A stretch of DNA of 64,000 bases from Veillonella caviae (lineage in GTDB: Bacteria; Bacillota; Negativicutes; Veillonellales; Veillonellaceae), in assembly GCF_003992125.1 (NCBI RefSeq), contig NZ_RQUY01000005.1, positions 1 through 64,000 of the forward strand, read 5' to 3'. Of this stretch, positions 1 through 64,000 are shown in pieces. Made by a program: the position numbers and the translations under genes. The notes below the pieces were generated by a model. It saw nothing but the letters and a program-made list of their open reading frames with translations. It did no database searches and had not been told where the DNA came from. Positions within the stretch are counted from its first letter, which is position 1; each line of letters opens with the position of its first letter.

Positions 1-5
1 AGATT

Positions 6-50
6 AAACCCTTATAACACTAGATATTTACTAGTATTACAAGGGTTTTT
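6..50 (+). terminator. Intrinsic terminator of a gene left of the window
   Basis: Arms AAACCCTT and AAGGGTTT enclose further pairing (ACTAG with CTAGT), and the hairpin is followed on the plus strand by a T run. It points away from potE, so it most likely ends a plus-strand gene lying before position 1. Confidence 0.55.
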
Positions 51-127
51 ACACACACTTTTTGTCCTATAAGCCAATATAACTATTTCTTATAACCCTA
101 TAAAAAAGAAGAATTAATTATACACAT

Positions 128-157
128 AAAAAAGACAGGAACCAAGGTTCCTGCCTT
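128..157 (-). terminator. Terminator downstream of potE
   Basis: An 11-bp stem (132-142 with 147-157, one mismatch, loop CAAG) is followed on the minus strand by a run of six T. It lies about 60 bp after the potE stop codon. Confidence 0.75.
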
Positions 158-219
158 AATAAGACGAAATATATCATGTATTGATACTAAGCTAATTTAT
201 CATTATCAACGATGACAGA

Positions 220-1551
220 TTAATCAATACTTTGCTGTAAATTGTGAGCACGACGAGCAATCATCGCTTTACGAACTATGTAAATAACAAAGCCGATAGC
301 CAATGCTACAACACCGCCCACTATAGCATCTACACCACAAGCATAAATAGCATAGATGCAATACATAATACCAAAAACTGCTATGATGTTAAAATTTTTA
401 ATGCGAGATTCGGATAAACCAGATTGACGCATCATAACCGGTACGGCAAGAGTACATAAAATATATGGTACTACATTCGTTACAACCGCAAGATTGACGA
501 GCATTTCAAATTGTTCTCGCAATATATCGTTTGCAGTAAATAATGTAAGCACAGTTTCTACGACAAGTAAAATCAATACGCCTCGAACTGGTGCATCCTT
601 ACTGTTTACGCGAGCAAAAACTTTAGGAAAATATCCCGCTTCCGCAGCGCTTTTAAACACGCGGGATAATGTAAATTGCCAGCAGAGTAAAGCCCCACAG
701 CAGGAAATGACCATAGATGCCATTACTATATTCGCCACAGTGCTATTAAACATGTGCATATAAGTCAAGCCGAAAGGAGCATTAGAATTGAGCAAATCTG
801 CGTTAGGCACAATACCTGCCATAACATTAGTGGATAAAACATAAATCACCGCTACTGCTAATGTACCAGCCACTGTTGCGATTGGCACGTTTTTCTTTGG
901 ATTTTCCACTGCATCTGCATTCGCCGCTGCGGATTCAAACCCTAAAAAAGCCCAAAGTGTCAAGGAAATAGACTGCTTAACGGCATCAAAGAATGGTAAA
1001 TCATTAGGATTCCAAGCAGCAATATACATATCAGGATTGAACCAAAACCAACCAATAGTTCCGATTGCAAAAACAGGAATAATAGATCCCCAAACAGTAA
1101 TATTGCTAAGTTGCCCTGTAAAGCGATTCCCTTTAAAATTCAAAATCGCTGCAAACCACAAGAGCACAATTGTCACTTGACTTGTTTGCACGGCATTCAA
1201 ATCAATACCGAAGAGTTCTGCACCATAACCGACTGCGGAGACCGCAATCGCTACATTAGCAATGATGAGAGATATGCTGTAAGCATAACTCGCCATAAAA
1301 TGTCCAGTTTTACCGAAGCGGTGTTCCGTATAACCGCCCATGCCCCCCTTAATTTGGGAGAACATACCCGCTTGAGCAAAAATATACGCTAACAAAAGCG
1401 CACCCACAGCTGTCACGAGCCAAGATAAAACTGAAATAGTACCAACTTGAGCCAAATTGGTTGGTAACATAATGATCCCAGCTCCTAGCATATTGGCTGC
1501 TACCATTGTGGTTAGCTGGAATACAGACATTTTTTTAGCGGTGGTTTTCAT
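220..1551 (-). CDS. potE: Putrescine/ornithine antiporter PotE (APC family)
   Basis: A 443-residue inner-membrane amino acid/polyamine carrier. It aligns end to end by eye with E. coli PotE: GAGIIMLPTNLAQVGTIS near the N-terminus, the GGMGGYTEH loop, SNITVWGSIIPV, LWAFLGFESA and the NLAVVTNVVPYIL segment. Family members have 12 membrane segments, and the hydrophobic pattern fits. The function is exchange of ornithine for putrescine or putrescine uptake, inferred from the family. The ATG at 1551 follows a GGGG-containing ribosome site. No ornithine decarboxylase is visible next to it, although that is its usual partner; it may lie outside the window. Veillonella peptidoglycan is known to carry covalently bound diamines, so a putrescine carrier may also serve wall synthesis (inference). 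Confidence 0.93.
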   Translation of the reverse strand: MKTTAKKMSVFQLTTMVAANMLGAGIIMLPTNLAQVGTISVLSWLVTAVGALLLAYIFAQAGMFSQIKGGMGGYTEHRFGKTGHFMASYAYSISLIIANVAIAVSAVGYGAELFGIDLNAVQTSQVTIVLLWFAAILNFKGNRFTGQLSNITVWGSIIPVFAIGTIGWFWFNPDMYIAAWNPNDLPFFDAVKQSISLTLWAFLGFESAAANADAVENPKKNVPIATVAGTLAVAVIYVLSTNVMAGIVPNADLLNSNAPFGLTYMHMFNSTVANIVMASMVISCCGALLCWQFTLSRVFKSAAEAGYFPKVFARVNSKDAPVRGVLILLVVETVLTLFTANDILREQFEMLVNLAVVTNVVPYILCTLAVPVMMRQSGLSESRIKNFNIIAVFGIMYCIYAIYACGVDAIVGGVVALAIGFVIYIVRKAMIARRAHNLQQSID

Positions 1552-2123
1552 GTATCAATCCCCTTTCGCAGGTGAATTTTTTCTCGTCCATAATTCACTT
1601 AAAATAATATATACCGCTAAGCACTTTCAGTTCCTACTGTAATGGGCGGGAATGTGAAAGCACCGTTTTTAGTTCGCATTAATAATAACACCATACAGGC
1701 TAAATGAAAAGTACTTTATTGGCGGACAAACCTCATTACACGAATTGAATAAAATAACCGATATTATAGATGTATTGCGATTAGAATCTATAAGAGTATG
1801 GTAAGGCTATTATTTTATTCCTGTTTAATCTACGTATCTCTTGGAAAATCACTATCTATTCCAATTATAGTGTCCCAGTAGGACACTAGCAACACTACAT
1901 AGTCTATTCTATATGGACATGATTTTACAAATAACTCCATCCCTTATCTATGTAAAAGAATTAATTATCCTTACTGTAACATTTATAAAAGTACCCCCAG
2001 TCTACACCTATAATTGGGCTCCATAAACAAGGACTGCCTAACGGCAGTTTCAGAGTCACCCAAACGCAGATGTAAACTGGGGGAAATTTTTCATATAAAC
2101 TTATCAATATTTAAAATAGGCAA
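1552..2123. other. Intergenic region between potE and argH
   Basis: No credible gene. It holds the potE promoter region, a short perfect dyad at 1869-1887 (AGTGTCC, five-base spacer, GGACACT) that could be an operator, and the long hairpin at 1994-2083 listed separately. Confidence 0.5.
1994..2083 (-). terminator. Long three-tier hairpin after argH
   Basis: The outer stem pairs CCCCCAGT-C-TACA (1994-2006) with TGTA-A-ACTGGGGG (2071-2083), with one mismatch. The middle stem pairs TTGGG (2014-2018) with CCCAA (2059-2063), plus CTC with GAG. The inner stem is ACTGCC-TAAC-GGCAGT (2033-2048). It begins 40 nt after the argH stop and is followed on the minus strand by a short T run. It probably ends argHG transcription but is much longer than a normal terminator. 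Confidence 0.55.
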
Positions 2124-3551
2124 TTATTCTTGCACCGAATGTACTATTGATTTCCAATTAGCAATTTGCTCCTCTTCTGCAGCAATCAATTGTTTGCCCT
2201 TTTCACGTTGCCGTTCCACACATTCAGGTGCTGTACCAGAGTAATTATTTCTACCCGCTACACAGGCTTCGATGGTGATAGCATCTAAAATATCTGCATC
2301 AAAGTGAGCAGAAATGGCTTTGAAATCGTCAACAGATAAATCTAATAGAACACAGCCTTTTTCGATACAGTGATGCACAGCGTTGCCTACGATTTCGTGA
2401 GCTTCACGGAATGGAACGCCTTTTTTCGCAAGATAGTCTGCCATGTCTGTAGCATTGGAAAAGTCATCGTCCAATACGGATTTCATACGTGCTCCGTTTA
2501 CTTTCATACCACGAATCATAGCCGCATTAATGGAGAGCGCAAAATGTACCGTATCAATGGCATCGAAAATACCCTCTTTATCTTCTTGCATGTCCTTGTT
2601 GTACGTCAAAGGTAATCCTTTCAACGTCGTCAACAAACCGAGCAAATGACCATAGGTGCGACCAGTTTTACCACGCACGAGCTCGCACACGTCAGGGTTT
2701 TTCTTTTGTGGCATAATACTAGAACCAGTACAATGAGCATCATCAAGTTCGATAAACCCAAATTCATTGGTAGACCACAAAATTAGCTCCTCGCTGAGGC
2801 GACTCAAATGCATCATCACCATAGATGCAAAAGACAAGAATTCTACTACATAGTCACGGTCGGATACGGCATCCATACTGTTTTCGTAGATGCGAGAGAA
2901 ACCTAATAGCTCTTGCGTATATGTTTGGTCAATGCCATATGTGCTTCCTGCCAAAGCGCCGGAACCAAGTGGCATAATATCGGCATGTTTAAACACCATA
3001 TAAAGGCGATCAAAATCACGTTCTAACATAGAAAAATAAGCCATCATATGATGAGCAAACAATACAGGTTGTGCCCGTTGCAAGTGAGTATAACCAGGCA
3101 TGATAACATCACTGTACTTTTCCGCCACTTCCATAAGAGCCTTTTGCATATCTACAATAAGTTCGCCCATTTCGATAACGGCTTTACGCACATACATATG
3201 TAAATCTACGGCACATTGATCATTACGGCTACGACCAGTATGTAATCTACCGCCAGCTTCGCCAATATCATCGGTCAATCGTTTTTCAATATTCATATGA
3301 ATGTCTTCAAGAGCTACAGAAAATGAGAACTCGCCTTTATCAATTTGCCCTTTGATTTTTGTAAGACCTGCTACGATATCATCACAATCTTGTTGAGAAA
3401 TAATATTTTGTTTTGCTAACATCTTAGCATGTGCTTTACTGCCTGCAATATCTTCAGCGTACATTCTAGCGTCAAAAGCGATAGAGGATGTAAAATCCTC
3501 TACCGCTTTATCTGTGCCTTTTGTGAAACGCCCGCCCCACAATTTAGCCAT
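2124..3551 (-). CDS. argH: Argininosuccinate lyase
   Basis: A 475-residue cytoplasmic enzyme that splits argininosuccinate into arginine and fumarate, the last step of arginine synthesis. The fumarase/aspartase superfamily signature is visible as GSSIMPQKKNPDV near residue 280, and the N-terminus [12 protein letters not shown] is typical. Length matches the family (about 460-475). Its start overlaps the argG stop by one base (TAATG arrangement), so it is translated after argG in the same operon. The fumarate released can feed the succinate pathway. Confidence 0.97.
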   Translation of the reverse strand: MAKLWGGRFTKGTDKAVEDFTSSIAFDARMYAEDIAGSKAHAKMLAKQNIISQQDCDDIVAGLTKIKGQIDKGEFSFSVALEDIHMNIEKRLTDDIGEAGGRLHTGRSRNDQCAVDLHMYVRKAVIEMGELIVDMQKALMEVAEKYSDVIMPGYTHLQRAQPVLFAHHMMAYFSMLERDFDRLYMVFKHADIMPLGSGALAGSTYGIDQTYTQELLGFSRIYENSMDAVSDRDYVVEFLSFASMVMMHLSRLSEELILWSTNEFGFIELDDAHCTGSSIMPQKKNPDVCELVRGKTGRTYGHLLGLLTTLKGLPLTYNKDMQEDKEGIFDAIDTVHFALSINAAMIRGMKVNGARMKSVLDDDFSNATDMADYLAKKGVPFREAHEIVGNAVHHCIEKGCVLLDLSVDDFKAISAHFDADILDAITIEACVAGRNNYSGTAPECVERQREKGKQLIAAEEEQIANWKSIVHSVQE

Positions 3552-4762
3552 TATAAACCTGCCTTTTCTTTCATCAATGCATTAATTTTGAGAGGTAAAC
3601 CAAAGAGGTTAATGAAACCAGCTGCATCAGCTTGGTCATATACATCGTCTTCTTCGAAGGTTACAAAATCTTCGCTGTACAAGGAATATGGAGAAGTGCT
3701 GCCAGCAGAGATGATATTACCTTTATACAATTTGAGTTTTACGTCCCCTGTTACCGTTTCTTGAGTAGTATCAACAAAGGCTTGCAAAGCATTCATTAAA
3801 GGAGCAAACCACATGCCGTCATACACGAGTTCAGCATATTTATTAGCGATTAATTCCTTGTAATGGTATGTTGCTCTATCTAAACAGAGGTATTCAAGCT
3901 CTCTATGAGCGTACATAATGATGGAACCACCTGGGTTTTCATAAACGCCGCGAGATTTCATACCAACGAGACGGTTTTCAACGATATCCACAACGCCAAC
4001 ACCATAATGCGCGCCGATTTCGTTCAATTTTTCAAGGATTTGCAATGGTGTTCCTTCTACGCCATCTACCGCAACAGGTACACCACCTTTGAAAGTAATA
4101 TTTACATAACCAGCTTCATCAGGAGCTTGTTCCGGTGTATGTGTTACAAGATACACATCATCCTTAGGCGCATTGGCTGGATTTTCTAAATCGCCGCCTT
4201 CGTGAGACAAATGCCATACGTTTTGGTCCATAGAGTATGGATGTTTTTTAGTAGCCACTACAGGGATATTATGCTTTGCTGCATATTCCATGCAATCTGT
4301 ACGGGATTTTAATTCCCATTCACGCCAAGGTGCGATGATTTTCATATTTGGTGCCAATGCTTTGATAGCCAATTCAAAACGTACTTGGTCATTACCTTTA
4401 CCTGTAGCACCGTGAGCAATAGCATCTGCTCCTTCTTTTTCTGCAATATCTACGAGAATTTTACCAATCAAAGGTCTCGCAAAAGAAGTACCTAATAAAT
4501 ATTTACCTTCGTAAATAGCGCCAGCTTTCACAGTTGGCCAAATATAATCTTTTACGAATTCCTCTTTTGCATCCACAATATACGCCTTAGATGCGCCAGA
4601 AGCAATTGCTTTTTTCTCAACTGCATCATAATCTTCAGGTTGACCAAGATCCACGCACACCGCGATAACCTCAGCACCATAATTTTCCTTCAACCAAGGA
4701 ATGATAACAGATGTGTCCAACCCACCAGAATAAGCGAGTACTACTTTGTTTGCTTTACCCAT
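3551..4762 (-). CDS. argG: Argininosuccinate synthase
   Basis: A 403-residue cytoplasmic enzyme joining citrulline and aspartate with ATP to form argininosuccinate. The N-type ATP pyrophosphatase loop [10 protein letters not shown] lies near residue 10, and family blocks [13 protein letters not shown] and the [14 protein letters not shown] region are present. The ATG at 4762 follows GATGAGGTG at good spacing. It is the first gene of an argG-argH operon. The region upstream carries a -10 TATAAT and two dyads, suggesting a repressor-controlled promoter. Confidence 0.97.
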
Positions 4763-4791
4763 GATTACACCTCATCAACTTACTTATAACA

Positions 4792-4862
4792 GGTATATAT
4801 TATATACCGCATGTAACTATTATAATACATATAAATGATGAACATCTAATCTGTTGTTCATC
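4792..4862 (-). promoter_or_regulatory. argG promoter with two dyad symmetries
   Basis: On the minus strand a TATAAT lies at 4824-4819. Downstream, at the expected transcript start, is a 17-bp dyad GGTATATATTATATACC (4792-4808). Upstream, over the -35 position, GATGAACA and TGTTCATC form inverted 8-bp arms with a 10-bp spacer (4837-4862). The positions are operator-like. Neither matches the classical ARG box well, so the protein is not identified. Confidence 0.5.
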
Positions 4863-4997
4863 GACTACATGTGTTAGTATATCACTGTATATTTATAAAT
4901 GCAAGAGTATTTTTTATACATCTGTATAATGTATTTCGTTTGCGAATGATTTGACGGTTAGAAAGATGGAGATATCAAAAAAGATTCAGGAACGCTT

Positions 4998-5082
4998 ATG
5001 ACCCTTTGGGTTTCTAAAACCGTACTTTACGTAGCTACAGGCCGTTAAGCGTATGAAGGATTTTAGAGCCCCAAAGGGTCAT
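4998..5082 (-). terminator. Long hairpin after the glycosyltransferase gene
   Basis: ATGACCCTTTGGG (4998-5010) pairs with CCCAAAGGGTCAT (5070-5082). Inside this, TCTAAAA (5013-5019) pairs with TTTTAGA (5061-5067), leaving a structured interior of about 40 nt. It starts about 25 nt after the stop at 5107. An alternative helix is possible between ACGCTTA (4992-4998) and TAAGCGT (5045-5051), which competes with the outer stem. No strong T run follows, so simple intrinsic termination is not assured. Confidence 0.45.
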
Positions 5083-5106
5083 TTAATTCGGATATATTAA
5101 ATTTTG

Positions 5107-5916
5107 CTATTCTTCATCCCGAAGGCCGAGGTCTTGTTCGTACGCATAATCAGCTTCTGCTTGAGTAATCATATCCTGTGTCACCATAGCTTGTAGTACC
5201 AATTTTTGCCGAGCTTTCGCTGCATCGTAATTCACATAAGGATCTAAATAAGACGGAGCATTTGGTAGTGCCGCTAACAAAGCACATTGTCCAAGGCTTA
5301 AACGACTTGGGCTAGTGCCAAAATATCCTTCAGAGGCTGCTTTGATTCCATAGTAGTTATGCCCGTAGTAAACGGTGTTCAAATACATGGTAATGATTTC
5401 GTCTTTATTATAGTAATGTTCCATTTCTACAGCTAAAATGGCCTCTTCCGCTTTACGGCTCATGATGCGTTTTGAGGACAGAAATAAATTCTTCACCAAT
5501 TGTTGTGTTATAGTACTGCCCCCTTCCATAGTTTCACCAGCCACGGTATTTACATAGAGGGCACGAATAACACCGAATATATCGATGGCACCGTGTCTAT
5601 AGTAACGTTTATCTTCAATAGCAACGAGGGCACGCTTCGCATTATCTGGAATCGTTTCCGATTTCACCCAATTTTCTGACGCCACACGCCTATAGAGGGA
5701 TTCTTGTACATGTTCTTTAAAAGCAAACACCCGATACATTCGGTCCCAACGGCTCAATGTATCTTCTGTTTGTTCAATTGTCTGTTCTACCGACGTATGC
5801 GCTTTACTAATACGGTTTGTTCCCTGATAACTATGGTACGAATCATAGATATACATAATTAAGAACAACACAAGGATAGCGATAATACATCGTTTGATAT
5901 AACGTAGGATAAGCAT
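5107..5916 (-). CDS. Monofunctional peptidoglycan glycosyltransferase (GT51)
   Basis: A 269-residue membrane-anchored enzyme that polymerises lipid II into glycan strands on the outer face of the inner membrane. An N-terminal hydrophobic segment (about residues 5-25) acts as signal anchor. GT51 motifs follow in order: IEDKRYYRHGAID with the catalytic Glu, GGSTITQQLVKN, and a KAEEAILAVEME block followed by MYLNTVYYG. No transpeptidase domain follows, and length matches MtgA-type proteins. The ATG at 5916 is chosen because AGGTG sits just upstream; a longer frame reaching 6078 lacks homology and a ribosome site. It could also be a short PBP1-like protein. Confidence 0.88.
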   Translation of the reverse strand: MLILRYIKRCIIAILVLFLIMYIYDSYHSYQGTNRISKAHTSVEQTIEQTEDTLSRWDRMYRVFAFKEHVQESLYRRVASENWVKSETIPDNAKRALVAIEDKRYYRHGAIDIFGVIRALYVNTVAGETMEGGSTITQQLVKNLFLSSKRIMSRKAEEAILAVEMEHYYNKDEIITMYLNTVYYGHNYYGIKAASEGYFGTSPSRLSLGQCALLAALPNAPSYLDPYVNYDAAKARQKLVLQAMVTQDMITQAEADYAYEQDLGLRDEE

Positions 5917-6095
5917 AATTTCACCTGTATCGTTACACAATATATACTCAAACAGTATGCCATAGTAAAAAATAACAAAACTTTCACAAAAGAACTGTAC
6001 AAATGTACTTCCACTATAGCACACAGCCATAAATTTTATATTGATAGTATTGTACCACATATCTACCATTTTACGCATAGTACGCAGTATATCTA

Positions 6096-6125
6096 TTGTA
6101 TTTAATCTATATAATAGCGTATAAT
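6096..6125 (+). promoter_or_regulatory. Candidate csoR promoter
   Basis: TTGTAT (6096-6101) and TATAAT (6120-6125) are separated by 18 bp, 40 bp before the csoR start. A second TATAAT lies 10 bp earlier (6110-6115). No copper-operator palindrome of known type was recognised. Confidence 0.45.
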
Positions 6126-6164
6126 AAAACAGATGAATAAAACATGCCCAATTGGAGGAGTATT

Positions 6165-6443
6165 ATGAAACAGTGTATGGATTCAGACAATCTGCATCGT
6201 CGATTGCGTAAAATTTTAGGTCAAGTTCAAGCTATTGATCGAATGATTGAAGAAGACATCCCATGCGAAGATGTGCTGAGCCAAATCAATGCTGCTAAAT
6301 CCGCATTGCACAAAGTTGGACAAGTAGTCCTCGAAGGCCACATCAACCACTGTGTACGCGATGGCATTGAACATGGTGACGTAGATAAAACCATTGCAGA
6401 CTTTACACTTGCAGTAGAACGATTTGCTAATATGGGAAAATAA
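6165..6443 (+). CDS. csoR: CsoR/FrmR-family metal-sensing repressor
   Basis: A 92-residue all-helical DNA-binding repressor. The Cys-His-Cys set typical of Cu(I)-binding CsoR is visible: Cys34 in DIPCEDV, then His59 and Cys63 spaced four apart in GHINHC. The FrmR and RcnR subgroups differ at the third position, so copper sensing is favoured. The ATG at 6165 is preceded by GGAGGAG at ideal spacing, so an upstream ATG at 6144 is rejected. No copper ATPase or chaperone gene is adjacent, which is unusual; its targets must lie elsewhere or be only itself. A strong terminator follows, so it is monocistronic. Confidence 0.85.
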   Translation: MKQCMDSDNLHRRLRKILGQVQAIDRMIEEDIPCEDVLSQINAAKSALHKVGQVVLEGHINHCVRDGIEHGDVDKTIADFTLAVERFANMGK

Positions 6444-6471
6444 GAACTGGCTTTCAGATGCAGCTCTATAT

Positions 6472-6508
6472 AAATAAACACCCTAAGGATAACCTTAGGG
6501 TGTTTATT
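6472..6508 (+). terminator. Terminator after csoR
   Basis: A perfect 17-bp stem (AAATAAACACCCTAAGG with its complement, loop ATAA) ends in a T run. It lies between plus-strand csoR and the end of minus-strand ptsH, so it may also serve the opposite direction. Confidence 0.85.
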
Positions 6509-6626
6509 TTAGTTTTTCTATAAACGGCTTATTACGCTATACTATCATCAAGAAAGACAGTAAGCATTGTTGAACTATCCAATCCTTTAACGATTGGAGG
6601 TTCTATTATAGAATAACTACCGTCAA

Positions 6627-6887
6627 TTAGTCATGATTGGTAGTCAAAAATTCGCTCAATGCTGTCAAAGCGTCATCTTCATCAGCGCCATCAGCAGTGA
6701 GGACTACAGATGTGCCTTTTGTAGCACCTAATGTAAGCACGGTCAAAATAGATTTAGCATCTGCTGTTTTGCCATTGGCAGCAATGGTTACTTTGGATGC
6801 GTATTTAGCAGCCAATTGTGTAAACGCTGTTGCAGGGCGAGCGTGTAAACCAGATTCGTTTGTAATTTCTACTGTTATTTCTTTCAT
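6627..6887 (-). CDS. ptsH: HPr phosphocarrier protein of the PTS
   Basis: An 86-residue cytoplasmic protein that carries phosphate from enzyme I to PTS IIA domains. With the start at 6887 the active histidine in GLHARPA is exactly His15 and the regulatory serine in AKSIL is exactly Ser46, matching canonical HPr numbering. That and AGAGGT spacing decide the start over the adjacent ATG at 6890. Ser46 implies possible control by HPr kinase, as in other Firmicutes, though no HPr kinase gene is in view. It lies 170 bp downstream of ptsI on the same strand, with separate expression possible. Confidence 0.96.
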   Translation of the reverse strand: MKEITVEITNESGLHARPATAFTQLAAKYASKVTIAANGKTADAKSILTVLTLGATKGTSVVLTADGADEDDALTALSEFLTTNHD

Positions 6888-7057
6888 CATGTACCTCTTT
6901 CTAATCGATGAGTAGAACAATCAATCATTCATATACATCATTACATATCGATATTCAATGTATGTATTGTAACAAGTTATATTGTCATAATTCAAGATAA
7001 ATATCAAATTAACAACATAAAATCTATGTAACCATTATATATGATTACTTCGTGTCA

Positions 7058-8785
7058 TTATGCCAGTCCTTTTTCTGCGAGAACAGATTTCGCATAGGCC
7101 GTAATTTCTTCCGCTGTGTCTAGTGTGAGTGCATGAGTCGCTACAGCTTCACATTCTGCTTTTGATACGGAACGCAAGATATTTTTAATGAGCGGAATGC
7201 TAGATGCGGTCATAGAAAATTCGTCTAAACCTAAACCGAGGAGAATCATAGTAGCCACAGGATCACCAGCCAACTCGCCGCACATGCCAGTAAATTTCCC
7301 CTGCTCATGGCTGGCATCGATAACACCTTTGATGAGACGCAACACCCCTGGATGCAATGGTTGATATAGATTACCTATAGCTTCATTCATACGATCCACC
7401 GCCAATGTGTATTGGCACAAGTCATTGGTTCCGATACTAAAGAAATCTACATATTTTGCCAAAATTGGTGCAATAACAGCTGCGGCAGGAACTTCAATCA
7501 TAATACCTACTTTAATATCTTCGTTGAAAGCTACGCCTTCTTTACGAAGTTCTGCTTTGCATTCTTCTAACATAACATTAGCACATTTTACTTCTTCTAC
7601 AGATGCAATCATAGGGTACATGATATGAATATCACCGAAAGCACTAGCCCGTAGTAAAGCACGCAATTGAACTTTGAAAATATCAGGTCTATTCAAAGAA
7701 ATACGAATAGCTCGATACCCAAGGAATGGATTCATTTCTTCTGGCAAATCAAGGCATTTTAATTCTTTATCACCACCAATATCCATAGTACGAATAATGA
7801 CAGGATTACCATGTAAGGATTCTGCCACTTGTTTATATTCTTCAAATTGTACATCTTCCTCAGGCAATTCGTCATTTTCCATATATAAGAACTCAGTTCG
7901 ATACAAGCCAATACCGCTAGCTCCCATATTAATAGCGTTATCCGCATCCTTAGATTTGCCAATGTTCCCAAACAAATCTACATGATGGCCGTCAACAGTC
8001 ACCGCCTCTAAATTAGCGGAATCTTTTAATCGTTTTAGTTCATCTTGAAATGCTTCCGCTTGTGTGCTGTAATCAACCCATTCTGCATCACTTGGGTTTA
8101 TCAACGCAATACCATCGGTGCCAAGCACAACGGCACGAGTGCCATCGACGAAGCTGTCAATATCACCAACCCCCATAACGGCAGGAATTTCTAGGGTACG
8201 TGCCATAATAGCCGCATGTGATGTGGGCCCGCCTGCAGCAGTAACGATACCTTTCACTACATTTTTATCGAGAGATGCTGTGTCAGATGGTGCTAAATCG
8301 TGAGCTACAAGAATCACTTGTCCTGAAATGTGGGACAAGCCACGCGGATTCATACCTAACATATTACGCATCAAACGATCCCCAATATCTTTAATATCTG
8401 CGCCTCTTTCGCGCATATAGGGGTCATCCATGCCAAGAAAAATACCCGCAAATGTATCGATAGTTTGTGCCGTCGCCGCTACCACGTTCGTTTTCGTGGA
8501 TTCTACTAATGATTTAATGCCATCCGACAATGATGGATCTTGAGCAATCTGCATATGTGCTTCAAAAATAGCAGCCTCTTCAGGCCCCATATCAACCAAT
8601 GCTTTTTGACGAATGATATCTAATTGTTTTAATGTAGCTGCCATAGCGGCTGCAAATTTTCCAATCTCCGCTTCCACATCACCGTCCGCTACGGTATAGT
8701 CGGGAATGATAATTTCCTCTTGTATATATTTGTACACATTGCCAACAGCAACGCCTCGAGATCCAGAAATCCCTTGAATTCGCAT
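7058..8785 (-). CDS. ptsI: PTS enzyme I (phosphoenolpyruvate-protein phosphotransferase)
   Basis: A 575-residue cytoplasmic enzyme that transfers phosphate from phosphoenolpyruvate to HPr. The N-terminal phosphohistidine motif GGPTSHAAIMAR is near residue 190. The C-terminal PEP-binding barrel shows LYRTEFLYM, MYPMIASVEEV and the Cys-containing GMCGELAGDP motif. Length is normal. It lies upstream of ptsH, reversing the usual ptsH-ptsI order. With fruK-fruA nearby it completes a fructose uptake route. Confidence 0.97.
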   Translation of the reverse strand: MRIQGISGSRGVAVGNVYKYIQEEIIIPDYTVADGDVEAEIGKFAAAMAATLKQLDIIRQKALVDMGPEEAAIFEAHMQIAQDPSLSDGIKSLVESTKTNVVAATAQTIDTFAGIFLGMDDPYMRERGADIKDIGDRLMRNMLGMNPRGLSHISGQVILVAHDLAPSDTASLDKNVVKGIVTAAGGPTSHAAIMARTLEIPAVMGVGDIDSFVDGTRAVVLGTDGIALINPSDAEWVDYSTQAEAFQDELKRLKDSANLEAVTVDGHHVDLFGNIGKSKDADNAINMGASGIGLYRTEFLYMENDELPEEDVQFEEYKQVAESLHGNPVIIRTMDIGGDKELKCLDLPEEMNPFLGYRAIRISLNRPDIFKVQLRALLRASAFGDIHIMYPMIASVEEVKCANVMLEECKAELRKEGVAFNEDIKVGIMIEVPAAAVIAPILAKYVDFFSIGTNDLCQYTLAVDRMNEAIGNLYQPLHPGVLRLIKGVIDASHEQGKFTGMCGELAGDPVATMILLGLGLDEFSMTASSIPLIKNILRSVSKAECEAVATHALTLDTAEEITAYAKSVLAEKGLA

Positions 8786-9039
8786 CTGTGCTCCTCTTTC
8801 TATACTGATAAACTACTGTATAGTTTATTGTAACATGTATAGATAGAACAATAAAGGGACACTATTTGTGATATAATGTTATATTATGTATTCAATAGAT
8901 TAGTTGGTTCCCATAAGCTGTGACAGTAGTGTGATGAAAGTTTCGTCTATTACTAATCATAAATTATTGAGTGATGCTAGCCATAAATTATATTAGTGAA
9001 AGCATAACATATAGGAACCATAGAACCATAGGAGCTATA

Positions 9040-9873
9040 ATGAAACTAACAAAAATGCATGGATTAGGCAATGATTTTGTCCTCTTCTCTGACCCTCAAG
9101 GGGGAAATAAAGATTTTACAAATTTAGCCATCAAATTGTGTGATCGCCGAACCGGTATTGGCGCCGACGGTATTTGCGTAGTTGTACCCTCTGATGTAGC
9201 AGATGTACGTATGCGCATTATCAACTCTGATGGATCCGAGGCGGAAATGTGTGGTAACGGTATTCGTTGCTTTGCGAAATATGCCTATGAGCATGGTGAG
9301 ATTACAAGTGAAACTTTCACCATTGAAACATTAGCGGGTATTATGAAACCCACATTGACTATAGAGAATGGGAAAGTTACATTGGTTACAGTTGATATGG
9401 GCAAACCATTTTTCAACAGTACTGATATTCCAATGAACATAAACATGGCTAAGGTTATCGATGTAGACCTCGCCGTAGCTGATGAAATGGTAACAGTAAG
9501 CTCCGTATTGCTCGGTGTACCACACACAGAAGTATTCATCGACGATATTACCAAAGCGCCTGTAACGACACAAGGCCCTATTCTAGAGAAACACGATGCA
9601 TTCCCATCTAACACGAATGTGAACTACATCGAGGTTGTCAATGACCATCACATCAAAGTGCGTACTTGGGAACGCGGTGCAGGTGCTACATTAGCGTGCG
9701 GCACTGGTTCATGTGCATCTGCAGTAATAGCCCATGAAAAAGGACTAACCGGCCGCGAAGTAGACGTAGAACTCTATCTCGGTACATTGCATATTAGTTA
9801 TTTGGAGGATGGTACGGTGCTCATGACGGGCCCTGCCGAGGAAGTATTCGAAACCGAACTTCCTATTGAATAA
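9040..9873 (+). CDS. dapF: Diaminopimelate epimerase
   Basis: A 277-residue cytoplasmic enzyme converting LL- to meso-diaminopimelate for lysine and peptidoglycan. Both catalytic cysteines are visible, in EMCGNGIRC and ACGTGSC. The start MKLTKMHGLGNDFV is the family N-terminus, with GGAG nine bases upstream of the ATG at 9040; the frame continues upstream to 8971 without homology. The stop lies one base before the next ATG, so dapF and the antiporter gene are probably co-transcribed. Confidence 0.97.
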   Translation: MKLTKMHGLGNDFVLFSDPQGGNKDFTNLAIKLCDRRTGIGADGICVVVPSDVADVRMRIINSDGSEAEMCGNGIRCFAKYAYEHGEITSETFTIETLAGIMKPTLTIENGKVTLVTVDMGKPFFNSTDIPMNINMAKVIDVDLAVADEMVTVSSVLLGVPHTEVFIDDITKAPVTTQGPILEKHDAFPSNTNVNYIEVVNDHHIKVRTWERGAGATLACGTGSCASAVIAHEKGLTGREVDVELYLGTLHISYLEDGTVLMTGPAEEVFETELPIE

Positions 9874-9874
9874 T

Positions 9875-11263
9875 ATGAAATGGATTCAACGACTATTACA
9901 GACTTGGCTGTTGTATCGCCAAGGTCGCTCTGCACTACCTAGTAACCTAGGTTTACTCATTGCCTTATGTGTATCTATTTGTATTATCATGCTAGCTATC
10001 AGCTCTGGTATTTCCATCGGATTTGCACTCATGATAGTATGGTGCGTATTCGCCTATGCCCTCTATCGGCAAGGATATGCTGTAAACGATTTGTTGCGCA
10101 TGTCTTGGCAAAACGCAAAAACATCGGTAGTGATAATGCAAATTTTCCTACTTATTGGTTGGCTCACTGCTATGTGGCAAGCATCGGGGACAATTCCCAT
10201 GATTATTTCCATTGGCATTGAACTGTTAAACCCTAATTATTTTATTATCAGTTCTTTCCTACTCACGTCTATAGTGAGTATGCTACTTGGCACTTCGTTA
10301 GGAACGGTAGGCACCATTGGTGTTGTCCTGATTACGATTGCAAAGGCTGGAGGCATTCCCCTTGACATGGTGGCAGGTGCCATCATCGCTGGCGCCTATG
10401 TAGGAGATCGTAATTCACCGCTTTCATCATCTGCATCATTAGTGGCCAATCTAACACATACAACGGTGCAAACCAATATACCTCGTATGTTCAAAGATAG
10501 TATTCCAGCACTCCTAATCAGTTCTGTGCTATATATCTTACTATCCCTATCTCATCCTTTAAATTATGAAAGCAACTATTTGCCAGATACAATCCACTTG
10601 TTGTTCAATATACATTGGACTTTGTGGATTCCACTACTCATCGTTATAAGTCTATTGCCAACGAGATTATCCATCCGCTGGCCTATCTCTCTTAGCGCCA
10701 TGTCGGCAGCCATTTTAGCAATGATTCACCAAGGATACACAGCATTTGAAGTATTGCAGTTCTCTCTACTCGGATTTGAATTACCTCATTTCAATCCTCT
10801 AGCGGACATCATACACGGCGGCGGTTTAAAAACTATGCTAGTACCAACTATTTCTATCTTTATGGCTTGTTCTATATCAGGCATGCTAGAAGGAGTCGGT
10901 TTTTGGAATGACATTCGGCAGTTGCTTTCACAAGTGAAAGGACGCGCTCAATTATACGCAGCAAACCTTAGTATTGCTTTCATCACAGGCGCCATCGGTT
11001 GTAGCCAAGCCATCGCAGTCATTATGACCCATTCCATTATGCGCACTACTTACGCCAAGGAAGGCGTACATGACGAAGATGTAATGTTAGATTTTGAAAA
11101 TAGTGGCATCCTTATCTCAGCCTTACAGCCGTGGAATATTGCAGCTCTCGTTCCAGTAGTGATGATGGATGTATCACCTGCTGGATACATTCCATATGCC
11201 TTCTTCTTGTACTTAGCACCACTCATCTACTGGTATCGGTTGCGCAGAAAGGAACAATCATGA
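9875..11263 (+). CDS. nhaC: NhaC-family Na+/H+ antiporter
   Basis: A 462-residue multi-spanning inner-membrane protein. The hallmark block GTSLGTVGTIG followed by AGAYVGDRNSPLSS is that of the NhaC family. Members exchange Na+ for H+; some (MleN type) exchange malate or lactate instead, so the substrate is open. The ATG at 9875 follows the dapF stop by one base without a clear ribosome site; a TTG at 9866 inside dapF is an alternative. Its stop overlaps the fruK start (ATGA), implying translational coupling to fructose metabolism, an unusual partnership. Confidence 0.85.
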   Translation: MKWIQRLLQTWLLYRQGRSALPSNLGLLIALCVSICIIMLAISSGISIGFALMIVWCVFAYALYRQGYAVNDLLRMSWQNAKTSVVIMQIFLLIGWLTAMWQASGTIPMIISIGIELLNPNYFIISSFLLTSIVSMLLGTSLGTVGTIGVVLITIAKAGGIPLDMVAGAIIAGAYVGDRNSPLSSSASLVANLTHTTVQTNIPRMFKDSIPALLISSVLYILLSLSHPLNYESNYLPDTIHLLFNIHWTLWIPLLIVISLLPTRLSIRWPISLSAMSAAILAMIHQGYTAFEVLQFSLLGFELPHFNPLADIIHGGGLKTMLVPTISIFMACSISGMLEGVGFWNDIRQLLSQVKGRAQLYAANLSIAFITGAIGCSQAIAVIMTHSIMRTTYAKEGVHDEDVMLDFENSGILISALQPWNIAALVPVVMMDVSPAGYIPYAFFLYLAPLIYWYRLRRKEQS

Positions 11264-12171
11264 TTTACACCATTACCTTTAATCCTGCATTGGATTACAT
11301 CGTCCGTTTGGACCACCTCAAAACAGGTACAATAAACCGCACTGAGCAAGAATATATTCTCGGTGGTGGTAAAGGAATCAATGTATCCATCGTGCTCAAG
11401 AATTTAGGTATGGATACGACAGCGCTCGGATTCATTGCTGGTTTTACAGGCCAAGAAATCGTGCGTCAGCTCAACAGCTTCGGGGTCCGCGAAAATTTCA
11501 TTCGTCTCCGTGAAGGTCTGACCCGCATCAATGTGAAAGTAAAAGCCTCCGACGAAGAAACGGAAATCAATGGTCGTGGTCCTATCGTATCCAATTTCGA
11601 ATTACAAGAGTTATATACTCAACTTAATTCGCTCACAGCAGATGACACATTAATTCTCGCTGGTAGTATTCCATCCAGTCTACCTAGCAATATGTACGAA
11701 ATCATTATGGAACGATTAGCCAACAAAGGGATTCGCATCGTCGTAGATGCTACCAAAGACTTGCTAACCCGTGTGTTGCCATATAAGCCATTTTTGATTA
11801 AGCCCAATAATCACGAACTCAGCGAAATCTTTGGTATCCCATTAAACACAACCGAAGATTTAATCAATGCAGCCCACACATTACAATCCCGAGGAGCTCA
11901 ACACGTGCTCATCTCCATGGCTGGAGACGGTGCTATTTTAGTAGCGGCTAACGGCACAGTCTACACTAGTCCTGCACCATCAGGAACATTAATAAATTCG
12001 GTAGGTGCCGGCGATTCTATGGTGGCTGGATTTATGACAGGCTATACAAAAACAGGGGATTTACAAGAATCCCTTTACTGGGGTATCGCCGCAGGATCTG
12101 CGTCAGCATATTCTGAAAACTTAGCTACATTACCTGAAGTTGAGAAACTGTTGAAGGGTATAAAAGGATAA
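11260..12171 (+). CDS. fruK: 1-phosphofructokinase
   Basis: A 303-residue PfkB-family kinase that phosphorylates fructose-1-phosphate to fructose-1,6-bisphosphate. The start MIYTITFNPALDYIV, the GGGKGINVS substrate loop and the C-terminal GAGDSMVAGF anion-hole motif with catalytic Asp identify it. The ATG at 11260 overlaps the nhaC stop and is preceded by AAAGGA; a longer upstream reading is a frame artefact within nhaC. It is followed after 120 bp by fruA. No DeoR-type FruR regulator is present in the cluster. Confidence 0.94.
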   Translation: MIYTITFNPALDYIVRLDHLKTGTINRTEQEYILGGGKGINVSIVLKNLGMDTTALGFIAGFTGQEIVRQLNSFGVRENFIRLREGLTRINVKVKASDEETEINGRGPIVSNFELQELYTQLNSLTADDTLILAGSIPSSLPSNMYEIIMERLANKGIRIVVDATKDLLTRVLPYKPFLIKPNNHELSEIFGIPLNTTEDLINAAHTLQSRGAQHVLISMAGDGAILVAANGTVYTSPAPSGTLINSVGAGDSMVAGFMTGYTKTGDLQESLYWGIAAGSASAYSENLATLPEVEKLLKGIKG

Positions 12172-12291
12172 TAGTTTTATTCACATCAATAATTCTACGA
12201 ACAGGATTTGTAAAATCTACTATGGTAGTTCAAAAGTATCGATGTGCAAAGGATATTTATATATTATATATGTGCAGTAAGGAGTACACAT

Positions 12292-14265
12292 ATGCAAATT
12301 ACAGATTTATTAAAACGGGACTCTATTTTGCTCAATGCAGCACCAGCAAACAAAGCAGATGCAATCAATACATTGGGTGATTTGATGGACAAAAGCGGTA
12401 ATCTCTCTAACAAGGACGAGTATTTAAAAGCCGTATTCGCTCGCGAAGAATCCGGTTCTACAGGCCTTGGCGAAGGCATTGCAACACCACATGCTAAATC
12501 CAGTGGCGTTCGCGAAGCAGGTCTAACGGCTATGGTTGTGCCTAATGGTGTTGATTTCGATGCCCTCGACGGCCAACCATCTCGCCTATTCTTCATGATT
12601 GCCGCCCCTGAAGGTGCCGCTGACACACATGTTGAGGTGCTTAGCCAATTAGCAACGATGATTATCGACCCAGATTTCAAAGAAGCACTCATTTCTGCAC
12701 CAACCGCGGAGAGATTCCTAGCTTTAATCGATGCAAAAGAAAATGGTAAATTCGACCCAGCCGTGGATGGCTTTATTAAATCCGATGTCGATGCTAATAA
12801 GAACACAACAGATATAGTAACAAATGAAAAAACAGATGTTGCTGCACCTACTACAAATACAGGCACTATAACCGTAGACCATCCATACTACGATGTACTA
12901 GCTGTTACAGGTTGTCCTACAGGTATTGCTCACACCTATATGGCTGCAGAGTCGTTAGAACGAAAAGCTAAAGAATTAGGTATTTCCCTCAAAGTAGAAA
13001 AAAATGGTGCTTCTGGTGTCAAAGATGCTTTAACAGCTGATGAAATCGCTTATGCTAAATGCATTATCGTTGCCTCTGACCGTCAAGTAGAAATGGCCCG
13101 CTTCAACGGTAAACCGATGATTCAAACAAAAGTGGCCAACGGTATCAACAAAGCAGAAGAATTATTAACACAAGCTATGTCTGGTACGGCACCAATCTAT
13201 ACAGCCAGTGCAACAGAGCAACAAGCAGCTATGGCAGATGCAACAGATAGCTTTGGTCGTCAAATATACAAACATTTGATGAATGGCGTATCCCACATGC
13301 TACCATTCGTTATTGGTGGCGGTATCCTCATTGCCTTGGCATTCTTATTCGATACATTTGATCCTACTAATCCATCTGGATTTGGTTCTGGTACACCACT
13401 AGCGGCATTTTTGATGAAAATCGGCGGTGCATCCTTCGGATTTATGCTCCCAGTCTTAGCTGGTTATATTGCTATGAGTATTGCGGACCGCCCTGGTCTT
13501 GCTGCAGGTTTCGTAGGCGGTGTATTGGCTAACCAAGGAGGATCTGGTTTCCTTGGGGCTTTGATTGCCGGTTTTGCTGCAGGTTATTTAGTATTATTAG
13601 TAAAAAAACTTGTATCTGGATTCCCTGAAGCTTTAGAAGGTACAAAACCAGTTCTTTTCTATCCAGTACTAGGCGTATTATTTATTGGTGTAGCTATTAC
13701 TTTCATCATCAATCCTCCTGTGTCGGCCCTCAACGAATGGCTTATGAATTCATTACAAACAATGGGCACTACAAGTCGCGTATTATTAGGTCTTATCTTT
13801 GGTGCCATGATGTCCGTTGATATGGGTGGTCCTGTAAATAAAGCAGCATACGTTATCGGTACAGGCGCATTAGCAACAGGGGAATATGGTATTATGGCAG
13901 CTGTTATGGCAGGCGGTATGGTGCCACCATTGGCGATTGCCCTTTGTACAACATTCTTCCCTAACCGTTTTACCGAAGCTGAAAGAAAATCAGGTATCAC
14001 CAACTACATCATGGGATTATCCTTCATTACCGAAGGGGCTATTCCATTTGCTGCAGCTGACCCAATCCGCGTGCTCCCAGCATGTATTATTGGTGCCGGT
14101 ACAGCAGGCGCATTATCCATGTTCTTTGAATGTACATTGCGCGCTCCACACGGTGGTATTTTCGTAGTGCCAACTATCGGCAACCCACTCCTCTACCTCG
14201 CGTCTATCGCAATTGGTGCTGTAGTGACATGCTTGATTTTAGCTATGGCAAAGAAAAAAATCTAA
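12292..14265 (+). CDS. fruA: Fructose-specific PTS enzyme IIABC
   Basis: A 657-residue inner-membrane transporter that imports fructose and delivers it as fructose-1-phosphate. Domains in order are: IIA (residues 1-150) with phospho-His67 in GIATPHAKS; IIB (about 195-295) with phospho-Cys in AVTGCPTGIAHTYMAAE; and IIC (about 325-655), a polytopic domain. The IIA-IIB-IIC order in one chain matches the Firmicute FruA type. The ATG at 12292 has AAGGAG eight bases upstream. With ptsH, ptsI and fruK it forms a full fructose pathway in one locus. Confidence 0.95.
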   Translation: MQITDLLKRDSILLNAAPANKADAINTLGDLMDKSGNLSNKDEYLKAVFAREESGSTGLGEGIATPHAKSSGVREAGLTAMVVPNGVDFDALDGQPSRLFFMIAAPEGAADTHVEVLSQLATMIIDPDFKEALISAPTAERFLALIDAKENGKFDPAVDGFIKSDVDANKNTTDIVTNEKTDVAAPTTNTGTITVDHPYYDVLAVTGCPTGIAHTYMAAESLERKAKELGISLKVEKNGASGVKDALTADEIAYAKCIIVASDRQVEMARFNGKPMIQTKVANGINKAEELLTQAMSGTAPIYTASATEQQAAMADATDSFGRQIYKHLMNGVSHMLPFVIGGGILIALAFLFDTFDPTNPSGFGSGTPLAAFLMKIGGASFGFMLPVLAGYIAMSIADRPGLAAGFVGGVLANQGGSGFLGALIAGFAAGYLVLLVKKLVSGFPEALEGTKPVLFYPVLGVLFIGVAITFIINPPVSALNEWLMNSLQTMGTTSRVLLGLIFGAMMSVDMGGPVNKAAYVIGTGALATGEYGIMAAVMAGGMVPPLAIALCTTFFPNRFTEAERKSGITNYIMGLSFITEGAIPFAAADPIRVLPACIIGAGTAGALSMFFECTLRAPHGGIFVVPTIGNPLLYLASIAIGAVVTCLILAMAKKKI

Positions 14266-14293
14266 AATAATTGAATAACTGCAAGTAACTATA

Positions 14294-14346
14294 AAAGCCC
14301 TCGTACAACTGATATACAGGAGTACTGAGGGCTTTACATATTATAT
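14294..14346 (+). terminator. Terminator after fruA
   Basis: AAAGCCCTC (14294-14302) pairs with GAGGGCTTT (14337-14345), with an inner GTAC/GTAC pairing. The T tract is short. It lies between convergent fruA and clpL and may work both ways. Confidence 0.6.
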
Positions 14347-14389
14347 ATTCATCTCAATATAATATAGTTTTTAATTTATAAGAAATATG

Positions 14390-16501
14390 TTATTTATTAT
14401 TAATAACAATATGTCCATCTTGAACATCTGCTACTAAGTGTTTAGCATCGATATGATCGAGGTAAAAATCTGTTACATTATCACGAATTTCGGTTTCGAT
14501 AACGCGGCGTAATGGACGTGCTCCCATTGCCTTATCATAGCCTTGTTCCATCAAGAATTCTTTAGCTGCATCAGTTACATCAAGGGTAATATCTTTTTTA
14601 GCTAATGTAGCGTTTACTTGATTAATCATAAGGTCTACAATTTCTTTGAGATCTTGTTTACTCAAATGATTAAACTCAATAACACCATTAAAGCGGTTCA
14701 AAAATTCTGGACGGAAGTATGGTGCAATACGGTCCATGATAGGTGTATCAATTCCGCTTTCACTATCACTACCATAGCCGAAACCTGCATTAGAGGTAGC
14801 GATAATGACAGTATTTTTAAAGTTAACCGTATTCCCTTGTCCATCAGTTAAGTGACCATCATCGAGCACTTGGAGGAGTAACGTAATAACTTGAGGATCC
14901 GCCTTTTCAATTTCATCGAACAATACGATAGAGTACGGATTACGCCGAACGCGTTCAGTTAATGTGTTCGAGTTATCATCGTAACCAACATAACCAGCAG
15001 TAGCGCCAATCAATTTAGATACTGCAGTGCGATCACTATATTCAGACATATCAAGGCGAATAATCGCATCTTTATTGCCAAACATGTCGTATGCCAACTG
15101 TTTTGCTAATTCTGTTTTACCTACACCAGTAGGACCTACAAAAAGGAAGCTACCAATAGGACGATTACCCTCATCAAAACCAGCACGATTACGACGAATA
15201 GCACGAGATACGGCTTCTACTGCTTTAGCTTGTCCAATAACATGTGCTTCTAGACGCGCTTTCATTCCTTTCAAGCGCTCAATATCAGATGCACCCATTT
15301 GGGAAACAGGAATCCCTGTCATTCTTTCAACGGCTTCGGCTACATCATTTACTGTGGCTACTACTTTTTGGTTTTCAGTATGATTATCGATTTCTTTCTG
15401 CAATTTTTGAATACGCATTTTTTCGTTAATAGCCGATTCATAGTCTTCTTTACGAGCATACTCTTCTTGTTTTTCTTTTGCTTGCGCCATTTCTGCTTCC
15501 AATGTTTTAATATCGGTTACAGGATATTGAGATGCAAGGTGTGCTGCAGTAACATCGATTAAATCTATGGCTTTATCTGGTAAACTGCGTTGAGGAATAT
15601 ATTGTACAGAATAATCAACAGCAGCTTTCAACACGCTGTCTGGCAATTCAATATTATGATGCGCTTCATATAATGGGCGAATACCTTGTAAAATTTTGAA
15701 AGTATCCTCTGCAGATGGTGCATTGACCTTTACTTCATTAAAACGTCTTGCAAGAGCTGCATTTTTCATGATTGTATTACGGTATTCATCCTGTGTGGTA
15801 GCACCGATAACAGTTAATTCACCACGGGAAAGTGCTGGTTTTAATATATCTGCCAATCCTTTGGAGCCTCGACCATCACCAGTAGAACCAGCGCCTAAAA
15901 TTTGATGGATTTCATCGAAGAATAAGATAATATTCCCAGCTGATTTGACTTCTTTAATCAAATTTTGAATATTTTCTTCAAAAGACCCACGATATTGAGT
16001 ACCAGCTTCTAGACCAGAAATATCGATGGAGATAATTTCTTTATTCTTAATAGCTGCTGGTACATCACCGTTTACAATCGCTTGTGCTAATCCTTCTACA
16101 ACAGCTGTTTTACCAACACCAGCATCACCTACAAGTACTGGATTGTTTTTAGTGCGTCTAGCCAAAATTTCTGCAGTTTCTTGAATTTCTTTATTTCTAC
16201 CGATAACAGGATCTAACTTACCATTGCGAGCTTGTTCTGTCAAATTAGTACCTAATCTTGCCAAAATACCATCTTCTTTCATTTTACCTTGTGTGGCTGC
16301 TTGAGCCGCTTGTACTTCTTCCTGTGTAGGCAAATGACCAGTTTGACGATAATAAGCAAATTCTTCTGGCGTTACTTCACGACCATTGATTTTATACCGA
16401 CGATTTTCTGTAGAAAACCCTCCCATATTGCTCATCAATTGATTGAACAAATCATTCATACTATTAAATTCATTACCGAAATGATTAAAATTGTTATTCA
16501 T
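14390..16501 (-). CDS. clpL: ClpL-type AAA+ disaggregase/chaperone
   Basis: A 703-residue Hsp100 ATPase. It lacks the N-terminal repeat domain of ClpB/ClpC and begins instead with a flexible Asn/Gly/Phe-rich segment (residues 1-35), then [20 protein letters not shown], as in lactic-acid-bacterial ClpL. Two AAA+ modules follow: Walker A GDAGVGKT with Walker B LFFDEIH, and GPTGVGKT with VLFDEIEKA, separated by a short coiled-coil middle domain. ClpL normally works as a heat and stress chaperone rather than with ClpP. The ATG at 16501 has AGAGAGGTG upstream; a GTG at 16510 is rejected. Repeated GTCAA motifs over the promoter suggest stress-repressor control. Confidence 0.9.
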
Positions 16502-16522
16502 ATATAACACCTCTCTTTACTA

Positions 16523-16641
16523 GTCAAACTACTTTATTCTCTATTTGACTTTTTGTCCTTTCTTTTATGTGATTATATTACATCTAAAAAGTCAAAAAGT
16601 CAATTATATTTTTATTTTTTCCTGACCTTTTTCGACTTTTT
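16523..16641 (-). promoter_or_regulatory. clpL promoter with repeated GTCAA(A) motifs (CtsR-like)
   Basis: Direct repeats GTCAAAAAGTCAA (16591-16603, period 8) coincide with a -35 TTGACT that is 17 bp from a TAATAT. Further copies are TTTGACTTTTTGTCC (16544-16558), GTCAAAC (16523-16529) and TGACCTTTTTCGAC (16623-16636, minus-strand period 10). CtsR operators are heptad GTCAAA repeats with period 10, so the upstream copy fits best; the others are variant-spaced. Confidence 0.45.
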
Positions 16642-16654
16642 TTGTGTGAATCGC

Positions 16655-16685
16655 AAAAAGGCCGACAGCATAAGCTGTCGACCTT
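16655..16685 (-). terminator. Terminator after cysK
   Basis: A 12-bp stem with one mismatch (16658-16669 with 16674-16685, loop ATAA) is followed on the minus strand by TTTTT. It lies about 90 bp after the cysK stop and upstream of the clpL promoter. Confidence 0.85.
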
Positions 16686-16776
16686 CTTATAGAAGATATT
16701 ATTTTATATACCTTATCACAGAAATATCTCAATCCAAAATATGAAATTACTATATTTTATTAAAGATATTAATCTA

Positions 16777-17712
16777 TTATGCTTCTGGGAACAATGGTGT
16801 AGACAAGTATCGTTCCCCAGTATCTGGAAGAATTACTACAATATTTTTACCTTTATTTTCAGGTTGTTTTGCTAATTGAGATGCAGCCCACAATGCAGCA
16901 CCGGCAGAAATGCCTACCAATACACCTTCATCGCGACCGAATTGTTGAGCAGTTTTAAATGCATCTTCATTAGTTACTTGAATAACTTCATCGTATACAG
17001 ATGTATCCAAAGTGTCTGGAATGAACCCAGCCCCTAAGCCTTGAATTTTATGAGGACCTGGTTTACCATTGGACAATACTGGAGAGTCAGCTGGTTCTAC
17101 AGCTACGACTTTTATAGCAGGATTCTGTTCTTTCAAATACGTACCTGCACCAGTCAATGTACCACCTGTACCAACACCAGCTACATAGATATCCACGGCA
17201 CCATCTGTATCTTGCCAAATTTCCGGACCAGTAGTTTTATAGTGAATTGCAGGATTTGCTTTATTTACGAATTGACCTGCTTCAATAGCACCTGCTGTAG
17301 CAGTTACGATTTCTTTTGCTTTTGCAATAGCACCTTTCATACCAAGCGCACCATCAGTCAATACGAGTTGAGCACCGTAACCAAGCATCAATTTACGGCG
17401 TTCAATAGACATTGTTTCAGGCATTACGATGACAACTTTATACCCAAGTGCAGCACCTACGGCGGATAAACCGATACCAGTGTTACCAGATGTAGCTTCT
17501 ACAATTGTGCCACCTGGTTGTAATTCGCCAGATTCAACAGCAGCTTGAATGATAGCAGCAGCAATACGGTCTTTTACAGACCCACCTGGATTAAAATACT
17601 CCAATTTAGCGAGAATGTTAGCACCAGCGCCTTGGCTTTCACCAAAACGAGTAGCCGCAAGCAATGGAGTTTTGCCAATTAATTCAACGAAGGATTTTGC
17701 AATTTTAGACAT
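16777..17712 (-). CDS. cysK: Cysteine synthase (O-acetylserine sulfhydrylase)
   Basis: A 311-residue PLP enzyme making cysteine from O-acetylserine and sulfide. The PLP lysine is Lys47 in GGSVKDR, the substrate loop EATSGNTGIG and the phosphate-binding GTGGTLTG are present, and length is standard. The ATG at 17712 follows AGGAG by eight bases; the GTG at 17721 is too close to it. It lies directly downstream of a CymR-like regulator gene. In Bacillus and Staphylococcus, CysK is the partner that enables CymR to bind DNA, so the pairing suggests a self-contained cysteine sensor. Confidence 0.96.
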   Translation of the reverse strand: MSKIAKSFVELIGKTPLLAATRFGESQGAGANILAKLEYFNPGGSVKDRIAAAIIQAAVESGELQPGGTIVEATSGNTGIGLSAVGAALGYKVVIVMPETMSIERRKLMLGYGAQLVLTDGALGMKGAIAKAKEIVTATAGAIEAGQFVNKANPAIHYKTTGPEIWQDTDGAVDIYVAGVGTGGTLTGAGTYLKEQNPAIKVVAVEPADSPVLSNGKPGPHKIQGLGAGFIPDTLDTSVYDEVIQVTNEDAFKTAQQFGRDEGVLVGISAGAALWAASQLAKQPENKGKNIVVILPDTGERYLSTPLFPEA

Positions 17713-17737
17713 AGTATTCACTCCTTATTGTAAATTC

Positions 17738-17751
17738 GGTCAAGATTGACC
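17738..17751 (-). promoter_or_regulatory. Dyad between cysK -10 region and start
   Basis: GGTCAAGATTGACC is a perfect inverted repeat with a two-base centre. It sits between a minus-strand TATAAT-like element (about 17756-17765) and the cysK ribosome site, a classic repressor position. The adjacent CymR-like protein is the obvious candidate, but no binding consensus was matched. Confidence 0.45.
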
Positions 17752-17830
17752 TACATTATATAATCTATATGTTGATATTGGATAATTATTGATTATGGAA
17801 GTACCTCTTCAATGCATTGGCATAATCGTA

Positions 17831-18280
17831 TTAAATAGAACCATCCCAATTGTCATATTTAGCATCCAGTTTCGCATATGTTCCATCTATAACATCTTGT
17901 AGGCTGACATTTTCTAAATAATCGTGGATGTAATTTTGTAATCCTGCCCAAAAACCAACGGTGCGTTCATTGATTACATCATCTGTAGAAACACCTTCAT
18001 CCAATGTGGAAATAATAGCCATCGATTCCTCTGTGGCAAGTAATATTTCTATAATCGAATAATCTTTAGGATCTTTAGATAAACGATAACCGCCATATTT
18101 ACCGCGAATACTGTCCACCAATTTAGCTGCCCCCAAACGAGCTACGATACCTTCTAAATATTTTTCAGAAATATTTTGTCGTTCTGCCACCGATCGAAGG
18201 GATACGGGCTTATCCTTACCTTGTTCCGCCAAATCGATTAGAACCATCAATGCATATCGCCCTTTTGTGGAAATTCTCAT
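17831..18280 (-). CDS. cymR: Rrf2-family transcriptional regulator, CymR-like
   Basis: A 149-residue winged-helix regulator starting MRISTKGRYALMVLIDLA, the Rrf2 signature. It contains no cysteine at all, so it cannot hold the Fe-S cluster of IscR or NsrR; this and the neighbouring cysK favour CymR, the master repressor of cysteine metabolism in Firmicutes. The ATG at 18280 is six bases from GGGGG, while the ATG at 18286 overlaps that site. It lies 118 bp upstream of cysK on the same strand. Confidence 0.82.
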   Translation of the reverse strand: MRISTKGRYALMVLIDLAEQGKDKPVSLRSVAERQNISEKYLEGIVARLGAAKLVDSIRGKYGGYRLSKDPKDYSIIEILLATEESMAIISTLDEGVSTDDVINERTVGFWAGLQNYIHDYLENVSLQDVIDGTYAKLDAKYDNWDGSI

Positions 18281-18310
18281 GAACATCCCCCTTTTTATAA
18301 CCTTGTACAT

Positions 18311-18631
18311 CGATAGGAATTAATTACATTATAGAATAGGCTAAGAAAAATTGCAAGTTTAATCTCCTACTTTCTGTAAAGGAATTAGAAAAATACTACT
18401 ATAACAGGAGTTTTGACTATGTATTTTAATAAAATAGTTATTATAAACAACGTAAGATAACACAAAAAGACTAGCTCGAAAGCTAGTCTTTTTGCGTATA
18501 GTTTGTAGTTTGTTATATGAGGTTTGCTTCGGTGAATTGGAGAGGAGTTTCACCGAGCAATGGGGCTTACCGGTATTATTAATGTATATAATCCGTACCC
18601 AATTTTGTCATTTGAGGAGGTTATAAAAATC
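18311..18631 (-). ncRNA. ahpC 3' region: CU-loop hairpin plus strong terminator (possible 3'-UTR sRNA)
   Basis: No credible protein gene here. On the minus strand, after the ahpC stop, a 12-bp hairpin (18524-18536 with 18549-18560, one bulge) exposes a loop with CTCCTCTCC, complementary to Shine-Dalgarno sequences. A perfect 13-bp terminator stem follows (18464-18476 with 18481-18493, loop CGAA on the plus strand) with a T tract. The terminator is secure; the sRNA role is inference from the CU-rich exposed loop. Confidence 0.35.
18464..18493 (-). terminator. Terminator after ahpC
   Basis: A perfect 13-bp inverted repeat AAAAAGACTAGCT/AGCTAGTCTTTTT around a 4-base loop. T runs occur in both orientations. 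Its core GACTAGC recurs in the terminator at 34595-34629. Confidence 0.85.
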
Positions 18632-19195
18632 TTAGATTTTACCAACTAGGTCTAGACCTGGTTTCAATGTATCTTTACCTGGTTTCCAACGTGCAGGACA
18701 CACTTGGTCGCCATGTTTAGCTACAAATTGAGCTGCTTGTACTTTACGAACTAATTCTTCCGCAGAACGACCGATACCCATGTCATGAATTTCAGCTGTA
18801 CGGATGATACCGTCTGGATCAACTACGAATGTACCACGGTAAGCCATAGCAGATTCAGGGTCGAACACATCAAAGAAATCAGCTAATTCATGTTTTTTGT
18901 CAGCTAACATGTAGTACTCAATTTTGTTGATGCTAGGAGAAGCATCAGACCATGCTTTGTGAACATATTCGGAATCAGTAGATACAGCATACACTTCTAC
19001 GCCCAATTCTTTTAATTCTGCATAGGATTCTTGCACATCTTCCAATTCTGTAGGGCAAACAAATGTAAAATCTGCTGGGTAGAATACGAATACAGACCAC
19101 TTACCCAATACATCAGCAGTGCTAACTTTTACTAATTCAGGCTTTCTAAAAGCATCTAATGTAAATTCAGGAAGTTTTTTACCAATAATAGACAT
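18632..19195 (-). CDS. ahpC: Peroxiredoxin AhpC
   Basis: A 187-residue typical 2-Cys peroxiredoxin that reduces hydrogen peroxide and organic peroxides. The peroxidatic Cys47 lies in FTFVCPTE, and the resolving Cys in DQVCPARWKPG near residue 166. Length and the C-terminal KPGLDLVGKI tail match AhpC. The ATG at 19195 has GGAGG upstream. No ahpF reductase gene follows, so the electron donor must be encoded elsewhere. A PerR-box-like sequence overlaps its promoter, consistent with peroxide induction in an anaerobe. Confidence 0.96.
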   Translation of the reverse strand: MSIIGKKLPEFTLDAFRKPELVKVSTADVLGKWSVFVFYPADFTFVCPTELEDVQESYAELKELGVEVYAVSTDSEYVHKAWSDASPSINKIEYYMLADKKHELADFFDVFDPESAMAYRGTFVVDPDGIIRTAEIHDMGIGRSAEELVRKVQAAQFVAKHGDQVCPARWKPGKDTLKPGLDLVGKI

Positions 19196-19274
19196 TATGT
19201 CCTCCTTATCTCAATCTATGTGTCTAATAAACAAGTATATGTACTTAACATCTTTTATATCTATCTTTGTCTAT

Positions 19275-19303
19275 ATAATATCACTAATCATTATGAATTG
19301 CAA
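19275..19303 (-). promoter_or_regulatory. ahpC promoter with PerR-box-like sequence
   Basis: On the minus strand TTGCAA (-35, 19303-19298) and TATTAT (-10, 19280-19275) are 17 bp apart. The spacer reads TCATAATGATTAGTG (19296-19282), which agrees with the PerR consensus TTATAATNATTATAA at 11 of the 15 positions, counting the free central base. Occupancy would block polymerase. Confidence 0.5.
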
Positions 19304-19391
19304 GTGTTATTTTTAAATTTATCGATATATATTTTTTATGAGGACTTTCGATATAAGATTTTTTATTTACTTTATATACATAAACGCAAAA

Positions 19392-19413
19392 GAAGAGCCT
19401 ATTTAGGCTCTTC
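19392..19413 (-). terminator. Terminator after pyrG
   Basis: GAAGAGCCT pairs with AGGCTCTTC around ATTT. On the minus strand TTTTG follows. It lies 14 bp after the pyrG stop. Confidence 0.75.
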
Positions 19414-19426
19414 CTTGGAATTACTA

Positions 19427-21049
<1,623 letters not shown>

Positions 21050-21052
21050 CTA

Positions 21053-22786
21053 TTACATTTTTTCCGGAGCGGAAATACCTAAGATACCAAGCCCTTGACG
21101 TAAAACAAGAGCGATAGCAGTAATTAAACCAAGACGAGCTTGTTGCAAAGCTGGATCTACACCGATAATACGACCTTGACGGTAGAACGAGTGGAACATA
21201 CCAGCCAAATCGTACAAATAACGAGCAATGCGATGCGGCGCACGATGCGTAGCAGCTTGCTGTATTTCTTCTGGGTATTCAGCTATTTTTTTAATCAATT
21301 CTAATTCCATTTCTCCTGTTAATGTAGAGAAATCAGTATTGCTATAGTCACCAAAAGCGATACCAGCTTCACGAACTTGATTATAAATGCTGTGAATACG
21401 AGCATGCGCATATTGGATATAATACACAGGATTGTCATTGCTTCGAGATTTCGCCAAGTTAATGTCAAAATCAAGTTGGCTATCAAGAGAACGCATCAAG
21501 AAGAAATAACGAGATGCATCAACGCCTACTTCTTCGATGAGCTCATCTAATGTTAGCGTATCACCACTGCGTTTAGATAATTTAACTAGTTCCCCATCGC
21601 GGAACAAAGCAACCATTTGCAACAATAAAATAGATAATTTATCTGGATCAAAACCGAACGCAGACATGGCTGCTTTCACACGGCACACATAACCATGATG
21701 ATCAGCACCCCAAATATCAATCATTTCTTTAAAACCGCGCTCGTATTTATTGCGATGGTACGCAATATCCGCAGCAAGGTATGTAGGAACACCATTATCG
21801 CGGATTACAACGCGATCTTTATCATCGCCATAATCGGTAGATTTCAACCATAAAGCGCCTTCTTGTTCATAAATAGCACCAAGATTTTTCAATTCATCTA
21901 CAGCGTATTTGATTTCATCTGTTTCATGAACGCTGCGTTCAGAGAACCAATTATCAAAGGTAACACGGAAATTACGCAATGTTTCTTCTAAACGAGCCAA
22001 TTTTTCTTTCAAACCAGCTTCTTTAAAAAGTGCAATACGCTCTTCTTCTGGCATAGCCAATAATGTGTCATTGCCCACTTCTGCTACAATAGTTTTCGCT
22101 GTTTCGATAATGTCAATACCACGGTATCCATTTTCAGGATACACGAGAGCCCCTTCTGGAACTTCGAATGCAGGCATCGTACCATCATCATTGCGTTTTG
22201 GTGGGAATACCAATGTTTTTCCTTGCAATTCTTGGAAGCGGTATTCAATAGACAATGCCATATTGTCGATTTGGTTACCTGCATCATTAATGTAATATTC
22301 AGATTGCACATTGTAACCAGCAGCACGCAACAAATTCACTAGCGCACTACCATACGCCGCACCACGTCCATGTCCTACATGCAATGGACCTGTTGGGTTC
22401 GCACTAACATATTCTACTTGAATCGTATCTTTTGGACGAATCTCTGCCTTACCATATTCATCGCCAGCGTTCAAAATAGATTTCAATGTATCGTACACCA
22501 TATCAGATTTCAGGAAGAAATTGATAAAACCAGCGCCAGCTACTTCAGCGCGGTCTAACCAATCAAAATTCATATGGCTAATTAAAGTCTCTGCAATGGC
22601 GCGTGGGTTTTGGCGCGCAACACGAGCAGATTGCATGGCAATATTCGTAGAAAAATCACCGAATTCCTTTTGAGGTGGCACTTCGAGTACGATTTCAGGA
22701 TATTCCCCTGCAGGTAAACCACCACTAGTAATCGTATCTTGTAATGCCTGTTCAATTCCCGATTTCAGGATTTCCTTCATGTCCAT
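21053..22786 (-). CDS. argS: Arginyl-tRNA synthetase
   Basis: A 577-residue class I synthetase charging tRNA-Arg. The HIGH-type motif appears as HVGHGRGA after SANPTGPL, and the KMSKS-type motif as KLSKRSGDTLTLDEL. The N-terminal Add-1 domain and C-terminal DALR anticodon domain are both present. The ATG at 22786 follows GGAGG by nine bases, so the gene overlaps the end of ywiB by 35 bp, implying coupled translation. Confidence 0.97.
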   Translation of the reverse strand: MDMKEILKSGIEQALQDTITSGGLPAGEYPEIVLEVPPQKEFGDFSTNIAMQSARVARQNPRAIAETLISHMNFDWLDRAEVAGAGFINFFLKSDMVYDTLKSILNAGDEYGKAEIRPKDTIQVEYVSANPTGPLHVGHGRGAAYGSALVNLLRAAGYNVQSEYYINDAGNQIDNMALSIEYRFQELQGKTLVFPPKRNDDGTMPAFEVPEGALVYPENGYRGIDIIETAKTIVAEVGNDTLLAMPEEERIALFKEAGLKEKLARLEETLRNFRVTFDNWFSERSVHETDEIKYAVDELKNLGAIYEQEGALWLKSTDYGDDKDRVVIRDNGVPTYLAADIAYHRNKYERGFKEMIDIWGADHHGYVCRVKAAMSAFGFDPDKLSILLLQMVALFRDGELVKLSKRSGDTLTLDELIEEVGVDASRYFFLMRSLDSQLDFDINLAKSRSNDNPVYYIQYAHARIHSIYNQVREAGIAFGDYSNTDFSTLTGEMELELIKKIAEYPEEIQQAATHRAPHRIARYLYDLAGMFHSFYRQGRIIGVDPALQQARLGLITAIALVLRQGLGILGISAPEKM

Positions 22787-23213
22787 GCTCTATTTCCTCC
22801 CGCACATCTATATCTAACTGATTGTAAAATTGCCATTCATCGTCAACGGAAATATCATATCCTAAATGAACATGACCTGTCCCATCGTGAAAGTCCACTG
22901 TTAATTCATGTGTTTTTACAGCCATCGGAATTTCTCCAAAAGGCGTTTCATACACGGTTTCTCTCTCTTCACCGAGAATATACTGATGTCGCATATTAAC
23001 AGCACCAGTACGCAACAATACGATGGATCCATCGTAAATCTTGATAGTCGTTTTAACGCCATCCATTCCTGTTACGCTAGACTCCTCATAACGCACATAT
23101 TGGGTGCCGTTTTTCTCATACCAAGTACCTGGAGAAATTAATTCCACTACTGTATCCTGTCCATCCCTATCTCGTTGTACACTTTTTACGGACACTAGAA
23201 CCCGTTTCATCAT
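22752..23213 (-). CDS. YwiB-like DUF1934 beta-barrel protein
   Basis: A 153-residue protein with a predicted antiparallel beta-barrel pattern (VLVSVKSVQRD, a GTWYEKNGTQYVRYEE block, YETPFGEIPMAV, LTVDFHDGTGHVHLGYDI). DUF1934 members such as Bacillus YwiB lie next to argS, exactly as here. The molecular function is not established. Two adjacent ATGs (23213, 23210) share one GGAGG; either may be used. Confidence 0.85.
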   Translation of the reverse strand: MMKRVLVSVKSVQRDRDGQDTVVELISPGTWYEKNGTQYVRYEESSVTGMDGVKTTIKIYDGSIVLLRTGAVNMRHQYILGEERETVYETPFGEIPMAVKTHELTVDFHDGTGHVHLGYDISVDDEWQFYNQLDIDVREEIEHGHEGNPEIGN

Positions 23214-23262
23214 TCATCCTCCATGGTCATAACATATCAATATATTATATCACATTGGATGT

Positions 23263-23529
23263 CTATTTTGAATGATTTATGAGGGCGATTTTTTTCGTCT
23301 TCGTCAATCGTTTGATAGCATATTCTCGCGACTGTGCATCTTGTTTCTGTTGAAAGCTTTCATAATACACCAACTCAACAGGGCGACGACCCCTCGTATA
23401 TTTAGCGCCTCCAGGGATATCACCATTGTGAGCAGCTAAACGTTTCACTAAATCTGTAGTCCACCCACAATATAAGCTTTCATCAGCACAACGGAGAATA
23501 TAGGTAAAATATAAGCCTTCCTCTTTCAT
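23263..23529 (-). CDS. GIY-YIG domain protein (UPF0213 type)
   Basis: An 88-residue single-domain protein. TYILRCADESLYCGWT is the GIY-YIG core, followed by the conserved Arg in LVKRLAAHN, GAKYTRGRRPVELVYYE and a terminal basic helix. YhbQ/YazA-type proteins of this size are common, and their role in DNA or RNA cleavage is poorly defined. The ATG at 23529 gives the family N-terminus but lacks a strong ribosome site; a TTG at 23556 is the alternative start. Confidence 0.85.
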   Translation of the reverse strand: MKEEGLYFTYILRCADESLYCGWTTDLVKRLAAHNGDIPGGAKYTRGRRPVELVYYESFQQKQDAQSREYAIKRLTKTKKIALINHSK

Positions 23530-23623
23530 TCTATATCGTTTATTACATCCATTCAAACACCAGAACTATACATATAACCTACATAATTATCCATATAGAA
23601 AGCATTACCAATCTATACTTTAA

Positions 23624-24262
23624 CTATTTTGTAGCATCATCCGTAATAGGTTCGATAGAAATAGAATTAATCACTACTGGTTCTAAAGGTTTATCACGAT
23701 TATCTGTTTTCACCTTACCAATTTTTTCCACTACATCCATACCTTGTACAACAACACCAAAAATAGTGTGTTTATTATCGAGATGCGGCGTAGGTCCTAG
23801 GGTAATAAAGAATTGGGAACCACCTGTATTAGGTCCACGGTTCGCCATAGCCAAAATCCCCATTCTATTAAAATGAAGATCATTAGAAAATTCATCTGGA
23901 ATTTCATAACCCGGTCCACCAGCACCTGTGCCTGATGGGTCACCACCTTGAATCATAAATCCATCAATAACACGATGGAAAGTAACGCCATTGTAATACC
24001 CTTGTTTCACAAGATAATCAAAATTTTTCACTGTAATTGGCGCTTTAGAACCATATAGGCGAATTTTAATTTGTCCATAATTAGTATCAAAAATAGCATA
24101 TTGATCTTCCACAGGAGCATTTGTAAAATTCGGCATTTTATTGACCGTTTCCGCCTGTGCTACAGGGGTAACAGATTTTTCTGTACTATTCGTACCACAT
24201 GCCGAGATTGCCAATACAGATACACCAAGCAGGGCAGCTAATACCAAACGTTTTATATTCAT
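23624..24262 (-). CDS. Cyclophilin-type peptidyl-prolyl isomerase, lipoprotein
   Basis: A 212-residue exported lipoprotein. A type II signal ends LAISAC with lipid-bearing Cys22, then a Ser/Thr/Glu linker. The catalytic cyclophilin domain follows, with FHRVIDGFMIQGGDP, the GGPGYEIPDEF loop, NTGGSQFFITLGP and HLDNKHTIFG. It would help fold extracytoplasmic proteins in the periplasm, perhaps the outer-membrane proteins encoded elsewhere in the genome (inference). AAAGAGG precedes the ATG at 24262. Confidence 0.93.
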   Translation of the reverse strand: MNIKRLVLAALLGVSVLAISACGTNSTEKSVTPVAQAETVNKMPNFTNAPVEDQYAIFDTNYGQIKIRLYGSKAPITVKNFDYLVKQGYYNGVTFHRVIDGFMIQGGDPSGTGAGGPGYEIPDEFSNDLHFNRMGILAMANRGPNTGGSQFFITLGPTPHLDNKHTIFGVVVQGMDVVEKIGKVKTDNRDKPLEPVVINSISIEPITDDATK

Positions 24263-24342
24263 AATAAACCTCTTTCACAGAAAAATACGTTAACTATAAA
24301 TCAAATGTATGGGGCATACAATTCATAAGCTTGTAATATAGA

Positions 24343-24374
24343 AGAACCGCTCAACCCATGAGCGGTTCTCTTTT
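24343..24374 (-). terminator. Hairpin terminator after the HAD gene
   Basis: An 11-bp perfect stem AGAACCGCTCA/TGAGCGGTTCT around ACCCA. The better T run is on the plus strand, but both flanking genes are minus, so it presumably ends the HAD transcript. Confidence 0.65.
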
Positions 24375-24416
24375 AGTATATCATGTTTTCACTAGAAAAA
24401 CTGTTATCAAAAGATA

Positions 24417-25193
24417 TTATTTAATCCAACCAAAATGCTTACACGCATTATAGATGCCATCCTTATCGCAATCGGTAGTAACATAATCGGCCTCTAGTTT
24501 TAATTCAGGTCGCGCATTGCCCATGGCGATATTGAACCATTCAGGTCTAAACATGGACAAATCATTATAACCATCACCGAATACCACTACTTGACTAGGT
24601 TCCATACCAAAATGTTCTATCATTTTATGAATGCCTAATGCCTTTTCCATAGGCTCATACAACACGCACCCCTCGCCGTAGCGAATAAGCTTGTGCGTCA
24701 TGTGCTCAATATCCTTTTCCTCTTCTTCACCATCTTTAAAAAATACGTAAATTTTATAAAAATCCTCTACCCTGTGAAAGTCAAAATCAGGATCTACATG
24801 TGTTTTAAATACATCCCAATCGGGGTGCCATTCTAAAATTCCTTTATATGGTGTAATGCGACCTAAGTGATTGCGATCTGTAACAGCCCAAGGAATCTGT
24901 TTGGACTCCAAATATTCCAAATAATCAATGCACATATCCCGATTCATACCAATCATAGAAATCAGCTTATTATCGACGGTCACACTATGACCACCATCAG
25001 CTACAAAATCGACGAGTCCTGCCTTATCCGCAAAGCGTTGTGCATCCATTTGAATACGCCCAGTTGCCAGTGCCACGCGATGACCTTGCCGTTTCAACTC
25101 ATCCAAGCAATATTGAGCGCTATCTGGAATATTTCCATTCGGCCATACCGCCAAAGTGTTATCGATATCAAAAAAGAAAAATTTCCGTTCCAC
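24417..25193 (-). CDS. Cof-type HAD hydrolase
   Basis: A 258-residue cytoplasmic phosphatase. Motif I is FFDIDNTLAVW with nucleophile Asp and acid Asp; motif II is ALATGR; motif IV is VVFGDGYNDLSMF. The insertion between them is a C2B-type cap as in Cof/YidA proteins acting on sugar phosphates or FMN; the substrate cannot be read from sequence. The start is a GTG at 25193, supported by AGGAGGG upstream and by immediate family homology. Confidence 0.9.
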   Translation of the reverse strand: MERKFFFFDIDNTLAVWPNGNIPDSAQYCLDELKRQGHRVALATGRIQMDAQRFADKAGLVDFVADGGHSVTVDNKLISMIGMNRDMCIDYLEYLESKQIPWAVTDRNHLGRITPYKGILEWHPDWDVFKTHVDPDFDFHRVEDFYKIYVFFKDGEEEEKDIEHMTHKLIRYGEGCVLYEPMEKALGIHKMIEHFGMEPSQVVVFGDGYNDLSMFRPEWFNIAMGNARPELKLEADYVTTDCDKDGIYNACKHFGWIK

Positions 25194-25288
25194 AAGCCCT
25201 CCTTATATGCTATACACACTATATGACTCTTATCTCCAAATTTCCACTACCTGTCTTTACAATTTAATACTAGTAGCACAAGTCAAAT

Positions 25289-25546
25289 CTATTCTGCCTC
25301 GCAACCACTCATTAGTTGAAACCGTTTTTCCTGTACTACATCAGGATATTTCTCACGGTCCACATCACTCAAAAACATATCTAATGGACGCACATACAAA
25401 TCTCGATTATCATACAACTTCTGATACACCACCAACAGCTCTCCCGTTTCTGAATGGGTCGCCACATCTAGTACGTAATAATACATCCCCTTAAAATGAC
25501 GATATAAACCACCTTTTACAATACTATCAGCACTAATCGCTTTCAT
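25289..25546 (-). CDS. DUF1653 protein
   Basis: An 85-residue protein. The family signature is clear: GGLYRHFKGMYYYVLDVATHSETGE, LLVVYQKLYD and VRPLDMFLSDV. DUF1653 proteins are small SH3-like domains of unknown function found widely in bacteria. It stands alone on the minus strand, 95 bp upstream of the HAD gene, and could be co-transcribed with it. Confidence 0.85.
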   Translation of the reverse strand: MKAISADSIVKGGLYRHFKGMYYYVLDVATHSETGELLVVYQKLYDNRDLYVRPLDMFLSDVDREKYPDVVQEKRFQLMSGCEAE

Positions 25547-25797
25547 CAGTAACCACCCACCTACAAAACTATACTCAAGATATTTTTCAACTAATGTTAA
25601 TCAATCACCTATCAGAAATATTATCGTTAACCCTCGCGCCATACATTTCACTCCAATTTCATCACAGATTTTCTGTCTGAGCGTTTATTAGATAATTAAC
25701 CTTTACTTTCATTATAAAAAGTCCGCCTTATAAAAGCAATAAAAAGCAGTAGATGTATTTAATATAGTTGATTAATTGCTGATTTACGAAAACGTAC

Positions 25798-25889
25798 AAA
25801 AAAACGATACCTACTCTGTCTCCACTTTAGCCTCTCCAAAGCGCGCAGCGCACAAGAGAATCTAGTTAGTGGAACCAAAAGTAGGTATC
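25798..25889 (-). terminator. Long multi-tier hairpin with U tract after brnQ
   Basis: Outer stem GATACCTACT (25806-25815) with AGTAGGTATC (25880-25889); second stem TCCACT (25821-25826) with AGTGGA (25868-25873); inner TCTC/GAGA and GCGC pairings. On the minus strand seven T follow directly. The U tract indicates termination about 70 bp after brnQ, but the 84-nt structured body is unusual. Part of its sequence recurs in the hairpin at 57494-57583. The rest of the 25547-25961 gap holds no gene I can support. Confidence 0.65.
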
Positions 25890-25961
25890 AGTTCTAAATT
25901 TAATATTATAGATGAAATACTCAGCAATTAGTCCATTGCCCCAATAGCATTATCGCCTTTT

Positions 25962-27287
25962 TCATTCGCTTTTAAGCGCCTTATGAATGAGCCCGAAAAT
26001 AAAACCTAGCACAGCAAAACTCACCCAGCCCATACCAATTCCTTGGAATGGAATATATTGAGTAAATACGGCTTTTAATACATCAGGTGCCCAGCCTGCA
26101 GTTTCTAATCCGCTCATCAATGCAGAAATCATCGTCAATCCAATAGTCCAACTATACACACAGCGACGACCATCAAAAAGGGCATCAGATAAAGCTAGGA
26201 AAATAATAACAATGGTCAACGGATATAAGAGCATCAACACTGGAATAGCAGCACTGATAATAGTTTTCAAACCAAACATACCGAGCCCAAAGGCAGCTAT
26301 AGAGAAAATAACTACAAATACTTTGTAGCTAACCTTGCTATACAATTTGTGGAAATACGTACTGCAAGATGTAATTAAACCAATACTTGTACTGAGGCAC
26401 GCCAATAATACGATAACCGCCAAAATCACTTGTCCCACAGCACCAAACAAAAAATCAGCACTCGCTGTAAGCACCGGAGCGCCAGTTTCAAATAAACCAA
26501 AGCGTTCCACGCTAGTAGCACCTATATTAGCAATAAAGATATATACAATTCCGAGGAGTGCTACTGCAATAGCACCAACCTCCATAACTGTTTTCGTCAC
26601 CACCACTCTCGATGTAGCGCCACTGAGACGTACAAAATCGATGACGAGAATGGCGAATACTACCGAAGCTAAGGCATCCATCGTATTATAACCATCTAGG
26701 AAACCTTGTAATACAGCGCCCCCAGCAGTTACATATTCACCTTGCGGCACTGCATAACCACCGAGTGGCGTAATAAAAGACTTGACAATTAATAGAAAAA
26801 TAACCAATAACAAAGCAGGTGTTAGAATATTGCCAATACGATTTACAAGTTTTTGTGGACTAATAGATAACCATAAGGAAATGCCAAAGAACAGGGCTAA
26901 AAAGATTGGTTGCATATCCATAGCCACACCTTCGGTAAAAGGCTTGATAGCAATTTCATATGCTACTGTTCCCGTTCTCGGTGTAGCAAACATAGGTCCA
27001 ATACTCAAGTACAATGCTACTGTGTAGATAAGACCATATACAGGGTGTACGCGACTAGCCAACTCCTGCACATCTTTACATCCAGAATACCCCATAGCCA
27101 TAACGCCCAATAAAGGCAAACCAACACCAGTAATAACAAAACCAGCTAGAGCCCATCCTACATTAGATCCAGAGTGCTGACCTAATGCGGCAGGGAAAAT
27201 TAAATTCCCAGCGCCAAAGAATAGGGCAAACAACATCATGCCTATAGCTAAATAGGCGCGTTTTGATAGATTCTGAGTTCCATCCAT
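25962..27287 (-). CDS. brnQ: Branched-chain amino acid transporter BrnQ (LIVCS family)
   Basis: A 441-residue inner-membrane protein importing leucine, isoleucine and valine with Na+ or H+. The N-terminal signature LFALFFGAGNLIFPAALG and the following GPMFATPRTGTVAYE block identify the family, whose members have 12 membrane segments. The ATG at 27287 follows AAAGGGGG. It is monocistronic: a dyad region precedes it and a long terminator-like hairpin follows. Confidence 0.95.
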   Translation of the reverse strand: MDGTQNLSKRAYLAIGMMLFALFFGAGNLIFPAALGQHSGSNVGWALAGFVITGVGLPLLGVMAMGYSGCKDVQELASRVHPVYGLIYTVALYLSIGPMFATPRTGTVAYEIAIKPFTEGVAMDMQPIFLALFFGISLWLSISPQKLVNRIGNILTPALLLVIFLLIVKSFITPLGGYAVPQGEYVTAGGAVLQGFLDGYNTMDALASVVFAILVIDFVRLSGATSRVVVTKTVMEVGAIAVALLGIVYIFIANIGATSVERFGLFETGAPVLTASADFLFGAVGQVILAVIVLLACLSTSIGLITSCSTYFHKLYSKVSYKVFVVIFSIAAFGLGMFGLKTIISAAIPVLMLLYPLTIVIIFLALSDALFDGRRCVYSWTIGLTMISALMSGLETAGWAPDVLKAVFTQYIPFQGIGMGWVSFAVLGFIFGLIHKALKSE

Positions 27288-27361
27288 AAAGTTACCCCCT
27301 TTTTAAGATAATAAAATTAATACCCTTATTATATCGGAATTACAGGTATCGGTATAGTATC

Positions 27362-27383
27362 AACATCGATTTGTATCGATGTT
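27362..27383 (-). promoter_or_regulatory. Dyad upstream of brnQ
   Basis: AACATCGAT-TTGT-ATCGATGTT is a perfect 9-bp-arm inverted repeat between the molybdoenzyme stop and brnQ. No T tract follows it, so an operator or RNA hairpin is more likely than a terminator. Confidence 0.35.
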
Positions 27384-27408
27384 AATATAAATTTATTTCC
27401 TATAAGAA

Positions 27409-29448
27409 CTAAGACAATCTCTCCAAATGCACTTGCACATCATAAAACGTACTACCCCAACCTTCATCTGTAGGTCTGTCTGCTGTAAGAGCATTGATTC
27501 CTACACAGGGGTCACTACATTGTTCTTGCCACCATACACCAAGCGTTACGAGGGTGCCTTCGCGCACACTTTTATCAAGATAGGCAGTGATTTCCATACG
27601 ACCACGGTTATTATAAATGGCCACCCGATCACCATCTACGATGCTATAATCGCTAGCATCCACAGGATTGATGCGTAAATTCATAAGTTCTTCATCGCCG
27701 TAATCTAATTCGCAAAAACTAGAATCTAAAATACGAATATCATTGCCGTTAATGAGCCAAAATGGCGCATCATCACCGTATGGCGCAGTATATTGAATGA
27801 GAGGGACACTTTCACAAGGATTCAATATTTCGATTTTGCCAGATAACGTTTTAATATCTAATTTGTAATTCTCAGGCAGCATCATCTCTACAGGTTCACC
27901 GGCCAACAACAAATCTTGCTCTTCTTGTGAAAGCAAATCAGAGCCGCGCACCATAGATTTGATAAGGTCCGTTTCAGATTGTTTAAAAAACGCATCATCA
28001 AGTCCCATACGTTGGGCTAGTAATGAAATAACATCCCAATTAGATTTTGATTCACCAATAGGGTCAATTAATTGATATCCCACACCGATTGTATAGTGAC
28101 CATATGGATTGTAAATATCATTGTGTTCCACCGATGTAGTGGCAGGTAGAATAATATCTGCGTATTTGCAAGTATCCGTAAAGAATCGTTCATGAACGGT
28201 GACGAATAAATCATCTCTCATGAGGCCACGGCGCACGAGATTTTGATGAGGTGCCGTAATAGCCGGATTGGAGGAAAAAATATAAATACTATGAATTGGA
28301 GTAGTTCGGAATTCTGAGTCCAAGCCATGTTCATAAAGAGCATTGGGATTCGTCAACAAATCACCTAAAAGAATCATAGGCATCACCCGTTTAGGCGGAG
28401 CAGGATGATTTGGTTGCTGCATATAAGATTTATCTAAAAATACTCCAGTACTAGCACTAGATAACAATCCTCCGCCTAAATGCCGCCATGCTCCTACGAC
28501 GGCAGGCAAAGCATTAATACAGCGACAAGTCATGGCACCATTGCCATACCGAGACAATCCACTGCCGAGGCGAATAAACGGTGCTTTCGATGTAGCATAA
28601 GCATGTGCCAATTCTGTCATTTGCGACACAGATACGCCACAAATTTCAGATGCATATTCAGGAGTAAATCGGGGCAATACTTGTTCTACTAATTCATCGT
28701 AACCTTGTACATAACGCTGGATAAATTCAATATCATCAAGACCATCTCTATGGATAATGTGCATCATCCCCAATGCTAATGCGCCGTCTGTGCCTGGCTT
28801 TATATATACATGATGATGAGCCTGATCAAAAGTATATGTTTTGTGGGTGTCAACAATCCATACTTGAGCGCCTTTACGTTTAGCTATATTTACATCGTGC
28901 AAAATATGTACATCTGTGGCCGTCGCGTTGATTCCCCACAATATAATGCAATCACTATGTTGTGCTTCTTGCGGTTTAATAGCCAAAGTATTGCCATATA
29001 AGGATTTAAATCCCGCTTGTTTTGCAGGAGAGCAAATACCTCTATCTTGATCTGTAGCACCGATACGACGGAAAAAATAATCTGCTGCAGGACTATTTAC
29101 AGCTCCCATAGTACCTGCATAGGAATAACGCAGAATACTTTCACTGCCATATTGATTGATAACTTCTTTAAAATTATTGACAATCGCATCAAGCGCCTCA
29201 TCCCAAGAGATAGGCATATACTCGCTAGGCCCTATCCCCTTTTTCCCCACTCGTTTTAACGGTGTTGTAAGTCGTTTAGGGGAATGGATGATTTTTTCAT
29301 AATGCGTCATCTTAGGACACAAAGCCCCTCTTGTGAAAGCGTGTTCTCTATTACCACGCACCTTGACTATCCTATTATTATCTACAGTTACGATTAATCC
29401 ACATGCATCGGGACAATCGTAAGGACATACACTCTTGTACTCTTTCAT
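27409..29448 (-). CDS. Molybdopterin-dependent oxidoreductase (DMSO reductase family)
   Basis: A 679-residue enzyme. An N-terminal 4Fe-4S site is formed by Cys8, Cys12, Cys16 and Cys44 (CPYDCPDAC, then ALCPK), followed by the molybdopterin-binding core and the C-terminal dinucleotide-binding domain. There is no Tat signal, so it is cytoplasmic. A Cys in the GICSPAKQAG stretch is a candidate metal ligand. It resembles the poorly characterised YoaE-type subgroup; the substrate is unknown, and no electron-transfer subunit or maturation gene is adjacent. AAAGGAG precedes the ATG at 29448. Confidence 0.88.
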   Translation of the reverse strand: MKEYKSVCPYDCPDACGLIVTVDNNRIVKVRGNREHAFTRGALCPKMTHYEKIIHSPKRLTTPLKRVGKKGIGPSEYMPISWDEALDAIVNNFKEVINQYGSESILRYSYAGTMGAVNSPAADYFFRRIGATDQDRGICSPAKQAGFKSLYGNTLAIKPQEAQHSDCIILWGINATATDVHILHDVNIAKRKGAQVWIVDTHKTYTFDQAHHHVYIKPGTDGALALGMMHIIHRDGLDDIEFIQRYVQGYDELVEQVLPRFTPEYASEICGVSVSQMTELAHAYATSKAPFIRLGSGLSRYGNGAMTCRCINALPAVVGAWRHLGGGLLSSASTGVFLDKSYMQQPNHPAPPKRVMPMILLGDLLTNPNALYEHGLDSEFRTTPIHSIYIFSSNPAITAPHQNLVRRGLMRDDLFVTVHERFFTDTCKYADIILPATTSVEHNDIYNPYGHYTIGVGYQLIDPIGESKSNWDVISLLAQRMGLDDAFFKQSETDLIKSMVRGSDLLSQEEQDLLLAGEPVEMMLPENYKLDIKTLSGKIEILNPCESVPLIQYTAPYGDDAPFWLINGNDIRILDSSFCELDYGDEELMNLRINPVDASDYSIVDGDRVAIYNNRGRMEITAYLDKSVREGTLVTLGVWWQEQCSDPCVGINALTADRPTDEGWGSTFYDVQVHLERLS

Positions 29449-30120
29449 ACTAGTAGCTCCTTTAGCTCTCCCCTATATACTCAGTTTTCTCTATATATTT
29501 AGTACTTCGCTCGACATACTTAACGATTCTACCTATATAGTACCATACAAGTAAAACAGTGATGTATATTTATATTATCCAATATATTGTAATTATACCC
29601 AAAACGATATTGTTATCAACATAATTATCCACCAATATACGTCATACCATCTTTGCATATCAATACATTTTATAATAAGAATTATAATTTATTCTACAAA
29701 TATATATCAAAATTTTTAATGTATACTCATTAGATGCACAATAAATATCGATACTTTTCGGTATCTATCTATGTTTATAGAGAGTCAAATTTAATAATAA
29801 ACTTCATAAAAATACTCAAAATCATTCTATAGACATCCATTCTATTACAGAAACGCATAACACTTTATTTTTAGCTATAATCTAGTATTTTACTAATGTA
29901 TAAGGATTTATGTATCAAAAATCACACCTAATTATGCATATTAAGTAATGTATTTCGCTATGTAAAACTATTCAATATCTGAATATTGTGTGCTATACTG
30001 ACATTGTCATTTGAGAGGTATACAACTCGATAACAAATTCATCATGTTATATGTGCTTAATGATGGATGACATGGAGTTGGCTATATCTAGTACATTTTT
30101 TCTGAAAAGAGGTTTTAACA
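29449..30120. other. 672-bp AT-rich intergenic region upstream of the Ldh2 gene
   Basis: No protein gene supported. Contains an inverted repeat TTATAAT-AAGA-ATTATAA (29670-29687) resembling Fur/PerR-type half sites, and a promoter TTCAAT (29971-29976) / 17 bp / TATACT (29994-29999) about 120 bp before the Ldh2 start. The long leader of roughly 115 nt could carry regulation, but no known riboswitch was recognised. Confidence 0.45.
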
Positions 30121-31260
30121 ATGGCAGACGCAAAAAACACTGTGCTATTCCCTTATGAAACACTAAAAAAACTTTGCATGGACGCATTCCAAAAATTCGG
30201 TTTCTCCGAAAAAGAAGCGGACATCATCCAAGATGTACTTTTGACTTCCGACTTGTTCGGTATTCAAAGCCATGGTATGCAACGTATGGTTCGTTACCAC
30301 AAAGGTATCGAAAATGGTTTGATTAAAATCGACGCAAAACCAGAAGTTGTATTCGAAACTCCTGTATCCGCTGTTATCGAAGGTAACGACGGCATGGGCC
30401 AAGTATTGGGCCACAAAGCTATGGAAATGGCTATTGAAAAAGCGAAAAAATCCGGTGTTGGTATCGTATCTGTACGTAACTCCAACCACTATGGTATCGC
30501 TGGTTACTACGCAAAAATGGCTTCCGATCAAGGCTTAATTGGTTTCTCCTGTACTAACTCCGAAGCAATCATGGTTCCTACATATGCTCGTAAAGCTATG
30601 CTTGGTTCCAACCCTATCGCTTGGACAGTACCTGCTGATCCTGTAGATTTCTTCTTCGATTGCTCCACTACAGTAGTAACTCGTGGTAAATTAGAAATGT
30701 ACAACAAAATGGCTAAAGCTACTCCAGATGGCTGGGCTGTAAATAAAGATGGTGTTCCTTCCACAGATGCAGCAGAAGTGCTTGGCAACATCTCCCGTCA
30801 TGAAGGCGGCGGTATCCTTCCTTTAGGTGGTGCTACAGAAGTTCTTGGCGGTCACAAAGGTTATGGTAATGGCATGATTGCTGAGTTATTCTCCTCCATC
30901 TTATCCCAAGGCGGCACTTCCAACAAATGTATGGTTGGCGGTCGTTCCAATATTTGCCACGGCTTCATGGCTATTAACCCTGAGTTCTTCGGCGATGCTG
31001 CGGAAATCAAAAAACACTTCTCTCAATTCTTACAAGAATTACGTGAAGCACCTAAAGCAGAAGGTCAAGATCGCATCTACACTCATGGCGAAAAAGAAAA
31101 TGAATCCGTTGAAAAAGTTAAAGCAGAAGGCATTCCTGTACTTAATGGTACAATGGTAGAAGTGCTTGAACTTTGCGAAGCTTTGGGCTTAGACTTCTCC
31201 TCCTACTTCGGCGATTACAGACCAGAAGCTCCTGCTAACATGTTCAAAGGTAACTACTAA
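30121..31260 (+). CDS. Ldh2-family malate/L-lactate dehydrogenase
   Basis: A 379-residue NAD(P)-binding oxidoreductase of the malate/L-lactate dehydrogenase (YlbC-type) fold, unrelated to classical LDH. Visible signatures are SDLFGIQSHGMQRM with the conserved His, SVRNSNHYGIAGYYA, YARKAMLGSNPIAW and the GGHKGYGNG loop. Codons look strongly biased (TTC, AAC, GGT, CGT and CCT favoured), indicating high expression. It is followed by a lactate permease. Lactate or malate is therefore the likely substrate; related enzymes act on ureidoglycolate or sulfolactate. In Veillonella this is a good candidate for the biochemically known lactate-malate transhydrogenase (inference). Confidence 0.85.
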   Translation: MADAKNTVLFPYETLKKLCMDAFQKFGFSEKEADIIQDVLLTSDLFGIQSHGMQRMVRYHKGIENGLIKIDAKPEVVFETPVSAVIEGNDGMGQVLGHKAMEMAIEKAKKSGVGIVSVRNSNHYGIAGYYAKMASDQGLIGFSCTNSEAIMVPTYARKAMLGSNPIAWTVPADPVDFFFDCSTTVVTRGKLEMYNKMAKATPDGWAVNKDGVPSTDAAEVLGNISRHEGGGILPLGGATEVLGGHKGYGNGMIAELFSSILSQGGTSNKCMVGGRSNICHGFMAINPEFFGDAAEIKKHFSQFLQELREAPKAEGQDRIYTHGEKENESVEKVKAEGIPVLNGTMVEVLELCEALGLDFSSYFGDYRPEAPANMFKGNY

Positions 31261-31313
31261 TACCTAAATACTTAGTAAATGGCCCTAACTAGGACATGTA
31301 GATAGCATAGAAA

Positions 31314-31350
31314 GGGACATAAACTTGGTTTATGTCCCCTTCTTTCTTTT
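31314..31350 (+). terminator. Terminator after the Ldh2 gene
   Basis: GGGACATAAA (31314-31323) pairs with TTTATGTCCC (31329-31338) around CTTGG and runs into a T-rich tract. Confidence 0.85.
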
Positions 31351-31372
31351 TAACACCGTATGGTGTTAAAAA
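31347..31372 (+). promoter_or_regulatory. Second hairpin ahead of lctP
   Basis: TTTTTAACACC (31347-31357) pairs perfectly with GGTGTTAAAAA (31362-31372) around GTAT. It directly follows the Ldh2 terminator, 186 bp before lctP. It may be a lctP operator or a back-up terminator. Confidence 0.4.
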
Positions 31373-31557
31373 ATTTTATACCCTTTATCAATTTTTATGA
31401 TAAGTCTATTGTTTATTTTTATTTAAAGCCTTATTTTATCTGACTTATTACAATTTAATAGAGTAGCAATAAACTCATCAAAATTATTGATTAGGGTAAC
31501 TGCATCGTCCTAGACGCTATATAAAAGTTTATATTTAACGAAAGGATGATTCCACAA

Positions 31558-33192
31558 ATGAGTGCCTTAACAGTACTTCTAGCCCTCTTGCCAATCATCT
31601 GGTTAATTGTGGCTCTATCAATTCTAAAATTGCCTGCATGGAAAGCCACTTCCGTAGCAGCAATCGGCTCTTTCATTGTAGCCATTACATATTTCCAAGC
31701 GGATCCAATGATTATGTTGTCCGGTGCCCTCGAAGGTGCAGCTCTTGCTATTTGGCCAATCCTTTTGGTTATCACAGCAGCTATCTTCGTTTACAACCTT
31801 GTAGTACATACAAAAGCTATGGAAACCATTAAAACAATGTTGTCTTCCGTAACCAGCGATATGCGTGTACTCGCATTATTACTTGCATGGGGCTTCGGTG
31901 CTTTCATGGAAGGTATGGCTGGTTTCGGTACAGCCGTTGCGATTCCTGCAGCAATGATGGTAGCTGTTGGTTTTGACCCACTCAAATCTATCATTGCTTG
32001 TCTTGTTGCGAATTCCGTACCAACTACATATGGTTCCATCGGTATTCCAACAACAACATTGGCATCTTTAACAGGTCTTGACCCTGTACATCTTGGTACA
32101 TTCATCGCTGTTCAATTATTCTTATTAAACCTTATCGCACCGTTCTTCGTAGTTATGATTATCGGTGGCGGTTTCAAAGCACTAAAAGGCGTATTTCTAG
32201 TAACATTCCTTTCTGGTCTTGCCCTTGCAGTGCCAGAAGTTATTATCAACAAACTACTTGGCCCTGAATTATCTGTAATCTCTGCTTCTATCGCTATCAT
32301 GGCTGTTATCATTCTTTGTGCAAAATTCTTACCACCGAATGATCCTGCATACCAAGTTAAACAAGCAGACGCACCAAAAGTTTCTGGTAGCGAAGGTGTA
32401 ATTGCAGCAATGCCATTTATCTTAATTTTCGTATTGTTATTATTAACTTCTAAATTGTTCCCTGCTATCAATGGTCCTTTGGCATCTATTAAAACATCTG
32501 TGCCAATCTACCAAGGCGAAGGAGCTAAACCTTACACATTCGTATGGATTGCTACACCAGGTATCATGATTTTCATCGCTGGTATCCTTGGTGGTTTTAT
32601 TCAAAAAGCATCTGCTGGTGAAATCTTTGGTACTTTAGGTTCTACAGTTAAAAACTTGAAATTTACATACCTCACTATCATCACAGTTGTAATGACTGCA
32701 AAATTAATGACATACTCTGGTATGACTATTGAAATCGCAAATGCATTAGTTGCCGCTACTGGCACTATGTACCCAGCATTCTCCCCTATCGTAGGTGCTT
32801 TAGGTGCATTCTTAACAGGTTCTGGTACAAATTCCAATGTATTGTTTGGCCCATTACAAATTGCATCTGCTCAAAGTTTAGACCCTGCAAACTGGGAAGA
32901 TCTTGGCTTCTGGTTGGCGGCAGTTAACTCCGGCGCAGCTGGTATTGGTAAAATGTTATCTCCACAATCTATCGCCATCTCCATTGGTGCTGTAGGGCCA
33001 GCTTTAAAAGCATATCTTGACAGCCACAAGGAAATTACTCCTGAAGAGGCACACAAATTAGAACACGAAGTAGAAGCAAACGTTATCATGAATAGCGCTT
33101 TCAAATACTTCTTGATTTTCATCATCATGCATGGTGCCATTGCATTCTTTGGACAAAATTATATCCACGTAATTCACAAAGTTTTCTTCTAA
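31558..33192 (+). CDS. lctP: L-lactate permease
   Basis: A 544-residue LctP/LldP-family inner-membrane carrier importing lactate with protons. Family blocks are GFGAFMEGMAGFGTAVAIPAA, GSIGIPTTTLA, the FLTGSGTNSNVLFG motif and the late NSGAAGIGKMLSPQSIAI motif. Strong codon bias resembles that of the upstream dehydrogenase. The ATG at 31558 is preceded by AAAGGA; an ATG inside that site (31546) is less likely. Lactate is the main carbon source of veillonellae, so import and oxidation genes sit together. Confidence 0.96.
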   Translation: MSALTVLLALLPIIWLIVALSILKLPAWKATSVAAIGSFIVAITYFQADPMIMLSGALEGAALAIWPILLVITAAIFVYNLVVHTKAMETIKTMLSSVTSDMRVLALLLAWGFGAFMEGMAGFGTAVAIPAAMMVAVGFDPLKSIIACLVANSVPTTYGSIGIPTTTLASLTGLDPVHLGTFIAVQLFLLNLIAPFFVVMIIGGGFKALKGVFLVTFLSGLALAVPEVIINKLLGPELSVISASIAIMAVIILCAKFLPPNDPAYQVKQADAPKVSGSEGVIAAMPFILIFVLLLLTSKLFPAINGPLASIKTSVPIYQGEGAKPYTFVWIATPGIMIFIAGILGGFIQKASAGEIFGTLGSTVKNLKFTYLTIITVVMTAKLMTYSGMTIEIANALVAATGTMYPAFSPIVGALGAFLTGSGTNSNVLFGPLQIASAQSLDPANWEDLGFWLAAVNSGAAGIGKMLSPQSIAISIGAVGPALKAYLDSHKEITPEEAHKLEHEVEANVIMNSAFKYFLIFIIMHGAIAFFGQNYIHVIHKVFF

Positions 33193-33205
33193 TAGAACTT
33201 GTGAC

Positions 33206-33234
33206 AACAGCCCCGATTTGAAATCGGGGCTGTT
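33206..33234 (+). terminator. Terminator after lctP
   Basis: A perfect 13-bp stem AACAGCCCCGATT/AATCGGGGCTGTT with loop TGA, 14 bp after the stop. The T tract is short. Confidence 0.8.
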
Positions 33235-33291
33235 CTACATTGCTCGTCTCTATAAATCTCTACATCAATTTAACAAACAAAGAAGGTTATT

Positions 33292-34476
33292 ATGGAATCA
33301 ACAAGAAATGTATCCCTCTTTCTCATCGTATTTCTAGGCTCATTAACAGCTATTACGCCATTAGCTACGGATTTATATTTACCAGCATTACCGATTATGC
33401 CAGAGGAGCTAAACACAAGTGCATCTCTTATCCAAATGACTATCGGTATTATGACCTTTGGTATCGCTTTCGGGCAATTATTAGGCGGTCCATTGAGCGA
33501 TAAATTCGGACGTAAAAAGCCGCTCATTATAGGCAATCTCTTATGTGTACTTGCTAGCATTCTCTGCGCCTATGCACCGAACATAGAAACTCTACTGATA
33601 GGTCGTTTTTTACAAGGTTTTACGGGATCTATCGGGGTTGTCATTGCCAAGGCAATTTCTCGCGATTATGCATCCGGAGCAGAACTAATGCGCCTCATGT
33701 CCCTATTAATGCTCGTCAATGGATTAGCGCCAGTCATAGCTCCTCTCATCGGAGGGCAACTACTTATTTTCTCTACTTGGCGTTTTATCTTTATCATTCT
33801 TGCCGCATTCTCTGCTATTTTATTATTAGGCTCTTTCCTATTTACTGAAAGCCTACCGCCAGAAAAACGCATCGAAGGAGGAATTGTGACGGCCTTCAAA
33901 AGCTACAGCACATTATTAAAAGACAACTTTTTCCTCGGTCAATCCTTGGTACAACTCTTCGCCTTTGGCGCATTCTTTGCTTACATTACGGGCTCCTCTT
34001 TCGTATATCAAAACATCTTTAACCTCTCTGCTCAAGAATTTAGCTACATGTTCGGTATCAACAGCTGTGGGATTATCGCCGCAAGCTTTATCGCCACCAA
34101 AGCAAGCAATGTAATAGAAACGAAAAGCATCCTTCACTTCAGTCTTTGGCAATTGACCATCGGTTCTATTTTATTCTTAATCGCTATGGTATGGGAATGG
34201 TCTTTAATACCAACTAGCATCATTCTATTCTTCACTGTATGCACCGTGTCTGTTTACGGCTCTGCTGGATTCTCTCTGTCCATGGCGAAATACGGTCACC
34301 TCGCAGGCAGTGCCTCCGCAATTTTAGGATTTGCAGGTATGTTCTCTGCCGGCTTCGTAGCTCCTCTCGTTGGCATCGGTGGTGAAAGTACAGGTATTCC
34401 AATGGGTGTTGTTATGGTCATATGCGCCGTATTATCCCTAGCATTCTATTACACCATGATCGCCAATAAAGATTAA
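33292..34476 (+). CDS. Bcr/CflA-family multidrug efflux MFS transporter
   Basis: A 394-residue inner-membrane drug/H+ antiporter of the 12-segment major facilitator type. TDLYLPALPIMPEEL after the first helix is the Bcr/CflA signature, and GQLLGGPLSDKFGRKKPL is the MFS loop 2-3 motif A. The ribosome site GAAGG precedes the ATG at 33292. The substrate is unpredictable (bicyclomycin, chloramphenicol and sulfonamides in relatives). It stands alone between two terminators. Confidence 0.9.
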   Translation: MESTRNVSLFLIVFLGSLTAITPLATDLYLPALPIMPEELNTSASLIQMTIGIMTFGIAFGQLLGGPLSDKFGRKKPLIIGNLLCVLASILCAYAPNIETLLIGRFLQGFTGSIGVVIAKAISRDYASGAELMRLMSLLMLVNGLAPVIAPLIGGQLLIFSTWRFIFIILAAFSAILLLGSFLFTESLPPEKRIEGGIVTAFKSYSTLLKDNFFLGQSLVQLFAFGAFFAYITGSSFVYQNIFNLSAQEFSYMFGINSCGIIAASFIATKASNVIETKSILHFSLWQLTIGSILFLIAMVWEWSLIPTSIILFFTVCTVSVYGSAGFSLSMAKYGHLAGSASAILGFAGMFSAGFVAPLVGIGGESTGIPMGVVMVICAVLSLAFYYTMIANKD

Positions 34477-34594
34477 TAAGTCATAATAAACGACAAAATA
34501 ATATAATAGCCCTAACTTAACTAACTATATTAAATTACACTGCCTAATGCGACAATATTAATATACTATGTATCAAATCCTATAAAGATAGCAC

Positions 34595-34629
34595 AAAAGA
34601 CTAGCATTTCACTAGAATGCTAGTCTTTT
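34595..34629. terminator. Bidirectional terminator between MFS and activase genes
   Basis: AAAAGACTAGCATT (34595-34608) pairs with AATGCTAGTCTTTT (34616-34629). It separates convergent genes and has T or A runs on both sides. It shares the GACTAGC core with the ahpC terminator. Confidence 0.85.
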
Positions 34630-34711
34630 TGTATTTTAGATTATCTATATATTACTCTTAAAGGTCAGTATCATCATATCTACCTAAGCAATTATCACTA
34701 TAGACGACAGT

Positions 34712-37700
34712 TTACTCAAACATGGTTGCCAACAATAATTTCAACCGATTAGCCTGATTAACAGCACTCGATCCTGGGTCGTAATCAATAGCAGCAATGC
34801 GCACATCTGGATAGGCTTCAGATAATGTTTTTACCATCCCTTTCCCAGTAACATGATTTGGTAAGCAACCAAATGGTTGTAAACATACTACTTGTTTTGC
34901 ACCTTTTTCGATAAGGTCTATCATATCCCCCGTAAGAAACCAGCCTTCGCCACATTGGTTGCCAAGGTCGATAAAATGGGATGCCTCTTTTGCCACTTTT
35001 GTCATCCGTTGTAGTGGGTCGAAATGTTTCGATGCCGCAACAGCTTTAGCATATGGCAAACGATAGAGTTCCAACGCCTCTCTCGCCAATGTACCAAAGA
35101 AACCAGATAACCATGTACCGTCCAAGTGTTTAGCGCGATATGTACTGTCCATAGCACAGTATAAGAAAAAGTCTAAGAGACCAGATGTAATAACTTCGCC
35201 ACCTTCTTTTTCAATCAGTTCATTAATATGATTATTCGCACTAGGGTGGAATTTTACATAAATTTCTCCTACTACGCCAACACGTGGTTTAACAATGCTT
35301 TTATCAATAGGCAAATTATCAAAATCTTTAATGATATTCTTAATGTAACTATTGTATTGACGCAAACTAGCCGTCGTAATGTGCTGACGCAACTTATCAA
35401 TCCAATAATCACACAGTGCATTAACAGATCCAGGATTCATCTCATAAGGCCGAGTTGCCAATACACATTGCATCAATGCATCACCGTATACAATGGCTTG
35501 AATCATTCGATGTAAGAACCGCTTCGTCAAGGAAAATCCTGGTTGTTTTTCCATATTGCTAGCGTTGAGAGATAAAATAGGCACCTGTTTAATACCTGCA
35601 TCAATCAAAGCTTTACGAAGGTAACCAATGTAGTTCGTCGCACGACAGCCACCACCTGTTTGAGAAATAATAACCGCTGTCTTATTTACATCATATTTTC
35701 CTGAAAGCAAAGCTCTCATCAACTGGCCTACAACAATGATAGCAGGATAGCACGCATCATTGTTAATATATTTTAGTCCCACCTCGATATCTTCACGAGT
35801 CGGCGCCGATAACATTTCAAAATCATAGCCTTCTGAACGGAGCACTGGGTCCAAGAGGCTAAAATGGATTGGTGACATTTGAGGCACTAGAATTTTATAA
35901 GACTGTGCCATTTCCTTCGTGAATACAATACGTTCATAATCGTATGCTGGCATTGTATCAACTTGCGTTTCTACAGATACCTCAGAATTATGGCGGTGAC
36001 GCATACTCCGTGCCATAACAGACTGTAACGAGCGCAATCGAATTGTAACAGCTCCTAGATTGGTACCTTCGTCAATTTTAAGAAGGGTATGGATTTTATG
36101 CTTTGCAGACAAAATATCTTTCACTTGATCTGCTACGATAGAATCGAGTCCACAACCAAAGGAGTTGAGTTCTACAATTTGGAATCCTTCTGTACGGCTC
36201 ACAAATTCTGCAGCACGATATAAACGGCTATGATAGGACCATTGATCCACAACGCGAAGATGCTTGATGTCTTGCCCCAATGGCGCCACTCCATCTTCGG
36301 TAAGCACAGCCATACCGAGAGATGTAATGAGCTCAGGAATACCATGGTTAATACCAGAATCCAAATGATAAGGGCGACCTGCTAATACAATGGTCGGCAC
36401 TTGCTCTGCTACGAGTCGAGAAACAATTTTTTTCGTTTGTTCTCGATAATCAGCTTTACAAGACTCTTGCTCATCCCATGCTACATCTACAGCATAGGAA
36501 ATTTCGGATTTAGAAAAACCTAATCCTTTAAGTGCTTTCACAAGCGCAGAAACAAGAGATTGTTTATCTGCTAAGGGCAAAAATGGTGCATAAAACGGCG
36601 TATCACCAATCACATCTTGCATATTGTTTTTAATAAGTTCCGCATAGGAAATGACCATTGGGCAGTGATAATTATTGTCTCGACTAAATTCCTTTGGCCC
36701 ATGTTGTACACAAGGATACCAGATAAAATCTACTTGAGCATTCGCCAAATCGCGGATATGACCGTGTACCGCCTTTGCAGGATAGCACGCTGTGTCGGAC
36801 GGAATAGTATCTATCGCCTTATTGTACTGATTTTTCGTCGTATATTCTGAAAGCACCACTTCACAGCCCAATTTATTAAAGAATGTGAACCAAAATGGAA
36901 AGTCCTCATACATATTGAGGACACGTGGGATGCCAATACGCAATTTACCTTCAAATTCAGGCAAATTTTTCTTCAAATAGTAGTCAAAATATCGGCGCAA
37001 TTTCGCGTCGACCATATTCGGTACAGGTTTGCGCTTTTCCTGAATCATATCTCCTGCACCGCGATCACAACGATTCCCAGTTACATATGTGCGCCCATCG
37101 GAGAAAGCATTAATGGTGAGCATGCAATTATTGGAACACAATCCACAGTTGCGCATAGATGTAGATACCTTCAATGAATGTAAGCCGTTTAAGTCTAAGA
37201 GTGTACTATATGGTAATGCAACACCGTCTGCGGTTATCATTGCTGATTGATTTGTATCAGCAGTAGTCACATTAGGTAGTACTACAGATGCAACAGAATT
37301 AGCAGCCCCTTGATTTGCTGTAGCAGATGTACCGACATGACTATGTTCTTTGGCTGCGTCTATATGCTCAGCCGCAGCCTCGGATGCCAGGAGAGCCATG
37401 CCGTAAGCACCCATAAGGCCTGACACATCTGGGCGGATAACTTCAACCCCCATGAGTTTCTCAAAAGCACGGAGCACAGATTCATTATAGAAGGTACCAC
37501 CTTGTACTACTACGTGTTCTCCTAATTCTTTTGGATCTTTTACTTTTAATACTTTGTACAAAGCATTTTTAATAACGGAATACGCCAAACCAGCTGCAAT
37601 ATCGGGTACAGTAGCACCTTCTTTTTGCGCTTGTTTTACCTTGGAATTCATAAATACAGTACAGCGAGATCCCAAGTCGATTGGCATCGGTGCTAACAAG

Positions 37701-39112
37701 CCCTCTTTAGCAAATTGGTCGATAGGAAGGCGTAAGGATGTGGCAAAGGTGTCGATAAAGGAACCACAGCCAGAGGAACAGGCTTCATTTAATACGATAT
37801 CCTCAATATACCCATCACGAACTTTAGTACATTTCATATCTTGTCCGCCTATGTCTAAAATAAAGGACACATCTGGGCAGAAAAATTGGGCTGCACGATA
37901 ATGAGCAATGGTTTCAACTTCACCAATATCAATACCTAAAGCTCTTTTTAGAAATGTTTCACCATAACCTGTTACACCAGAATGTCCAATGTAAGCGTCT
38001 TTTGGTAAAAGCTCATAAATTTTCTCTATTATTTCACGAGATTTTTCCAATGGCTTGCCATAGTTAGGACCATAGTGAGAGAAAATAATTTCATTATGGC
38101 TGTTAATGAGCACCACTTTCAGCGTTGTAGATCCAGCATCAATACCGAGGTAACATGGACCTACAGCATCTTCAATGCGCGCCTTTGGTGTTACTGCCTT
38201 ATTATGCCGAGCACGGAATTTGGCTAACTCTTCTTCGTTGTTAAATAGAGGTTCCATGCGATCTGTAGCATCCATAGGAATACCGATGAGATCACCGATT
38301 TCTTTCGTTAGTTGCCCCACCGTAATATGACGGCAACCATCACTCATCAAAGCCGCACCTACGGCAATAAATAATTCGCCGTTCTCGGGGATAATACGAT
38401 GTGTTTCATCAAGTCCCAACGTATGGCAGAAGCATTGGCGAAGTTCGGATAAGAACGTCAATGGTCCCCCAAGAAATACCACATTACCTTCGATTTTATG
38501 ACCACATGCAAGGCCTGCAATAGTCTGATTTACGATAGCTTGAAATACAGATTTCGCGATATTCTCATGAGATGCCCCTTGATTTAACAAGGCTTGTACA
38601 TCTGTTTTTGCAAATACCCCACAACGAGCCGCAATAGGATATGTTGTATCAGCGTTCATAGCCAATTCGTTTAACCCAGATGCATCAGTTTGGAGCAATG
38701 TGGCCATTTGATCAATAAAGGCTCCTGTACCACCTGCACAAGAACCATTCATACGATGCTCCGCAGTTTGACCAAGATACGTAACCTTTGCATCTTCCCC
38801 ACCAAGTTCGATAATAACATCTGTTTGTGGATATAATGCTTTCACAGCCTTCGTCTCTGCAATTACTTCTTGTACGAAAGGTATACGCACCTTATCAGCC
38901 ATAGCCATACCACCAGACCCAGTAATAGCTACGCGCACACATGCATCTTCATACCCTACTTGAGCTTCTTTCAATAAGGTATACACTGTATCTATAATAT
39001 TGGCATAATGACGAATATATTTTTTGTACAAATAGTTACCGTGTTCGTCCAGGAGCACAACTTTCACAGTCGTCGAACCAACATCGATCCCCATGCGTAA
39101 CAATTGTTGCAT
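34712..39112 (-). CDS. 2-hydroxyacyl-CoA dehydratase activase-related fusion protein
   Basis: A 1466-residue cytoplasmic protein. Residues 1-260 and about 325-590 are two BcrAD/BadFG ASKHA ATPase domains (GIDVGSTTVKV and GIDAGSTTLKV phosphate loops; the cluster-ligand Cys in NGSCAGGTGAFID and EACSSGCGSFID). Near 655-695 is a Cys-rich NCGLCSNNC segment, then a DUF2229 domain (IGIPRVLNMYEDFPFW, TACYPAKA) and a C-terminal HgdB-like domain (NNDACYPAI). HgdC-type activases inject electrons with ATP hydrolysis into dehydratases. Such giant fusions are widespread in anaerobes but of unproven function. The start at 39112 follows GAGAGG. Confidence 0.87.
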   Translation of the reverse strand: MQQLLRMGIDVGSTTVKVVLLDEHGNYLYKKYIRHYANIIDTVYTLLKEAQVGYEDACVRVAITGSGGMAMADKVRIPFVQEVIAETKAVKALYPQTDVIIELGGEDAKVTYLGQTAEHRMNGSCAGGTGAFIDQMATLLQTDASGLNELAMNADTTYPIAARCGVFAKTDVQALLNQGASHENIAKSVFQAIVNQTIAGLACGHKIEGNVVFLGGPLTFLSELRQCFCHTLGLDETHRIIPENGELFIAVGAALMSDGCRHITVGQLTKEIGDLIGIPMDATDRMEPLFNNEEELAKFRARHNKAVTPKARIEDAVGPCYLGIDAGSTTLKVVLINSHNEIIFSHYGPNYGKPLEKSREIIEKIYELLPKDAYIGHSGVTGYGETFLKRALGIDIGEVETIAHYRAAQFFCPDVSFILDIGGQDMKCTKVRDGYIEDIVLNEACSSGCGSFIDTFATSLRLPIDQFAKEGLLAPMPIDLGSRCTVFMNSKVKQAQKEGATVPDIAAGLAYSVIKNALYKVLKVKDPKELGEHVVVQGGTFYNESVLRAFEKLMGVEVIRPDVSGLMGAYGMALLASEAAAEHIDAAKEHSHVGTSATANQGAANSVASVVLPNVTTADTNQSAMITADGVALPYSTLLDLNGLHSLKVSTSMRNCGLCSNNCMLTINAFSDGRTYVTGNRCDRGAGDMIQEKRKPVPNMVDAKLRRYFDYYLKKNLPEFEGKLRIGIPRVLNMYEDFPFWFTFFNKLGCEVVLSEYTTKNQYNKAIDTIPSDTACYPAKAVHGHIRDLANAQVDFIWYPCVQHGPKEFSRDNNYHCPMVISYAELIKNNMQDVIGDTPFYAPFLPLADKQSLVSALVKALKGLGFSKSEISYAVDVAWDEQESCKADYREQTKKIVSRLVAEQVPTIVLAGRPYHLDSGINHGIPELITSLGMAVLTEDGVAPLGQDIKHLRVVDQWSYHSRLYRAAEFVSRTEGFQIVELNSFGCGLDSIVADQVKDILSAKHKIHTLLKIDEGTNLGAVTIRLRSLQSVMARSMRHRHNSEVSVETQVDTMPAYDYERIVFTKEMAQSYKILVPQMSPIHFSLLDPVLRSEGYDFEMLSAPTREDIEVGLKYINNDACYPAIIVVGQLMRALLSGKYDVNKTAVIISQTGGGCRATNYIGYLRKALIDAGIKQVPILSLNASNMEKQPGFSLTKRFLHRMIQAIVYGDALMQCVLATRPYEMNPGSVNALCDYWIDKLRQHITTASLRQYNSYIKNIIKDFDNLPIDKSIVKPRVGVVGEIYVKFHPSANNHINELIEKEGGEVITSGLLDFFLYCAMDSTYRAKHLDGTWLSGFFGTLAREALELYRLPYAKAVAASKHFDPLQRMTKVAKEASHFIDLGNQCGEGWFLTGDMIDLIEKGAKQVVCLQPFGCLPNHVTGKGMVKTLSEAYPDVRIAAIDYDPGSSAVNQANRLKLLLATMFE

Positions 39113-39274
39113 ATAAACCTCTCTTATACTAAATAAGCACTATGTGTATATTATACATCATCTACTTTATTTATCTATGATATACATATATCGATAAAAT
39201 ATAAAGGATATACATTACAGGAATAGTGTATTATTCAATAACAACTGTTTACCCTAAAAATACATTGCCATACA

Positions 39275-39315
39275 AAAAGGTCACCCTAGAGATAAACTCT
39301 CTAGGGTGACCTTTT
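39275..39315 (-). terminator. Terminator after the giant adhesin gene
   Basis: An 18-bp perfect stem (39275-39292 with 39298-39315, loop TAAAC) with T runs on both strands, 59 bp after the adhesin stop codon. Confidence 0.88.
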
Positions 39316-39373
39316 ATCACCTACAGGAAATCAAAATTTAGTTCTTTATTAAAATTTGATGCGCTTATATGTA

Positions 39374-42300
39374 TTAACGTTTAACACGAACCCGTTCAAT
39401 CGTTGGATTCCCATTATTATCCGTAGCGATTGTATCGATTCGAATATATTTTAATTCAGGATCAAATTCTTTCACTAATTTACTAAGATCTCCATGTGGA
39501 TCAAGTTCTGGATGGCTTCCTGCACCGTTCATCAATGCTCGATATACTACAGCAGCAAATTCATATCGAGTCATCATCCGATCACCACCAAAGTTACCAT
39601 CTGGATAACCTTCAACAATGCCCGCACCAGCTAATCTCGATACATATTCATATGCCCAATGGTTCTCAGGAACATCAGGGAACAATGAGGATTTATCCAA
39701 CTTAACGCCTTGGTTCTCACTCACTAAGGAATGAACCAAACTGGTCAACTCAGCCATAGCTTGACGCATATCTTTTATCTCTTTTGCCATAGCTACTCGA
39801 GATGTAGATACATGATTACCTTGTCCAAGTTTTACACTTACCCCAGCATTAATCATGTTTTCACCACCACCTAAGGATGCACCGACACTAAACATAGTAT
39901 CTTCATTAGGTCTATAATATGCGCCAATAGCCGCTGCATTTGCACCAGCATAATTACCATAGCCTGCTGCAAAATCCCATTTATCATCTGGGTCAAAATC
40001 CAACGGATGTAACGCTGCCAATGCGGCTGCATTCGCACCAGCGTAGTTAATACGTTCGCCTAATTTTTGACCTACACGATTCAATTGGCTTACATTAACA
40101 GCATCATCATCTGCAGTACCAGCTGCGACACGATGAATTTGATTACCTCCCATGTCCACATTATCCGCTTGGATAGATACTGCTCTTTCAGCTACCGTTT
40201 TCCCATTAACAGATGCATTTCCTGTAACTACAATACCATTGCCAGTAACAGTAGTTTCGCGAGTAACCTCAACTGTTTCACCAGCACTAGTTGTATCGGT
40301 TTCCTTTGTTGTAAAAGTAGCACTAGATAAGCCTTTTAAATCTTTTGCCAACTTAACATCAAAACCATCATGAGATGCATTAGTAACTACACCAATATTA
40401 CGGTCTGTTAATGCATCACTAGCTGCGCCACCATTTAGCTTAAAGGTATCACCTAAACCTATAGTAACCTTATCAGGATTATTGTTCACATCCTTAGTAT
40501 CACTGCTAAATACGCGACCACCAGTGATTTTATCATCTACAGCTTTCAATTGATCTTCGGTAGCTGCTCGACCACTAGTAATAGCATCTGGGTTCCAGGT
40601 CTTATTAGTTAAACCAGTAATAGTAGAACTATCGCCATTTACAGATACGCCACCCACCGTGATTGTATCCTTTGTAATAGCTGTACCACCATTACCACCA
40701 ACAGTAACCTTACCGTTATTTCCATCAATAGAAACCGCTTTATCTCCAGTACCTACAGCAAAGGAATCACTTAATTTTACTTCAAATGTTTTATTTGTAG
40801 CATCATTATTGACACCTGGTGTTACAATAATACCATTTCCAGCTGTAACAGTAGTCACCGTATTAGTATCATTTTCCTTAGCTATAGACTCAGCGATATT
40901 TTTTACATCTCCAATATTAGCGGCATTATCAAGCGTATTATACACTGATTTTCCATCAACGATGCTTGATGCACCAGATCCAACTTTCGTAATTTGATTA
41001 CCGCCCATAGCCACATCATCTTTAGAAAGCTTAATAGCTGTATCACCAGTTCCGATAGTTAAACCGTCTTTTGTGAGATTTGTACCATCAGTACCACCAA
41101 TATTAACAGAATCTTTTGTCACCGTAGTCCCTGTGCTACCGCCAACATTAACCTTTCCAGCAGTTCCATCTACAGTAACACTCGTATTGCCACTACCTAC
41201 TGTGAAAGTATCATTTAATTTTACTTCAAATGTTTTATTTGTAGCATTATTATTGGCACCTGGTGTTACAGTAATACCATTACCTTGTGTAACAGTGGTT
41301 ACTGTATTAGTATCATTTGCTTTAGAAACAGACTCTGCAATATTTTTCACATCACCAATATTAGCAGTATTATCAAGCGTATTATACACAGGTTTTCCAT
41401 CAGCTTCACCAGACGCACCAGATCCAACCTTCGTAATTTGATTACCACCCATAGATACTTTACCAGTAGTAATGCTAATCGTTTTATTACTATCTGCTGG
41501 ATTAGTAATGGTCAAACCACTATTGTTCACTACTGTATTGCCTGTTGTGATGGAGCCATCTGCAGTTAAGTTAATGTTTTTAGCTAATTGTACTTTCAAT
41601 TTGCCGCCTGTAGCATTTACACCTATGTTATTATCTGTCAACTTCGCAGCATCTGCACCACCTACAATGTCCAACTGCTCATTTAATTTCTTAGTAATGA
41701 CAGTAGTATTATCACCTTTGAATGTAAGACCATCGTCCATGGTTGCTACTTGATGAGTATTGTTATTGCTATCTGTGTAGACAATGCGGTCTGCACTTGT
41801 TGCAGAACCTACTGGATTGTTTACATTTGGATCAAGTGTTGCTTTACCGCTATCGGTTGTGATATCGATGGATACGCCATCTTGACCGTCTTTACCTTTA
41901 GGACCTGTTAAGCCAATGTGACCTACACCGTCTTTACCAGCAATGGATACAGCATTTTTACCATCTTTACCAGAAATACCTACTTTACCATCTACACCAT
42001 CTGCGCCATTTTTGCCATTAGGACCTGTAATAGATACGCCATCCTTACCGTCTTTACCGACTTTAATGGAATCAGTAGTAATAGCATTGTTCATCAAAAT
42101 AGTAATATTACCATTTGCATCAATTTCAGTGGTCAAGTTGTCTGCACTATACGTATACCCAGCTTGCTTAGCTGTACCTTGTACGGTTACTGTGCTGCCC
42201 AATTTAGCATTGTATGTAGTGCCACTGTTCGCTGCAAAGCTAAGACCTTTACCTATTTCAGTTGTGTTATTTGTGACACGATTATAAATATTGTTCACCG

Positions 42301-45300
42301 TATTAGCAATGTTATCTACAACATTTTTGCTAGCTACGTTTTTGAGGACTACATCATTATTTACAGAACCATTTGCATTTTGTACTTTCAAGGTAATATT
42401 ACCATCTGTATCTACAGCATATTTACCTTCAGAACCATCTACTGGGTTCGCTACTAAGCGCATATCTTGATTCAATGTATTTGTTAAATCAAGGGATACA
42501 GTGCTACCGTCATTTTTAGTTAGCGTTACGGTTTTGCCATCTGCAGAAGTCATAGCACCTGTTACATAGTAATCATGTAATCCAGTTACGTTAGCAGTTA
42601 AGTTATTAGTACCTGTTAGCGTTGCTGTACCGTTACCATCTGCATTATAAGTAGCAGAGCCACCTGTAATGTATTTATCATTAGCTGCCGCAATTTGTTT
42701 TACATCACCAATGTTAGCTGCATTACTATCAATATTACCACCAGAAGCTACATTGACAATTTGTTTACCACCTGCATTAATACCACCTGTTGTAATAGAT
42801 GGACCACCAGTAATGGTCAAACCACCATTATTAATAGCTGTATCACCGATAGTAATAGAACCTGTATTAGTAAGGTTGATGTTTTTAGCCAGTTGTACTT
42901 TGAGCTTGCCATCATTAGTAGCGTTCACACCGATGTTGTTATCTGTCAATGCGCCTGTAGCACCGCCTACAATGTCTAACTGCTCATTTAATTTCTTAGT
43001 AATAACAGTTGTGTCATCGCCTTTGAATTTGAGACCATCATTCATAGTGGCTACTTGGTGAGTATTGTTATTGCTATCTGTATAGACAATACGATCTGCA
43101 CTTGTTGTAAAACCTACTGGATTGTTCACAGATGGATCTAGGGTTGCTTTACCACTGTCGGTTGTGATGTCGATGGATACGCCATCTTGACCGTCTTTAC
43201 CTTTAGGACCTGTTAAGCCAATATGACCTACGCCGTCTTTACCAGAGATAGATACAGCGTCTTTGCCGTCTTTACCAGCAATGCCTACTTTGCCATCTAC
43301 ACCATCTGTGCCATTTTTGCCATTAGGACCTGTAATAGATACACCGTCCTTACCGTCTTTACCGACTTTAATGGAATCAGTAGTAATAGCATTGTTCATC
43401 AAAATAGTAATATTACCATTTGCATCAATTTCAGTGGTCAAGTTGTCTGCACTATACGTATGCCCAGCTTGCTTAGCTGTACCTTGTACGGTTACTGTGC
43501 TACCCAATTTAGCATTGTATGTAGTGCCACTGTTCGCTGCAAAGTTAAGACCTTTACCTATTTCAGTCGTGTTATTTGTGACACGATTATCAATATTGTT
43601 CACCGTATTAGCGATGTTATCTACAACATTTTTGCTAGCTACGTTTTTAAGGACTACATCATTACTTACAGAACCATTTGCATTTTGTACTTTCAAGGTA
43701 ATATTACCATCTGTATCTACAGCATATTTACCTTCAGAACCATCTACTGGGTTCGCTACTAAGCGCATATCTTGATTTAATGTATTGGTTAAATCAAGTT
43801 TGACAGAAGTGCCATCGTTTTTAGTCAATGTCACGGTTTTACCATCTGCTGAAGTCGTAGCACCTGTTACATAGTAATCATGTAAATCAGTTACATCCAC
43901 TGTTAAACCGTTTGTACCGGTTAATTTTGCTGTACCTGTACCATTATCTGCATAGGTTGCTGTACCACCTGTAACGTATTTATCATTAGCTGACGTAATT
44001 TGTTTTACATCATCAATGTTCGCTGCATTCGTACCTGTATCTCCACCAGAGGCTACATTGGTAATTTGTTTGCCACCTGCGTTGATACCGCCCGTTGTGA
44101 TGGATGGACCGTTTTGAATGGTCATACCACCGTTATTGATAGTTGTACCACCAATAATCACAGAACCTGCATCAGTGAGGTTGATGTCTTTAGCCAGTTG
44201 TACTTTAAGCTTGCCATCCTTAGCATTCACACCGATGTTATTATCTGTCAATTTGTCAGCTGCTGCACCACCTACGATGTCTACTTGTTCATTCAATTTC
44301 TTAGTAATAACAGTTGTGTTATCACCTTTGAATGTAAGTCCATCGTTCATAGTGGCTACTTGGTGAGTATTGTTATTGCTATCTGTGTAGACAATACGAT
44401 CTGCACTTGTTGTAGAACCTACTGGATTGTTCACAGATGGATCTAGGGTTGCTTTTCCACTACCAGTTGTAATATCGATGGATACACCAGATGCACCATC
44501 AGCACCTTTAGGGCCTGTTAAGCCAATATGACCTACACCGTCTTTACCAGCAATGGATACAGCGTCTTTACCGTCTTTACCAGCAATGCCTACTTTACCA
44601 TCTACGCCGTCTTTAGCGTTAGGACCTGTAATAGATACGCCATCCTTACCATCTTTACCGACTTTAACGGAGTTAGCCGAAATGGCATCGTCCATCTTAA
44701 TGGTAATATTACCATTTGCATCAATTTCAGTGGTCAAGTTGTCCGCACTATATGTATGACCATCTTGTTTAGCTATACCTTGTACAGTGATAGTACTACC
44801 CAATTTAGCATTGTATGTAGTGCCTTCGTTCGCTGCAAAGTTAAGGCCTTTACCGATTTCGTTCGTGTTATTTGTCACACGGTTATCGATATTATTCACT
44901 GTATTAGTGAGATTGTCTACACTTGTTTTGCTAGCCACGTCTTTAAGAATTACATCATTACTTACAGAACCATCTGCATTTTGGACTTTCAAGGTAATAT
45001 TGCCGTTTGTATCTACAGCGTACTTACCATCTGCAGCATCTGGGTTCACGACTAATCGCATATCTTGATTTAATGTGTTGGTTAAATCAAGTTTGACAGA
45101 AGTGCCATCGTTTTTAGTCAATGTCACGGTTTTACCATCTGTAGAAGTCGTCGCCCCTGTAATGTAGTAATCGTGTAAACCATTAACAGTAGCTGTCAAG
45201 CCATTAGTACCAGTGAGTTCAGCTGTACCTGTACCATTATCTGCATAGGTTGCTGTACCGCCTGTAACGTATTTATCACCTGCAACTGTACCGGTTTTAA

Positions 45301-46132
45301 TGTCATCAGCGACTTTTTTCAATTGGTCTTCTGTAGCAGCACGGCCACTAGCAATGTTATTAGCATCCCAGCTCGTATTGCTTAAGCCAGTCACATAGTT
45401 ACCTTCACCTGCATTAGCACCACCGCCAGCTTGTGTACCCATTTTAGTACCGCCAGCTGTTACCGTCTTAGCAATCACAATATCATCTGCTAAGGCAAAT
45501 CCTACCTTACCATTTTCTGCTTTTGTTACGATTTGGTTCGCTGTACCATTAAATGCTACGGATTCGCTCAATGTATTTTGACCACTCGTGCTGTTATCCC
45601 CTGTATATTTCAAATTGAGGTTGTCTGCTACTGTATCGTAGTTAACACCAACTGTGTATGTGCGGTTGCTACTATCGGTTGTACCTACTGGAGCAGGCGT
45701 TACTGTAATAGCACCTGTACCTGCTACATCTGTAATAGTGTTTGTATCATTAGCTTTCGAAATGCGTGCCACATCATCGATGTTCGCTGCATTCGTACCT
45801 GTATCGCCACCAGAGGCTACATTGGTAATTTGGTTACCACCCATAGATACATCACCATTAGTAATCTTAATCGGTTTATTACTATCTGCTGAATTAGTAA
45901 TAGTCAAACCACTGTTATTCACTACCGTATTACCTGTTGTAATCGAGCCATCTGCAGTTAAGTTGATGTTTTTTGCCAATTGTACTTTCAACTTGCCATC
46001 GTTAGTAGCATTCACACCGATGTTGTTATCTGTCAATGCGCCTGTAGCACCGCCTACGATGTCCAACTGCTCATTTAATTTCTTAGTAATAACAGTTGCA
46101 TCATCGCCTTTAAATTTGAGGCCATCGTCCAA
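39374..46132 (-). CDS. Adhesin C-terminal part: stalk repeats, YadA anchor, SLH domain
   Basis: A 2252-residue reading frame with only a TTG at its head, so it is not an independent gene. It contains Hia/YadA-type stalk motifs (ATEDQLK, NIGDVK, VNGDSSTITGLTNKTW), Gly-Lys-Asp rich collagen-like blocks (GKDGKDGVSITGPN) and long 435-residue repeats. Near its C-terminus is the YadA membrane anchor (about 39830-40080; NYAGANAAAIGAYYRPNE), then a short coiled-coil and one SLH domain (about 39530-39690; FPDVPENHWAYEYV) plus a tail of about 50 residues. The anchor makes a trimeric outer-membrane barrel; the SLH would face the periplasm and could bind peptidoglycan. Confidence 0.85.
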   Translation of the reverse strand: MDDGLKFKGDDATVITKKLNEQLDIVGGATGALTDNNIGVNATNDGKLKVQLAKNINLTADGSITTGNTVVNNSGLTITNSADSNKPIKITNGDVSMGGNQITNVASGGDTGTNAANIDDVARISKANDTNTITDVAGTGAITVTPAPVGTTDSSNRTYTVGVNYDTVADNLNLKYTGDNSTSGQNTLSESVAFNGTANQIVTKAENGKVGFALADDIVIAKTVTAGGTKMGTQAGGGANAGEGNYVTGLSNTSWDANNIASGRAATEDQLKKVADDIKTGTVAGDKYVTGGTATYADNGTGTAELTGTNGLTATVNGLHDYYITGATTSTDGKTVTLTKNDGTSVKLDLTNTLNQDMRLVVNPDAADGKYAVDTNGNITLKVQNADGSVSNDVILKDVASKTSVDNLTNTVNNIDNRVTNNTNEIGKGLNFAANEGTTYNAKLGSTITVQGIAKQDGHTYSADNLTTEIDANGNITIKMDDAISANSVKVGKDGKDGVSITGPNAKDGVDGKVGIAGKDGKDAVSIAGKDGVGHIGLTGPKGADGASGVSIDITTGSGKATLDPSVNNPVGSTTSADRIVYTDSNNNTHQVATMNDGLTFKGDNTTVITKKLNEQVDIVGGAAADKLTDNNIGVNAKDGKLKVQLAKDINLTDAGSVIIGGTTINNGGMTIQNGPSITTGGINAGGKQITNVASGGDTGTNAANIDDVKQITSANDKYVTGGTATYADNGTGTAKLTGTNGLTVDVTDLHDYYVTGATTSADGKTVTLTKNDGTSVKLDLTNTLNQDMRLVANPVDGSEGKYAVDTDGNITLKVQNANGSVSNDVVLKNVASKNVVDNIANTVNNIDNRVTNNTTEIGKGLNFAANSGTTYNAKLGSTVTVQGTAKQAGHTYSADNLTTEIDANGNITILMNNAITTDSIKVGKDGKDGVSITGPNGKNGTDGVDGKVGIAGKDGKDAVSISGKDGVGHIGLTGPKGKDGQDGVSIDITTDSGKATLDPSVNNPVGFTTSADRIVYTDSNNNTHQVATMNDGLKFKGDDTTVITKKLNEQLDIVGGATGALTDNNIGVNATNDGKLKVQLAKNINLTNTGSITIGDTAINNGGLTITGGPSITTGGINAGGKQIVNVASGGNIDSNAANIGDVKQIAAANDKYITGGSATYNADGNGTATLTGTNNLTANVTGLHDYYVTGAMTSADGKTVTLTKNDGSTVSLDLTNTLNQDMRLVANPVDGSEGKYAVDTDGNITLKVQNANGSVNNDVVLKNVASKNVVDNIANTVNNIYNRVTNNTTEIGKGLSFAANSGTTYNAKLGSTVTVQGTAKQAGYTYSADNLTTEIDANGNITILMNNAITTDSIKVGKDGKDGVSITGPNGKNGADGVDGKVGISGKDGKNAVSIAGKDGVGHIGLTGPKGKDGQDGVSIDITTDSGKATLDPNVNNPVGSATSADRIVYTDSNNNTHQVATMDDGLTFKGDNTTVITKKLNEQLDIVGGADAAKLTDNNIGVNATGGKLKVQLAKNINLTADGSITTGNTVVNNSGLTITNPADSNKTISITTGKVSMGGNQITKVGSGASGEADGKPVYNTLDNTANIGDVKNIAESVSKANDTNTVTTVTQGNGITVTPGANNNATNKTFEVKLNDTFTVGSGNTSVTVDGTAGKVNVGGSTGTTVTKDSVNIGGTDGTNLTKDGLTIGTGDTAIKLSKDDVAMGGNQITKVGSGASSIVDGKSVYNTLDNAANIGDVKNIAESIAKENDTNTVTTVTAGNGIIVTPGVNNDATNKTFEVKLSDSFAVGTGDKAVSIDGNNGKVTVGGNGGTAITKDTITVGGVSVNGDSSTITGLTNKTWNPDAITSGRAATEDQLKAVDDKITGGRVFSSDTKDVNNNPDKVTIGLGDTFKLNGGAASDALTDRNIGVVTNASHDGFDVKLAKDLKGLSSATFTTKETDTTSAGETVEVTRETTVTGNGIVVTGNASVNGKTVAERAVSIQADNVDMGGNQIHRVAAGTADDDAVNVSQLNRVGQKLGERINYAGANAAALAALHPLDFDPDDKWDFAAGYGNYAGANAAAIGAYYRPNEDTMFSVGASLGGGENMINAGVSVKLGQGNHVSTSRVAMAKEIKDMRQAMAELTSLVHSLVSENQGVKLDKSSLFPDVPENHWAYEYVSRLAGAGIVEGYPDGNFGGDRMMTRYEFAAVVYRALMNGAGSHPELDPHGDLSKLVKEFDPELKYIRIDTIATDNNGNPTIERVRVKR
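41600..45290 (-). repeat. 1305-bp tandem repeats within the adhesin stalk
   Basis: The same coding landmarks recur at exact 1305-bp (435-codon) steps: the M-N/D-DGL-FKGD segment at 41740, 43045 and 44350, and a ctttaatgg landmark at 42061 and 43366. About two full copies and a long partial third are present (41741-43045, 43046-44350, 44351 to about 45290). Copies are near identical over hundreds of bases, so length variation by recombination is expected. Confidence 0.85.
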
Positions 46133-47298
46133 TGTGGATATGTATGATTCTCACCATTGGTCTCGTACACAATACGCGTAATATCTGTACCATCTACGCC
46201 TGGTTTACCATTCACTCCATTTTGACCTGGTTGGCCTTTTTCGGTTTTGATAATAGTTGTGCTATACCCTTGTTTACCATCGGCTCCTGGTACACCATCT
46301 TTACCTGCGATACCAATAGAGCCTTCTTTGCCGTCTTTACCATCTTTGCCAACTGTCACACTATTACCTGTGATATCTTGTTTCATCATAATCGTAATGT
46401 TGCCGTCATCATCAATGGTTGTAGTCAAGTTGTCTGTGCGGTAGTCTGCAATATTCGTTGCATCGCTACCTTTAATACTAATCGTATCGCCTAGGTTGCG
46501 TTTCACTACTTTATAGTCATTGCCGTTTTTCGTATTAGTTTCAAAACTCAAACCGTTATTAACTTTTGTAGTGATAGTATCTACCGCTGATTTAGAGGCT
46601 AGATCTGTCAGTTTAACCGTTTTAGTAGCACCATTGCCCACAGAATCTACAATGTTAAGCGTTACAGATCCATCATCAGCTACTGTGTAAGCTTCGTTAT
46701 GATTCGTACCTGCCCCTGTTAATTGGTAGTCACTCATACCATAGCCACTCAAAACAGATGCCAAGTCTACATCAAAGGTAGCGCCACTTAAGCGAGTAAA
46801 TTGAACCGTTGTAGATTTACCACCTGCTGTAGCTGGTTTCACAGTCGCACCCGTTACATAGTCATCCTTAAAACCTGTGAGAGTTACAGTAGTGCCATCA
46901 TTACGTGTTAAGTTAACTGTACCTGTTGCATTTCCCTGTGTACCTGCATACGTTACATTACCACCATTCACATAAGTATTAGCGGCATTCACCGTATATG
47001 TGGTTACATTGTTAGCTGTACTCGAAGATACTGTTACATTATTACCTTGTTGCACCACGACAGAATCTTTAGCTACAGATTTAATGGCATTATTAGACAC
47101 ATTGAAACTTACTGAATTTCCATTAACTGTAGCTGTCGTATTAGTTCCATTAACAAAATTAATACCCGTGCCAAGGCTAGTACTTCCTTTTGAGGTACCA
47201 TTCGCTGACAAGCCCAAATTATCTACATTAACAGTATAGGCTATACCACCTGACGTATTCGTTCCTGTTGTTACACTTGTAACATTTGTGCCTTTCAC
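46075..47298 (-). CDS. Adhesin middle part (stalk)
   Basis: A 407-residue frame starting at a GTG that overlaps the stop of the upstream part (GTGA). It has no signal peptide or anchor. It shows beta-rich stalk repeats (TGTNTSGGIAYTVNVDNLGLSANG), Asn/Thr/Val bias and a collagen-like block (GKDGKDGKEG, then GQPGQNGVNGKPGVDG). Its last residues after the VYETNGENHT stretch run out of frame before a stop, while the correct continuation lies in the frame of the C-terminal part. It is a fragment of the giant adhesin, not a separate protein. Confidence 0.75.
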   Translation of the reverse strand: MKGTNVTSVTTGTNTSGGIAYTVNVDNLGLSANGTSKGSTSLGTGINFVNGTNTTATVNGNSVSFNVSNNAIKSVAKDSVVVQQGNNVTVSSSTANNVTTYTVNAANTYVNGGNVTYAGTQGNATGTVNLTRNDGTTVTLTGFKDDYVTGATVKPATAGGKSTTVQFTRLSGATFDVDLASVLSGYGMSDYQLTGAGTNHNEAYTVADDGSVTLNIVDSVGNGATKTVKLTDLASKSAVDTITTKVNNGLSFETNTKNGNDYKVVKRNLGDTISIKGSDATNIADYRTDNLTTTIDDDGNITIMMKQDITGNSVTVGKDGKDGKEGSIGIAGKDGVPGADGKQGYSTTIIKTEKGQPGQNGVNGKPGVDGTDITRIVYETNGENHTYPHWTMASNLKAMMQLLLLRN

Positions 47299-49583
47299 AA
47301 CAGTGCTATGTTTCCCTGCTTCTGTTTTGCCGTATTCGCCACATCAGATACAGATTTCAATTGATCTTCTGTAGCTGCTCGACCGCTCACTGGTTCAGTA
47401 GTACCTACTACCCAAGTCTTATTGCTCAACCCAGTAATGTAAGAATTACCTGAGCTATCTTTTGTCATAGCAGGACCATCCGAAATAGTTATGCCATTCG
47501 AGTTAATTGTTGTGTTTTGACCAGTACTAGATCCTGCCACAAAAGTAGGAGCTGTTACAGTTCTTTCAAAGGTAGGATTTTCCTTCATAAGGATTTCTAC
47601 CTTCTCTACACCACTATCATCGGTTTTACGATACACCTCAAGATTATTTCCCGTATACCGATCATCACCAACAGTATATTTTTCAATACTTTCAAATTGA
47701 ATCGTTTTATTATCTGATGAAGACCAAGTGCTACCCGTACTATCTTCCGCTAAACTGCTAGAACCACCCGTTCTTTCACCTTTCAAGGTAATAGAACCAG
47801 GTGTACTTGTTTGTACATCGGTTTTCTTAGCATATGCGGAATCATCAAAGTTAATAGTAATAGTATCCCCTGACGCACTGGTACTAATAGGACCTGATGT
47901 GGCACCAATTACATTTAATTTTCCACTCCATACATTAACTTTACCGTTAGAACTATTATTACCACCTAACTGTAATGTGGTAGATTTCAATTGTCCCACA
48001 TTAACAGCATCAGTATCATTAGTACCGCCTGCAACACCGACAATTTGACGCGTCAAACTGCCATCGGCTTTACCAACAGACACAGCACCTACATTATTAC
48101 CATTGATACTAGTAGAGGATGTGAAAGTTCCATTGCTACCAGCATAGGTAGACCAAGTCTGTTTAGCGGCTACTTTATTTCCAGCTGTAGCTGCTTCAGA
48201 CGCATACCCAATAGCAACGCCCCCTGCAGCAGAAGTGGTAGCATTATTACCAAATGCAGATGCTCTCACAGCAGTAGCACGAGAGTTTTCCCCTAATGCT
48301 ACAGTACCTGTACTATCAGCAGTAGCCCCAAATCCAAGAGCTACCGAGTAATCAGAACTCACCGCACTACCACCAAGGGATGTGGAATGATCGCTAGCAG
48401 ATGAACTGCCCCCAATAGAAATAGAGCTTTCACCAGTTGCAGTAGCATCACCAACTGCAACGGTATTAGATCCTGTTGCAGAAGAGCTGTACCCTAATGC
48501 AGTAGATTTATCACCACTAGCAGTAGACTCGACACCTACTGCCATAGATTGTGTATTACTAGCCGCCGATTTTCTACCAATTGCAACGGCATCAACATTA
48601 CTCGCCTTCGAATCAGTACCCATAGCAATAGTATCTGTATTGCTAGCAGTAGCACCTTCCGGATTATGCCCAGGAGCCGATGCAGAAGACACCCCAATAG
48701 CCAAGCTACGTAATCCCGTACCTTGTGCACCAGGCCCTAACGCTACCGAATGATCCCCAGAGGAATTCGTATAGCGACCTAATGCCAAGGATCCATTCCC
48801 TGAGCTGCGAGCACCATAGGACATGGCCACACTACTACTATTAGTAGCTTGTGTATTACCACCAAGAGCAATGGCATAAGCACCAGATGAACCTGGAGTC
48901 GAACTTTTTGAATCTACAGGGTCCTTACCAGCTACAGCACTGGCGCCGATAGCAATAGCATATTGACTTTTTGTTGTTGCCCCTGTACCCTCTTTAATAT
49001 TTCCATTACTATCGGATTCCCCATTACCAATGGCTAAGGAAAACTCACCATTTGCAACAGCGCTTCTCCCAATAGCCATAGAGGCCAATGCATTAGCATT
49101 ACTCCCTGCACCCAAAGCTGTTGCGTTTTGTGCCGCTTTAGTAGACCATCCAATAGCCGTCGCATAATTGCCATTCCCATCTCCTTGATTCCCTGCTATA
49201 GTCTCGGATTTAGCATTAATTACACGAGCTCCACGACCTACAAGAGTAACATAACTGGCTGGTTCAAAATCTTCTGTAGATGCTGCCGTACCATGTCCTA
49301 ATACTACATTTTGATCAAGCCCTGCATTCTTAGTATCCAGCTTTGTAATTTCCGCCCCCTGCACAGGCATAGACATAGCGATTCCTATTAAAGCACCGAT
49401 TAATATTCCTCTACCCATACCCCTATTAGCACAAAAAGGCGCCATACCTTTCCATTCCTGAAATTGGTTGACGCCTAAATTAATACTACGTAATTTGTTT
49501 TTACCATGATTATTCGCTTTTTCAGATACAACAACATAACACTGTCGCACAGAATTCCAAATAACCTTGTAAATCTTGTTCAT
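47295..49583 (-). CDS. Adhesin N-terminal part: ESPR signal and YadA-like head
   Basis: A 762-residue frame. MNKIYKVIWNSVRQCYVVVSE is an extended signal peptide region (ESPR), followed by a hydrophobic core ending near PVQGAE, the export signal of large autotransporters. Residues about 100-500 hold many YadA/Hep_Hag head repeats of the AIGxxAxAxGxxSxAxG type, then stalk motifs (GGTNDTDAVNVGQLK, ATEDQLKSVSDVA). The ATG at 49583 is chosen as the ESPR start; an upstream ATG at 49616 adds 11 unrelated residues. As read, it ends without an anchor, so it could not be displayed unless the frameshift is bypassed. Confidence 0.85.
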   Translation of the reverse strand: MNKIYKVIWNSVRQCYVVVSEKANNHGKNKLRSINLGVNQFQEWKGMAPFCANRGMGRGILIGALIGIAMSMPVQGAEITKLDTKNAGLDQNVVLGHGTAASTEDFEPASYVTLVGRGARVINAKSETIAGNQGDGNGNYATAIGWSTKAAQNATALGAGSNANALASMAIGRSAVANGEFSLAIGNGESDSNGNIKEGTGATTKSQYAIAIGASAVAGKDPVDSKSSTPGSSGAYAIALGGNTQATNSSSVAMSYGARSSGNGSLALGRYTNSSGDHSVALGPGAQGTGLRSLAIGVSSASAPGHNPEGATASNTDTIAMGTDSKASNVDAVAIGRKSAASNTQSMAVGVESTASGDKSTALGYSSSATGSNTVAVGDATATGESSISIGGSSSASDHSTSLGGSAVSSDYSVALGFGATADSTGTVALGENSRATAVRASAFGNNATTSAAGGVAIGYASEAATAGNKVAAKQTWSTYAGSNGTFTSSTSINGNNVGAVSVGKADGSLTRQIVGVAGGTNDTDAVNVGQLKSTTLQLGGNNSSNGKVNVWSGKLNVIGATSGPISTSASGDTITINFDDSAYAKKTDVQTSTPGSITLKGERTGGSSSLAEDSTGSTWSSSDNKTIQFESIEKYTVGDDRYTGNNLEVYRKTDDSGVEKVEILMKENPTFERTVTAPTFVAGSSTGQNTTINSNGITISDGPAMTKDSSGNSYITGLSNKTWVVGTTEPVSGRAATEDQLKSVSDVANTAKQKQGNIALL

Positions 49584-49760
49584 AATGCCTCGAACTCCTT
49601 CCACATCCATTTCCAACTCATACGCTAAAAAAGCAATATAAATTAAAAAGACCTAATAAAAGTATCACCTTCCGATTATACAACACCATTATACTCCACT
49701 TTTATATATATTTCACCACTTAATTCATCCATATATCAGGTTTTTCTCAATTCTAAAGAA

Positions 49761-50783
49761 CTACAACTTCATCATCTCCCCAAATGTCCCTACATTCACA
49801 AACATGTATTGTGTTGTTTTCAGCATTTGCACCATCAAAATGGCACCTGTACCTTCACCCATAGCCATTTGGGCTTGAATTGGCACGTCCTGATTTTTAA
49901 TTCCCACTTCATTAAGGGCTATTTCCATACCTGTTTCTCGAGAATGGTGCGATGGTATAGCAAAATGTTTCACATTATCATCCATGTGTACCGCACAGGC
50001 AGCAGCCACAGCAGAGATAAACCCATCAATAACGAACGGAACTCGTTTCGTTGCACATTCAATCATGGCACCAGTCATAGCGGCAATATCAAATCCACCT
50101 ACACAGGCGATGATATGGGGTACAGTATCAAGGTTTCCTTTATGGAAATCGAGAGCTGATTGTACAAAATCTAGTTTTCGCTTCATCAAATCTGGTTTAT
50201 TAGGCCATGATCCAGGGCCTACGGTATCTTCTACAGGTCTTCCAGTCAAAGCGGACAAAACTGCTGCCGATGTGGTGGTGTTACCCAACCCCATTTCACC
50301 AAAAGAAATTACATTAACCCCTTGTTCTACGTGATATGCGACGCGTTCGCGACCAGCCGTAAAGGCACTCTCAAATTCATCTGCCGTCATGGCCTGATGA
50401 TTTAAAATATTCTTTGTACCTTTCGCCACCTTACAATTCACACCAATACCATCATCACTGGCAACACCCACATCTACTACTTCGTAAGGAATATGATTAA
50501 ATTCACAAAAATGTGTAGCCGCCGTATGACCTAGCACCATGTTGCGGGACTGCTTTTGGGTTACTTCGTAATTGTAGCCCACATATCCTTCCATATTGCA
50601 ACCATTATCAGCGGCAAAAATAATATGCTGAGGACGTATAGTATCATCGATGCGCCCCCAAGCGCGACAAATTTTCCTAAAATACATTTCCCACAATCCA
50701 AGCCCACCAGGAATCAGACATTTCGCTTGAATGAATGTATTTAATTCTTGGTCCAAATCGTGGACGGTTTGACTATCGTTCAT
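49761..50783 (-). CDS. cobT: Nicotinate-nucleotide:dimethylbenzimidazole phosphoribosyltransferase
   Basis: A 340-residue cytoplasmic enzyme that activates the lower-ligand base of cobamides as its alpha-ribotide. GNTTTSAAV, GGFDIAAMTGAM, a Phe-Val-Ile-Asp-Gly-Phe block and the catalytic Glu motif MGEGTGA are present; length is near the family mean. The ATG at 50783 is taken over an upstream one at 50807 because of the AAAGAG site. No other cobamide genes are adjacent. The lower ligand (benzimidazole, purine or phenol) cannot be read from a single CobT. Confidence 0.92.
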   Translation of the reverse strand: MNDSQTVHDLDQELNTFIQAKCLIPGGLGLWEMYFRKICRAWGRIDDTIRPQHIIFAADNGCNMEGYVGYNYEVTQKQSRNMVLGHTAATHFCEFNHIPYEVVDVGVASDDGIGVNCKVAKGTKNILNHQAMTADEFESAFTAGRERVAYHVEQGVNVISFGEMGLGNTTTSAAVLSALTGRPVEDTVGPGSWPNKPDLMKRKLDFVQSALDFHKGNLDTVPHIIACVGGFDIAAMTGAMIECATKRVPFVIDGFISAVAAACAVHMDDNVKHFAIPSHHSRETGMEIALNEVGIKNQDVPIQAQMAMGEGTGAILMVQMLKTTQYMFVNVGTFGEMMKL

Positions 50784-50934
50784 AATAACTCTTTCTATGT
50801 AACACAATTCATCGACAATTATTTCAGATATGGTGCTTTCGTCACCTCACTATTTTTTTGCCAATGAAACGCAATCTGTATCTATATCTAAATTTCCTGT
50901 TTTTCCTTGTGAAAGTATACCATAAAACGCAAGA

Positions 50935-50964
50935 AAGACCCAATCAAAAGATTGGGTCTTTCTG
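50935..50964 (-). terminator. Terminator after the DAACS symporter
   Basis: A 13-bp perfect stem GAAAGACCCAATC/GATTGGGTCTTTC with loop AAAA, 76 bp after the symporter stop. Confidence 0.85.
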
Positions 50965-51039
50965 CAATATTAAACAACTATTCTATCCTTATAATCAACA
51001 GTTTGTAGTAACCACTATAAGCATACTACATCTAGTATT

Positions 51040-52353
51040 CTATGCTCCTTGGAATGATGGACTTTCACCATCATTATCGCCAAGCGTACCTTCTAAATCA
51101 TGATCAACCATAGCACATACAGAGGCATCAGACCATACATTTTCAGCAGTTTCAATCATATCAATGATAGTATAGATCGGTAAGATAATACCAAGCAAAC
51201 CGATAGGTGCACCGATAGAACTCATCAAAGACAATGTCAAGAAGTAACAACCCATTGGAACACCTGCATTACCGACAGCAGCGAGAACAGCAATGAACAA
51301 CCACGCAATCATGGTTCCCATAGTCAATTCGATGCCCGCATTTTGCATGACAAATAAGGACGTAACGAGAATGAAAGCGGCACAACCGTTCATGTTAATA
51401 GTAGTACAGATTGGTAATACGAAACGAGCCACTGCAGGATGGGCTTTCAAATTAGATTCAGCAGACGCCAATGTAACAGGCAGTGTAGCAGCAGAGGATT
51501 TTGTAAACAAAGCTACAGCTACAGCAGGAGACATTTTACGAAATACATCTAATGGATTTAAACCACGGAATAATAAGAACAATGGGATAATAATAAAGAA
51601 TTGAATCAAATTACCGCCGATGACAACAGCTGTATATTTACCGAGGGCACCGACGATAACGCCTGCTTCGATTTGTGCGGACAATTGTGCAGCAAAGGCG
51701 AGGATACCGATTGGCAATACATACAATAACGCTTTGATTAAAGTAAACAACAACTCTTGTAAACCGAAGAGAACTTTTAACACCGCTTCACGGCCTTCTG
51801 TTTTAGGCATGAATGCAAAAGCAAGACCTACAGAAGCAGAGATAAACATAACGGACAATACATTACCTTGCAAGTATGGTTGCAATATATTGTTTGGAAT
51901 GACCGACAAGAAATGATCGTAATACGTTACGGTACCTAGTTTTTCAGGTACAGCTGCTGCGCCAGCACCGATAATATCTAGTGGTAAATTATTTGGTGCA
52001 ATGTAGAGATACAAACCTAACCCCACCGCTGCAGCACAAATAGTAGTTAGCAATGTATATACCAATGCATGTCCAAAAATTCGTCCCGTATCTTTCTTAG
52101 CTCCTAAAGCAGATAAAGTGGTAATAACCGCTAAAGATACTGTTGGAATAGCAATAAATTGGAATAAACGAGTAAACACTGCAGCAATAAAATTAAATAA
52201 TTCATTCAATGCTGGTATGTTTTGCCAACCTAAAATAGCACCGATAATAAGAGCGCCCATCCACAAAATAAATTGACGCAATTTACCTTGACCACGGCTT
52301 TGGAGCGTTATCTCCTCTGCCAATTTGTCAACGTTTCTGTTGTTTTCCGACAT
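51040..52353 (-). CDS. DAACS-family cation symporter with atypical binding site
   Basis: A 437-residue inner-membrane carrier of the glutamate/C4-dicarboxylate symporter fold. The serine-rich hairpin SSAATLPVT and the TM7 and TM8 motifs are recognisable. TM7 reads INMNGCA instead of NMDGT, and TM8 reads IDMIETAENVWSD where GltPh has D394-MG-R397-T-MV-N401...D405. Thus the sodium-site Asp312 is Asn, Asp390 is Tyr, and Arg397, which selects acidic substrates, is Glu. Asp394, Asn401 and Asp405 remain. Transport of aspartate, glutamate or C4 acids is therefore doubtful; the substrate is unknown. The ATG at 52353 follows GAGGTG. Confidence 0.85.
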   Translation of the reverse strand: MSENNRNVDKLAEEITLQSRGQGKLRQFILWMGALIIGAILGWQNIPALNELFNFIAAVFTRLFQFIAIPTVSLAVITTLSALGAKKDTGRIFGHALVYTLLTTICAAAVGLGLYLYIAPNNLPLDIIGAGAAAVPEKLGTVTYYDHFLSVIPNNILQPYLQGNVLSVMFISASVGLAFAFMPKTEGREAVLKVLFGLQELLFTLIKALLYVLPIGILAFAAQLSAQIEAGVIVGALGKYTAVVIGGNLIQFFIIIPLFLLFRGLNPLDVFRKMSPAVAVALFTKSSAATLPVTLASAESNLKAHPAVARFVLPICTTINMNGCAAFILVTSLFVMQNAGIELTMGTMIAWLFIAVLAAVGNAGVPMGCYFLTLSLMSSIGAPIGLLGIILPIYTIIDMIETAENVWSDASVCAMVDHDLEGTLGDNDGESPSFQGA

Positions 52354-52389
52354 AATAACACCTCATAACTCTAAATTCGAGACCCTACA

Positions 52390-52431
52390 CATAAACAAAA
52401 CCCCAGCCCTAAGGGGCTGGGATTTGTTTAT
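52390..52431 (-). terminator. Terminator after the iron alcohol dehydrogenase
   Basis: A near-perfect stem of about 18 bp (outer ATAAACAAA with TTTGTTTAT, inner CCCAGCCC with GGGCTGGG) around TAA, with TTTTG following on the minus strand. Confidence 0.75.
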
Positions 52432-52560
52432 GCTCTATTCAGAACATATCCTAGTCTCTTTTTTCTAAAACCTATTATATGAATATGTTTTAGAAATGTC
52501 AAATATATTTTCACTTTCAAATGTATAACACTAATTTTTCATGACTACAGAGTCATAAAA

Positions 52561-53733
52561 TCAAAACATCTTTCTATATAATCTTTCTACGTCATCACGA
52601 CTCACGTCTGCCACTGTATTAGCTAAATTTCCTGCAGCCACGACGTATACATTATCAACTAGCCAAGGAATATCTCCTTTTGTAAGCCCTAATTCTGTAA
52701 GATTTGTTATCATGTCAAGTTCACTAACGATAGTATGTAATGCTTCGCCCAATTCTGAACCATCACCATAGTTAAAAATTCTCGCTAACGCACCAAATTT
52801 AATAGGATTAGCGCTCCATGTAAAATCCACAACGACCGGTTCAATAACGGCAAGTCCCACACCATGAGTAATATCTTTCAACCCACTAACTGGATGTTCT
52901 AAGCCATGTCCCAAAGTAACCCCCGCAGTGTTGATGACCATGCCACCAATAGTACTAGCTAATGTGATGGATTCCCACGCAGTTTTTACTTGTTCATCAG
53001 TTAAAGTCGGGCTTTCACCAGAATTCACAGATTTCACATGTTTATAGAGAGGCACGAGATATTGTGCCAATAATTGGACACCATAATAGGACAAAGCATC
53101 TGTGAAAGGTTGCGCCATTTTCGATGTATATGCTTCAATATTATGGCATAATGCATCAAATCCAACAGCCGCTAACACAGAAGAAGGCATAGTAGTCATT
53201 ACACTAGGATCTACAATGCTCACTTTGGGTACGATAGCATTGCAACGCAGAGATTTCTTATCTCCGGTGTTAGGATTCGTAAGCACGCCAAAACCATTAC
53301 CTTCGGATCCAGTGCCACATGTAGTAGGAATAACGATGAGAGGCAATGCATTATCGCTAAAGGAGCGTCCAAAAATATAATCATTAATATCACCATCATT
53401 GACTGCCATAAACGCAATGCCTTTAGCGCAATCCATAATGCTCCCCCCACCAATGGCAAGGACCGCATCACAACCATTTTGTTTAGCTATATCTGCACCT
53501 TTAAGAGCCGTCGTAGTCAATGGATTTGCATCTACTTCATCAAATAGTACATGACCAATCTGAGCCGCATGTAATTTCTCTACAACGCGGTCATAAAGGC
53601 CTGATTTCTTGGCACTCCTTCGCCCTGTTACAATCAATACCCTTTTACCATAAGGTTTCACAAACTCTGCTACATCATTTACCTTGTGCCAGCCGAATTC
53701 GATATGGACTGGTAAAAAATATGAAAATTGCAT
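52561..53733 (-). CDS. Iron-containing alcohol dehydrogenase
   Basis: A 390-residue group III NAD(P)-dependent dehydrogenase. The cofactor loop GGGSIMDCAKGIA, the TTCGTGSEG motif and the metal-binding set FDALCHNIEAY, LGHGLEHPVSG and THGVGLA are visible. It resembles BdhA/YqhD-type butanol or aldehyde reductases, but the substrate is open. GGAGG lies upstream of the ATG at 53733. It is divergent from nrdA with its own terminator. Confidence 0.9.
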   Translation of the reverse strand: MQFSYFLPVHIEFGWHKVNDVAEFVKPYGKRVLIVTGRRSAKKSGLYDRVVEKLHAAQIGHVLFDEVDANPLTTTALKGADIAKQNGCDAVLAIGGGSIMDCAKGIAFMAVNDGDINDYIFGRSFSDNALPLIVIPTTCGTGSEGNGFGVLTNPNTGDKKSLRCNAIVPKVSIVDPSVMTTMPSSVLAAVGFDALCHNIEAYTSKMAQPFTDALSYYGVQLLAQYLVPLYKHVKSVNSGESPTLTDEQVKTAWESITLASTIGGMVINTAGVTLGHGLEHPVSGLKDITHGVGLAVIEPVVVDFTWSANPIKFGALARIFNYGDGSELGEALHTIVSELDMITNLTELGLTKGDIPWLVDNVYVVAAGNLANTVADVSRDDVERLYRKMF

Positions 53734-53880
53734 AGTTAAACCTCCTTAATAAATAATTGTCACATACTTGTACTACTAGTATATACATATTTCCCCACTA
53801 ATGAAACATTATATTTTATGTCTAAGAAAAAGCTCGTATTAACCACGATAAGACTCATAGATTTTTTTCAATGTCAAGTC

Positions 53881-53909
53881 TTGAATATATCGACTTTTTT
53901 CAGTATAAT
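53881..53909 (+). promoter_or_regulatory. nrdA promoter
   Basis: TTGAAT (53881-53886) and TATAAT (53904-53909) are 17 bp apart, giving a transcript start near 53916 and a leader of about 100 nt. Confidence 0.65.
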
Positions 53910-53930
53910 CATTACATAGTGTATGAGGCA

Positions 53931-53966
53931 AATAAGAAAACTACAATATATTGTAGTTTTCTTATT
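53931..53966 (+). promoter_or_regulatory. Perfect 36-bp palindrome with NrdR-box-like core in nrdA leader
   Basis: 18 bases (53931-53948) and their exact complement (53949-53966) form a gapless palindrome. The central 16 bp CTACAATATATTGTAG (53941-53956) resemble the NrdR box (ACACWATATWTTGTGT type). NrdR boxes usually come in pairs; only a weak second candidate (about 53909-53925) lies 31-32 bp upstream. As RNA it would also fold as a long hairpin followed by a T-rich stretch. Confidence 0.55.
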
Positions 53967-54017
53967 TTCTGTTTATATATAGTTTAGAAATAATTTGATA
54001 TTAATAAGGGAATAGAA

Positions 54018-56300
54018 ATGGAAATTATGATAAAAAAACGGGATGGTCATGTAGAGCCATTATCCGTCGAAAAAACGAAGCGTATGATTGCATTCGCCTG
54101 CTTAGGTTTAGATTCTTGTGATCCATTAGAATTGGAAATGGATGCAAAATTGCAATTCGTAGATGGTATGACCACCAAAGAAATTCAAAAAACATTGGTA
54201 CAAACGGCTATCGAAAAAGTAATTTCCAAAAAAGATGATGGTTTTGGCAATCAAGTAAACAAAATGAATCAAGATTGGCAATTCGTAGCGGCTCGACTTT
54301 TCTTATTTGACCTATATAAAGAAGCGGCTATCACACGCCGTTACAAAGCATTTGGATATGGCAATTTCCCTAATCTCGTAAAAATGCTAGTAGCAGAAAA
54401 AAAATACGCTGATTTCTTCATTACGGAATATACACATGAAGAATTAGAAGAGTTAGGCGATTACATAAAACCTAAACGAGACTATCTCTTTAACTATGAA
54501 GGTCTAAAATTATTAGCCGACCGTTATCTTGTAAAAGGTTTCAATAAAGAAATTTATGAATTACCACAAGAACGTTTCATGGCTATCGCTATGCACTTGG
54601 CCCTCGTAGAAGGAGACAACAAAGTGGCATATGCTAAACAATTCTACGACTTGATGAGTCAATTGAAAATGACTACTGCTACGCCTACATTAGCAAATGC
54701 TGGTACCCCATTCCACCAACTATCCTCTTGTTTTATTTCTGGCGTAGACGATAACTTGTGGTCTATTTACGACGTAAATAGCAAATTTTCTCGCGTATCT
54801 AAACACGGTGGTGCGCTAGGCATCTATCTAGGCAAAGTGCGCGCCTTAAATTCCGACATTCGCGGTTTTAAAAATTCTTCTGGTGGCGTTATTCCATGGA
54901 TTCGCTTGTACAATGACACTGCCGTTGCGGTTGACCAATTGGGCAAGCGCAAAGGTGGCGCTACAGTAACCCTCGACATTTGGCACAAAGATTTTTACGA
55001 ATTCGTGGAATTGCGCACCAACAATGGTGATGATCGTCGCAAAGCACATGATATTTTCCCTGCCATTTCCGTGCCGAATATTTTTATGGAACGCCTCATA
55101 GCTCGTGAAACCTTTACACTTTTCGACCCTCATGAAGTCCTTACAGTGAAAGGTTACGCCTTAGAAGATTATTTCGACACTGATAAAAGCAAGGAATTTA
55201 CGAAACGTTATATCGAATGTGAACAAGACCCTAATTTGCACGGTATCGAAGTACCAGCCCTAGATATGATGAAAAAAATCATGCGCAGTGCCGTAGAAAC
55301 AGGTACACCATTCATCTTTTTCCGCGATACAGTAAATGCAGCAAATCCTAATAAGCACGCAGGCATGATTTACGCATCCAATCTTTGTCACGAAATTGCG
55401 CAGAATGTTGGTTTCACCAATTTAGACGAAGAAATCATTAACGAAGATGGTTCTATTACAACAACTACAAAAACAGGTGACATGGTTACATGCAACCTAA
55501 ACTCCATAAGCCTTGGTCGTATTACCGATGAAGAATTAGAAGCAAACATTGCCCTTCAAATCCGTATGTTAGACAATGTTATTTCTATCAATCAAGCCCC
55601 TGTACCAGAATCTCGCATGACCTCAGATAAATATCGTGCTATCGGCCTTGGTACATCTGGTTATCATCACTATTTAGTAAATCACAATATCCAATGGGAG
55701 TCTGAAGAACATTTAGAAGTGGCAGACCGCTTATTTGAAGATATCGCTTACTATGCTATCAAAGCGTCCATGGAATTAGCCAAAGAAAAAGGTGCTTATC
55801 CTGCTTTTAAAGGTTCCGAATGGGAAAGTGGAGAGTATTTCATACGCCGTGGTTACACATCAGATCGTTGGAAACAATTAGCTACAGACGTAGCAAAATA
55901 CGGTATCCGCAATGGTTACCTCATGGCTATTGCCCCTACTGGTTCCACATCTAATATTGCGAATACAACGGCGGGTATTGACCCTATTTTTAAAAAATTC
56001 TTTATTGAAGAGAAAAAAGGTTCTTTCACACCAAAAACAGCACCAGATTTGAACAATGACACATTCTGGCTCTACAAAGAAGCGCATACGATTAATCAAC
56101 AATGGTCTATTAAGGCTTGTGGCATCCGCCAGCGCCATATTGACCAAGCCCAATCTTTCAATTTGTACATTACGCCACAAATGAAAGCGAAGGAAATCCT
56201 AGACCTCTACGTTGAAGCATACAAACAAGGAATAAAAACGATTTACTATATCCGCAATCAATCCCTCGAAATGGATGAATGTACTAGCTGCTCCTCGTAA
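54018..56300 (+). CDS. nrdA: Ribonucleotide reductase class I, large subunit
   Basis: A 760-residue catalytic subunit reducing ribonucleoside diphosphates. An N-terminal ATP-cone (IKKRDGHVEPLSVEKTKRMI) gives allosteric control, followed by the ten-stranded barrel with TATPTLANAGT, SSCFISG, NLCHEI (active Cys), and LNSISL. The tail ends ECTSCSS, carrying the redox Cys pair. Length and ATP-cone indicate the Ia/Ic type rather than Ib. The ATG at 54018 has AGGG upstream. It is paired with nrdB 160 bp downstream. Class I enzymes need oxygen or an activated metal site, notable in an anaerobe. Confidence 0.95.
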   Translation: MEIMIKKRDGHVEPLSVEKTKRMIAFACLGLDSCDPLELEMDAKLQFVDGMTTKEIQKTLVQTAIEKVISKKDDGFGNQVNKMNQDWQFVAARLFLFDLYKEAAITRRYKAFGYGNFPNLVKMLVAEKKYADFFITEYTHEELEELGDYIKPKRDYLFNYEGLKLLADRYLVKGFNKEIYELPQERFMAIAMHLALVEGDNKVAYAKQFYDLMSQLKMTTATPTLANAGTPFHQLSSCFISGVDDNLWSIYDVNSKFSRVSKHGGALGIYLGKVRALNSDIRGFKNSSGGVIPWIRLYNDTAVAVDQLGKRKGGATVTLDIWHKDFYEFVELRTNNGDDRRKAHDIFPAISVPNIFMERLIARETFTLFDPHEVLTVKGYALEDYFDTDKSKEFTKRYIECEQDPNLHGIEVPALDMMKKIMRSAVETGTPFIFFRDTVNAANPNKHAGMIYASNLCHEIAQNVGFTNLDEEIINEDGSITTTTKTGDMVTCNLNSISLGRITDEELEANIALQIRMLDNVISINQAPVPESRMTSDKYRAIGLGTSGYHHYLVNHNIQWESEEHLEVADRLFEDIAYYAIKASMELAKEKGAYPAFKGSEWESGEYFIRRGYTSDRWKQLATDVAKYGIRNGYLMAIAPTGSTSNIANTTAGIDPIFKKFFIEEKKGSFTPKTAPDLNNDTFWLYKEAHTINQQWSIKACGIRQRHIDQAQSFNLYITPQMKAKEILDLYVEAYKQGIKTIYYIRNQSLEMDECTSCSS

Positions 56301-56460
56301 GAGCACACAGGCTATACACTTTCATTATCTTTGAAAGTACAATAATAACTACAAAGATATTTCTTAGTATATGTAATATACTAAGGCTTTCACCAATATT
56401 ATAATTATGATGACGACCTATATACGTATAGGTCGCATCGTTATATAAAGGAGCTCTACT
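56301..56460 (+). promoter_or_regulatory. nrdA-nrdB intergenic hairpins
   Basis: Two tight hairpins: CTTAGTATAT-GTA-ATATACTAAG (56363-56385) and CGACCTATA-TACG-TATAGGTCG (56414-56435). The second ends 12 bp before the nrdB AAGGAG site. Neither has a T tract, so RNA processing, stability control or modest translational control is more likely than termination. Confidence 0.45.
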
Positions 56461-57489
56461 ATGGATAAGAAACTCATATTTAACGAAAATGGCGACCGTG
56501 GCACACAAGCCATGATTGGCGGCAACACAACAAATTTGCGCGAATGGAATCGCATTAAATACGATTGGGCAAACCAAATGTATCGCACTATGCTCAACAA
56601 TTTTTGGATTCCTGAAGAAATTTCTTTGAACGAAGACGTAAAGCAATTTCCATATCTAACAGACAATGAACGTCGTGCCTTCGATAAAATCATTTCCTTC
56701 TTGAATTTCCTCGATTCCATTCAATCAGAGAATTTACCGAATTTGAGTCGTTACATTACAGCGCCAGAAGTGGCATCCCTATTAAATATTCAAGCCTTCC
56801 AAGAAGAAATTCATGCCCAAAGTTATTCCTACATCTTAGACACCGTAACGAATCCGATTACACGAGATAAAATCTATGACGAATGGCGTACGGACAAAAC
56901 TTTGTTGTCTCGCAATCGTTTCATTGCCGATGCATACCAACGTTTTTCCGACGATCCAAGCGAAGCCAATTTGATTCACACCATCATTGCCAACTACATT
57001 CTAGAAGGCATCTATTTCTACTCGGGATTTAGTTTCTTCTATACCTTGGCACGGCAAGGTAAAATGACAGCTACGTCTACTATTTTCAAATATATCAATC
57101 GCGACGAAGTAACACACCTCGTATTATTCCAAAACATCATTCGAGAATTGCGCCGTGAACGTCCAGATTTATTTACCCCAGAATTAGAGGCGAAAATTAC
57201 CGACATGATTCGCCAAGGTGCAGAGAATGAAATTGCATGGGGCCAATACATTACAGATGACAAAATTCTAGGGCTCAACAATTTGCTCATCGAACGTTAC
57301 ATCAAATACTTGGCGAATATCCGTTTAGAAGCCATCGGATTACCTCACCTCTATCCTGAAATCAAAGACAATCCTATGGAATGGATTGAAAGTTTCTCTA
57401 ATTTAAATAGCACAAAAACTGATTTTTTCGAAGCGAAAGTGACAAACTATACAAAAGCAGCTGCTTTCGATTTTGATGATTTAGTGTAA
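56461..57489 (+). CDS. nrdB: Ribonucleotide reductase class I, small (radical) subunit
   Basis: A 342-residue ferritin-like subunit holding the dimetal site and tyrosyl radical. Ligand positions are visible: Asp85, Glu115, His118, then Glu in NYILEGIYF, and Glu and His in DEVTHLVLF. The radical tyrosine is present as Tyr122 (HAQSY), at the same number as in E. coli, so this is a Tyr-radical form rather than a Tyr-less Ic type. AAGGAG precedes the ATG at 56461. It forms an operon with nrdA. Confidence 0.95.
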   Translation: MDKKLIFNENGDRGTQAMIGGNTTNLREWNRIKYDWANQMYRTMLNNFWIPEEISLNEDVKQFPYLTDNERRAFDKIISFLNFLDSIQSENLPNLSRYITAPEVASLLNIQAFQEEIHAQSYSYILDTVTNPITRDKIYDEWRTDKTLLSRNRFIADAYQRFSDDPSEANLIHTIIANYILEGIYFYSGFSFFYTLARQGKMTATSTIFKYINRDEVTHLVLFQNIIRELRRERPDLFTPELEAKITDMIRQGAENEIAWGQYITDDKILGLNNLLIERYIKYLANIRLEAIGLPHLYPEIKDNPMEWIESFSNLNSTKTDFFEAKVTNYTKAAAFDFDDLV

Positions 57490-57493
57490 TAAC

Positions 57494-57583
57494 AAAAGAT
57501 ACCCGTCCAAACTCTCAATACCTATGGTCCACTAAGCTCTTTAACTTATGTGGTTGGTACTCGTTTTGGAACAGGTATCTTTT
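57494..57583. terminator. Long hairpin between nrdB and fumarase genes
   Basis: AAAAGATACC (57494-57503) pairs with GGTATCTTTT (57574-57583). GTCCAAA/TTTGG-AC and CCACTAAG/CTTA-T-GTGG extend the structure inward. T runs occur at both ends, so it can stop nrdB (plus) and the fumarase transcript (minus). It shares GATACC ends and GGT-CCACTAA with the hairpin after brnQ. Confidence 0.7.
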
Positions 57584-57593
57584 TATGCATATA

Positions 57594-58142
57594 TTAGCGT
57601 TTATATTTAGGAATTTCTTGGTTTTGTAATACATTACCTTCTGTATCGATACCAACAATAACGCGGAAACGATCAAAGTATAATTTTTTAATAGACTCCG
57701 TGCCAAGATCACCATACGCCATGATTTCAGCAGATTTAATGCGAGATGCATTAATAGCACTAGCACCACCTACACCAAGTAAAGATACAGCACCATATTG
57801 TTTGCAAAGATCTGCTACATACGGAGCGCGTACGCCTTTACCAAGCATAGCTGTAGCCCCTAATTTCAACATCATTTCCACATATGGGTCCATACGAACG
57901 GCAGTAGTAGGACCATTAGAATTAAAGATTTTTCCTGGAGGCGCTGGGCATGGGCCAGCGTAGTACACGAGTTGATCAGTCCAATCTACAGGGGATTCTT
58001 CACCTCGTTCAAGCGCTTCTGCAATTAATTTATGTGCTGCATCACGACAAGTGTATACATAACCAGTTAAGTATAATACATCGCCTACTTTCAACGTTTT
58101 GGCGAACTCTTTTGTGATTGGTAATTGAACTTCTATACTCAT
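57594..58142 (-). CDS. Class I fumarate hydratase, beta subunit
   Basis: A 182-residue subunit corresponding to the C-terminal half of one-chain iron-sulfur fumarases. Typical blocks are TGYVYTCRDAAHKLI, GPCPAPPGKI, NSNGPTTAVRMD, GKG and the final YFDRFRVIVGIDTEGN. It works with the alpha subunit encoded nine bases upstream to interconvert malate and fumarate, a step of the malate-to-succinate route of veillonellae. L-tartrate dehydratase (TtdB) is a close relative and cannot be excluded, but the organism's metabolism favours fumarase. Confidence 0.9.
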   Translation of the reverse strand: MSIEVQLPITKEFAKTLKVGDVLYLTGYVYTCRDAAHKLIAEALERGEESPVDWTDQLVYYAGPCPAPPGKIFNSNGPTTAVRMDPYVEMMLKLGATAMLGKGVRAPYVADLCKQYGAVSLLGVGGASAINASRIKSAEIMAYGDLGTESIKKLYFDRFRVIVGIDTEGNVLQNQEIPKYKR

Positions 58143-58151
58143 AGAAACCTC

Positions 58152-58994
58152 CTATAGCACTGCTGTCGCTTGACGTGCTGCATTACATTGGAAATTGATA
58201 GCTACTGGCAAGGCAGTGATGTGAACACCATAGTATTCAACATGGACATCAAGGGCTGTACTGCGGCCACCATAACCGATAGGTCCAATACCAGTATTAT
58301 TAATAGCAGTTAGCAAATCTTCTTCTAATTTTGCATATCGAGGGTTGGGATTACGTTTGCCAATATCGCGAAGCAATGCTTTTTTAGCCATCCAAGCGCA
58401 TTGGTCCATCGTGCCCCCTACGCCGACCCCTACGATGTATGGAGGACATGGATTACCACCTGCTTTAGCTACTGTTTCAAGAACGAATTCAATGATTCCT
58501 TCTTCGCCAGCACCAGGTAGTAATACGCGGAATGCGCCCATATTTTCACTGCCACCACCTTTTGGCATAACTGTAATTTTAACAGTATCACCAGGTACGA
58601 TGGATGGATGGAATACAACAGGTGTATTGTCATTTGTATTCAAACGTTCCAATGGATCTGCTACAACAGATTTACGTAAATACCCATTTGTATATCCACG
58701 ACGAATACCTTCTTCCACTTGGTCATATAAAGGTTTACCTTCCCAGCAAACCTCTTGGCCAATTTCCATAACTACAACGGCCATTCCCGTATCATGGCAA
58801 CAAGGCATCATATTATCTCGTGCAAACTCGCTATTTTCAATTATAATTTCAAGAGACTCTTTACCAATAGGAGATTCTTCTTTTATTAATGCTTCTTTGA
58901 AAGCATCAATGACATTATCACTTAAACAGCAGCACGCTTGAATTGCTAATTTCTCAATAATAGGTACTATTTCATCGGTATTGATAACACGCAT
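58152..58994 (-). CDS. Class I fumarate hydratase, alpha subunit
   Basis: A 280-residue subunit carrying the 4Fe-4S cluster. Cluster-ligand cysteines lie in MMPCCHDTG, NPCPPYIVG(V) and the GGTMDQCAW region. GIGPIGYGGRSTALDVHVE is the family C-terminal block. The ATG at 58994 lies seven bases from AGAGGT; the ATG at 59000 is too close to it, so the shorter form is preferred. It is transcribed divergently from a LysR regulator gene, with dyads between them. Confidence 0.9.
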   Translation of the reverse strand: MRVINTDEIVPIIEKLAIQACCCLSDNVIDAFKEALIKEESPIGKESLEIIIENSEFARDNMMPCCHDTGMAVVVMEIGQEVCWEGKPLYDQVEEGIRRGYTNGYLRKSVVADPLERLNTNDNTPVVFHPSIVPGDTVKITVMPKGGGSENMGAFRVLLPGAGEEGIIEFVLETVAKAGGNPCPPYIVGVGVGGTMDQCAWMAKKALLRDIGKRNPNPRYAKLEEDLLTAINNTGIGPIGYGGRSTALDVHVEYYGVHITALPVAINFQCNAARQATAVL

Positions 58995-59101
58995 AACCAT
59001 AACCTCTTTCACTTGAATTAACTATACGCTTTACCACTATGCGGGCACACAAGAATCACAGGCAACTTCTCTAATAGATATTGTATACTACTAAAGTATG
59101 C

Positions 59102-59119
59102 TGCTTATGACTATAAGCA
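59102..59119. promoter_or_regulatory. LysR-type operator candidate in the fumarase-lysR gap
   Basis: TGCTTATGACTATAAGCA is a perfect inverted repeat with T-N-A spacing of LysR boxes. It lies 108 bp upstream of the fumarase start, in the divergent promoter region. A partial ATACT/AGTAT dyad (about 59084-59099) abuts it. Confidence 0.5.
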
Positions 59120-59264
59120 ACTATACTGAAGTTATTCCCGAACCTTATGGATTCATTATAGAAAACTCTTTACAATGCGTAAAATATAGGATATGCTTTT
59201 TGTAATAAATAGTATTTATCGCAACATGTACTAGTATGCCTCTTACTACATTGAAAACATATCG

Positions 59265-59281
59265 CTAATAGGTCCTATTAG
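59265..59281 (+). promoter_or_regulatory. Dyad just upstream of lysR
   Basis: CTAATAGGTCCTATTAG is a perfect 17-bp dyad 46 bp before the regulator start. It could serve autorepression. Confidence 0.45.
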
Positions 59282-59327
59282 TTATTGATGAAATATGTTA
59301 TTACTCCATCGAGCATAGGTAATCTAT

Positions 59328-60203
59328 ATGAAGCTAAAATATTTAGAATATTTCCTCACCATTGCTAAATTAGGCAATGTGACCCATGCAGCACAACAAT
59401 TATATCTTTCACAACCAAACCTAACAGTAGCTATCAAACGATTAGAAGAAGAGTTAAATATTACCTTGTTTGAACGCCATCATAAATCGGTTTCCCTTAC
59501 ACCGGAAGGGGAGAAATTCTACAAACAATTGTGTCCAATTATCCACGACTTACAAGCCTTATTACAAGAAACGAAATCGACTAATGCCGATGAATCAACA
59601 CCTATATCCATCGGCATACCTCCAATGATTGGATCCTTTGTAATGAGACCATTATTAAACTTTTTCAAACAAACGTATCCTATGAAAGAACTGACCATTG
59701 TAGAGGACGGGTCCATTGGATTGCAGCAAAAACTTTCACAAGGAGACCTAGATATAGCCATCATCATCGCCAACGAATTGCCAAAAAATCTAGCATCAAT
59801 TCCCTTACGAAGCGTGGAATACAAAGCGTGCGTCCCAAAATCGCATACCTTGGCAAATCACACTACCATCACCTACGACGAACTGCAATCAGAATCCCTC
59901 ATCATGATGCAATTAGACTCATTTCATCGCCAACATATCATGAAACATTTAGCCGCATCACATGTAACACCACACATCGCCATGTCATCGAATCACATCG
60001 AACGCAATCTGGACATGACAGTCGCTAACAACCACATCTCGTTCCTACTCACACCATCTCCATTTCACCGAGAAGATATCAACCTCATCTCCTTAAAACC
60101 GCCTATTGTAGCGACTGTGGCTATTGTATATAAAAACAATAAATCTATGGATACATTGGCTAAACAAATCCTCATGGCAATAGGCTCTAATGAAAATACT
60201 TAA
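59328..60203 (+). CDS. LysR-family transcriptional regulator
   Basis: A 291-residue regulator. The N-terminal winged helix (residues 1-60) reads LKYLEYFLTIAKLGNVTHAA, QQLYLSQPNLTVAIKRLEE, then ELNITLFERHHKSV. The C-terminal effector domain (about 90-285) starts PISIGIPPMIGS. It is divergent from the fumarase genes across 333 bp containing perfect dyads, so it probably controls them in response to an organic acid; the effector is unknown. The ribosome site is weak (AGGTAA). Its 3' end overlaps the convergent GNAT gene by four bases. Confidence 0.88.
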   Translation: MKLKYLEYFLTIAKLGNVTHAAQQLYLSQPNLTVAIKRLEEELNITLFERHHKSVSLTPEGEKFYKQLCPIIHDLQALLQETKSTNADESTPISIGIPPMIGSFVMRPLLNFFKQTYPMKELTIVEDGSIGLQQKLSQGDLDIAIIIANELPKNLASIPLRSVEYKACVPKSHTLANHTTITYDELQSESLIMMQLDSFHRQHIMKHLAASHVTPHIAMSSNHIERNLDMTVANNHISFLLTPSPFHREDINLISLKPPIVATVAIVYKNNKSMDTLAKQILMAIGSNENT

Positions 60204-60616
60204 AAAATTTTCCGCATCAAGATATGAGGACACCCCTCATCAAGGTACTCCTCTCCTTCTGCTACATAACCAAGTGTTTCATAAAATGGACGTGCCTGTA
60301 CTTGTGCAGAGAGGGAACAAGATGTAAACCCATCACGACGAATACCATTCTCAGCAGCCAACATGATTTTCGCCCCCAAGCCTTGTCCACGGTATAGTTT
60401 ACGAACTGCCATACGTCCAATATGTGCATCACCAGACGACTCTCCTGGGAAATAGCGGCACGTACCAACGGCTTTACCATCTATAGACAGCAAGACGAAT
60501 TTTGCCGTCTCATCTATGGCATCAAACTCATCCTTAAACCCTTGCTCATTCATAAATACGTCTTCACGAATCTGCTTAATCTCATCAATTATATGATCTA
60601 AAATTTGGATAACCAT
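60200..60616 (-). CDS. GNAT-family N-acetyltransferase
   Basis: A 138-residue acetyl-CoA-dependent acyltransferase. The acetyl-CoA loop is GRMAVRKLYRGQGLGAKIM, preceded by the beta strands KFVLLSIDGKAVGTCRYFP and followed by SAQVQARPFYETLGYVAEG. It is of the ElaA/YjcF type; the substrate is not predictable. It converges on and overlaps lysR by four bases, and its start faces the aroF leader. Confidence 0.88.
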   Translation of the reverse strand: MVIQILDHIIDEIKQIREDVFMNEQGFKDEFDAIDETAKFVLLSIDGKAVGTCRYFPGESSGDAHIGRMAVRKLYRGQGLGAKIMLAAENGIRRDGFTSCSLSAQVQARPFYETLGYVAEGEEYLDEGCPHILMRKIF

Positions 60617-60742
60617 ACCAGAACTCCTTCAAAAGCGGATTCAAATCCGCCAAACGATAAATATAAAATTAAATGTATGTCCATTATACCAAACCATAAA
60701 AACACCAACACAAGAATTTTTACACAACTAGAAAAAAAGTGC

Positions 60743-60772
60743 TTGCATAAATTTCTCAAATGGGTTTATACT
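60743..60772 (+). promoter_or_regulatory. aroF leader promoter
   Basis: TTGCAT (60743-60748) and TATACT (60767-60772) are separated by 18 bp. The transcript would start near 60779, about 28 nt before the leader peptide ATG. Confidence 0.7.
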
Positions 60773-60806
60773 GTACCTATCAAATTTTTAAGAAAGGAGT
60801 CCCCAT

Positions 60807-60896
60807 ATGAACACGCAAATTAGCACAGCAGCAAAGCAATACTTTTATTGGTTCTTTATCCAACGTACGGGTAAAGAACTATTTGAGCTACGCTAA
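60807..60896 (+). CDS. Aromatic leader peptide of the aroF attenuator
   Basis: A 29-residue open frame starting at the ATG of 60807 with AGAAAGGAG seven bases upstream, a strong ribosome site. Residues 12-17 are Tyr-Phe-Tyr-Trp-Phe-Phe, an extreme cluster of aromatic codons; Phe26 follows. The frame ends at 60896, before a terminator hairpin and the DAHP synthase gene. Ribosome stalling at these codons when any aromatic aminoacyl-tRNA is scarce would control folding of the downstream RNA. It is too short for automatic gene finders. Its product is expected to have no function apart from being translated. Confidence 0.85.
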   Translation: MNTQISTAAKQYFYWFFIQRTGKELFELR

Positions 60897-60967
60897 TTTA
60901 GGTAATATCTATGGTGGCTTAGAATAGTGAAAGGGCTACCCGTATTAAAATACGGGTAGCCCTTTTT
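60849..60967 (+). promoter_or_regulatory. Ribosome-mediated attenuator (1:2, 2:3 and 3:4 helices)
   Basis: Segment 1 (60851-60861, the Phe-Phe-Ile codons; 60849-60850 of the Trp codon extend it) pairs with segment 2 (60869-60879) over 11 bp with one G-U. Segment 2 also includes TACGGGTA (60866-60873), which can instead pair with TACCCGTA (60937-60944, segment 3). Segment 3 is the 5' arm of a perfect 15-bp terminator (60930-60944 with 60951-60965) followed by T6. Stalling at the aromatic codons frees segment 2, favouring 2:3 and readthrough into aroF; otherwise 3:4 terminates. Confidence 0.82.
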
Positions 60968-61027
60968 TATTTGCTATCCGTATGGTTGGCCCCGCTATTC
61001 GCATTGTGTATCCGAGGAGGACTTATT

Positions 61028-62041
61028 ATGATTATCACTTTAAAACCAAACGCACCGGAATCTAACGTAACAAAATTATGTAAAGAGTTAGAGGAAAAAG
61101 GCTTCGTTATCAATCCAAGCCAAGGGGCTCACTACAGACTCTTAGGTCTTATCGGCGATACTGCATCTCTTGATTCCAGACAAATCGAATCTCTCGACTT
61201 CGTAGATAAAGTAACTCGTATCCAAGAACCATACAAAAAAGCAAATCGTAAGTTCCATCCCGATGATTCCATTATCAACGTAGGTGGCGCTCTCATTGGT
61301 GGCGGCCACTTCGCAGTAATGGCAGGTCCTTGCTCCGTTGAAACACCAGAACAAGTATTAGCTACTGCACGTGCATGTAAAGAAGCAGGCGCTACAATCC
61401 TCCGTGGCGGTGCATTCAAACCTCGTACATCCCCTTACTCTTTCCAAGGTATGGGCCCAGAAGGTTTAGAATTATTGGAATTAGCAAAAAAAGAAACAGG
61501 CCTTCCTATCGTGTCCGAAGTTATGGATATTTCTCAATTACAATACTTCGACAACGTAGATATGCTCCAAATCGGTGCTCGTAATATGCAAAATTTCACA
61601 TTATTAAAAGAAGTAGGCAAAATGAATAAACCGATATTATTAAAACGCGGTTTATGCGCTACTTACGAAGAATGGTTAATGGCTGCCGAATACATTATGT
61701 CCGAAGGTAACGAACAAATTGTATTATGCGAACGCGGTATCCGCACCTTCGAACCTAAAACACGCAACACGCTAGATGTAACTGCTATCCCTATGATGCA
61801 TGAATTATCCCACTTGCCAATTATCATGGACCCTAGCCATGCTGCAGGCATGAGCCGCATGGTTCGCCCATTATCCCTTGCTTCCGTTGGTGGTGGAGCG
61901 GACGGCCTTATGATTGAGGTTCACAACGATCCATCAAAAGCATTATGCGATGGACCTCAAGCATTACGTCCAGATCAATTCACTAGCCTTATGAAAGAAG
62001 TTAATGCATTGCGTACCGCTTTAGTAGAATGCACTAAATAA
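61028..62041 (+). CDS. aroF: DAHP synthase, type I-beta with regulatory domain
   Basis: A 337-residue enzyme condensing phosphoenolpyruvate and erythrose-4-phosphate, the entry to the shikimate pathway. Residues 1-70 are a ferredoxin-like/ACT-type regulatory domain, and residues 75-337 the KDSA/DAHPS barrel with MAGPCSVE, GGAFKPRTSPYSFQG, QIGARNMQNF, LCERGIRTFE and IMDPSHAAG. The architecture and length match Thermotoga maritima DAHPS, which is feedback-inhibited by Tyr and Phe through this domain. The start at 61028 follows GAGGAGG. It is preceded by the attenuator, so expression and activity both respond to aromatic amino acids. Confidence 0.95.
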   Translation: MIITLKPNAPESNVTKLCKELEEKGFVINPSQGAHYRLLGLIGDTASLDSRQIESLDFVDKVTRIQEPYKKANRKFHPDDSIINVGGALIGGGHFAVMAGPCSVETPEQVLATARACKEAGATILRGGAFKPRTSPYSFQGMGPEGLELLELAKKETGLPIVSEVMDISQLQYFDNVDMLQIGARNMQNFTLLKEVGKMNKPILLKRGLCATYEEWLMAAEYIMSEGNEQIVLCERGIRTFEPKTRNTLDVTAIPMMHELSHLPIIMDPSHAAGMSRMVRPLSLASVGGGADGLMIEVHNDPSKALCDGPQALRPDQFTSLMKEVNALRTALVECTK

Positions 62042-62130
62042 TTGACTTTCATAATACAATATATGCATGTATGTTTAAGCGTGTAAGAATCTGTTTATAT
62101 CACATCTAGCTAATCGCTAGCATATAGTAC

Positions 62131-62173
62131 AAATAGGCTAGTATCTGATACAATAGGTACTAGCTTATTTTAT
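62131..62173 (+). terminator. Terminator-like hairpin immediately before aroB
   Basis: AAATAGGCTAGTA (62131-62143) pairs with TACTAGCTTATTT (62158-62170), 13 bp with one G-T, and a T-rich tail follows. aroB starts only 20 nt later, leaving no room for a promoter, so either readthrough is needed or this is a conditional attenuator. TAGTAC (62125-62130) can alternatively pair with GTACTA (62157-62162). Confidence 0.6.
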
Positions 62174-62190
62174 TAGGAAAGGAATATCCT

Positions 62191-63243
62191 ATGCCCCGCA
62201 TCCATATCAACGCATCTGAATCGTATGACGTAATCATAGAATCCGACGCCATTCATCGCGTCACCGACTATGTACAGCCATTGAAACCGACCTGTCAGGT
62301 CATTATCGTTACTGATACAAATGTGGCAGCTCATTATTTACCTACTGTAAAAGCCCAGTTTGAGTCCGCTGGTTACACGGTCTACGATTATGTATTCCCT
62401 GCTGGTGAAAGTTCTAAAAACGCTCATCAACTCATCGATTTAATCGAATATATGGCCTCTCAATCGTTAACGCGTAAAGATTTACTCGTCGCCCTCGGTG
62501 GCGGCGTTGTAGGCGATATGGCTGGGTTTGCAGCAGCCACCTATTTACGAGGCATCGACTATGTGCAAATTCCTACATCGTTGCTCGCTGCAGTGGACTC
62601 CTCAGTAGGTGGCAAAACAGCAGTCAATTTAGAATCTGGTAAAAATCTATGGGGTGCTTTCAAACAACCCATTCTTGTTCTCTGCGATCCAACTACACTA
62701 AATACATTGCCAGATGTAGAATGGATTAATGGATGTGGTGAAATCATAAAATATGGATTCCTCGATGTACCAGGTCTATTGACTCAATTAGAAAACAAAC
62801 CGCTCATTACCCATCGTGATACTGTTGGCGATGTCATTGCTCGTTGCGTACAAGCAAAAGCGGATATCGTAGAACAAGATGAACGCGAATCCGGTGTTAG
62901 AGCCCTACTCAATTTAGGTCACACCTTTGGTCATGGTATCGAAAATGCCAGCCACTTTGAAGTACACCACGGCTACGCCGTAGCTATTGGCATGATGTTA
63001 ATGGCCCAAGGGGCGGTCAAAAATGATAATCTCGACCCAGTAGTAGTAGATAAATTAAAAGCCCTCTTAGAAGCTCACAATCTACCTACATCTACAAGCA
63101 TTACAAAAGAAGAGATGCTCATCGCCGCAAAACATGACAAAAAAAGCGAAGGTGCCACTATCAAAATCGTCATCCCTACTAGCTATGGTTCTAGTGCACT
63201 GAAAAAGGTAACACACGAACAATTAGCTGAGTATCTAGTATAA
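62191..63243 (+). CDS. aroB: 3-dehydroquinate synthase
   Basis: A 350-residue NAD- and metal-dependent enzyme making 3-dehydroquinate from DAHP. The signatures are VALGGGVVGDMAGFAAATYLRG, PTSLLAAVDSSVGGKTAVN, the GCGEIIKYGF block and the metal His motifs LGHTFGHGIE and EVHHGYAVAIGM. Length is standard. The ATG at 62191 follows AGGAAAGGA. It is the second enzyme of the pathway, between aroF and aroA on the same strand. Confidence 0.97.
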   Translation: MPRIHINASESYDVIIESDAIHRVTDYVQPLKPTCQVIIVTDTNVAAHYLPTVKAQFESAGYTVYDYVFPAGESSKNAHQLIDLIEYMASQSLTRKDLLVALGGGVVGDMAGFAAATYLRGIDYVQIPTSLLAAVDSSVGGKTAVNLESGKNLWGAFKQPILVLCDPTTLNTLPDVEWINGCGEIIKYGFLDVPGLLTQLENKPLITHRDTVGDVIARCVQAKADIVEQDERESGVRALLNLGHTFGHGIENASHFEVHHGYAVAIGMMLMAQGAVKNDNLDPVVVDKLKALLEAHNLPTSTSITKEEMLIAAKHDKKSEGATIKIVIPTSYGSSALKKVTHEQLAEYLV

Positions 63244-63257
63244 TTACTATATTTATC

Positions 63258-63295
63258 TATCATCTTCACTACACATCCTATATATCATCTTCACT
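63258..63295 (+). repeat. Short direct repeat between aroB and aroA
   Basis: TATCATCTTCACT occurs at 63258-63270 and 63283-63295, period 25. The role is unknown; it may bind a regulator or be chance duplication. Confidence 0.35.
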
Positions 63296-63368
63296 GCATA
63301 TTTTAGCAAGTCTCAATGTATAACACTGAAGATTTGAGATTGCTCTCTATTCAATTAAGGAGTTCCCT

Positions 63369-64000
63369 ATGCATTCCGTTACGAACGCTATTCCTACAGG
63401 TACTATTGCATCGATTCCAGCAAAGGCCCACGCTCACCGCGCTCTTATTTGTGCTGCCTTAGCTACGTCGCCATCCACTATTATATTGAGCCGTACATCA
63501 AAAGATATTGATGCTACTATGGATTCTCTCCGCTGTCTTGGTGCTACTATAAACTATGAAAACAAAATTGTTACGGTTACACCAGGCCCTGCTCCCCAAA
63601 AAGGCTCTGTTGTACCTCATGAATCTGGTACAACCTTACGTTTACTATTACCAGTGTCAGCTTCTCTATGTGACACCGTAGAAGTAGATGCAAAAGGGCG
63701 TTTACCAGAACGACCATTAGAACCGATGTTAGGAGAAATGAAGTCTCACGGTGTTACATTTTCTCAAGACAAACCACCATTTACCATAACAGGAAAATTA
63801 CAAGGTGGTAATTTTGCAATGGTAGGCGATGTAAGTAGTCAATTTTTCTCTGGTCTCCTCCTTGCAGCGCCACAACTCGATACAAATACGACTATTACTT
63901 GTACTACGCCATTACAATCTAGCGATTATGTAACATTAACAACAGAAACAATGAAGGATTTCGGTGTCACTGTAGATCACAATGTACCTAGTCCTACAGA
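63369..64000 (+). CDS. aroA: 5-enolpyruvylshikimate-3-phosphate synthase (3' end beyond window)
   Basis: The first 210 codons of EPSP synthase, which joins shikimate-3-phosphate and phosphoenolpyruvate. Blocks seen are AHAHRALICAALA near residue 25, HESGTTLRLLLP, GRLPERPLEPM and DVSSQFFSGLLLAAP. The usual SKS before the first Arg reads AKA here: the catalytic Lys is kept but the following Ser (Ser23 of E. coli, a shikimate-phosphate contact) is Ala. AAGGAG precedes the ATG at 63369. The frame is open to the window edge, so it is truncated only by the cut. Confidence 0.93.
   Translation, partial: MHSVTNAIPTGTIASIPAKAHAHRALICAALATSPSTIILSRTSKDIDATMDSLRCLGATINYENKIVTVTPGPAPQKGSVVPHESGTTLRLLLPVSASLCDTVEVDAKGRLPERPLEPMLGEMKSHGVTFSQDKPPFTITGKLQGGNFAMVGDVSSQFFSGLLLAAPQLDTNTTITCTTPLQSSDYVTLTTETMKDFGVTVDHNVPSPT

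Follow-up and report, generated by a model that had tools for sequence, protein, structure and literature searches.

The question raised by this locus is whether an Ldh_2 gene standing next to a lactate permease gene in Veillonella caviae encodes malate-lactate transhydrogenase (MLTH, EC 1.1.99.7), which opens lactate breakdown in a genus abundant in the mouth and gut and which was left without a sequence until March 2026. The window (the whole stretch of DNA that was analysed, 64,000 nucleotides) holds the features listed below, in which residues are compared with AllD, the ureidoglycolate dehydrogenase of E. coli, and the clade is a group of 51 sequences that includes the window protein.

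30121-31260, + strand: Ldh_2 family gene, 379 aa, almost certainly malate-lactate transhydrogenase (PF02615 at 380 bits; orthologue of V. parvula Vpar_1595)
30268-30273, + strand: Ser50-His51, family motif at the nicotinamide (Ser43-His44 of AllD), invariant in all 51 sequences of the clade
30487-30489, + strand: His123, equivalent of His116, the proposed general base of AllD; invariant in the clade and the outgroup
30559-30564, + strand: Ser147-Glu148, clade-typical pocket pair (49 of 51 members), equivalent to the substrate-contacting Ser140-Asp141 of AllD
31314-31372, + strand: two terminator-like hairpins (31314-31338 and 31347-31372) between the MLTH gene and lctP, from a pattern scan and suggestive only
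31546-33192, + strand: LctP-family lactate permease, 548 aa (TIGR00795 above cut-off, PF02652)

The reading frame starts with ATG and its product has a calculated mass of 41.06 kDa, in agreement with the reported subunit of about 40 kDa. In the profile search the Ldh_2 match has an E value of 8.8e-114 and lies far above the cut-off of 38.8 bits, and the window genome carries exactly one gene of this family. An AlphaFold2 model (pLDDT 86, pTM 0.87) matched 27 PDB entries at E <= 0.001, all of them with the Ldh_2 fold, the best being 3i0p, 1v9n and 2x06 with TM 0.83-0.88 over the query; a three-domain non-Rossmann fold is therefore predicted, this fold alone being matched at that threshold. Codon usage is strongly biased, with an effective number of codons of 32.3, the lowest among the 38 window reading frames of at least 120 aa, and C is found at 68% in the two-fold boxes ending in a pyrimidine. 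The permease frame begins 285 bases after the MLTH frame on the same strand, ranks fifth in the window for codon bias (effective number of codons 37.7) and is matched by PF02652 (Lactate_perm, 363 bits) and TIGR00795 (lctP, 346 bits against a cut-off of 341). The initial annotation, which had described an Ldh2-fold dehydrogenase at 30121 with strong codon bias just upstream of lactate permease, is thus borne out.

The same annotation had proposed this gene as a candidate for lactate-malate transhydrogenase. The gene question for MLTH, open for decades, was answered by experiment in March 2026: Guillaume & Branco dos Santos 2026 (PMC13034625) purified the activity from extract of V. parvula DSM 2008, and Vpar_1595, a protein of the Ldh_2/AllD family of about 40 kDa, was identified as MLTH by LC-MS/MS with a Mascot score of 4657, the next hit that was not a contaminant scoring 64, its amino-acid composition being the best match in the proteome (PMC13034625). 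Recombinant His-tagged Vpar_1595 converted malate plus pyruvate to oxaloacetate without added NAD(P), and both substrates were required (PMC13034625). The genome of DSM 2008 holds exactly one Ldh_2 gene, which is followed by lctP and lies at 1,815,019, a position that corresponds, when gene numbers are scaled, to a tag of about 1,580-1,630; its product and the window protein are identical at 356 of 379 residues (94%), with 23 substitutions and no gaps. Since the gene is single in both genomes, the orthology is unambiguous, and that the window gene is the orthologue of Vpar_1595 is not in doubt. With a 94% identical single-copy orthologue that has the activity (PMC13034625), the proposal is supported, and the window gene can be regarded as encoding malate-lactate transhydrogenase with near certainty. 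The orthology fixes the annotation of the window gene, now malate/L-lactate dehydrogenase or Ldh family oxidoreductase.

It could be supposed, as automatic annotation does, that the gene encodes an ordinary Ldh_2 dehydrogenase for malate or L-lactate, one that depends on NAD(P) and exchanges it as free cofactor; the best solved relatives are indeed named malate dehydrogenase (1v9n of P. horikoshii and 3i0p of E. histolytica) and sulfolactate dehydrogenase, and the residues of the cofactor pocket are the standard set of the family. Against this stands the 94% identical single-copy orthologue, which is active without any NAD(P) and needs both substrates (PMC13034625), and in the tree the window protein falls inside the clade of this orthologue, apart from the relatives of about 40% identity. 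The two malate dehydrogenases share the fold (TM 0.83-0.88) and the catalytic and cofactor residues with MLTH, but they are about 40% identical, lie outside the clade and differ from MLTH by its one-residue insertion, Gly229, and by about 30 clade-typical residues. In view of the assay of the orthologue a free-NAD dehydrogenase was rejected, and it is now considered very improbable. Still less credence, close to none, is given to the idea that the transhydrogenase is encoded elsewhere and the window gene serves another 2-hydroxyacid: Ldh_2 families do act on ureidoglycolate, sulfolactate and diketogulonate as well, but the activity purified from V. parvula was traced to the orthologous gene (PMC13034625), and a single Ldh_2 gene is found in each of the 29 Veillonellaceae genomes searched, among them DSM 2008, so that neither the window genome nor the other 28 hold a second one.

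The probable course of the MLTH reaction can be drawn by comparison with AllD (4fjs, 4fju, 4h8a), for which structures of NADH and ternary complexes are available and in which the equivalent residues stack on the nicotinamide, bind cofactor or substrate, or act as base, NADH being bound in a non-canonical fold in this family (PMC3527362). AllD shares the non-Rossmann NADH fold and the His/Arg/Tyr active site with MLTH, but it is 30% identical, has another substrate and exchanges free NAD+. In the alignment His44, His116, Pro158, Asp174, Lys224 and Gly306 of AllD correspond to His51, His123, Pro165, Asp180, Lys246 and Gly323 of the window protein, and the AllD-equivalent residues Ser50, His51, Arg55, Tyr59, His123, Pro165, Asp180, Lys246 and Gly323 are all present in it and invariant in the clade. 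At the position of Ser147-Glu148, Ldh_2 relatives of 40% identity mostly carry Ala-Arg, and Gly229 is present in every clade member. Lactate would enter the cell, probably via the neighbouring permease, LctP being the presumed uptake route, and would sit over the B-face of an enzyme-bound NAD that is not released; the hydroxyl proton would go to a histidine and the hydride to the bound nicotinamide. Pyruvate would then depart, oxaloacetate would take the same pocket and receive the hydride, and the malate released would be directed to the fumarate/succinate/propionate branch. This order of steps, as well as the way in which NAD is retained, is what we infer for the window protein.

Older work quoted in PMC13034625 describes MLTH as having tight or covalent NAD and ping-pong kinetics, and according to older biochemistry quoted there the NAD remains attached, covalently by that paper's account, from one half-reaction to the next. 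At the cofactor contacts the window protein has the same residues as ordinary Ldh_2 enzymes that use NAD(P); sequence comparison names no residue accounting for NAD retention, and the clade-typical residues may be treated as candidates only. The missing GxGxxG motif was taken to speak against a mobile cofactor (PMC13034625), an argument that was set aside as uninformative: 1v9n, 3i0p and AllD are also without the motif, and AllD demonstrably uses NAD+ yet lacks it. A chance match, GNGMIA, is present in the window protein as well as in the orthologue from DSM 2008.

As for the metabolism of the host, neither an Ldh_1 family lactate or malate dehydrogenase nor Mqo was found in the window genome by family searches (the genome being 99.99% complete), therefore MLTH is its only recognised oxaloacetate/malate oxidoreductase; malic enzyme is present. 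A canonical Ldh_1-type enzyme was likewise not found in V. agrestimuris, while most other Veillonella searched have one, and an Ldh_1 protein over the cut-off was found in 21 of 29 Veillonellaceae genomes. V. parvula DSM 2008 shares with the window genome the single MLTH copy and the adjacent lctP but differs in having an additional Ldh_1 protein, which resembles L-LDH and scores slightly under the equivalog cut-off. Also encoded in the window genome are a LutB-type protein that exceeds its cut-off, its LUD-domain partner and, upstream of them, a LutA-like/LdhH-like protein. This LutABC-like cluster (L128:1839-4765) is followed by a gene for a dicarboxylate/amino acid symporter, and elsewhere a 940-aa FAD_binding_4 protein of the FAD/Fe-S dehydrogenase type (L129:2226-6226) stands divergent from another LUD-domain gene. 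Because of the Lut-type genes and the 940-aa protein, further routes are probable, and lactate is probably oxidised by them too. It fits that, by our own reasoning, the formation of 2 propionate per acetate needs 2 oxaloacetate per 3 lactate, so that one third of the lactate needs another acceptor, or malate has to be reoxidised.

Within Veillonella an lctP homologue lies directly 3' of the MLTH gene in 16 of 22 loci, and one further locus ends at a contig edge. The two genes are probably not a simple operon, as the two predicted hairpins in the gap make such an arrangement improbable; the pattern scan gave 5 hairpins in the region where 2.4 (sd 2.0) were expected. On the other side of the MLTH gene, a molybdopterin oxidoreductase of 679 aa is encoded divergently (window 27409-29448, - strand), and in most Veillonella loci its homologue adjoins MLTH; in the V. 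seminalis/ratti group it is found 3' of MLTH too. Downstream lies a fused BadF/BcrAD ATPase - DUF2229 protein of 1466 aa (window 34712-39112, - strand) of the 2-hydroxyacyl-CoA dehydratase activase type, a neighbour that is kept across close Veillonella species. The idea that MLTH of the V. seminalis/ratti group belongs to a metabolic operon was not retained, the nearest upstream gene being that of an M48 peptidase; the genes upstream of MLTH in this group, judged from N-terminal sequences, are presumably those of ribosomal protein L9 and DnaB.

What is new here, and absent from PMC13034625, is that the MLTH clade reaches beyond Veillonella and includes members in the citrate-breakdown clusters of lactobacilli. 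A search of named genomes recovered members of 64-75% identity in Lactobacillus gigeriorum, pasteurii, colini, psittaci, corticis and xujianguonis and in Limosilactobacillus mucosae, and members of the same 64-75% identity in contigs of Oscillospiraceae, Lachnospiraceae, Erysipelotrichaceae, Synergistaceae, Spirochaetales and Victivallaceae, many of the non-Veillonella contigs being metagenome-assembled genomes (MAGs), in which single cases may be binning errors. They are like MLTH in this identity, in Ser147-Glu148 (49 of 51) and in Gly229, but they are found beside genes of citrate lyase, or of malic enzyme with lactate racemase, instead of lctP. In the rest of the order one of 33 genomes holds any Ldh_2 gene, which is 36% identical. 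The gap between 64% and 42% identity was discarded as a true limit of the clade; it is partly an artefact of the peptide-pattern search, and Peptoclostridium acidaminophilum has a member at 52%. A quick maximum-likelihood tree with long outgroup branches joins all 51 members in a single group (SH-aLRT 96; 100 when the Peptoclostridium relative at 52% is included), with the Lactobacillaceae nested among the Veillonella sequences (support of 97 for the joint group and 90 for the inner join). This nesting indicates horizontal transfer and points to it as the way in which the clade may have spread.

In Lactobacillus the clade gene lies inside or beside citrate lyase clusters (loci L064, L067, L069, L074, L090 and L123, with citC, citD, citE, citF, citX, a DASS-type transporter and an RraA-like protein). 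In L. pasteurii (L067) the clade gene has genes for an RraA-like protein, a DASS-type transporter and a hydrolase to one side of it, and citC-citD-citE-citF to the other; neighbours of this kind (citC, citX or a transporter) occur in L. gigeriorum, colini, psittaci and xujianguonis and in strain UBA5804. In MAGs of Bacilli/Erysipelotrichaceae (L077, L083, L084 and L092) the clade gene is followed by malic enzyme and then by a LarA-type lactate racemase. Citrate lyase yields oxaloacetate, malic enzyme acts on malate and the racemase on lactate, thus each context would supply a substrate of MLTH or take its product, and guilt by association would tie the clade members to MLTH chemistry. A literature search on the Lactobacillus context of these genes found nothing.

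With moderate confidence the following is proposed: MLTH would occur beyond Veillonella as a horizontally spread clade in lactobacilli and several other gut lineages, and the Lactobacillus copy would reduce citrate-derived oxaloacetate to malate with the cell's own lactate as hydride donor, sparing the NADH pool. If the wider clade has the same activity, lactic acid bacteria and other anaerobes also exchange hydride directly between lactate and oxaloacetate, and the drawing of their citrate/lactate co-metabolism would change. The remaining interest lies in the mode of NAD retention and in these putative members outside Veillonella. Two of the MAG contigs, L084 and L092, are near-identical though labelled with different taxa, and a 3-kb contig (L097, from a MAG labelled Peptostreptococcaceae) carries a fragment 94% identical to the Veillonella-type MLTH, probably through a binning error.
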